From Chthoniobacterales bacterium (GTDB lineage: Bacteria > Verrucomicrobiota > Verrucomicrobiia > Chthoniobacterales > UBA10450), in assembly GCA_003244145.1 (NCBI GenBank), contig QHBM01000068.1, positions 1 to 32,898 of the forward strand: a stretch of 32,898 bases of DNA, in the 5' to 3' direction. The notes below the pieces were generated by a model that ran no database searches, was not told the origin of the DNA, and was given only the letters and a program-made list of their open reading frames with translations. Below, piece by piece: positions 1 to 32,898 of the stretch. Within the stretch, counting starts at the first letter, position 1; the number at the start of each line of letters is the position of its first letter. The position numbers and the translations under genes were made by a program.

Positions 1-91
1 CCCGCGCTGCCGCTGCCGAGCATCGTCAAACTAAACATCGTCAGATTAGTAACGGACGCGGTCCGCTTTCACAAATCAGAAATGGATCGAA

Positions 92-115
92 GCGCGAAAT
101 ACGCGCGCGTTTTTT
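92..115 (+). terminator. Possible terminator of an upstream plus-strand gene
   Basis: A short GC-only stem (GCGCG at 92-96 with CGCGC at 102-106, loop AAATA) is followed within a few bases by a run of six T on the plus strand. This orientation suits a plus-strand gene ending before the window. It does not suit the minus-strand gene whose stop codon is at 119-121. The stem is only 5 bp, so the call is weak. Confidence 0.35.
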
Positions 116-118
116 CTG

Positions 119-826
119 TTACGCTTGCTTTTTTCCGGGCGTATCCATCAGCGCGAGAATCCGTTCTTTCTTTGCGCCGTAGTCGAGCGAACGGAAAGCG
201 CGAATTTCGTCGAGCCGCCGCATGCCGTTGAGGGTATCGAGAAAGCGCGTGTAATTCGCAGCCAGCTCCGTGGTCTCGAGATAGCGGCCGCGAAGATTCG
301 CGGACTGGAACGCGCCGGAATTCTGCGATGCGAAAAGATGAAAGCGGAGCCAGCGGCGGTCGGTCCGCGAAACCTTTTGCGTCTTCCGGAAGAACGCGAC
401 GAAAAGCAGAAGCACGAGATAAGTATCGACGCGCGCCTGGAGCTCGAGGTTGCGCGCGAAATCCTCCGAAGCGATCTCGCGCCGGCCGGTCTTGAATTGC
501 AAGGCGGCGTGGAGCGCGTGATTGATTTCCTCCACGAAGGCAATGAGCGATCGGATGTTGTGGTCGCTCAAACCGGCGCGCGGATCGTGGCGTTCGAGCT
601 GTTCGATGAGCCAGCGCGAATAATAAATGCCGACGTAAAGCTGGTCGTCCGCGCGCCGCAGAAAAGTGCGCGCGAGCTCACTCAATTCCCGCGCGGAAGC
701 GCCCGCCATTCTGGAAAGGTAAGCGCAGCGCTTCTGATCGATCAGGCAATCTTCCAGGTTGATCCCGACCTGCGCGTAGGTCCGTTCAAAAAGCCGCTGG
801 ATCTGGCTGAAGAGGGTTTCGTTCAT
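119..826 (-). CDS. Conserved-looking hypothetical protein, all-helical
   Basis: The predicted protein has 235 residues and starts at an ATG (826-824). I do not recognise the family. It is rich in Leu, Arg and Glu and reads as mostly alpha-helical, with no signal peptide, no clear membrane segment (only a short hydrophobic helix, LVLLLFVAFF, near residue 140) and no metal-binding motif. The C-terminus is basic (GKKQA). It is the second gene of a minus-strand pair: its partner (929-1621) ends 102 bp upstream, and the space between is filled by a strong hairpin. Similar size and orientation suggest the two work together, but I see no clear sequence similarity between them. GC-rich third positions and the antiparallel stop-rich frames support this frame as coding. 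Function unknown. Confidence 0.7.
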   Translation of the reverse strand: MNETLFSQIQRLFERTYAQVGINLEDCLIDQKRCAYLSRMAGASARELSELARTFLRRADDQLYVGIYYSRWLIEQLERHDPRAGLSDHNIRSLIAFVEEINHALHAALQFKTGRREIASEDFARNLELQARVDTYLVLLLFVAFFRKTQKVSRTDRRWLRFHLFASQNSGAFQSANLRGRYLETTELAANYTRFLDTLNGMRRLDEIRAFRSLDYGAKKERILALMDTPGKKQA

Positions 827-839
827 AAGAACAGGAGCG

Positions 840-925
840 CCTCACACAACGGGCACAAAGGACACAAAGGGCCGACGGTTTTTGTGTTTACCATTCGTTG
901 TGACCTTTGTGTCCCTGGTGTGAGG
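840..925. repeat. Long imperfect hairpin, probable dispersed intergenic repeat
   Basis: Bases 840-867 pair with 898-925 across a 30-nt loop. Of 28 positions, 24 are Watson-Crick pairs and one (853/912) is a wobble; mismatches are at 848/917, 850/915 and 862/903. The arms carry the direct motif CACAAAGGACACAAAGG. Motifs of this kind occur as dispersed intergenic repeats in several GC-rich bacterial phyla and often give false HKGHKG-type reading frames; that is recollection, not a search. The element almost completely fills the spacer between two minus-strand genes and starts 3 bp past the stop of the upstream one. It could act as a terminator or mRNA stabiliser, or be a non-autonomous REP/MITE-like insertion. 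Confidence 0.7.
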
Positions 926-928
926 TCT

Positions 929-1621
929 TCAGAAAAGAAGGGAGCTGCTGATCTCTTCATCGAGGTTGAGCAATTGATCGGAAAGCCGGTTGAGCGCGAC
1001 GCGCACTTCACGGAACCGATCAGCCAGCTCCTCATAGACTCCGCTCAGTTCGCAGCGGCGCGCTGTCGCATGCGAAGCGACCAACTGATAATTGGTCCGC
1101 CCGATCTGCTCGTAGAAGGCGAGGTCCGGTGCGCCGCGCAAACTGCGGCGCTGGGTGTTCTCGTGGAAAATGCCGCTCAAGAAAAGCGAATAATTGCCGA
1201 CATGTGCTCGGAGCAAAAATGCTTGTTCGGAGGTGGCGCGGGTGAGCGCGATCAACATGTCGGAAACGTATTGGCGCTGGCCCTCGTCATTCATGTGGGG
1301 CGCCTGCAAACCGTTTACGCGCGAAAAAGTTTCCAGGAGCGACGCAATGTAATCGCAAAGTTTTCGGTCCGTGATCCCAACGTCGCGGAGAACGTGTCGC
1401 GCCAGGACGTAAAAATAAAAATGCGATGAGATGCAAAGCTGGCCGGCGTTCGACAGAATGGCTTCGACCAGCCGGGGATGATCGAGGATCGAGTCGCGCG
1501 TTTCGGCGTCGCTCAGGAGATCGACGAGCGAGACGTGGTCCGTCTGGGAGCGCGCGAGAGTGCGGACAACGAAATCGAAATCCGCCGCCGTAAACCGCGC
1601 CCGACAATTCGCCTGAATCAT
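929..1621 (-). CDS. Hypothetical protein, paired with the next minus-strand gene
   Basis: The predicted protein has 230 residues with an ATG at 1621-1619. It is not recognised. It is helical and Leu/Arg-rich, with no signal peptide or transmembrane segment. A segment near the middle (ISSHFYFYVLARHVLRDVG) is rich in aromatic residues. The C-terminus contains a predicted amphipathic helix with Leu, Asp and Glu. It is the first gene of a two-gene minus-strand unit with 119-826. The opposite-strand gene at 1730 is divergent, leaving 108 bp (1622-1729) for promoters in both directions. I could not pick out a confident -35/-10 pair there. Function cannot be given from sequence alone. Confidence 0.7.
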   Translation of the reverse strand: MIQANCRARFTAADFDFVVRTLARSQTDHVSLVDLLSDAETRDSILDHPRLVEAILSNAGQLCISSHFYFYVLARHVLRDVGITDRKLCDYIASLLETFSRVNGLQAPHMNDEGQRQYVSDMLIALTRATSEQAFLLRAHVGNYSLFLSGIFHENTQRRSLRGAPDLAFYEQIGRTNYQLVASHATARRCELSGVYEELADRFREVRVALNRLSDQLLNLDEEISSSLLF

Positions 1622-1729
1622 CGAGAGCCGAGTATTAGCATCGCGTGTGCCGCTGGCAAGCTCGGTCGCAGGGCGGATGAAGAATATCCGCGCTTGTTCG
1701 AGCGCCGCCCGATCTCATACGCTGCGCGG

Positions 1730-3139
1730 ATGATGCGCACGAGAGTTATCTGTTTGGTGGTTCCGCTCCTTCTTCTGGCGAATGGTCGAGTGTTTGGAAA
1801 CGGTGGCGCGTGGCAGACCGGGGTCCCGGTCACCGGCAACGGCGCGGCCTCGGACCAGAAGCGTTCGACCAACGTCACGATCGAAGACGAAAAACTCGTG
1901 ATCGATCTGCACCAGGAATTCGCGGCGGTGGAAGTGCGTTACCGGATGCGTAACACCGGCGCGCAGGTCGAGCAGGATTTCTTTTTCCCGGTCGAACGCT
2001 GGGCTGACAACGAGGACACGGAAAACACGGCAACCGATTTGGTCGACTACGGAATCACAGCGGACGGAACAGAACTGAAATGGGACAATGTGGACGCGAA
2101 AGGGGAGGGACCGAAAGCCGTGGTTGATCCGAAGTGGGGAGATTTCAAACCAGCGAAACGGCTCTGGAAGAAATCGCAAATTCCTTTCACGCCCGGGCAG
2201 ACGCGCGAGATTTTAATTCGTTATCGCTCTCCCTATGCCGCGAACGAAAGTTCCGTTTCCGATGACGGGAATGCCACCGATGCCTACTTCCGCTATTCGC
2301 TCTCGCCGGCAGCGACCTGGAAGGGGCCGATCGGCAAAGGCAAGATCACGGTGAATTTCCTCCATCCGCGACCGGAGGAGATCACCATCTCAAAACCAAA
2401 AGATCGTTTCAAAAAAATCACCGCCACGCAATTCGTGTGGGAGTTCCAAAATCTGAAACCGACCCTGGCTGACGATATGAAGATCATCGTTCACCCGGCC
2501 TACGCGCTTTATCCGGCCAGCCGAGAGTATCGGGCTGATTACGAGCATCCTGGTTTTCGGGCGGAATACATCTTCATCGGCAATCGATATTTTCTTCAGC
2601 ACTCGGATTACGAAGCGGTCGCGAGTTCGACGCGAAAGCCCGAACCAGCGCCCAGCCCCGCTCAGACGCCGTCCAAACCCGACGATAGCAGCATGCGCTT
2701 AAAGTCTGAAAGCGAACAGACCTTCGATGTCGCTAACATCAAAGGCTTGGAATCGGGAACGACCTGGGCGGAAGGAGTGGAGGGCGACGGCATCGGCGAG
2801 AACATCGCGCTGACGGTGCATCATCCGCTTCCGCTCGACGCGATCATGATCATGCCGGGATATCGCAGCGACGACGCGACGTTTTGGACGAAGAACAATC
2901 GCGTGGCGGAATTGGAGGTGACGCTGAACGGCGAACACACTTTTGTGGCCTCGATTCCGGACGAAAAGTTCGGGACGCCTTATCCGATCCCGGTGCGTGG
3001 CTATGCCAAACCGGTGAGCGCGGTGAAGCTCGTGATCAAAGCGGTGCATCGCGGAACGGCCGCGCAGGACACTTGCATTTCGCTCGTGGAATTGAGGGCC
3101 AGGCTTTCGCAGAAGCCGAAATTCCAACCGGCCCGGTGA
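1730..3139 (+). CDS. Exported protein with C-terminal NADase-type glycan-binding domain
   Basis: The 469-residue protein starts at ATG 1730 (ATGATG; 1733 is equally possible). The frame is open further upstream, but this start gives a clean signal peptide: Met-Arg basic start, hydrophobic core ICLVVPLLLLA, then a VFG-type cleavage site near residue 24. Residues about 40-260 form an unrecognised beta-rich ectodomain starting with a conserved-looking 'VRYRMRNTG...FFFPVE' stretch that faintly recalls DUF4424-type extracellular domains. After a Pro/Ser-rich linker (about 300-330), residues 332-460 match the NADase-type glycan-binding (discoidin-like) fold: 'IMPGY', 'NNRVAELEV', 'VSAVKLVIKAV' and 'DTCISLVEL' occur in family order. 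The stop codon overlaps the GTG start of the next gene (GTGA), so the two are probably translationally coupled. Likely role: binding of cell-surface or environmental glycans (inference). Confidence 0.75.
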   Translation: MMRTRVICLVVPLLLLANGRVFGNGGAWQTGVPVTGNGAASDQKRSTNVTIEDEKLVIDLHQEFAAVEVRYRMRNTGAQVEQDFFFPVERWADNEDTENTATDLVDYGITADGTELKWDNVDAKGEGPKAVVDPKWGDFKPAKRLWKKSQIPFTPGQTREILIRYRSPYAANESSVSDDGNATDAYFRYSLSPAATWKGPIGKGKITVNFLHPRPEEITISKPKDRFKKITATQFVWEFQNLKPTLADDMKIIVHPAYALYPASREYRADYEHPGFRAEYIFIGNRYFLQHSDYEAVASSTRKPEPAPSPAQTPSKPDDSSMRLKSESEQTFDVANIKGLESGTTWAEGVEGDGIGENIALTVHHPLPLDAIMIMPGYRSDDATFWTKNNRVAELEVTLNGEHTFVASIPDEKFGTPYPIPVRGYAKPVSAVKLVIKAVHRGTAAQDTCISLVELRARLSQKPKFQPAR

Positions 3140-5820
3140 GATTTCGCTGGATCGCGCTAGTTCTGCTCGCGGCCCTCGGGTCCCGCGCCGAGGCGTCATC
3201 GATCACGCTACCGATCTACATCGAAGACAATCACGCCGGCTCCTTTTACTGGCTCGCGCAACATCTTGAGCTCGAGGAAGAGTGCGCGCTGATTCATTTC
3301 GATGCGCACAGCGATGCCTCCGCGCTCTTCGATTCGGATGTTCTGCGCGAAAGACTGCGGCGGGTCGATTCGGTGGAAGATCGCCGGCAGCTCCTGGAAC
3401 GCTGGCGAAAATCGGGCGTGGTCCAATGCTTCAATTGGATCGAGCCGCTCATGCCGTCGCCGATCAAGAATGTGATCTGGGTGCCGCGCGGAAAGTTAAG
3501 CAAACAGAGCGCGCGCACGCTCCGGCGGGAGGCGGCCGAATATCTCGATGGCCAGCTCGAAGCGTCTCCGCGCGCCGCCGGCTCTTTGCAGCACCGATAC
3601 CGCGCCGTCGCATTCGACGATCTTCTCGCGCAGTTCAAGGAAGAGGGTCCGGTCGTCGTGACGATCGACCTCGATTATTTCGCGGACTTGACGATGCGCG
3701 AACGTGCGGCGGAGTTCGAGCGCGTTTGGAAATTCGTTTCGCAATGCCGGAATCTTCGCGCGGTCACATTCGCGATCTCGCGTCCCTATCTCACAGGGGA
3801 CGAGCAGGCGGATTCACTTCTTCGGCTGGCGCTACGCGCGTCCTTATCGCTGCCGACGGCCCTGATCGAATTCGAACCGTTTCAAAATGTCGGGAACGAC
3901 CGGTCGCTCCGGGCGAAGGAAATCCGGGCCCAGAAACGCGAGGTGCCGGCATTCAATCTCACGAACGCCTCCGAAGAATTGCGCGCTCTCTTGCTCGCGA
4001 ATCGCGATCGCATCGCGGTGGAGACCGATCCGGCGATGTGGCAAAAACTTTTGGCCGATTGGGAAAAGGAGGCGCCGCGAGTTCGGCTCGCGGTTAAGGA
4101 TCACGAGCCCTCGACCGACAATATCTGGCGGCTCCCGGTTTCAGAACCGGCGGAACTCGAACTCGAGACCGAGCCATGGGATTCCGCGGCGACATCGGTG
4201 GAATGGATCGCGCTCACGCCGGAGTATTCGCGCTGCCATCTCACCGCGGAACGCGCGGACACGATTGGGTTCGGCTACGGGGCGCCGCCGCGTCCGCGCT
4301 GGCGCGAAACCAGGCTGCGCGATCGCGGTGGCGCTCTGCCGATCGATTCGCTCCGGAAATTTTTCGATGCGAAGACCGGGTGCGGTGCGTTGCGATTGAA
4401 AGCGCGCGTCGAGATCAATCATCATATTCGCGAGACGCCGGCGATCGAGCTTCGGCGGTTCGCCGGTTCCGGTTTTCGAGCCGCGATCACGGAACAGTTT
4501 GGTTTGCCCTATCTTTTTGGCAGCGGCGAATTGCGCGACGGCACGAACACCGGGCCGGAGACCGGCTGGGGCGCGGACTGCGCCAACTTTCTCGTTTACG
4601 CGTTGCGCCGGCAAGGCCGGCAGATTCCCTGGTCCAATCCGAAGCAACTCAAGAAATACCTTTCGCCGGTATCGGAAAATATTGGCGCCGGCCAGGCCGC
4701 GCTCAGCGAGGCGGATATTGCCAGCGGGTTATTCGTCCATTTCGGAAGTCACGTCGCGGCCGTGATGGAAGACAGGCCGCCGCTCGGCACGCTGGATGAA
4801 GGCGACCTGGTGGCGCACCAGCTTGAAGGCGTGCCGGAAATCCTCTCGTTAGGCGAACTGCTGAAAGCGCGCAAAACGGCGCGGTTCGATTTGCTGCGGG
4901 TGCCGCCTGATCAGCACACGCCGGATTTGGCGGTCGGCGGTGACGTCATGCTCGGTCGCACCGTCGGCGAACAGATCAAGAACGGCGCCGATCCGTTAGG
5001 CGGAGTCCGTTCGGATCTCGAAAGCGCACCGTGGAGAGTTGTGAACTTGGAATGCGTCGTTTCCGAGAAAGGAACGGCGGCCCCCGGAAAGTCTTATTCG
5101 ATGCGAGCGCCGGATGAAGCGATTCGCATTTTGGCTTCGGCCGGAATCAACGCGGTGGGCCTGGCGAATAATCACGCGGTCGATTTCGGAAACGAAGCGC
5201 TCATCGATGCGATCGCGCGCCTGCGGTCTCACGGGATTGCGACGGCAGGCGCCGCAGAAACGCCGGAGCTTGCCTACCGGCCGCTTTTTTTCACGGGACG
5301 CGACGGACAAAAAGCGGCGCTCATCGCTTTAACCGATGTGGAAAATGATCCCAGCGGCGCCGGAGTCGCGTCGGCGTCGGATCAAGAGCGGGTCGCGAGC
5401 GCTATCGCCGAAGCTCGCGCCCACGCCACGTTTGTGGTGTGCCTTCTGCATTGGGGGGAAGAGAACAATTCGCGTGTGACGGAACGCCAGCGAGAGCTGG
5501 CGCGCTGGCTGATCGATCAACAGGTGAATTTGGTGGTCGGTTGCCATTCTCATTGCCTGCAGCCGCTCGATTTTTACCACGGTCGCCCGATCGTTTATTC
5601 GCTCGGCAACCTGGTTTTCGACGGCGCTCCGACTTTGGCCAGTTGGAACAAAGGCGAACTGCTGACCGTCGATTTCGGCCGTGGCGCTCTTCGCGCCCCT
5701 TCCCTTCGGCTGATTCCTTTCCGGCTCGATACGCGCGGTTTCCCGCAGACCGCCTCGGACCCCGCCAACGCCGATTCCGAGCGAGCGAGTGGAGCGAACG
5801 AAACCTACTTCTTCCGGTGA
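3136..5820 (+). CDS. Exported three-domain protein: UPF0489 + NlpC/P60-like + CapA-type metallophosphatase
   Basis: The 894-residue protein starts at GTG 3136, chosen because it overlaps the previous stop by 4 bp and opens a signal peptide (WIALVLLAALGSRAEA). The frame stays open upstream without such a peptide. Residues 28-330 resemble UPF0489, an arginase-like fold: E30-D31..H33, DAHSD at 56-60 and DLDYF at 178-182 look like paired metal ligands. Residues about 465-560 look like an NlpC/P60 papain-like hydrolase, with Cys482 in 'GADCANF' and His539 in 'GSHVAAV'. Residues 596-860 are a CapA (PGA_cap) calcineurin-like domain: GDVMLGR 602-608, NLEC 637-640, NNHAVDFG around 678-685, HWGEE from 772 and HSH 804-806. 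CapA proteins take part in poly-gamma-glutamate synthesis or release. Substrate here is unknown; export and a peptide or polyglutamate target are inferences. I know of no standard family with this exact order. Confidence 0.8.
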   Translation: MRFRWIALVLLAALGSRAEASSITLPIYIEDNHAGSFYWLAQHLELEEECALIHFDAHSDASALFDSDVLRERLRRVDSVEDRRQLLERWRKSGVVQCFNWIEPLMPSPIKNVIWVPRGKLSKQSARTLRREAAEYLDGQLEASPRAAGSLQHRYRAVAFDDLLAQFKEEGPVVVTIDLDYFADLTMRERAAEFERVWKFVSQCRNLRAVTFAISRPYLTGDEQADSLLRLALRASLSLPTALIEFEPFQNVGNDRSLRAKEIRAQKREVPAFNLTNASEELRALLLANRDRIAVETDPAMWQKLLADWEKEAPRVRLAVKDHEPSTDNIWRLPVSEPAELELETEPWDSAATSVEWIALTPEYSRCHLTAERADTIGFGYGAPPRPRWRETRLRDRGGALPIDSLRKFFDAKTGCGALRLKARVEINHHIRETPAIELRRFAGSGFRAAITEQFGLPYLFGSGELRDGTNTGPETGWGADCANFLVYALRRQGRQIPWSNPKQLKKYLSPVSENIGAGQAALSEADIASGLFVHFGSHVAAVMEDRPPLGTLDEGDLVAHQLEGVPEILSLGELLKARKTARFDLLRVPPDQHTPDLAVGGDVMLGRTVGEQIKNGADPLGGVRSDLESAPWRVVNLECVVSEKGTAAPGKSYSMRAPDEAIRILASAGINAVGLANNHAVDFGNEALIDAIARLRSHGIATAGAAETPELAYRPLFFTGRDGQKAALIALTDVENDPSGAGVASASDQERVASAIAEARAHATFVVCLLHWGEENNSRVTERQRELARWLIDQQVNLVVGCHSHCLQPLDFYHGRPIVYSLGNLVFDGAPTLASWNKGELLTVDFGRGALRAPSLRLIPFRLDTRGFPQTASDPANADSERASGANETYFFR

Positions 5821-6410
5821 CCCACCATCTCGGCTTCCTTTGTGCGCGCATCGACGCGCGTGAGGTCTTTTTCCAAGCCGCGTTTCAATAAAGGCCGATG
5901 CGGGATGTCGCAGAGATATTCGGCAATGAACCAGATGTCTTTTTCCGACGTAGTCCATTGCCGATGATCGAAGCGCGCCAGATTCACCGGTCCTGAATAT
6001 CGCCGCAGCGTCCGTTCGCCGCGCAGATTGAAGTAGATATTGAAATAGCTCAACGCGAGTTCGCGGAGCGTGCGATAAACTGGCTCGCGATAGCGGCAGC
6101 CGGCGAAATTAGATTTCGCGATGGCGCCCCAGTGTCCGCGCGATTTAAAAATCGCAAGGACATGGTCTGTATCCTGGTCCGCTTCGAGGTCGAACAGGAG
6201 CGGCGGGAAACCGATGACACGCAAAGCCGCGGCGGCGAAGGTCGCACCTTCGAGACAATGCGCGGTTTGCTCGCGCAGCACTTTTCTCGGCGACCACGCG
6301 GTGCCCGCCAAATGGTAAGGCATGTCGTCGAGATAACGCTGAATGCCGGCCGGAGTTTTAAGCGCGCGCAACGAGCGCAGTTCCGACGGGGTGAATCCAA
6401 ATGATTTCAA
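5805..6410 (-). CDS. Transglutaminase-like small protein
   Basis: The 201-residue protein starts at TTG 6410-6408. An in-frame TAA lies immediately upstream (6413-6411) and the next Met is at residue 30, so TTG or an internal start must be used. Cys52 ('AHCLEGA'), His83 ('DTDHVLAIF') and a polar residue near 99-101 ('KSN') have the order and spacing of a transglutaminase/papain-like Cys-His-Asp/Asn triad. No signal peptide is visible. Related short transglutaminase-like proteins are often annotated as hypothetical. Its 3' end overlaps the 3' end of the convergent CapA-fusion gene by 16 bp, so transcripts of the two must overlap. Substrate unknown. The catalytic assignment rests on motif spacing only. 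Confidence 0.7.
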   Translation of the reverse strand: MKSFGFTPSELRSLRALKTPAGIQRYLDDMPYHLAGTAWSPRKVLREQTAHCLEGATFAAAALRVIGFPPLLFDLEADQDTDHVLAIFKSRGHWGAIAKSNFAGCRYREPVYRTLRELALSYFNIYFNLRGERTLRRYSGPVNLARFDHRQWTTSEKDIWFIAEYLCDIPHRPLLKRGLEKDLTRVDARTKEAEMVGHRKK

Positions 6411-6533
6411 TTAGTGCAATCACCATGTCGCGCCCCCTATCGGTCAAGTCAGTTATTTTGAATGGCGAGGGGTTGAATCAAAGCAGGCCGCGACTTGAAT
6501 TTCCGAAATGGAACCGCGAAGATGGCGCTCTAC

Positions 6534-6625
6534 GGAAGGGTGGCTGAGTCCGGTTGAAGGCACTCGACTCGAAATCGAGCGTGGGGTTAAACTCACCGTG
6601 GGTTCGAATCCCACCCCTTCCGCCA
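6534..6625 (+). tRNA. tRNA-Ser (anticodon CGA)
   Basis: A full class II cloverleaf is present. The acceptor stem GGAAGGG (6534-6540) pairs with CCCTTCC (6615-6621), and the discriminator is G6622. The CCA end is encoded at 6623-6625. The anticodon stem CTCGA/TCGAG encloses loop CTCGAAA, with anticodon CGA at 6570-6572 (reads UCG). A long variable arm follows, as expected for serine. The T arm is GTGGG-TTCGAAT-CCCAC (6598-6614). The last 18 bases are repeated nearly exactly 115 bp downstream. Confidence 0.96.
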
Positions 6626-6630
6626 CATCA

Positions 6631-6715
6631 AGCGCTTCCAAAAGTCACCACCGACTCGCATTTCTTGCGAGTGGAAAGTCCGGAATGAGAGCGCAGTTCG
6701 ACTTTGGAACGCGCT
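6631..6715. repeat. Palindromic unit just after tRNA-Ser
   Basis: Bases 6631-6646 pair with 6700-6715 (about 15 bp, with one bulged base on each side: A6640 and C6710). Inside lies a perfect 7-bp hairpin (ACTCGCA 6654-6660 / TGCGAGT 6666-6672, 5-nt loop). The whole 85-nt block can fold into a long structure. No T-run follows it, so a simple terminator is not the obvious reading. It is bracketed by the tRNA 3' end and its near-copy. Confidence 0.6.
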
Positions 6716-6721
6716 GCGCGT

Positions 6722-6739
6722 AATCCCACCCGTTCCGCC
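6722..6739 (+). repeat. Near-copy of the tRNA-Ser 3' end (possible att-site relic)
   Basis: Bases 6722-6739 match the tRNA 3' end at 6607-6624 in 17 of 18 positions (C6617 is G6732 here). A duplicated tRNA 3' end is the usual scar of site-specific integration. Only about 97 bp lie between the copies and no integrase is nearby, so an element, if there ever was one, is gone or very small. Confidence 0.6.
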
Positions 6740-6827
6740 CGCCCGGAAACTCCACGGGCTGGGGCTAAGTAGCTGAGCGAGAACGAAAAAAAATGTCACA
6801 AATTTATTCTTGCCGGCGGGAGGATAA

Positions 6828-6875
6828 ACACTTCATCTTGTGTTCCGCCTGCTGCGAGTCCACTGCATCTTGTTG
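6828..6875 (+). promoter_or_regulatory. Tandem NrdR boxes upstream of nrdJ
   Basis: Box 1 (6828-6843) reads ACACTTCATCTTGTGT and matches the NrdR-box pattern ACACWATATATWGTGT at 13 of 16 positions. Box 2 (6860-6875) reads CCACTGCATCTTGTTG, matches at 10 of 16, and shares 12 of 13 core bases with box 1. They start 32 bp apart, the about three-helical-turn spacing typical of paired NrdR boxes. NrdR is the ATP/dATP-sensing repressor of ribonucleotide reductase genes. The sites lie 92-140 bp before the nrdJ ATG. The nrdR gene itself is not in the window. Confidence 0.75.
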
Positions 6876-6890
6876 GTAGCTGTTTGCTGG

Positions 6891-6945
6891 CTATTCACAA
6901 GTTATGCCCTGACGCGCCTCATAGGTAAACCGTCACTTATTCACA
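6891..6945 (+). promoter_or_regulatory. Two DnaA-box-like 9-mers in the nrdJ leader
   Basis: TTATTCACA at 6937-6945 is a perfect match to the DnaA consensus TTATNCACA. CTATTCACA at 6891-6899 differs by one base. Both are on the plus strand, 46 bp apart, between the NrdR boxes and the nrdJ start. DnaA is known to control nrdAB in E. coli, which makes a regulatory role thinkable. Two short sites can also arise by chance. Confidence 0.35.
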
Positions 6946-6967
6946 GAAACCCTTCGCCCGACCCGCC

Positions 6968-9900
6968 ATGATCCAACTCAAACACGGTATTCACCCTTCC
7001 TCACTGAATCACCCACGAAAGACATCTCTCGCCCCAAAAAACCGCGCAAATAAGAATCGTGCGAGTAAGAAAAAAACGAAGGGGTTGCGCTTCGAGCGCG
7101 TCTTCAGCGACGCGAAAGTCGCGCCGTTTGACCAGATCGATTGGGAACGGCGCACGGCTGAGATCACGGAGGACGGCGGCAAGGTGATTTTCAAGCAGGA
7201 AAACATCGAAGTGCCGAAGAGCTGGAGCGCCTTGGCGACGAAGATCGCGGTCTCGAAATATTTCTATGGCGACATCGCGAACGGGACCGATCCGCACAAG
7301 GGCGGGCGCGAAACCTCGGTGCGGCAACTGGTTCATCGCGTGACTCGAACGATCGCTGATTGGGGCATGGCCGACGGATATTTCGCGAACGCGGACGCAG
7401 CAGAAGTTTTTTACGACGAGCTGACCTGGCTTTGCGTGAACCAGCACGGCGCTTTTAACTCGCCGGTCTGGTTCAACGTCGGTTTGCATCACCAATACGG
7501 AGTGGGCCGGGACGCCGGGCTCGGGAATTATTTTTATAATCGCGAGACCGGCCAGGCCGAACGGGCGTCGACCCAGTACGAGTACCCGCAAGGCAGCGCC
7601 TGTTTCATTCAGAGCGTGGGCGACACCATGGAAGACATCATGCGTCTCGCGACCAGCGAAGCCATGCTCTTCAAATACGGGAGCGGGACCGGGAGCGATC
7701 TGTCCTCGCTCCGCAGCACCCGGGAAAAATTGAGCGGCGGCGGGAAACCGAGCGGGCCGCTTTCATTCCTGAAAGTTTACGACCAGGTCGCGAACGTGGT
7801 GAAAAGCGGCGGCAAAACCCGGCGGGCCGCGAAGATGAACACGCTGAAGGATTGGCATCCCGACATCGAGGAATTCATCGATGCGAAGCAGAAGGAAGAA
7901 AAGAAAGCGTGGGCCCTGATCGAACAGGGATACGACGGAAGCTACAACGGCGACGCTTACGGCTCGGTCATGTATCAGAACGAAAACCTGAGCGTGCGGG
8001 TGAGCGACGAGTTCATGGATGCGGCCGTGGAAGATCGCGAGTGGTGGACCCGCAGTGTGCGCGACGGGAAACCGTGCGAACGGAAAGAGGCGAGGACGTT
8101 GTTGCGCAAAATCGCGGAAGGCACCTACGTCTGCGGCGATCCCGGGATGCAGTTCGATTCCACCATCCACAAGTGGCATACCTGCAAGGGAACCGACCGG
8201 CAGCATTCCACCAATCCCTGCTCGGAATATCTTTTCCTCGATAACACAGCGTGCAATCTCGCCTCGCTGAACTTGATGAAGTTCAAGAGCGAAGATGGCG
8301 TGTTCGACGTGGAGCGGTTCAAGGCGGCGGCCCGGGTTTTCATCACGGCGCAGGAAATCCTGGTCGATAACGCGAGCTACCCGATCAAGGAAATCGCGGA
8401 GAACTCCCACATCTTTCGCACGCTCGGGCTCGGTTACGCCAATCTGGGATCGCTCATCATGAGCTACGGTTACGGTTACGATAGCGTGGAAGGCCGGGCC
8501 ATTTGCGGCGCGATCACTTCCATCATGACCGGGGAAGCCTACGAACAAAGCGCGCGGATCGCGCAAGCGATGGGACCTTTCCCGGGTTATCGGGACGCGC
8601 GTTGCAGCGGAGTGGCGAAGCCGGTGGCAAAAACTAACGTCGCTTCCATGCAGGAAGTGATCGAGCTGCATCGTTCCGCGGTGAGCGAGATCGCGGCGAA
8701 CGAAGAATTTGCCTACCTGAAAGAAGAAGCGGCGAAAGTGTGGGAGAGCGCGTCGGAGCTGGGCAAACGCCACGGTTATCGCAACGCCCAGGTCACCGTC
8801 CTCGCTCCGACGGGGACGATCAGCTTCCTGATGGATTGCGACACGACCGGGATCGAGCCCGACATCGCATTGGTGAAATACAAACTGCTCGCCGGTGGCG
8901 GCATGTTGAAAATCGTGAACCAGACGGTGACTCCGGCCTTGGAAAAACTGGGTTACAATTCCGAAGAGATCGAGCGCATCATCGCGCACATCGACGCCTT
9001 CGACACGATCGAGGACGTGGCCGACGCCGATGGCTCCGCCATTACCTCCGGGTTGAAACCGGAGCACATCGCGATTTTCGATTGCGCGTTCAAAGCCTAC
9101 AAAGGCGAGCGCAGCCTCGGCTATATGGCGCATTTGCGAATGATGGCCGCGGCCCAGCCTTTTCTTAGCGGCGCCATTTCGAAAACCGTCAACATGCCGG
9201 AAACGGCGACGGTGGACGAAATCATGAACACCTACATCGAGGGATGGCGCCTCGGATTGAAGGCAATCGCGATTTACCGCGACAGCTCGAAGCGTTCCGC
9301 GCCGTTGAACACGCGGAGGACGAAGGACATGGGCGGGACGGATCACGAGACGCCGGTCGCTTCACTCGACCGCGGCGAATTGGAAGATCGGATCGTCGAG
9401 CTCGACCAGGAAGTCGCATCGCTCCGCCTCCGGCTCGATCAACCGTCACGGCATCGCATGCCGGATACGCGCATGTCGTTGACCCACCGGTTCGAGATCG
9501 CGGGCCATGAAGGCTACATCACGGTCGGTCTGTATGAAGATCGTCAGCCCGGGGAACTCTTCATCACGATGTCGAAGGAAGGGAGCACGATTGGCGGGTT
9601 AATGGACACGGTCGGCACGCTCACCTCGATCGCGCTGCAATACGGCGTGCCGCTCCAGGGATTGGTGAAGAAATTCGCCTATCAACGTTTCGAGCCGAGC
9701 GGATTCACGAAGAACCCCGACATCCGGAACGCGACCAGCATCACCGATTACGTCTTTCGCTGGCTCGGTTGCCAGTTCATCCCCGGTTACAAGGAGGCGA
9801 CCTCACCCAATCGCGGCCAGAGCGAGCTCCCGATGAAGGAAATTCCGGAGATGGAAAAAAAGGCGCTCAACCGCCCCGTCTCCGATCTGCCGCGCACGGC

Positions 9901-10117
9901 GGAGAAGGAATTGATCGACGTGATCACGAGCCACGCGCCGAACGAAGGCGAGCCGCACGTCGCCGGCAACGGGCACACCTACGCGGACCGCGTGCAGGAA
10001 GTGCTCGGCAACATGTTCATGGACATCATCTGCTCGCATTGCGGGAGCAACAAAGTCGTACGCGCCGGCGCCTGCGGAGTCTGCACCGAGTGCGGCACGA
10101 GCCAGGGGTGCAGTTAG
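6968..10117 (+). CDS. nrdJ: Adenosylcobalamin-dependent (class II) ribonucleoside-diphosphate reductase
   Basis: The 1049-residue enzyme makes deoxyribonucleotides for DNA synthesis using adenosylcobalamin as radical source, so it needs no oxygen and no NrdB partner. A basic Lys/Arg-rich N-terminal tail (1-40) precedes the reductase core. Key residues visible: redox pair Cys212 ('GSACFI') and Cys429 ('NTACNL'); radical Cys418 with Asn416 and Glu420 in 'NPCSE'; the 'APTGTISF' phosphate-site motif; and a Cys-rich C-terminal tail (CSHCGS, CGVCTECG, GC) that probably binds zinc and re-reduces the active site. The length fits the long vitamin B12-dependent type. Paired NrdR-box-like sites lie upstream, and no cobalamin riboswitch was found in the 342-bp leader. 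The next gene follows after only 5 bp, which suggests co-transcription. Confidence 0.95.
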   Translation: MIQLKHGIHPSSLNHPRKTSLAPKNRANKNRASKKKTKGLRFERVFSDAKVAPFDQIDWERRTAEITEDGGKVIFKQENIEVPKSWSALATKIAVSKYFYGDIANGTDPHKGGRETSVRQLVHRVTRTIADWGMADGYFANADAAEVFYDELTWLCVNQHGAFNSPVWFNVGLHHQYGVGRDAGLGNYFYNRETGQAERASTQYEYPQGSACFIQSVGDTMEDIMRLATSEAMLFKYGSGTGSDLSSLRSTREKLSGGGKPSGPLSFLKVYDQVANVVKSGGKTRRAAKMNTLKDWHPDIEEFIDAKQKEEKKAWALIEQGYDGSYNGDAYGSVMYQNENLSVRVSDEFMDAAVEDREWWTRSVRDGKPCERKEARTLLRKIAEGTYVCGDPGMQFDSTIHKWHTCKGTDRQHSTNPCSEYLFLDNTACNLASLNLMKFKSEDGVFDVERFKAAARVFITAQEILVDNASYPIKEIAENSHIFRTLGLGYANLGSLIMSYGYGYDSVEGRAICGAITSIMTGEAYEQSARIAQAMGPFPGYRDARCSGVAKPVAKTNVASMQEVIELHRSAVSEIAANEEFAYLKEEAAKVWESASELGKRHGYRNAQVTVLAPTGTISFLMDCDTTGIEPDIALVKYKLLAGGGMLKIVNQTVTPALEKLGYNSEEIERIIAHIDAFDTIEDVADADGSAITSGLKPEHIAIFDCAFKAYKGERSLGYMAHLRMMAAAQPFLSGAISKTVNMPETATVDEIMNTYIEGWRLGLKAIAIYRDSSKRSAPLNTRRTKDMGGTDHETPVASLDRGELEDRIVELDQEVASLRLRLDQPSRHRMPDTRMSLTHRFEIAGHEGYITVGLYEDRQPGELFITMSKEGSTIGGLMDTVGTLTSIALQYGVPLQGLVKKFAYQRFEPSGFTKNPDIRNATSITDYVFRWLGCQFIPGYKEATSPNRGQSELPMKEIPEMEKKALNRPVSDLPRTAEKELIDVITSHAPNEGEPHVAGNGHTYADRVQEVLGNMFMDIICSHCGSNKVVRAGACGVCTECGTSQGCS

Positions 10118-10122
10118 AAATT

Positions 10123-11745
10123 ATGGCCTTCGACCCGTTTAATCCGTTTTTCCAAGGATGTCCTTTCTCAGACCTAATCGATCATGCTGGCGGTTTATCT
10201 CTTGCGGCCCGCGACCAGTCGCCCTTCGCGCTCTCGTCCTGCGAACCGATTGCATTAGGCATTCGCTCTAACATTGGGCTGGCGTCACTGACCAACCCGT
10301 CGCCCTCGCCGGCATTGAAACTGACGACCGTTTCAGCCACTGAACCGCTCCCCTTGAGCACCGATTCCCATATCGGGCTTACATCATTAACCAACCCGTC
10401 CCTCTGGCCGGTATTGAAACTCTCGGCACTTTCGCCCACTGAACCGATCGCGTTGAGCACCGACCCTCACGTCGGGCTCACATCGTTAATCAATTCGTCG
10501 ACTCCGCCGGCATTGAAATTGACCGCACTGTCATCCACAGAACCGATCGCATTCGGCACCGATTCTGTCGGGCTTTCTTTAACTAATCCGTCGAACTCGT
10601 TGCTCTCGAAACTGACGACGCTCTCGTCCCCGGAATCGATCGCGTTAGACACCTATTGTCACATCGGGCCTACGTCCCTGACCAACCCGTCGACTTCGTC
10701 GGCCTTGAAACTGACTGCGCTTTCAGCGACGCAATCCATCTCAATCGGCGCGAGCACCCACAATCTTTCGCCTTCGAGTGGTCTTCAGAGTTCTTCATTG
10801 CGTTTCGATTCTTTGGCGAACACAGGCCCCCAGTCCGCTACCGGGATTTACGAGACCGCTCTCCGGGAATTCCCGCGACCATTCGATGTCTTCAACCCAT
10901 TTTTGCAAACCGCGCCGAATCGATTGGAGGCCGCTCCGTGGTTGACAGCTCCAATCGCAGCAGCCCGACCTTACACAGGAAAAGGGTTGGCAGATCTTCT
11001 CGAGGCTTCGCGCCTCACACAACTGACGAACAATTTAGTGTCGCCAAGCCTGGTATCTGGGCCGCCGACTGCTTCCCCTCTGTTTCAGAGACTGCTCAAT
11101 GATTTTGAATCTACGAGCGCGAGCTACGCTGATCTCTTGCGAGCAGCCGAAGTTAGCGACTTTAATCCGGCGCTATTTGCCATCCCTGCTCGTGGATATT
11201 TTGCGAGTGGCGATACGCTTGTGCAAGTTGATCAGGCCTGCTCTGTGCCGACTCCGCTTCAACGCACGCGGGAGTCTGCGCGCGAGGAAGCTTCACGTCG
11301 GCGAGAAAGCAAATTGGAAGCATTATTATCGACGGTTAATGCTGACTTGTGCACTTTGTGGTCTGGCGCGCACTTGGCCGCCGCATCGGACAATCCGGAG
11401 AGAATCCGCTATGCCTGCGTTTCCGTTCGCGAGCTGATGACGCAAGTAATGCACGCATTGGCACCCACTGCGAAAGTTCTCAAATGGACCTCTGATCCAA
11501 ATCAATTGCACAACGGCAATCCGACTCGACGAGCCAGATTGCTTTACATTTGCCAATCTGTAACCGCCGGGCCGCTTTCGGAATATATGAATTTAAAGAT
11601 CAAGTCAGTCGCCGCGCTCGCAGATGTTGTTCAGAAGGGCACGCACGAAATTGGTTTTCAATTATCACCACTTGAGCTGCAGCTGATGTTCAACGGCGCC
11701 GAGGAAGCTCTTTGCAGCCTGCTCGAGATAGGAGTTTCCGAGTAA
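10123..11745 (+). CDS. Repeat protein with predicted pPIWI-associating nuclease-like C-terminal domain
   Basis: The 540-residue protein starts at ATG 10123, 5 bp after the nrdJ stop. The frame is open upstream, but only as a shadow of nrdJ. Residues 40-202 are five tandem copies of a 33-residue Ser/Leu/Thr-rich unit (core TEPIALSTD..GLTSLTNPS..ALKLTALS). A FDPFNPFFQ-like motif occurs at the N-terminus and again at 254 (FDVFNPFLQ). Residues about 396-540 are a compact helical domain with 'NPERIRYACVSVRELM', 'LAPTAKV', 'GNPTRRARLLYI' and 'KGTHEIGF', an order I associate with the predicted pPIWI-associating nuclease family seen in anti-invader contexts. No PIWI/Argonaute gene is nearby. GC content looks lower than in the flanking genes, hinting at acquisition. 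There is no signal peptide. Function unproven; a defence or toxin-like role is inference. Confidence 0.6.
   Translation: MAFDPFNPFFQGCPFSDLIDHAGGLSLAARDQSPFALSSCEPIALGIRSNIGLASLTNPSPSPALKLTTVSATEPLPLSTDSHIGLTSLTNPSLWPVLKLSALSPTEPIALSTDPHVGLTSLINSSTPPALKLTALSSTEPIAFGTDSVGLSLTNPSNSLLSKLTTLSSPESIALDTYCHIGPTSLTNPSTSSALKLTALSATQSISIGASTHNLSPSSGLQSSSLRFDSLANTGPQSATGIYETALREFPRPFDVFNPFLQTAPNRLEAAPWLTAPIAAARPYTGKGLADLLEASRLTQLTNNLVSPSLVSGPPTASPLFQRLLNDFESTSASYADLLRAAEVSDFNPALFAIPARGYFASGDTLVQVDQACSVPTPLQRTRESAREEASRRRESKLEALLSTVNADLCTLWSGAHLAAASDNPERIRYACVSVRELMTQVMHALAPTAKVLKWTSDPNQLHNGNPTRRARLLYICQSVTAGPLSEYMNLKIKSVAALADVVQKGTHEIGFQLSPLELQLMFNGAEEALCSLLEIGVSE
10240..10728 (+). repeat. Five tandem 99-bp coding repeats (one of 93 bp)
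   Basis: Unit starts at 10240, 10339, 10438, 10537 and 10630, with a degenerate sixth start at 10729. Spacings are 99, 99, 99, 93 and 99 bp, all multiples of three, so the frame is kept. Each unit begins with a GAACCGAT-like sequence and carries GGGCT...ACATC and AACCCGTC-like blocks. Units differ at many bases, so the array is not freshly amplified. Confidence 0.85.
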
Positions 11746-11764
11746 CAGTATTAACACGTCGCCG

Positions 11765-11779
11765 CGGCTCTTCGAGCCG
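11765..11779 (+). terminator. Short perfect hairpin after the repeat gene
   Basis: CGGCTC (11765-11770) and GAGCCG (11774-11779) form a 6-bp stem with a TTC loop, 20 bp past the stop codon of the upstream gene. No T-run follows directly, so termination strength is doubtful. The rest of 11746-11903 shows nothing else clear. Confidence 0.35.
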
Positions 11780-11903
11780 ATCGAGTCCCGACTCCAAGTC
11801 GACAAAAAACCCCTGGAGGACAGGATTGGAGATCGGTAGCCGCGTAGACACATCGGCTATTCCGCTACACTGTGCCTCCGGTCCTTAGTTGTCCCGACTT
11901 GAT

Positions 11904-12305
11904 ATGCAACTGGAAATTTTCACGCTCTGCGATGCGGCCACGGAACACGCGGGCAAGCTGAATATCATCGGGACGTTTGATTCGCTCCGCGCGCTGGAGG
12001 CGCCGATCTCGCATCCGCAATGCGCCATCGCGGGCCGGCTCCGGTTCGAGGAGATCGAAGAGGGCGAGCACCGGGTCAGCCTGACTTTCGCGGACGAAGA
12101 CGGGAACATTGTCATGCCGAAGTTCGATTCGGCCCTGACGGTAAATTTCCCGCCCGGTCAGCGCACGGTCACGTCGCACTTTGTCATGGTCATCCAGCAA
12201 GTGCGTCTGCCGAAGTTTGGCGAATATACGATCGATCTGGCGGTAGACGGCCGGCAGCTCGGGTCGATCCCGCTTTACGTGACGAAATTGGAACGAGCCG
12301 GGTGA
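11904..12305 (+). CDS. DUF6941 family protein
   Basis: The 133-residue protein begins at ATG 11904 (MQLEIFTLCDAAT). A TTG five codons upstream is also possible, but the ATG places the typical family opening at the N-terminus. The sequence 'EIFTLCDAATEHAGKLNIIGTFDS' laid out as MQLEIFTL, CDAAT and KLNIIGTFD is characteristic of the short beta-rich proteins grouped as DUF6941. Repeated hydrophobic beta-strand patterns ending in 'GEYTIDLAVDG' follow. There is no signal peptide or membrane helix. The role of the family is not known to me. It stands alone between two plus-strand genes, with hairpins on both sides suggesting its own transcript. Confidence 0.75.
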   Translation: MQLEIFTLCDAATEHAGKLNIIGTFDSLRALEAPISHPQCAIAGRLRFEEIEEGEHRVSLTFADEDGNIVMPKFDSALTVNFPPGQRTVTSHFVMVIQQVRLPKFGEYTIDLAVDGRQLGSIPLYVTKLERAG

Positions 12306-12310
12306 GCACG

Positions 12311-12332
12311 GACGGCCTGGGAGCAGGCCGTC
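12311..12332 (+). terminator. GC-rich terminator-like hairpin after the DUF6941 gene
   Basis: GACGGCCTG (12311-12319) pairs perfectly with CAGGCCGTC (12324-12332) over a GGAG loop, and starts 6 bp after the stop. Outer bases GCAC/GTGC can add pairs. There is no T-tract. A second, weaker hairpin (CCGGCT 12431-12436 / AGCCGG 12445-12450) lies closer to the next gene. Otherwise 12306-12477 holds nothing I can name. Confidence 0.45.
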
Positions 12333-12477
12333 TCCAGTGCCCAGCGGAAATTATCGGTTGTCAGCCGGGGCAGAATCCACGATCTAGTTCCGCGCACTCG
12401 CTTCCCCTGGGCTCGTAGTTTGCGCCAAAGCCGGCTTTGCGAAGAGCCGGGACGAAATTAATTCACGATTCGAGTAT

Positions 12478-14274
12478 ATGAACGAAGCAGATATTCAGCG
12501 GCAAAAAGAAATCAAAGAAGCTGAAGAGCTGCTTTTTACTGGTCCGCAGGCGCTCGGTTTTGCCAAAGGCCTCTTTCTGGGGCGTTTTGTTTCCGATTGG
12601 GCGATGCCGTATCCGCGGGTGCCGGCGGCACAGCAGGCGGAGCTGGACAAATCGCTCGCGGAAGTGCGCCAGTTTCTGGATCAACATCTCGACCCCGTGG
12701 CGATTGACCGCGCGGCGGATATTCCCCGCCATCTCATCGACGGCCTCGCCCACACCGGCGTCCTCGGCATGACCGCGCCGAAGGAATATGGCGGCCGCGG
12801 ATTTTCGCAACGGGCCTACTGCAAGATCCTCGAGGAAATCGGAGCGCGCTGCGCCTCGACTTCGGTCTTTACGAACGCGCACCATTCGATCGGCATTCGC
12901 GCTCTGCTTTTGTTCGGCACCCGCGAGCAAAAACAAAAATGGCTGCCGCCGCTGGTGACGGGCGAGCAACTGGCGGCGTTCGCCTTGACGGAAAAGGAAG
13001 CGGGTTCGGACGCCGCGAACGTGCAGACTCGCGCAGAGCCGAGCCCCGACGGCACCCATTACATTTTGAATGGCGAGAAGCGTTACATTACGAACGCATC
13101 CATCGCCCACGTCCTCACGGTCATGGCGCGAACGCCGGTGCCGGGATCGGATAAAACCGCGATCACCGCGTTTCTCGTCACGCCGGATATGCCCGGATTC
13201 ACTATGCTCGAGCCGCGGATGGAAAAGCTCGGCATCCGTGGGACGGCGACCGGCCGTTTCGCGATGCGCGACATGGCGGTGCCGAAGGAAAATATTCTCG
13301 GCCCGCTCGGCAAAGGCTTGAAGGTCGCGCTGACAGTTCTCGATTTTGGGCGCACGACTTTTGGGGCGTGTTGCACCGGCGCGGCGAAAACCTGTCTCGC
13401 TCTCGCCGTCGACCACGCGAACAAGCGGCGGCAATTCAAGAAGACGCTGGGCGATTTTGATCTGGTGAAGAAAAAAATCGGGCGGATGGCGGCGGACATT
13501 TACGCCATGGAAGCGATGACGGCGGTGACGGCGTCGCTGATCGATCGCGGTCTTGAGGATTACATGATCGAAACGGCAATGCTGAAAGTGTTCACGACCG
13601 ATCGGCTTTGGGAAGCGGTCAATGACGCGTTCCAGATCCACGGCGGCTCGGCCTATTTCAACGACTCGCCGCTCGAGCGGATGCTGCGCGACGCCCGGAT
13701 CAACCAGATCGGCGAAGGCAGCAACGAAGTGCTCACGTCATTCATTGCGCTGGTCGGAATGCGCGGTCCGGGAATGGAGTTCAAGGAAATTTACGACACG
13801 ATGTTCAAACCGAGCCGCGGTCTCGGGAAAGCGTGGACAGCCGGGATGAACCGGTTGGGCGCGGCGGTGACGATCCCGAGTGTGCCGGTGAAGAGCGATA
13901 CGCTCCGCTCGCAGGCATCGCAGCTCGGCCGCTTGATCTGGCGGTTCAACTTGAGTGTGAATCGCGCGCTCATTAAGTACCGCGAACCGGTCATGGACAT
14001 GCAGCTCATCCAGGAACGGATCGCGGGCGCGGCCATGGAGATGTTCGCTTCCGCCTGTGTAATCAGCCGGCTCGATTCGCAGTTGCAAGGCGTCGGGCAA
14101 AATGGCGCGTCGGCGCCGGAAAGCCGCCGCGCGGCCGAGCTTTTCCTTCGCCAATCGTTTCACCGGATCAAGCGCTTTCTGGGCGAGTTGACCGACAACG
14201 ACGACGAAGCGCTTCTGGCCACGGCGAATTCGGTCCTCGGCAAAGACGATCGCATCGGCTCGAACGGGCGTTAG
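12478..14274 (+). CDS. Acyl-CoA dehydrogenase, very-long-chain / ACAD9-like type
   Basis: The 598-residue flavoprotein should catalyse the first oxidation step of fatty-acid beta-oxidation (acyl-CoA to trans-2-enoyl-CoA, FAD-linked). The length exceeds ordinary 380-residue acyl-CoA dehydrogenases and matches the long VLCAD-type with an extra C-terminal helical domain (about 430-598). Signatures: 'APKEYGGRGFS', 'FALTEKEAGSDAANVQT' (FAD/substrate loop), 'NGEKRYITNA', 'RMEKLGIRGT', 'QIHGGSAY' and 'QIGEGSNEVL', in which Glu413 sits at the usual catalytic-base position. There is no signal peptide. It appears to be a single-gene unit, with 53 bp to the following glycosyltransferase. The exact chain-length preference cannot be read from sequence. 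Confidence 0.88.
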   Translation: MNEADIQRQKEIKEAEELLFTGPQALGFAKGLFLGRFVSDWAMPYPRVPAAQQAELDKSLAEVRQFLDQHLDPVAIDRAADIPRHLIDGLAHTGVLGMTAPKEYGGRGFSQRAYCKILEEIGARCASTSVFTNAHHSIGIRALLLFGTREQKQKWLPPLVTGEQLAAFALTEKEAGSDAANVQTRAEPSPDGTHYILNGEKRYITNASIAHVLTVMARTPVPGSDKTAITAFLVTPDMPGFTMLEPRMEKLGIRGTATGRFAMRDMAVPKENILGPLGKGLKVALTVLDFGRTTFGACCTGAAKTCLALAVDHANKRRQFKKTLGDFDLVKKKIGRMAADIYAMEAMTAVTASLIDRGLEDYMIETAMLKVFTTDRLWEAVNDAFQIHGGSAYFNDSPLERMLRDARINQIGEGSNEVLTSFIALVGMRGPGMEFKEIYDTMFKPSRGLGKAWTAGMNRLGAAVTIPSVPVKSDTLRSQASQLGRLIWRFNLSVNRALIKYREPVMDMQLIQERIAGAAMEMFASACVISRLDSQLQGVGQNGASAPESRRAAELFLRQSFHRIKRFLGELTDNDDEALLATANSVLGKDDRIGSNGR

Positions 14275-14327
14275 ATCCGCCGGTTATCCGAGGCTGCGCT
14301 GGCCTAATTCTAGCTTTTTAGCGAGGC

Positions 14328-15866
14328 ATGGATCTCGCGGAGCTGGAACCTGCCGCGCCGGATCGGATCGATCTCGGCCGTAAGCGGCTGCTTATTTTTG
14401 TCGTCGCCTACAATGCCGAGACGACGATCGAAAAAGTCCTCAGCCGCATCCCGAGCACGCTGCACAGCGCGGACGTCGAAGTCTTGATCATCGACGATTC
14501 GTCCAAGGACGACACATTCCGAAACGGACTGCGCTATCAGCAGCGAAATTCGGCCTTCAAAATCACCGTTCTGCGCACCCCGGAAAATCAGGGCTACGGC
14601 GGGAACCAGAAACTGGGCTATCGCTATGCCATTGATAACGACTTCGACATCGTCGCGTTGATTCACGGCGACGGGCAATATGCTCCGGAGAAATTACCGG
14701 CGCTGCTCGGGCCGCTGGTCCGGGGCGAAGCGGAGGCCGTGTTCGGCTCGCGCATGATCGACAAGAAGGCCGCGCGCCAGGGCGGGATGCCGGTTTATAA
14801 ATGGCTCGGCAACCAGATCCTGACCGCGTTCCAAAACCGGATGCTCGGGACCGCGCTTTCTGAATTTCATTCCGGCTACCGGCTCTATTCGACCGCGGCG
14901 CTGGCTCAGATCCCGTTTGAGAAAAACACGAACGACTTCCATTTCGACACTGAGATCATCATTCAGTTTGTGCTCAAGAATCTGCGCATCGCGGAGCTGC
15001 CGATCCCGACATTTTACGGCGATGAAATCTGCCACGTGAACGGGATGAAGTATGCGTGGGATGTTTTCAAATCCACCATCAAAGCGCGCTTGTGCGGCAT
15101 TCATCTTTTTTACGATCGCAAATTCGACGTAAACCCGGAGGCGGTCAGTCACAGCGACAAGTTGAGCTTCCCATCTTCGCAAACTTTCGCCGTCGAAGCC
15201 TGCGCTGCGGGTAGAAATATCCTTCAACTTGGAATCGGACATGGAAACGTTGCGGATGAATTGCAACGGCGGAACTGCCGCGTGACCGCAATTGATTTCG
15301 CGGCGAACGAACTGGTTTCCGCATCGCAGGCGGCCTGGTCCGCGGTGAATCCGACGCTGCCGCCGGACCTCCCGGCCTACGATCAAATCCTGCTGATGGA
15401 CTTGATCGAGCACTTGCACGATCCCGAAAATTTCCTGGACGCGCTGCGCAAGCAGACCGCCGGCCGCCGACCCGAGGTGATCGTGACCGCGTCCAATGTC
15501 GCCTTTTTCGTTACCCGGATCATGCTCGCCTTGGGCCAATTCAATTACAGCCGGAAAGGCATTCTCGGGATTGGGCACCGGCGTTTGTTCACCTTCAAGT
15601 CACTCCGCGCTTTGCTCGAACAGGCGGGTTACGAAATCCTGGAAGCGCGAGGTGTTCCGGCACCATTCCCGCTGGCGATCGGCGCTAATATTTGGAGCAA
15701 GATGTTGCTGAGAATGAACCAGCTCTTCCTGAATTTTTCCAAGAGCCTCTTTGCCTATCAGATTTGTATTCGGGCGCGCGCATTACCCGATTCGCGCCAT
15801 CTCCTCAAAGAGACAATTTCCGGGAGCGCTTTCTTGCGCTCGCGGTTTCTGGATCGAGTCGCGTAG
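14328..15866 (+). CDS. GT2 glycosyltransferase fused to a SAM-dependent methyltransferase
   Basis: The protein has 512 residues. Residues about 20-250 are a GT-A family 2 domain of the dolichyl/polyprenyl-phosphate sugar synthase kind: 'VVAYNAE', IDDSS at 55-59 with the nucleotide-sugar Asp pair D56/D57, 'NQGYGGNQKLGY', HGDGQ at 113-117 and 'SGYRLY'. Residues about 290-440 are a class I methyltransferase: 'NILQLGIGHG' (297-306) is the SAM-binding glycine loop, 'VTAIDFA' the acidic strand end, and 'ILLMDLIEHLHDP' post-motif. The C-terminus has a hydrophobic stretch but no clear paired membrane helices. The likely task is transfer of a sugar to a lipid carrier plus methylation of a sugar or lipid intermediate (inference). 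It converges with the next minus-strand gene 14 bp away. Confidence 0.85.
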   Translation: MDLAELEPAAPDRIDLGRKRLLIFVVAYNAETTIEKVLSRIPSTLHSADVEVLIIDDSSKDDTFRNGLRYQQRNSAFKITVLRTPENQGYGGNQKLGYRYAIDNDFDIVALIHGDGQYAPEKLPALLGPLVRGEAEAVFGSRMIDKKAARQGGMPVYKWLGNQILTAFQNRMLGTALSEFHSGYRLYSTAALAQIPFEKNTNDFHFDTEIIIQFVLKNLRIAELPIPTFYGDEICHVNGMKYAWDVFKSTIKARLCGIHLFYDRKFDVNPEAVSHSDKLSFPSSQTFAVEACAAGRNILQLGIGHGNVADELQRRNCRVTAIDFAANELVSASQAAWSAVNPTLPPDLPAYDQILLMDLIEHLHDPENFLDALRKQTAGRRPEVIVTASNVAFFVTRIMLALGQFNYSRKGILGIGHRRLFTFKSLRALLEQAGYEILEARGVPAPFPLAIGANIWSKMLLRMNQLFLNFSKSLFAYQICIRARALPDSRHLLKETISGSAFLRSRFLDRVA

Positions 15867-15880
15867 CTTTTCGAAACCGG

Positions 15881-17149
15881 CTACGGCGCCGGGGCGGATT
15901 TGAGGATGTGCAACGCCCGAAGCAATCCTTCCGGGACCAACTCATAGAGGGGGAACTGGACGCAAAGAACAATGTATTGCCGCAGCTCGATCGCGCAGAC
16001 GAGCCCGACGGCTCCACAAAGAATGAGCGCGCGGTATCGCCGGATCGGAGCGCAAAAAGCCACGATTTGGCCCAACGTCAGGACGCGCAACGGCATGTCC
16101 CACATGTTCGCGTAGCGGAGGTTCATGCCGTACTTGATGTTGCACATGAGGAGGTAACTCGCCGCGATAAAGCAGAAGAGAAAGAGCTCCGGCTTTTGCG
16201 AGCGGTCGAGGCGAAAGACAGAGCCGATGGCCAGGAGTAACACCACCGGACTGACCAAAAGAAGATCGACGAGATATCGGTGCCAGGGGCCGTCCCCGGT
16301 TAGGATGGCGTAGGCAAGCTGGTAGTTCTTGCTCACGGACAACTGGTAACTAGTGCGCAACGTTTCGAGTCCGCCGGCGAGAAAGACCAGCACCACGAAA
16401 CCGAGGAGAGGCCCGATGATGCTGCAGAGAAAAAGCTCTCGCGTGACGACGCCGAAGTGAAGCCAGCGGTTCAAGGCGATGATGACCATCAAGGCGAAGA
16501 GAACGAAGAACGCGTTCTCTTTGGTCAGAACAAGGAGGGCCAGGCAGAAGACGTAAGCGAGCAGGAGCGGCCAGGAGCGGGGTGCGCGCAAATTTTCCCA
16601 GAGCATCCAAAGAGAGAAGAGCGCCCAAAAAGTGAAGAAGCCGTCGACCAGCGCGTGTTGGGACATGTGAATCTGGGTCGGCGCAAAACTTATCAAGGCC
16701 GCGACCCCGAGAGCGAAGGCGGGCCCCTTCAAGCGCCAGGTGAAAGCGGCGGCGAGAAACAACGTCAGCACGCTAAAGAGCGTCGCGACGTGATGAAGGG
16801 CGCTGAGCGCTTCGGTTCCGAAGATCTGATGCCAGAGATAGGCCGTGAAAATGTAGAGGAACCGGACGGGCGGCAGGATCGAACCGGGAAGCGTTTTCTG
16901 AACCTCGATGTAATTCTCGACGATCTCCGGATACGCGCCCAGACCTCCCTGGATGAGTTGGCTCACATACTTGCGGTAAAGATTTTCATCGAAGCCAACC
17001 CCGGTGAACTTGGCGGAAGGATAGACACGAAGGAAAACTCCGATCAGCGCCACCAGGACAAAGCCAAGCACGAGCGGAAGCCGCATTCTTCCGAAAGCGG
17101 GCCCGGCTGCTGGAGCGGTGGCGGGAATTACATCGGCTGATTCACTCAT
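15881..17149 (-). CDS. GT39-like integral membrane glycosyltransferase
   Basis: The 422-residue polytopic protein has about eleven hydrophobic segments. After the first helix, the exported loop carries Asp54-Glu55 in 'GFDENLYRKY', the acidic pair typical of GT-C (GT39/PMT/ArnT-like) enzymes, followed by 'VQKTLPGSILPP'. 'HMSQHALVDGFFTFW' in the next helices resembles the family's 'R...D.....F' segment. Such enzymes use polyprenyl-phosphate-linked sugars, so the GT2 enzyme next door could supply the donor (inference). The start ATG is at 17149. It lies downstream of 17243-19126 on the same strand, 93 bp apart, with no terminator seen between them. Acceptor unknown. Confidence 0.75.
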   Translation of the reverse strand: MSESADVIPATAPAAGPAFGRMRLPLVLGFVLVALIGVFLRVYPSAKFTGVGFDENLYRKYVSQLIQGGLGAYPEIVENYIEVQKTLPGSILPPVRFLYIFTAYLWHQIFGTEALSALHHVATLFSVLTLFLAAAFTWRLKGPAFALGVAALISFAPTQIHMSQHALVDGFFTFWALFSLWMLWENLRAPRSWPLLLAYVFCLALLVLTKENAFFVLFALMVIIALNRWLHFGVVTRELFLCSIIGPLLGFVVLVFLAGGLETLRTSYQLSVSKNYQLAYAILTGDGPWHRYLVDLLLVSPVVLLLAIGSVFRLDRSQKPELFLFCFIAASYLLMCNIKYGMNLRYANMWDMPLRVLTLGQIVAFCAPIRRYRALILCGAVGLVCAIELRQYIVLCVQFPLYELVPEGLLRALHILKSAPAP

Positions 17150-17242
17150 GCGGTTCTTGTGCTGAAATATTCAACCAGCGGAGATTGTGCCCTGCGAGGA
17201 CGCGAGGAAAGAAACTTTGCCGCAAGAGCCTCGTCGGAGTCA

Positions 17243-19126
17243 TTACTGCCGATCCTCACCCAGTTGATTGCGGAGCGCCTTGAATTCCGGCTGGTCCGGA
17301 GCGAGTTCGACGGCGCGGGCCGCTTCTACTCTCGCTGCCGCGACTTCGCCCATGGCCGCGAGCGCCTTGGCCAGCAGGAAGTGCGTCTTGGCGTTGCGCG
17401 GCTCCTGGGCCAGGGCGTGTCGAAAACAATTCGCGGCGGCGACGAATTGGTTTTCGTTCAAAGCGAGCACGCCCAGATTGTTGAGTGCTCCCTTGTGGGC
17501 GGGGTCCGCGTTCAGGACCAATTGATAGAACATCTTCGCGCCAGCCGGATCGCCTTCCGCCAGCCGAAGATTCCCGAGCGCGAAATTGATTTCGACATTA
17601 TCCGGTGCGTAGGCACGCGCTCGTTCCAGATTTTTCTTCGCCAGCGGCAGGTTGTTAGTTTCGAGGGCGAGCCGGCCGGAGTTGTAGGCTTCCATGGCCC
17701 AGAGCGCGGGATCAGGTCTAGGCATCGTGACCAGAAACGCACCGGCCGCGAGCAGCATGAGGTGGAAGGCAACGGTTCGATAACGGCCTAACGAACAGTG
17801 GATCCACAACCGGTGTAAACCGAGAGCGGCAAAGATCAGGAGTCCCGGCACGACCGCGAGTCGATAGCGCTCGGTCACAAAGACCGGAAGCACGGCGGCC
17901 AAGTGAAGCAGGACGGCAGCGCCCACCCAGCGCGAGAGGGGAAACGCGCGCACGGAAAAGAGAAAGCCGGGGAGAGCCAGAGCGGCCACGAGGGCGAAAT
18001 GGAAACCGGGAAAGAGGATGCGGTGCTCGCGCAGATTCGCGATCACGCCGAGATCGTCATATTCAAATCCGTTCCAGAAGTTCCCGATCTTTCGGGTCAT
18101 GAGCTTGAGCCACGCGCCGGAGCTGGCGGTAATGTAGGCGCGCGCTTTGGCCGACCAGTATTGAGATACTTCGGAACGTTTCAGGCTTCGGCCCGCGGCG
18201 GCCTCCGCCTGATCGATCGAATCGCGCAGCATCCCGGCCTGGCCGGCGTGCAATCCCGGAAAGCGCGGATACCCGGTTGCTTCGGGGTTGTTGCCGAGCC
18301 AGAAATTGATCCCACCGTGCGCGGACAAGAAGACCGGGTCGCGCGCGACAAAATAGTTGTGAATCCAGCAGGGTGCGGTCCCGGCTCCGCTGCCCAGCAT
18401 AAACAAGGCGATCGCGGCGCAGCGGGCCAGCGCGCGCGATCGCGCAGCGGGTTGAATTTGCGGTCGCCGCAAAATTGCAACCAGCACCAGCGGCGCGAGG
18501 AAGAGAATCGTCGCCACGCCCATGGCGGTAATTCCAACGAGAATTCCAAGAGTCAGCGATCGGAGAGGCGATGGCGCGCGATCCGTTTTTACGATTTGCC
18601 AGACTAGGAGCCAGAACACGAAGACGAACCCGGAGGTCGGCATCAAGATCACTGAATAGGCCTGGGCGGGAACGAAGAAGGCCCAACCGGCCGCGGCCAG
18701 AAGGCCGACCAAACTGGCCGGACTTCGGAAAGTCAGCGGGACGGTCGTGGCGTTCGATAAAGTTCGAACGGTGATTTGGTAAATGAACGCTGCCGTTCCT
18801 CCTTCGAAACACGCCTGGAGAAAACCGGGAACAAACGGGCTCGAGCCAAAAAACTTGTAGAGAAAGGCGAGGAGATAGGCGTAGAGCGGCAGCCCGTAAA
18901 ACGCGAAGTGATCGGTCAGTCTCCCGTGCGCGATCTGTTTCGCCCATTCATCGTAGAAATGCATGTCGCTGCTGCCCGGCAGGAGAAAAGGAGATGAAGT
19001 CAGACGCGCGAGGGACACGAGACGAATGACCACGACAAACGCGAACAGGTAGTGGACGGGACGCGGCGAACCCCGGAACGCTTTTCCGAGGCTGAGCGGC
19101 CGGGAAAAAAAGGAGGACCGGGTCAT
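17243..19126 (-). CDS. GT39-like membrane glycosyltransferase with C-terminal TPR repeats
   Basis: The 627-residue protein starts at ATG 19126, one base after the stop of the upstream gene. A longer frame start at 19246 would overlap that gene by over 100 bp and lacks support. After the first helix, Asp54 and Asp59-Glu60 in 'SSDMHFYDEWAKQI' form the GT-C acidic site. About ten membrane helices follow to residue 480. The exported C-terminal part (480-625) consists of tetratricopeptide repeats with 'NLERARAYAPDN', 'ALNNLGVLALNENQF' and 'AKTHFLLAKALAAMG'. A membrane sugar transferase with its own TPR scaffold suggests protein acceptors, but this is inference. It is translationally linked to 19128-21086. 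Confidence 0.78.
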   Translation of the reverse strand: MTRSSFFSRPLSLGKAFRGSPRPVHYLFAFVVVIRLVSLARLTSSPFLLPGSSDMHFYDEWAKQIAHGRLTDHFAFYGLPLYAYLLAFLYKFFGSSPFVPGFLQACFEGGTAAFIYQITVRTLSNATTVPLTFRSPASLVGLLAAAGWAFFVPAQAYSVILMPTSGFVFVFWLLVWQIVKTDRAPSPLRSLTLGILVGITAMGVATILFLAPLVLVAILRRPQIQPAARSRALARCAAIALFMLGSGAGTAPCWIHNYFVARDPVFLSAHGGINFWLGNNPEATGYPRFPGLHAGQAGMLRDSIDQAEAAAGRSLKRSEVSQYWSAKARAYITASSGAWLKLMTRKIGNFWNGFEYDDLGVIANLREHRILFPGFHFALVAALALPGFLFSVRAFPLSRWVGAAVLLHLAAVLPVFVTERYRLAVVPGLLIFAALGLHRLWIHCSLGRYRTVAFHLMLLAAGAFLVTMPRPDPALWAMEAYNSGRLALETNNLPLAKKNLERARAYAPDNVEINFALGNLRLAEGDPAGAKMFYQLVLNADPAHKGALNNLGVLALNENQFVAAANCFRHALAQEPRNAKTHFLLAKALAAMGEVAAARVEAARAVELAPDQPEFKALRNQLGEDRQ

Positions 19127-19127
19127 G

Positions 19128-21086
19128 TCAATTGCCGGGGCCGGGCGGGACCTGAAGTTCGCCGAGCGGGATCGGCGGGCAGAGCAATGGGCTCTGGGTC
19201 TCTCGCTGGCCGGGTTTCGCTGGCCAAAAACGTTTGGCGTTCTCAAGAAAAATCGCTTCCACGGAGTAAGCTCCGGCGGGAATTCGCCCGGAGCGATGGA
19301 TTAGCCACTTTTCTTCGTAAGATCCGCGCGCGACTTCGATCGCGCACAGTCCCCTCGACAAGAAGATGGATCCGGCACGATCGCGTGGCGTCAGTTTCAA
19401 AAACATCCAGGGAAAAACATCGCGAGGTTCCTGAAAGCTCCAGCTCATCTCGATTTCAAGGCCTTCATCCGCGAGCGTGCCGGAAGATTTCGCGATGCGG
19501 AGAAGCCGAGTTTGCGTTCCGATTTCGATGACCTTGTCCGGAGCCGGAGCTGGTTGCGGCAATCGATCGGCAGATTTTTCTCGCCGGAGCAGAGTCAGTT
19601 CGTCGGAAGACGTAACCGTCCAGGAGGCGCGGGTCAGAAACTGGTGAAGCAGTTGATCGCTGGAGGGGATAACGCTCTCGTTCACTGTTTTCATGGCGGG
19701 ATGATAGTAGCCGGCCGCGGGGTCGAAGGTGGCTGAGTCTTCGTAATCGACCAGAACGAAATCGGTCGGCGGCGGTGGTTCGTAGTTGGCGCGGCTCAAC
19801 GTCTTCAAACCTTTCAGGACATAATGGAGGGAATACAATTTTTCGCGCATAGCCAGGTGCGAGAGATAGGGCAAAGGCGCGAGGAGACTGGCGTCGTCGG
19901 GGATTTCGCGAAGGAACGCTTCCTTGCGCGCCCGATTCTCCTTCTCGCGAAACCAGCCTGCGGTCGTCGCCGCGATTTCGCCCGCAGGTCCCAAAAGGAA
20001 TTGGGAGGTAACGCACGCCATTAGGACCAGCCACGGCACTGAAAGCCGAACGACATTCGGCGTCTTCGGGAAGCGCTCAATCCCGGCCACTCCTTCCGCC
20101 AGCGCAATCCAAAACAAAGGGAGCAACGGCGCCGCGTAATGAAAGTAAATCGTCCATTCGGAAGAGCGCCAGGAAAGGAGGTGTTGAAGGAGAATCGGCA
20201 CCGCGATAAGCAGCCACCGCGGTCTCAGCAGCGGCAGGCCGAGGAACGGAAAGAGCAGGGCCCAGAGCAAGTTGCCCTGAGAGAGGGAGGCAAAAAGGGC
20301 AGATAGAATTCGACACGGCTGCGTCACGGCGTTGCTGAAAATTTCTCCCGCTGATGCGCCTAACCGATCGTAGAGCGCAAGATAATCGATATCACCCGGG
20401 TTCAGCGCCGGGGTAATAATTTTCGTGCAGACGAAAAACCAGCAGACCGAAACCACCAGGGGCCAGAGGTACCACGCGCGTAGTTCCGCAGCTTTGCGTT
20501 TTCGTTCGAGAACGAGGTGCACGACGCAATACGCCGCCACCAGCAGCGCCATGTTTTCCTTGCAGGCCAGTAGCGCGATCATCCAAGTCCAATGGCCGCA
20601 AAGCGACTGTTGAAGCCGCGCTCGCAGCATGAAGAGCAGGAAGGGCGCGGTCAGAGCCTCGGGGTGAAATTCGTGGAGCGCGATGAATCCCGCCGCCGGG
20701 GCGAGGAGCAGAGCCGCGGCGAGGAGCAGAGATGCTTTTCGATCGAGACCCAGGCGTTTGGCGACATCGAACGCCACCGGCCCCATCAAAGCCAGGGCGA
20801 GATTCTGCAGCACCACGAAGAGCATGGGATGGCGGACGACGAGGAAGAAGGGGGCAATCAGAACCACGATCGGTTCGACATGGTTGCCCAGCAGGGGAAC
20901 GCCTTCGACCGAGACGGCGAAGCGACCGTGGATGAGCTGCCACAAGGCTTGGACGTAATAGGCGAGGTCAAAGGTCCGATATTCAAAATCGGCCCAGCGC
21001 GCGTACGAAGTCCACGTACATACCGCAAAAAAAACCAGGACCAAACCGAGAATCGGCCCCTTCTCGAGCGGCTTGCTGGTGATCAC
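19128..21086 (-). CDS. DUF2079 membrane protein
   Basis: The 652-residue protein has an N-terminal 430-residue membrane part and a soluble C-terminal beta-rich domain. 'FDLAYYVQALWQLIHGR' after helix 1, 'VLLGNHVEP'-like 'PLLGNHVEPIVVLIAPFF' and 'LHEFHPEALTAPFLL' are typical of DUF2079, a GT-C-like family of presumed polyprenol-dependent glycosyltransferases. Its stop is one base from the ATG of the GT39/TPR gene, so these two, and perhaps 15881-17149, form a minus-strand operon. Upstream, the divergent 214-bp region is shared with the prepilin promoter. Activity unproven. Confidence 0.82.
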   Translation of the reverse strand: MITSKPLEKGPILGLVLVFFAVCTWTSYARWADFEYRTFDLAYYVQALWQLIHGRFAVSVEGVPLLGNHVEPIVVLIAPFFLVVRHPMLFVVLQNLALALMGPVAFDVAKRLGLDRKASLLLAAALLLAPAAGFIALHEFHPEALTAPFLLFMLRARLQQSLCGHWTWMIALLACKENMALLVAAYCVVHLVLERKRKAAELRAWYLWPLVVSVCWFFVCTKIITPALNPGDIDYLALYDRLGASAGEIFSNAVTQPCRILSALFASLSQGNLLWALLFPFLGLPLLRPRWLLIAVPILLQHLLSWRSSEWTIYFHYAAPLLPLFWIALAEGVAGIERFPKTPNVVRLSVPWLVLMACVTSQFLLGPAGEIAATTAGWFREKENRARKEAFLREIPDDASLLAPLPYLSHLAMREKLYSLHYVLKGLKTLSRANYEPPPPTDFVLVDYEDSATFDPAAGYYHPAMKTVNESVIPSSDQLLHQFLTRASWTVTSSDELTLLRREKSADRLPQPAPAPDKVIEIGTQTRLLRIAKSSGTLADEGLEIEMSWSFQEPRDVFPWMFLKLTPRDRAGSIFLSRGLCAIEVARGSYEEKWLIHRSGRIPAGAYSVEAIFLENAKRFWPAKPGQRETQSPLLCPPIPLGELQVPPGPGN

Positions 21087-21179
21087 GGCTCATGCCTTAG
21101 CCCCGGCGTGAGCGGCGCACAAGTCTATCAGGACAAGATGGTCAGATAATCGCCCCGGGCCCGGTTTCGGGCAGCAACC

Positions 21180-21225
21180 ATTCTAGAAATTAGAATAAGG
21201 GACCCTTCTTGGCATCAACACTGCT
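21180..21225 (+). promoter_or_regulatory. Sigma-54 (-24/-12) promoter for the first prepilin gene
   Basis: TTGGCAT at 21209-21215 and CTGCT at 21221-21225 place GG (21211-21212) and GC (21223-21224) exactly 10 bases apart, as sigma-54 requires. The pattern fits TGGCACG-N4-TTGCW closely. ATTCTA/TAGAAT (21180-21185/21191-21196), a 6-bp inverted repeat, lies just upstream and could bind an activator. Transcription would start near 21236, leaving a 65-nt leader. Sigma-54 plus PilR control of pilin genes is well established in other bacteria. Confidence 0.6.
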
Positions 21226-21300
21226 TTAGATAGGCCCACATCCGCGGTCGGTATCGTGGATCGCAGTCAAACAAACAAAGACAAAAAGAAAGCAAACAGC

Positions 21301-21699
21301 ATGTTAAACAAATTCAACAAACGCCGCGGGGGCTTCACCCTCGTGGAAATCATGATCGTAGTGGCGATCATCGCTTTGCTGGCGGCGATTGCGGTGCCCG
21401 GATTCCTCCGCGCTCGTAAACGTTCCCAAGCAAGCCGCATCATTAACGATCTCCGCCTGATCGACTCCGCGGTCGACCAGTACGCGATCGAAACCAACAA
21501 GGCCAGTGGATCACCGGTAGCGGTCGCCGATTGGACCAACTACCTGAAAAAGGGCACGAACCTGTACATCACAGGAAACGATATCCTCGGCAATCCTTAC
21601 AACCAACAGACCGTGGACACCCTGCCGAAGGTCCCGCAGGCGTCACGCACTGCGTTGTCCGACGTGACCGACAGCGCCTTTTGGTCGCCCTATAACTAA
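21301..21699 (+). CDS. Type IV prepilin / pseudopilin-like protein, copy 1
   Basis: The 132-residue protein starts at ATG 21301. An in-frame GTG 45 bp upstream would spoil the leader. The 11-residue basic leader MLNKFNKRRGG ends at the prepilin peptidase site, followed by FTLVE with the conserved Glu5 and a single hydrophobic helix (IMIVVAIIALLAAIAVPGF). The mature protein is short, has no Cys pair and ends in 'TDSAFWSPYN'. It would be processed by PilD and assembled into a pilus or a type II secretion pseudopilus; which one cannot be told from sequence. It is nearly the same length and sequence as the next gene. Confidence 0.88.
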   Translation: MLNKFNKRRGGFTLVEIMIVVAIIALLAAIAVPGFLRARKRSQASRIINDLRLIDSAVDQYAIETNKASGSPVAVADWTNYLKKGTNLYITGNDILGNPYNQQTVDTLPKVPQASRTALSDVTDSAFWSPYN

Positions 21700-21726
21700 G
21701 AATCTGACGATTCATTCTCCTGTCAT

Positions 21727-21742
21727 TGGAATGCCAGTGGCA
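21727..21742 (+). promoter_or_regulatory. Weak second sigma-54-like element before prepilin copy 2
   Basis: TGG (21727-21729) and GC (21740-21741) keep the 10-base GG-GC spacing, and the flanking bases agree with consensus at 9 of 12 scored positions. The GC lies 78 bases before the ATG, against 77 for copy 1. The -24 half is poorer (AATG instead of CACG). Confidence 0.35.
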
Positions 21743-21784
21743 GGGAATGAGTTGTGAGAAACAAGACTCGGAAGTCCTGCCACT
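21736..21784 (+). promoter_or_regulatory. Hairpin between the two prepilin genes
   Basis: AGTGGCAGG (21736-21744) pairs perfectly with CCTGCCACT (21776-21784). The 31-nt loop can pair further (GAGT/ACTC, TTGT/ACAA). An A-rich stretch (AAATAAAAAAAAAG) follows, then the ATG of copy 2 35 bp later. It may be a partial terminator, a processing or stability element, or part of the copy 2 leader. There is no T-tract in the plus orientation. Confidence 0.5.
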
Positions 21785-21818
21785 CGCTCTAAATAAAAAA
21801 AAAGAAAGACTCCTTAGT

Positions 21819-22217
21819 ATGCTAAAAAAACTCACGACCAAACGCGCCGGCTTTACGCTGGTGGAAATCATGATCGTGGTAGCAATCATTGCATTGCTCG
21901 CCGCGATCGCAGTGCCGGGATTCCTGCGCTCACGCAAGCGCTCGCAGGCATCGAAAATTCTGAACGATCTCCGCCTGATCGACGCCGCCGTCGACCAGTA
22001 CGCGATCGAAACTGGCAGAGCGAGTGGCTCACCGGTAGCCGTCACCGATTGGACTAACTACCTGAAGAAGGACACGAGCCTGTTCGCCACGGGTGCGGAT
22101 CTCTTCGGGAATGCCTACGGCCCTCAGACCGTGGACACAATCCCCTCGGTCCCAGCTCCGGCGCGCGCCACTCTCTCCGATGTGACCGATAGCGCCTTCT
22201 GGTCGCCGTATAATTAA
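21819..22217 (+). CDS. Type IV prepilin / pseudopilin-like protein, copy 2
   Basis: The 132-residue protein has the same layout as copy 1: an 11-residue leader MLKKLTTKRAG, cleavage before FTLVE, Glu5, one long hydrophobic helix, and a C-terminus identical over the last residues (SDVTDSAFWSPYN). By eye, roughly three-quarters of residues are identical. Differences cluster at 58-105 (NKASG versus GRASG, YITGNDILGNPYNQ versus FATGADLFGNAYGP), the part expected to face the pilus surface. The pair arose by tandem duplication. The start at ATG 21819 is chosen for the leader; the frame is open 93 bp further. A strong hairpin follows the stop. Confidence 0.88.
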   Translation: MLKKLTTKRAGFTLVEIMIVVAIIALLAAIAVPGFLRSRKRSQASKILNDLRLIDAAVDQYAIETGRASGSPVAVTDWTNYLKKDTSLFATGADLFGNAYGPQTVDTIPSVPAPARATLSDVTDSAFWSPYN

Positions 22218-22245
22218 ACTTCCTACGGGGGAACATTGACCCAGA

Positions 22246-22279
22246 GAGAGCGTCCTTTCCCTTGCGGAAGGACGCTCTT
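22246..22279 (+). terminator. Terminator hairpin after the prepilin genes
   Basis: AGAGCGTCCTT (22247-22257) pairs with AAGGACGCTCT (22268-22278). A wobble and one further G-C pair extend the stem inward. It lies 29 bp past the stop of copy 2. The trailing sequence TTGCGCTTTC is only mildly T-rich. Confidence 0.65.
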
Positions 22280-22345
22280 GCGCTTTCAGCCTGTTTCTCC
22301 TGCGCTCCCGGGCAATGATCTGCGCCTAACTCTCCTTAGCTAAAG

Positions 22346-24496
22346 ATGTTACCTGCTTCTATCAGTCCCGTCGCTTCAGCAAAGGCACCCATGCCATTGT
22401 TGGTGCGATTGAAAGCGCTGATGGGCCGCACCCCGGTTCATTGCCTTTTGCTTCTAATCGCTGGTTTCTCGGTTCGTGTTCCGGCTTTGCAGGGACAACT
22501 TATCTGGGACGACGACTACCTGGCGAAAGCCAATCCGTTTATCAAAAGCCCCCTGTTCATCTTCGAGGTCTTTAAGCACTCGCTCTTTCCGGAATCCCTG
22601 GCCGGGCATTATCGGCCCGCGCAGAACTTGTCTTTCATGCCCGACTACTGGTTATGGAACGATAACACCTACGGCTTTCATCTCTCCAATATTTTGTGGC
22701 ACGTCGCGAGTAGTCTGCTGCTTTATTTTCTACTCCGAAAGCTGCTCCCATCAGTAGTTACCTTGGGCAAGCCTGCGGCAGCGCCCGATCACACCGAAGT
22801 GAAACGGTTCAGCTTCGTCGCCTTCCTGGTTACGTTACTCTGGACGGTCCATCCCGTGCATAGCGCCGCTATCGATTACATCTCGGGCCGCGCGGATAGC
22901 CTCGCTTTTTTCTTCTGCGCCGGGGGCTGGTTGTTGTTTATCAATGCGCGGCCGCCGACCCACGGGATTTACCGCGCGGCCCTGTATGCCCTCGCGGCAA
23001 TGAGCGGCTTCCTGGCTCTTTGTTCTCGCGAAATCGCCGGCATTTGGATTCTTCTCTTCCTTTTGCATCTCTTTTTCTTTGAAAAAATCGTCGGCTTGCG
23101 AACGAAGATAATGACATTGCTTTGTTGTCTGCTGGTCCTCGGCTCTTACATCGAGCTACGTCGCTTTTCCGAGAATCACAGTGGTCCAGGTCCTTCCAAT
23201 GGTTGGGGCAAAACCGTCCGCGCGACTCTCATGCTTCGGGCTCTGGGTGATTATGGCCGCCTCATGATCTATCCGTCGAACCTGCACATGGAACGGACGG
23301 TTTATAACCCTAACGTTTATCAAGGCAACGCCGGTTGGAGGGGCGCGATCGAGACCGAGTATCTTTCCATTCTTGGCGCCGCGATCCTCGCCCTCTTGGG
23401 AGTTGGCGCCAGTTGGAAAGGCGCTGGTCGCCCGCTTCGCATTGCAGGGGCCGGCTGGTTCTTACTCGCCTATCTCCCGATCTCAAACTTAGTGGAACTA
23501 AATGCGACCGTCGCCGAGCACTGGCTTTACCTGCCGAGCGTCGGCTTCCTTCTCTTTGCTGCCGGCGTAGTCCTGGATCTCCCAATTCGTTATCAGAAAC
23601 TTGCCACTACCCTGGCGTGCCTCGCCACCGTCGCCTTCGGAGCCAGAAGCTATGTCCGCAGCACCGATTGGATAACGGCACAGACTTTCTACGAACGCAC
23701 CATTGCGGCGGGTGGTCCCAGTGGCCGTGTTATTTCCAATCTAGGTCTCATCTATGCGAACCAGGGAGAGTACGCGCGGGCCGAGGCCTTGTTCCGCGAG
23801 CTTCTGCGGACCAGTCCCGACTATCCGATCGCTCGAAACAACCTGGCCGAAGTCCTCTACCGCCAGGGTAAGAGAGACGACGCGGAGAGGATCTTTAGCG
23901 CCTCGGCCAAGGTGGCCCAGCAAAGCCGAAAGGATTATCCGCGTACCTGGATCGCCGCTCTAAACATGGCCCATGTGCGGCATAACAATCACGAAGATGA
24001 CGCCGCGCTCGCCATTACCACCCAGGCCCGAAAAGATTATCCGAACACATGGCAAATCATCAGCTTCGAGTCCGAGATTCTTCGCTCCAACGGAAAGCCA
24101 GAGGCCGCGCTCGCGCTCGTCCAATCCTACGTGCGCGATAACTGGTGGCATTATCCCGCCTCGCTCGCGCTGGGCCGGCTCCTGGCGGAGATGAACGATG
24201 CAGAAGGAGCCGAGAGGATATTGCACAAGGCTTCGCAACTTGACGTTCACGAGGTCGAAGCCTTGAACCTGATCTCCTCTATGCAATTCCGGCAGAATCG
24301 CCTCGATGAAGCTCTCGTGACCCAGCGGCGGGCCACCGCCCGGCAGCCGGATGAGCCGCGGCAATATTCTCTCCTCTCCGAGCTGCTCGAAAAGATGGGC
24401 CAGAAAGACCAGGCGCGCCTGGCGATGGCGCAGGTGGCTCGTCTGCATGCGCTGGTGGGCAGCGAGGTTAAATCGCTTCCGCCGATCCTGCGTTGA
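22346..24496 (+). CDS. TMTC-like membrane protein with C-terminal TPR domain
   Basis: The protein has 716 residues. The N-terminal half has about ten membrane helices and matches the TMTC/GT-C pattern: 'WDDD' at 54-57 in the first exported loop, 'HYRPAQNLSF', 'GFHLSNILWH', 'HPVHSAAIDYISGRAD' and 'AEHWLYLPSVGF'. Residues about 440-716 are tetratricopeptide repeats ('VISNLGLIYANQGEYARAEALF', 'ARNNLAEVLYRQGKRDDAERIF'). Eukaryotic TMTC proteins are O-mannosyltransferases and bacterial relatives are uncharacterised, so glycosylation of exported proteins is a guess from family. The prepilins immediately upstream are possible acceptors. Met16 is an alternative start. Confidence 0.8.
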   Translation: MLPASISPVASAKAPMPLLVRLKALMGRTPVHCLLLLIAGFSVRVPALQGQLIWDDDYLAKANPFIKSPLFIFEVFKHSLFPESLAGHYRPAQNLSFMPDYWLWNDNTYGFHLSNILWHVASSLLLYFLLRKLLPSVVTLGKPAAAPDHTEVKRFSFVAFLVTLLWTVHPVHSAAIDYISGRADSLAFFFCAGGWLLFINARPPTHGIYRAALYALAAMSGFLALCSREIAGIWILLFLLHLFFFEKIVGLRTKIMTLLCCLLVLGSYIELRRFSENHSGPGPSNGWGKTVRATLMLRALGDYGRLMIYPSNLHMERTVYNPNVYQGNAGWRGAIETEYLSILGAAILALLGVGASWKGAGRPLRIAGAGWFLLAYLPISNLVELNATVAEHWLYLPSVGFLLFAAGVVLDLPIRYQKLATTLACLATVAFGARSYVRSTDWITAQTFYERTIAAGGPSGRVISNLGLIYANQGEYARAEALFRELLRTSPDYPIARNNLAEVLYRQGKRDDAERIFSASAKVAQQSRKDYPRTWIAALNMAHVRHNNHEDDAALAITTQARKDYPNTWQIISFESEILRSNGKPEAALALVQSYVRDNWWHYPASLALGRLLAEMNDAEGAERILHKASQLDVHEVEALNLISSMQFRQNRLDEALVTQRRATARQPDEPRQYSLLSELLEKMGQKDQARLAMAQVARLHALVGSEVKSLPPILR

Positions 24497-24559
24497 CTTG
24501 GCGGTCGCGCATCTCGAACTACTTCGCGGTTGGGCTGCGGCATGATAATTTGCCGGGCC

Positions 24560-25486
24560 ATGGAAATAATTGTGCTCGGCGCCGGGGCGATCGGCAGCCT
24601 CTACGGCGCGAAGCTCGCCGCCACTAACGAAGTGACACTGGTCGGCCGCCCCGAACACGTCGCCGCGATTAATTCGCACGGCCTGCGAATTGAAGGCATC
24701 GAATCACAGAGCCTGCGAATTCGCGCGGTCGCTGCCATCGAGAAGATCGGCGCTAACGCGCTGATTCTGCTGACGACGAAAGTGCCTGGGACTACTGCCG
24801 CGCTCGCGCCGGTCGCGCCGCTGCTGCGCGATGACACGACGATTCTCTGTCTCCAGAACGGTCTCGGCAGCGAACGGATCGCACGAACCGCGCTGGGAGG
24901 TCGAGGGATTGTGCTCCGCGGGATCACCCAATTCGGCGCGATCTTCAAGAGCCCGGGCGTGATCCAGTACATGGCTCCAGGTTATACGATTATCGAGCCG
25001 CATCTGAGAAGCGATGGCGTGGCGGGCCTGCTCACGGCCGCGGGGCTCGATGGCCGCGTTTCACCGAACATCGTTCGCGATATCTGGCACAAGCTGGTCA
25101 TTAATTGTGTGGTCAATCCTATCACTGCCATCCTCGGCTGCGAAGTCGGTGGCATTGCCAACCCAGAGCTCGCCCGCCTCAAACAACTGGTCATTGATGA
25201 ATGCCTCGGCGTTGCGGCAACTCAAGGCCTGAGTTTCGAGGTGGATTTTATGCGAGAGATCACGGAGGTCTTCGGGCCGTCGCACAACATCGCCTCCATG
25301 CTGCAGGACGTGCGCCGCGGTAACGCCACGGAGATCGATTACATGAATGGCGCCGTCGCGGCCTTAGGTGCGGACCACGGCGCGCTTTGTGCCGTCAACC
25401 AGGCGCTCACCGCAATTATCAAAGCGATGGAAGCGCAGTCGCGTTCATTGCTCCCAGAGAAAGTGTTCGAGTCGCAGCCGACCTAG
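24560..25486 (+). CDS. panE: 2-dehydropantoate 2-reductase (ketopantoate reductase)
   Basis: The 308-residue NADPH-dependent enzyme reduces 2-dehydropantoate to pantoate in pantothenate/CoA synthesis. The start at ATG 24560 puts the Rossmann motif GAGAIGS at residues 7-13; two further in-frame starts lie within 30 bp upstream. 'LLTTKV', 'LQNGLGSER', 'KLVINCVVNPITAI' (with the catalytic Lys in the typical ApbA/PanE C-terminal helix) and 'EIDYMNG' are present. Family members with other 2-keto acid substrates exist, so panE is the best rather than the only reading. Its last 42 bp overlap the 3' end of the convergent TPR gene. Confidence 0.85.
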   Translation: MEIIVLGAGAIGSLYGAKLAATNEVTLVGRPEHVAAINSHGLRIEGIESQSLRIRAVAAIEKIGANALILLTTKVPGTTAALAPVAPLLRDDTTILCLQNGLGSERIARTALGGRGIVLRGITQFGAIFKSPGVIQYMAPGYTIIEPHLRSDGVAGLLTAAGLDGRVSPNIVRDIWHKLVINCVVNPITAILGCEVGGIANPELARLKQLVIDECLGVAATQGLSFEVDFMREITEVFGPSHNIASMLQDVRRGNATEIDYMNGAVAALGADHGALCAVNQALTAIIKAMEAQSRSLLPEKVFESQPT

Positions 25487-27931
25487 TCTCGATTTCGCCT
25501 CATCGCTGCGAGTGCCGCCGGCTGACGCCAGCTTCTGGTAAACGACTGCCGCGGGTTGCCATTTCGAGTCGTCCTCGAGGAGGCGGGCCGCGTTGAAGCC
25601 CGCCTTATAAAACCAGAAATATTCCCGCGCTGGCCGGTCGGGCCGGTTTTCCTCTTCGAGGATTTTATAGAACGTCGCCAGCGCGTTCGCCCGATCGCCC
25701 AGTTTTTCCAGGCAAATCCCTTTTTTGAACAGCGCCTGGTTGCGCCAATGAGACGGCGCATCCTTTTGCGCCGCGAGTTGATCATAAATATCGATCGCGC
25801 GTTTGTAATTTTCGCGGGCGCTCTGGCCGGCCTCGTAGAGAATGTCGCCCTTCCCGCACAAGGCCTCGCGTTTCTCTTCCGGCGTGGCGTTTCCCCGCAG
25901 GACTTCGTCGTAAAGGGTGGTGGCGTCGTCCCCTTTGCCCAGCCGGCGCTCGATCACGGCTTGTTCGTTCCGCGCGGCCCATTTCAGTTCGCCGTTCTTC
26001 TTTACGACCTCATCGAGGAGAACGAGGGCGCGGGCTAACGCCTCGCTCCCCATGCTCTGAGTCGCGGCTTTCGCGGCGAAAAAAAGCGCCTTCTCCGCAA
26101 ACGGCCCGCGAGGGTTTTCCTGCGCCAGAATTTGAAACTGGGTTTGCGCATTCGGAAAATCCTGTCGCCGGTAATACGTTTCCGCCAACTTCATCCGGAC
26201 ATCGGGAAGGAGTGCCGACGCCGGATATTTCCGAAGAAATTCCGCGGCGGCGCTGGTGATTTTCGCCGGGTCGGAGTTGGGCGCAGCGTCCTCGATCCAG
26301 ATGGCGAGGTAATCGCCGCGCTCGTTCGCGGCCGCGTTCGGCGGACTTTTTCGGGCGCGCTCCAGATTCTGCCGAGCCTCCTCGAACTTCGGAGGAACTG
26401 CGTGAAACGCGAGCTCGGCCAGAGCCACCCACGCTTCCGCGCTCCGCTTGTGCTGGGGGAATTCCCGCAAAAACCCATCCAGGGTCGCCGCGGCCTTCTT
26501 GTCCCCTTGCCCCGCCTGGGCCAGACCTTGCTCGAACAAGAGATCGCCGCGTGCTTCTTCAGTCCCGCCGTTTTGGGTCAGTTCCTTCGTGGCGGCCAGG
26601 AACCGCACGTTGTCGTTCAAGCGCAGCCAGGCGAGCGATGCATTGAAAAGCGAATCGTTCGCGACTGGTCGCGAGTTGTGCGCCACCTGCTCGAACGTTT
26701 CGGCGGCTGCCTTGAAATGGCGCGCGCGATAATGCGCCCGGCCCGCCAGGAGCGCGACTCGATCGAGCAACGTGGACGAGGGCTGAAGCGCGCGCGCCTC
26801 ATTCAGGATCGCCAGCGCTTCATCAAAACGGCGATCTGCGAGTTCCATTTCCGCGGCCTCGATGAGGCCTTCGGCCAACACCGGCGATTGGGCGTGCTCC
26901 TGGCGCAGTCGGCCGAAAACACGCAGCGCCGCATCCCGGCGCCCGGCTCGCAATTCAGCTCGGGCCAGATACCAGAGCGCGAAAGATTTTCTCGGTTGCA
27001 GCAGATCATTTGCCCAGCGGCCCAGCTCCTGGGTCGAAGCCTGGTGTTCGGCGCGGTAAACCTGGTCGAGCTTCGCAAAGATCGTCGGCAGTTCCGGGTC
27101 CGTCCCATGATGCTCGATGAAATCCTCCAGCGGATCGTCGCCCGCTTCCGGCGTTCCCAATTGCAAATTCGCCTCGGCGTTCGCGCACAAGGTCGCGATC
27201 AGGACCGCGCGGCTGGTGCCCTCCGGCGTTCGGAGAATGGTCTGGTAAAGCTCGATCGCCCGCTCGAGATGATTCCATTGCGCTTCCAGCCGGCCCTGCA
27301 AATAGCGCTTTTCTTTTTTATCACCCAGCGCACTCGGTCTCGTCTTGTCCAGAAGGCGGCGGGCGCCCGCGTTATCTTGTTTCTCGAGCAACAATTCCAC
27401 CGAGCGCAGCCGGGCGCGGTCGTTCCAGGCCGGATCGGAAAACAGGAAGGCAAACAATTGCAGCGCCTCGTCGCGGCGCCCAAGCGCGCGGAGCGTCTCC
27501 GCCTGCCCAAAGAGGGCCGCGGAATGAAACGCCGTCCCTTTTTGCGCGGCGGTTTGGGCATAGAGGGGAAGCGCCTCTATCCATCGTTCTAACGCAGCGA
27601 GAGCCTGTGCCTGCCAAAACAAAATCCCCGGCAGACTCTGCAACGCCGGATCCTCCAGGACCTTCAAAGCTTCTTCTGCCTGTCCAGCCGCCAGCAACGC
27701 TTCACCGAGTTTCGTACTCGCCACACGATGCTCTTCCGCTGACAGATTCGTCCCGAGCAACGTCCGCAACCGCAGCACCGCCACTTGCGGTACCCCTTCT
27801 TCCATCGGTCGCGCCGCCGTTTCTAATTCCGAAACCTCCGCCGCCTGCAATGGAAATCCTAACGCCAAGAGCCCGGCAAGGACTGCAATCCACGCGTTCC
27901 TCTTCCGTTGGGCGTTAGGCGTTCTCTTCAT
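25445..27931 (-). CDS. Exported TPR-repeat protein
   Basis: The 828-residue protein has an N-terminal signal peptide (basic start [12 protein letters not shown], core IAVLAGLLALGF, cleavage after LQAA near 31). The remainder is an almost continuous array of TPR-like helical pairs ('ALFGQAETLRALGRRDEALQLF', 'ARAELRAGRRDAALRVFGRL', 'MKLAETYYRRQDFPNAQTQF', 'KGICLEKLGDRANALATFYKIL'). No enzyme motif is visible. Such periplasmic solenoids usually serve as assembly scaffolds. Its ATG overlaps the uvrA stop (ATGA), so it is translationally coupled to uvrA despite no evident link to DNA repair. The 3' end overlaps panE tail-to-tail. Confidence 0.8.
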   Translation of the reverse strand: MKRTPNAQRKRNAWIAVLAGLLALGFPLQAAEVSELETAARPMEEGVPQVAVLRLRTLLGTNLSAEEHRVASTKLGEALLAAGQAEEALKVLEDPALQSLPGILFWQAQALAALERWIEALPLYAQTAAQKGTAFHSAALFGQAETLRALGRRDEALQLFAFLFSDPAWNDRARLRSVELLLEKQDNAGARRLLDKTRPSALGDKKEKRYLQGRLEAQWNHLERAIELYQTILRTPEGTSRAVLIATLCANAEANLQLGTPEAGDDPLEDFIEHHGTDPELPTIFAKLDQVYRAEHQASTQELGRWANDLLQPRKSFALWYLARAELRAGRRDAALRVFGRLRQEHAQSPVLAEGLIEAAEMELADRRFDEALAILNEARALQPSSTLLDRVALLAGRAHYRARHFKAAAETFEQVAHNSRPVANDSLFNASLAWLRLNDNVRFLAATKELTQNGGTEEARGDLLFEQGLAQAGQGDKKAAATLDGFLREFPQHKRSAEAWVALAELAFHAVPPKFEEARQNLERARKSPPNAAANERGDYLAIWIEDAAPNSDPAKITSAAAEFLRKYPASALLPDVRMKLAETYYRRQDFPNAQTQFQILAQENPRGPFAEKALFFAAKAATQSMGSEALARALVLLDEVVKKNGELKWAARNEQAVIERRLGKGDDATTLYDEVLRGNATPEEKREALCGKGDILYEAGQSARENYKRAIDIYDQLAAQKDAPSHWRNQALFKKGICLEKLGDRANALATFYKILEEENRPDRPAREYFWFYKAGFNAARLLEDDSKWQPAAVVYQKLASAGGTRSDEAKSRLGRLRLEHFLWEQ

Positions 27932-30807
27932 CGGTTGAGTAACGGCGCAAGATATCTTCCCGTATAACTTCCCGCCACTCCCGCAATTTTCTCCGGCGTT
28001 CCTTTCCCGACAATCTCACCCCCGCGCGCTCCGCCTTCCGGTCCGAGATCGATGATCCAATCCGCGCATTTGATCATTTCCAGATTGTGCTCGATCACGA
28101 CCAGCGTGTTCCCCGCGTCGCGAAGTTTCATCAGCACTTGCAGCAACTTTTCGATGTCCGCGAAATGCAATCCCGTCGTCGGCTCATCAAGGATGTAGAT
28201 GGTTCGTCCCGTCGCTCTCTTCGCCAGTTCGGTCGCGAGTTTCACCCGTTGCGCTTCGCCGCCGGAAAGCGTCGTCGCCGCCTGACCGAGACGCAAATAT
28301 CCAAGCCCCACGTCGAGCAACGCCGCCAACCGCTCCGAAACCGAGGGCACGCTGCGGAAAAATCGCGCTGCTTCGTCCACAGTCAGGTTGAGCACATCGG
28401 CGATATTTTTTCCTTTGAAAGTGATCTCGAGCGTTTCGCGATTGTAGCGCTGTCCGCGGCAGACTTCGCACTCCACGTAAACATCCGGCAAAAAATGCAT
28501 CTCGATTTTGATCAACCCGCCGCCTTCGCAATTCTCGCACCGGCCGCCTTTGACATTAAAGCTGAAACGCCCGGCATCGTATCCCCGCACCCGCGCGGCC
28601 GGAAGTTGACTGAACAATTCGCGGATCGGTGTGAATGCGCCCGTGTAGGTGATCGGGTTCGAGCGCGGCGTGCGTCCGATCGCGCTTTGATCGATCACGA
28701 TCGCCTTATCCAACTGATCAAGCCCGTGCAACGCGCGATGCGTTCCTGGCTTGTCCTTCGAATTGTAAAAGTGCCGGAAGAGCGCGCGCCGCAAAATATC
28801 GTCCACCAGGGTCGATTTGCCGCTGCCGGAAACGCCAGTCACGCAGGTAAAACAACCAATCGGGAAAGACGCCTCGACGTTCTTCAGATTGTTCTCCGCT
28901 GCTCCCGTCACCGTGAGCCATCCATCGCCGGTCTGGCCCGCGCGCGGTTTCACGCGCTCCCGCGGAATGGCGATCCGGGCCCGGCCCGAAAGATAATCCG
29001 CTGTCGGCGAATTCTTCGCGCGGAGGACTTCTTCGATTGTTCCCTGCGCCACGATCTCTCCCCCGCGCGGACCCGCGCCCGGCCCGAGATCGAGAATATG
29101 GTCCGCAGCACGGATGGTTTCTTCGTCATGCTCGACCACGATGACTGAGTTCCCAAGATCGCGGAGCCGGCGCAAAGTAACGAGAAGCCGCGCGTTATCG
29201 CGCTGATGCAACCCGATGCTGGGCTCGTCGAGAACATAGAGAACGCCCGCCAGGCCGGAACCGATCTGCGTGGCCAGCCGGATTCGTTGCGCTTCGCCCC
29301 CCGAAAGCGTGCCGCTCTCACGGTTGAGCGAGAGATAATTCAGCCCCACTTCCTTGAGAAATTGCAGCCGCGAATCGATCTCGCGAACGACTTCGGCCGC
29401 GATGAAGCGCTGCTGTTCGGTCAGGGCCAGCCCGCGAATGCAATCCGCCGCGGCATCAATCGTCAGCTCGCTGAATTGATGAATGTTCAACTGGCGGCCG
29501 TTCCCGTCCTTGATCGTGACCGCCAGAATTTCCGGCTTCAACCGCGCGCCGTGACACGTCTGGCAAGGCACGCGGGTCATGAAGGCCCGGATGCGGTTGC
29601 GGGTAAATTCGCTTTCTGTTTCCTGGTAGAGCCGCTCCATTTGCGGCACGAGCCCTTCGAAAGGCCGCTCCGTTTTCGGGGCTTTCCCGTTACCGCCGGC
29701 GCTCATCTTGATCGGCTTATCACCGGTCCCGTAATAGAGCGCCTTCTTGAAGTTCTCCGGCAAATCCGCGAACGGAATGTGGTCGTCCACGTCGAAATGT
29801 TTCACGAGCGCCGTCTGCAAACTGCGGTAATACGCCTGGAGTGGTTTCGCGCCGCGCCGCCATGGTGTGATGGCCCCTTCGGCCAGCGATTTTTGCGGAT
29901 CCGACACCATGAGGTCCGCGTCGCAAACCAGTTGCGTCCCCAACCCGTGGCAAGCCGGACACGCCCCCAAATGGCTGTTGAAGGAAAAGTGTTTCGGCGT
30001 GAGCTCGCCTAACGAGAAGTCGCTCTCTGCATTTCCGTAATCCGTCGTATAGCGGACCGTCTCCCATTCCTCCTCTCCTGTTTCCGATTTGAGCACGACC
30101 ATTCGGTTCCCGCCCCACTTCAGCGCCGTCTCCACCGAATCCGCCAGTCGCGTCCGCACTCCGTCCTTGATCACCAGCCGGTCCACCACCGCCTCGATCG
30201 TGTGCGGTTCCGTTTTCTTCAGTCGAATCGGATCCGGCTTGCTCAGCTCCACGATCTCCCCATCGATCCGAATCCGGACGAACCCCTCGCGCCGCACTTT
30301 TTCGATCACATCGCGGAACTCGCCTTTCTGGTTTTGGACCAACGGTGCCAGGAGAATGATTTTCGTCTCCGGCGGAAAAGCGAGAATTTGATCGACGATC
30401 TGTTGCGGCGTCTGCCGATGAATCGGCTGCCCGGTCGTGGGATCGTGCGGCTGGCCGACCGACGAAAAAAGAACCCGAAGATAATCAAAAATTTCCGTCG
30501 TGGTGGCGATGGTCGAACGCGGGTTCGCGCCCGCGCTCCGTTGCTCGATGGCGATGGCCGGCGAAAGGCCTTCGATGAAATCCACGTCCGGCTTTTCCAT
30601 CTGATCAAGGAACTGCCGGGCATAAGCGGAGAGGCTTTCCACGTATCGGCGCTGCCCTTCCGCATAGAGGGTATCGAAAGCGAGCGATGATTTCCCGGAA
30701 CCGCTCAGGCCGGTGATAACGACCAGCTTTTCCCTCGGAATCTCCACGTGGAGATTCTTGAGATTGTGCTGGCGTGCACCGCTGATCTTGATAGTTTGCG
30801 CAGGCAT
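27928..30807 (-). CDS. uvrA: Excinuclease ABC subunit A
   Basis: The 959-residue ATPase recognises bulky DNA lesions and loads UvrB in nucleotide excision repair. The start at ATG 30807 (MPAQTIKI) matches the family; the frame is open to 30870 but adds 21 unlikely residues. Two ABC modules: Walker [10 protein letters not shown] at 33-41 and GVSGSGKST at about 658-666; two LSGGEAQR signatures; and Walker B '[11 protein letters not shown]' and '[11 protein letters not shown]'. Zinc ligands: CPAC and CQTC in the first module, CENC and CEVC in the second. '[15 protein letters not shown]' and 'SPAIAIEQ' are classical UvrA strings. No LexA-like operator was recognised upstream. It is followed, with a 4-bp overlap, by the exported TPR gene. 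Confidence 0.97.
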
Positions 30808-30875
30808 CGGACGACAAATGTCGAACCTGTCAGTCAAGCACAAGTCCTGCTTTTCTCCAGTCGATGCCATTAATC

Positions 30876-31133
30876 ATGAGTGACGCCGCGCGCAGCATTT
30901 CCCACGAAGAACTCGTTGAGTTGCAGAAGAAATTCAGCGAGATCAAACACGCCATCAACAACGCCCTGGCGGTGATGATGGCCCTCTCCGAGATGTCGCA
31001 GCGCCGGCCAGATTACTCGGAAAAACTCGCGAGCACGGTGCTGACGAAAGCGCCGCAAATCGTTACGAGTTTGCAGGAATTCACCCAGGCATTGAACGAG
31101 AAAGCCGGGCCGAAACCCGAAGTCGTTCCGTAG
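30876..31133 (+). CDS. Small stand-alone protein resembling a histidine-kinase DHp domain
   Basis: The 85-residue protein is numbered from ATG 30876; ATG 30864 would add MPLI. It is helical, soluble and lacks any other domain. '[19 protein letters not shown]' (His25, Asn29) resembles the H-box of two-component DHp helices, in which 'KH.INN.L' carries the phosphorylated His. A second helix with '[15 protein letters not shown]' would complete the hairpin. No catalytic ATPase domain is encoded here or alongside. It could be a phosphotransfer or dimerisation module, or merely look like one. Divergent from uvrA, convergent with secG. Confidence 0.65.
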
Positions 31134-31159
31134 AAAACCGAAGCGCTTATTTCGGTTTT
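31134..31159. terminator. Bidirectional terminator shared with the secG stop codon
   Basis: AAAACCGAA (31134-31142) and TTCGGTTTT (31151-31159) are a perfect 9-bp inverted repeat with an 8-nt loop. Read from either strand, the stem ends in TTTT. It begins directly after the plus-strand stop, and the minus-strand secG stop (31149-31147) falls in the loop. Confidence 0.7.
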
Positions 31160-31674
31160 GCTGACGGCGAAATCGCCGGCGCCGCACTCGGCTTGACCGA
31201 ACTCACGGGACTGGTAGCAGGCGCTACAGAACTCGTAGCCGGCGGGACAGCGCCCACGGCGAGGTCGGACGGCTTAACGGAAGGCGCGGGACCTGTGGTG
31301 GCAGGCGTGGGGTTGGTGACCGTTCCAGGAGGACCAACTGCCGATGAGGGACCAGGGCTCGCAGTCGGTGACGTCATCGTCGCGGCCGGCGTCGCGTTTT
31401 TCCTCACTAGCTCGCCGATGTCGCTCTGCGAATTGCCCTTCTTTGCGTAGAGGATGGAGAGGGCAAAGGTCAAAAGAAAAAAGATAGCGGCAAGCCAGCC
31501 GGTGATTTTAGTGAGCACATTCGTCGTTTGAGCGCCGAAAATATTTTCCGTCACGCCTCCACCAAACGCCGCGCCGAGGCCTTCGCTTTTCGGCCGTTGC
31601 ATCAGGATCACAAGGATCATCAGCAACGCGATCAGAACGAAAAGGCCGCTCAGAATGTTAATCGCAAGTTCCAT
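31147..31674 (-). CDS. secG: Protein-export membrane subunit SecG with long low-complexity tail
   Basis: The 175-residue SecYEG translocon subunit starts at ATG 31674 (MELAINILSG); a TTG 12 bp upstream is less likely. Two membrane helices (about 5-25 and 55-75) flank the conserved cytoplasmic loop 'LMQRPKSEGLGAAFGGG', the SecG signature. Residues 78-175 form a Pro/Ala/Ser/Thr-rich tail, roughly doubling the usual 75-110-residue length. Such tails occur in some SecG proteins, and the role here is unknown. mazG ends 68 bp upstream on the same strand. Confidence 0.9.
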   Translation of the reverse strand: MELAINILSGLFVLIALLMILVILMQRPKSEGLGAAFGGGVTENIFGAQTTNVLTKITGWLAAIFFLLTFALSILYAKKGNSQSDIGELVRKNATPAATMTSPTASPGPSSAVGPPGTVTNPTPATTGPAPSVKPSDLAVGAVPPATSSVAPATSPVSSVKPSAAPAISPSAKPK

Positions 31675-31742
31675 TGGGACGGGCAATATGGCCAGGCGAC
31701 GCCGTTTGTAAACGGGGATTCGCCAGGCGAAAGGCTCCCAGG

Positions 31743-32543
31743 CTAGCGGCTCTGCTGGCGCGCTTCGGCTTTATGCGCGTTCCAAATCTGGTCGAGCTCC
31801 TCGAGTCCGACGTCGCCCAGTTTCTTGCCCTGGGAGGCCAACTCATCTTCGACCCGATGGAATCGGGTCACGAACTTGTCGGTCGCTGCTTGCAACGCCG
31901 TCTCCGCATCGAACCCGCTCTTGCGGGCGAGATTAACCACGGCGAAAAGCAGGTCGCCAATTTCCGCCGCCATCGCGCTGGAATCGCCCGACGCGAGGGC
32001 TTCTTTCGTCTCCGCCAGTTCCTCATCGACCTTGGCCACGACGTCGGAAATTTCGCTCCAATCGAAATTCACTCGCGCCGCCTTCTTTTGCGCCTTCTGC
32101 GCGCGCATCAACGCTGGGAGCGCGGTCGGAAGATCGGCGAGATATTGGCGTGCGGCACGGTTCCCCTTTTCTTCGCGCTTGATCGCGTCCCATTGTTTCA
32201 CCACGCCATCCGCATCGCCGATGGTACTGTCGCCGAACACGTGTGGATGACGCCGAATCAGTTTCGCGGTCACCTCTTGCAGGACTTCGTCGATATTGAA
32301 GCGGCCCTTTTCCTCCGCGATTTCCGAGTGCATCACGGCCAGCAGGATCAAATCTCCTAGCTCCTCGCGAAGGTTTTCGGTGTCTTGCGCGCGCACCGCC
32401 GCCGCGACTTCGTAAGCTTCTTCAATCAACGCCGGCAGGAGCGACTCATGGGTCTGTTCGCGGTCCCATGGGCAGCCGCCCGGGGCGCGGAGTTTCGCGA
32501 CGATCTCGCGCAGTCTTTTGAATGCGTCACCGCTGCCTGACAT
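31743..32543 (-). CDS. mazG: Nucleoside triphosphate pyrophosphohydrolase MazG
   Basis: The 266-residue protein hydrolyses (d)NTPs to NMP and pyrophosphate, a housecleaning and stress-response role. The start at ATG 32543 gives the usual MazG N-terminus. The frame is open further upstream but runs through the neighbour gene. Tandem MazG folds are visible: 'CPWD' at 24-27, 'EEAYEV' with Glu41, Glu42 and Glu45, and 'EELGDLIL' at 60-67; then 'DEELAETKEAL' and 'EIGDLLFAVVNLARK' in the second domain. It starts 5 bp after the stop of the DUF2270 gene, so the two are co-transcribed. Confidence 0.93.
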   Translation of the reverse strand: MSGSGDAFKRLREIVAKLRAPGGCPWDREQTHESLLPALIEEAYEVAAAVRAQDTENLREELGDLILLAVMHSEIAEEKGRFNIDEVLQEVTAKLIRRHPHVFGDSTIGDADGVVKQWDAIKREEKGNRAARQYLADLPTALPALMRAQKAQKKAARVNFDWSEISDVVAKVDEELAETKEALASGDSSAMAAEIGDLLFAVVNLARKSGFDAETALQAATDKFVTRFHRVEDELASQGKKLGDVGLEELDQIWNAHKAEARQQSR

Positions 32544-32548
32544 CAGTC

Positions 32549-32898
32549 TCAAATCCGCCAGAGCGAACGATGGGTGCGGAATTCCGAAACCTCGCCGGTA
32601 GTTTTCTTGCCCACGTAAATCGTGATCCCGATGACGCTGGCCAACGTGCCGACGAAAATAAACGCAACCAGCCAGGAGGGAATGTGTCCGACCCGCAGCG
32701 CGGCGTAAAACGCTGGCAACCCCTGCACCGGTGCGCTGGCGTGGAGAAAGATCTTTGTGATCCACGCCACCATGATCAGGATGAAAATGAAAACGTAATT
32801 TCGCTTCAGCCGCCGCCCGACCGCCTCCAGTTTCGTGATCTTGAATGACGGCAGAATCAAATCTTCGCAGACAAGTTTCTTCCATTCGCCCTGCAGCA
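32549..32898 (-). CDS. DUF2270 membrane protein (5' end outside the window)
   Basis: Only the C-terminal 115 or so residues are present; the frame is open to the window edge. 'LPSFKITKLEAVGRRLKRNY' followed by the helix 'VFIFILIMVAWITKIFL', and a second helix 'WLVAFIFVGTLASVIGITIYVG' near the end, match the C-terminal part of DUF2270, a membrane family of unknown function. Upstream gene of a probable two-gene unit with mazG. Confidence 0.7.
   Translation of the reverse strand, partial: LQGEWKKLVCEDLILPSFKITKLEAVGRRLKRNYVFIFILIMVAWITKIFLHASAPVQGLPAFYAALRVGHIPSWLVAFIFVGTLASVIGITIYVGKKTTGEVSEFRTHRSLWRI

What the first reader, a model, noticed from the sequence alone, without database searches (positions are those of the whole stretch)
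3136..5820. Triple fusion of UPF0489, NlpC/P60-like and CapA domains in one exported protein
An arginase-like metal site (DAHSD, DLDYF), a papain-like Cys482/His539 pair and a full CapA metallophosphatase set lie in one 894-residue chain with a signal peptide. The three activities would suit making, trimming or releasing a gamma-glutamyl or peptidoglycan-linked polymer. I know of no described system with this architecture.
Basis: partly seen in the sequence, partly recalled or inferred. Interest (0 to 1): 0.7.

Follow-up and report, generated by a model that had tools for sequence, protein, structure and literature searches.

The report
Exported enzyme with a dedicated Arg-tailed partner
Some Verrucomicrobiota bacteria carry a probably secreted protein built from three enzyme domains, paired with a second secreted protein whose very last amino acid is nearly always arginine, so the enzyme may rewrite that protein tail; nothing has been tested at the bench.

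Summary
The fusion is real and conserved. The 894-aa protein (window 3136-5820) is: signal peptide, ureohydrolase (peptide-arginase-like) domain, beta-sandwich spacer, NlpC/P60-like domain, CapA (PGA_cap) domain. All six arginase metal ligands, Cys482/His539/His561 and the CapA core residues are identical in 18 of 18 aligned proteins, the window's included. In a phylum survey 8 of 387 genomes carry the N-region, 7 of them in one uninterrupted frame of 842-1027 aa.

The gene just upstream (1730-3139; DUF4424 + NADase_transloc) adjoins the fusion in all 23 loci examined and is full-length in exactly the same 8 of 387 genomes. Its copies end in P-x5-Arg-stop in 26 of 27 cases, using all six Arg codons. 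Unlinked homologues lack that tail (0 of 14, all from one genus).

A peptide-arginase-like domain (Arg to Orn) plus a fold shared with the C-terminal epimerase MslH, beside a partner with a near-invariant C-terminal Arg, suggests that the enzyme modifies that tail after export. A gamma-polyglutamate role is not supported: CapC is absent from 12 of 12 carriers examined. Chemistry is inferred, not shown.

The parts
1730..3139 (+). Partner gene 'C0', 469 aa from the start chosen here, probably exported; DUF4424-like part and NADase_transloc (F5/8 type C) C-terminal domain
   Evidence: Pfam NADase_transloc E 3.4e-19, DUF4424 E 7.1e-7; next to the fusion in all 23 loci examined; N-terminal hydrophobic segment
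3110..3136 (+). C-terminal tail of the partner, QKPKFQPAR before the stop (motif P-x5-Arg at the very end)
   Evidence: 26 of 27 partner copies end in P-x5-R; all six Arg codons used
3136..3139 (+). Overlap GTGA joining the partner's stop and the fusion's start
   Evidence: Read from the sequence; an NTGA overlap stands at this place in 18 of 23 loci (counted)
3136..5820 (+). Fusion gene, 894 aa
   Evidence: full-length relatives
3136..3198 (+). Probable signal peptide, residues 1-21
   Evidence: Hydropathy maximum 2.89 at residue 6; no dedicated signal-peptide program was used
3205..4110 (+). Ureohydrolase / peptide-arginase-like domain (24-325); predicted metal ligands H33, D56, H58, D60, D178, D180
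   Evidence: 18 of 18 identical
4111..4464 (+). Beta-sandwich spacer, residues about 326-443
   Evidence: Strands in the full-length model; no Pfam match here
4471..4926 (+). NlpC/P60-like domain (446-597); C482, H539, H561
   Evidence: 18 of 18 identical
4927..5733 (+). CapA / PGA_cap domain (598-866); D603, E639, N679, H680, D683, H772, H806
   Evidence: Pfam E 4.6e-61; MslH best PDB match by sequence and fold; 18 of 18 identical
5838..5865 (+). Terminator-like hairpin just after the fusion gene
   Evidence: Consensus scan only; 8 found in the region against 5.8 (sd 2.4) expected

Best explanation
The fusion protein and its upstream partner form a two-gene export module in which the fusion is a periplasmic (or surface) enzyme that modifies the C-terminal tail of the partner. 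Likely steps: both proteins leave the cytoplasm by their signal peptides (inferred from hydropathy); the arginase-like domain hydrolyses the partner's C-terminal arginine to ornithine, releasing urea (inferred); the CapA domain, whose closest solved relative epimerises the last residue of a peptide, inverts or otherwise acts on that terminal residue (inferred, weaker); the NlpC/P60-like cysteine domain then cleaves or transfers an amide, possibly joining the new ornithine amine to peptidoglycan or another acceptor (speculative). Shown here: domain make-up, conserved residues, gene pairing, joint presence and joint loss, and the partner's near-invariant C-terminal Arg tail. Not shown: any reaction.
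For: Partner upstream of the fusion in all 23 loci examined; full-length partner in exactly the 8 of 387 phylum genomes that carry the fusion and in the same 5 of 8 genomes of the genus. In a sixth, G006, only an N-terminal partner stub remains at the same place and the fusion is gone; the other two have the flanking genes and neither member. Partner C-termini: 26 of 27 copies P-x5-R-stop, codons cga 8, cgg 6, aga 4, cgt 4, agg 2, cgc 2, plus one aaa (Lys), so selection appears to be on the residue. Tandem first copies and copies with TAG stops or pyrimidine-ending codons, where no NTGA overlap can fix the codon, keep it. Background C-terminal Arg in neighbouring ORFs of 250 aa or more: 15 of 93. 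Unlinked homologues with the C-terminal domain: 0 of 14 with the tail, including the second copy in carrier G283. OspR, FlmR and OhkR convert peptide Arg to Orn (passages). MslH epimerises a C-terminal Trp and contacts the terminal carboxyl group of its substrate analogue (passages). Without pgsA, a CapA-family gene, B. subtilis polyglutamate shifts from D/L 75/25 to 5/95 (abstract and passages). In the window there is little room for a separate precursor gene: 108 bases before the partner, and a convergent overlap of 16 bases after the fusion.
Against: No reaction was observed and no complex was modelled. The peptide arginases in the passages read act on core-peptide arginines of small RiPP precursors, and 'signal peptide' occurs nowhere in the one such paper searched for it. 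One partner copy (L044, next to its fusion) ends in SRK instead. The fusion's CapA domain lacks MslH's Ca ligand His261 (Gly774 in 18 of 18), as does a generic CapA protein, so an epimerase role is uncertain. OspR Glu11 aligns with Asn/Ser32. Fusion proteins themselves end in Arg in 11 of 18, so a terminal Arg alone is not special; the force lies in the fixed P-x5-R ending and its spread. Lineages are not independent: 5 of the 23 loci are one genus, and all 14 unlinked controls are from one genus (g35), 4 of them also ending in Arg.
Confidence: 0.45

Rival explanations
1. The partner tail is a docking signal, not a substrate: the C-terminal Arg peptide holds the partner on the arginase-like domain while the enzyme works on something else, such as peptidoglycan stem peptides.
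For: Pairing and tail conservation fit docking equally well; NlpC/P60 proteins commonly cut peptidoglycan peptides (recalled); DUF4424 was proposed to help form multi-component enzyme complexes (passages).
Against: Some loci carry two tailed partner copies for one fusion (L023, L026, L039; in L044 one of the two is tailed), which suits substrates better than a fixed complex. Docking does not explain why the paired domain is of an Arg-acting fold with all metal ligands kept.
Confidence: 0.25
2. The protein makes, trims or releases a gamma-glutamyl polymer.
For: Strong PGA_cap match.
Against: CapC/PgsC absent from 12 of 12 carriers examined; apart from the partner no gene family lies near the fusion in more than 4 of 22 loci (crude gene calls); MslH shows that this fold also serves peptides.
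Confidence: 0.05
3. It matures a secreted RiPP-like small peptide encoded elsewhere in the genome.
For: The nearest characterised relatives of two domains are RiPP maturases.
Against: Little room for a precursor gene around the pair in the window, and no third family conserved with the pair across lineages (ORFs under 100 aa were not compared).
Confidence: 0.12
4. It is a scavenging hydrolase: the three domains digest arginine-containing or peptidoglycan peptides in the periplasm for nutrition, and the partner binds cell-wall or glycan material.
For: All three folds include hydrolases (recalled); NADase_transloc is an F5/8 type C domain, a fold often used for glycan binding (recalled).
Against: Does not explain the near-invariant partner tail or the one-to-one pairing.
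Confidence: 0.13

Closest known systems
Peptide arginases OspR, FlmR, OhkR (UPF0489, PF12640; PDB 8brp)
   Same: Ureohydrolase-type fold and all six metal ligands; DxHxD and DLD motifs
   Different: Probably exported; fused to two other enzyme domains; third motif reduced to H and F; scores far below the curated cut-offs; no RiPP genes recognised at the locus
MslH lasso-peptide C-terminal Trp epimerase (8gq9) and CapA/PgsA (PGA_cap)
   Same: Same fold (Foldseek E 3.4e-17); seven of eight MslH metal/catalytic residues present
   Different: MslH His261 is Gly774; probably exported; no CapC in 12 of 12 carriers examined; MslH equivalog score 75 against a cut-off of 700
NlpC/P60 cysteine peptidases (RipA/RipB)
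   Same: Cys at a helix start, His by a strand, further conserved His; D-C motif
   Different: Below Pfam cut-off for the window protein; lies between a beta-sandwich and CapA
Braun lipoprotein attachment by L,D-transpeptidases
   Same: Comparison only: an exported protein whose last residue carries an amine joined to peptidoglycan (C-terminal Lys; passage). The one exceptional partner tail here ends in Lys
   Different: Different enzyme families; attachment of the partner here is a guess

Membership tests
Peptide arginase family (UPF0489 / NF052474) | Six His/Asp metal ligands | tested here: met
   H33 D56 H58 D60 D178 D180 in 18 of 18; in register with 8brp motifs
Peptide arginase family (UPF0489 / NF052474) | DXHXD and LDIDLDYFSC motifs (as given in PMC12703449 passages) | tested here: inconclusive
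   DAHxD in 18 of 18; DLD in 18 of 18, followed by YF or FF in 15 rows, AF in L040, TF in L041, YY in L038; the outer LDI and SC letters are not kept
Peptide arginase family (UPF0489 / NF052474) | EEH(N/H)EAF motif | tested here: not met
   Here [ESA]-[DEQ]-[NS]-H-[AT]-[GE]-x-F: only His and Phe kept throughout
Peptide arginase family (UPF0489 / NF052474) | Curated score cut-offs | tested here: not met
   Pfam 16 of 27 bits; NCBIfam 24.9 of 350 bits
Peptide arginase family (UPF0489 / NF052474) | Arg-to-Orn activity on a peptide | not testable with these tools
   Needs an assay
PGA_cap (CapA domain) | Pfam cut-off over the whole domain | tested here: met
   207 bits against 27, profile 2-254 of 255; 13 of 13 A1 members match
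MslH-type epimerase (NF038314) | Asp11, Glu44, Asn87, His88, Asp91, His259, His261, His295 | tested here: not met
   Seven present; the His261 position is Gly774 in 18 of 18
NlpC/P60 peptidase | Cys, His and a third polar residue | tested here: inconclusive
   C482, H539, H561 in 18 of 18; H561 as third residue is by position, not by superposition
NlpC/P60 peptidase | Pfam cut-off | tested here: not met
   17 of 23 bits for the window domain; 7 of 18 members match at E <= 0.1, best 2.6e-5
Poly-gamma-glutamate synthetase (PgsBCA/CapBCA) | CapC/PgsC encoded in the genome | tested here: not met
   0 of 12 carrier genomes examined; control B. subtilis rings

The most novel reading that the evidence does not exclude
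A previously undescribed kind of bacterial protein processing: after export, a dedicated three-enzyme protein converts the partner's C-terminal arginine to ornithine, inverts that residue, and uses the new amine or carboxylate to join the partner covalently to the cell wall or another acceptor, a sorting route unrelated to sortases, exosortases or L,D-transpeptidases. The lone exceptional partner copy that ends in Lys (L044) would need no arginase step.
Probability: 0.15. Interest if true: 0.92.

Novelty: new variant of a known kind. Interest (0 to 1): 0.68.

Why it matters
In the passages read, peptide arginases serve only the maturation of small natural-product peptides. An exported relative fused to a CapA-fold and an NlpC/P60-like domain, with one dedicated partner protein ending in a near-invariant C-terminal arginine, points to post-export C-terminal protein modification in Verrucomicrobiota. 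It turns poorly understood families (DUF4424/NADase_transloc and CapA fusions) into a directly testable enzyme-substrate pair: a mass measurement on the partner's last peptide would decide the first step. It also bears on what CapA/PgsA proteins do, since an epimerase role at a chain end (my inference) would explain why polyglutamate made without pgsA is L-rich.

Tried and rejected
Gamma-polyglutamate synthesis: tested by a CapC search, 0 of 12 carriers examined. Separate RiPP precursor at the locus: little room in the window and no third conserved family. Viral or plasmid spread: no relative of the arginase domain confirmed in viral contigs (91 pattern stretches) and no match on plasmids; of the matches to the full protein, the rows shown (10 of 104 plasmid records; 5 of 28 phage records) cover the CapA part only. 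Terminal Arg as an effect of the gene overlap: rejected, because tandem copies and copies with TAG stops or pyrimidine-ending codons also end in Arg. A common cleft for the three sites: not tested. Rows left out of alignments A1 and A4: L006/L044 (in-frame TGA near residue 607, by frame lengths), L019 (frame shift), L020 (match stops at residue 785), L028 and L029 (cut by the contig end); all were kept for gene order and for the partner tail (in L020 the partner is itself broken into frames and was counted by its last one). Of the unlinked partner homologues, L066, L068, L069 and L074 match only the N-terminal part and were dropped from the tail count. In one search my own pipe cut a table; one search repeats it whole. 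Gene neighbourhoods rest on crude longest-frame calls.
Full report
WHAT IS THERE. Window 3136-5820 (+) encodes an 894-residue protein. Pfam finds PGA_cap at 598-829 (E 4.6e-61), with UPF0489, NLPC_P60 and Arginase (and an unrelated Radical_SAM) below cut-off. NCBIfam gives the peptide arginase model NF052474 at E 1.3e-4 and the lasso-peptide epimerase MslH model at E 3.6e-21, both far below their curated cut-offs. The window lies in a 3.63-Mb draft genome of 173 contigs; named relatives are titled Spartobacteria, Verrucomicrobia, Chthoniobacterales, Verrucomicrobiaceae, Verrucomicrobium and Brevifollis.

CONSERVATION. A pattern-based scan of one genome per species found 15 loci. With the window, G005, G039 and five genomes of family f15 this makes 23 distinct loci. 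Thirteen full-length proteins were aligned (A1), then 18 with five more from f15 (A4), the window's included. Identity to the window falls to 28%, yet H33, D56, H58, D60, D178, D180 (arginase ligands), C482, H539, H561 (NlpC/P60-like) and D603, N637, E639, N679, H680, D683, H772, H806 (CapA) are identical in 18 of 18. In a phylum survey the N-terminal region (about residues 19-445) was found in 8 of 387 genomes, 7 in uninterrupted frames of 842-1027 aa; the eighth, G039, has 659 aa, a stop cutting the CapA part. No free-standing copy of the N-terminal region was seen in those 387 genomes.

FOLDS. The full-length model (pLDDT 78.2, pTM 0.76) shows alternating strands and helices at 25-320, a run of strands at 330-442, an NlpC-like order at 446-590 with C482 at a helix start, and the CapA region. 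Foldseek's best match is MslH (E 3.4e-17), with Mre11 fifth (E 6.9e-4). The arginase region alone (pLDDT 86.2, pTM 0.87) gives eight ureohydrolase chains as its first eight hits (best E 1.4e-3, probability 0.91-0.99, TM-scores 0.27-0.35); none reaches E 0.001, and OspR is not among the 50 rows shown. By sequence its profile finds one PDB chain at E <= 1: OspR, 8brp, E 0.055; two stretches, neither significant alone, align the His, DxHSD and DxDYF motifs. The NlpC-like profile's first hit is RipB-type 3pbi, E 0.032. These are modest scores; the case rests on fold, motif register and invariance together.

CAPA DETAILS. Aligned to MslH (residue roles from passages of PMC10406935), D603, E639, N679, H680, D683, H772 and H806 match Asp11, Glu44, Asn87, His88, Asp91, His259 and His295. 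His261, a Ca ligand, is Gly774 in 18 of 18. A CapA protein from an Aquabacterium plasmid also reads HWG there, so this looks like the generic CapA site, not the MslH variant. Polyglutamate from B. subtilis changes from D/L 75/25 to 5/95 without pgsA (PMC6029982, abstract and passages); its authors suggest interaction with a racemase or a conformational effect. That CapA-fold proteins epimerise chain ends is my inference from this and MslH.

THE PARTNER. The upstream gene, 1730-3139, ends in TGA inside the fusion's start (GTGA). It has a NADase_transloc domain (E 3.4e-19) and a DUF4424 match (E 7.1e-7). DUF4424 proteins mostly carry signal peptides and were proposed to take part in multi-component complexes (PMC3848476, passages). 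In all 23 loci this gene is next to the fusion. In crude gene calls of 22 loci (window not included) the two large families are the partner and the fusion; no other family occurs in more than 4 loci. In the 387-genome survey 24 genomes have any partner match; the full-length matches (E < 1e-100) fall in exactly the 8 fusion carriers, and the other 16 have only partial matches, best E 1.0e-22. In the window's genus the fusion and the full-length partner are in the same 5 of 8 genomes. G006 keeps a partner stub (about residues 1-89, in two frames) at the syntenic site with the fusion gone; G001 and G007 have the flanking genes but neither member.

THE TAIL. In the partner alignment (17 rows, mean column identity 42%) the last residue is Arg in every row, and the Pro six residues before it is also invariant. 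Over all readable copies, 27 in 23 loci, 26 end in P-x5-R-stop; codons are cga 8, cgg 6, aga 4, cgt 4, agg 2, cgc 2. The exception, L044 copy 2, ends KKPKVSRK; the same locus has copy 1 ending GAR and a fusion broken by a stop in its CapA part. Terminal Arg is not forced by the overlap: L038, L039, L040, L041 and L042 have cgt or cgc, and tandem first copies in L023, L026, L039 and L044 also end in Arg. Background terminal Arg in neighbouring ORFs of 250 aa or more is 15 of 93; among neighbour ORFs of 100 aa or more (total not printed) 2 end in P-x5-R. Unlinked homologues that share the C-terminal domain lack the tail: 0 of 14, with terminal Arg in 4 of 14. Against over-reading: fusion proteins themselves end in Arg in 11 of 18, the lineages are related, and all 14 controls come from genus g35.

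MECHANISM. OspR, FlmR and OhkR convert Arg to Orn in peptides with a two-Mn site made of the corresponding six ligands (passages of PMC10028609 and PMC12703449). MslH acts on the C-terminal residue of its peptide (passages). A partner with a near-invariant C-terminal Arg is what both activities together would need. Hence the proposal: export, Arg to Orn at the partner's last residue, action of the CapA domain on the same residue, and amide cleavage or transfer by the NlpC-like domain. The Braun lipoprotein comparison (C-terminal Lys amine joined to peptidoglycan, PMC8263019 passage) shows only that such an attachment exists in other bacteria; here it is a guess.

LITERATURE. The listings seen hold no description of this architecture or pair: peptide arginase terms, 20 of 648 papers listed; MslH/CapA terms, 20 of 7,212; DUF4424, 3 of 3; peptide arginase with periplasm/secreted/peptidoglycan, 10 of 2,232; UPF0489 with CapA or NlpC P60, 5 of 5; PgsA/CapA terms, 8 of 54 and 8 of 961. 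Six papers were seen as passages, none whole. The library lacks most subscription papers, so this is weak evidence of novelty.

VERDICT. The polymer reading is not supported; tail modification of the partner is the best explanation, at about 0.45.

Noticed in passing
10165-11742 (+): ORF with a predicted pPIWI-associating nuclease domain (PF18165, E 1.3e-20) near its C-terminal end and about 2.8 imperfect 99-base repeats (10291-10565) in its N-terminal part.
   Followed up: no
L044 (G039), 5054-10368 (-): A fusion gene cut by an in-frame TGA within the CapA part stands beside two partner copies, of which the nearer has lost the Arg ending (KKPKVSRK); possibly linked decay.
   Followed up: partly
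L097 (G006), about 8209-8474: Remnant of the partner gene at the syntenic site with the fusion missing, which looks like a natural joint loss.
   Followed up: yes
5805-6410 (-): Convergent gene overlapping the fusion's end by 16 bases, found in 8 of 8 genomes of the genus, without a Pfam match at E <= 0.01.
   Followed up: partly
L054-L065: Twelve genomes of genus g35 (family f15) carry an unlinked, well conserved NADase_transloc-type protein without the P-x5-R tail.
   Followed up: partly
L038 1942-4062 and L041 2577-4637: Related proteins of about 700 aa, which look like TonB-dependent receptors by eye (not tested), lie beside the pair in two f15 genomes.
   Followed up: no
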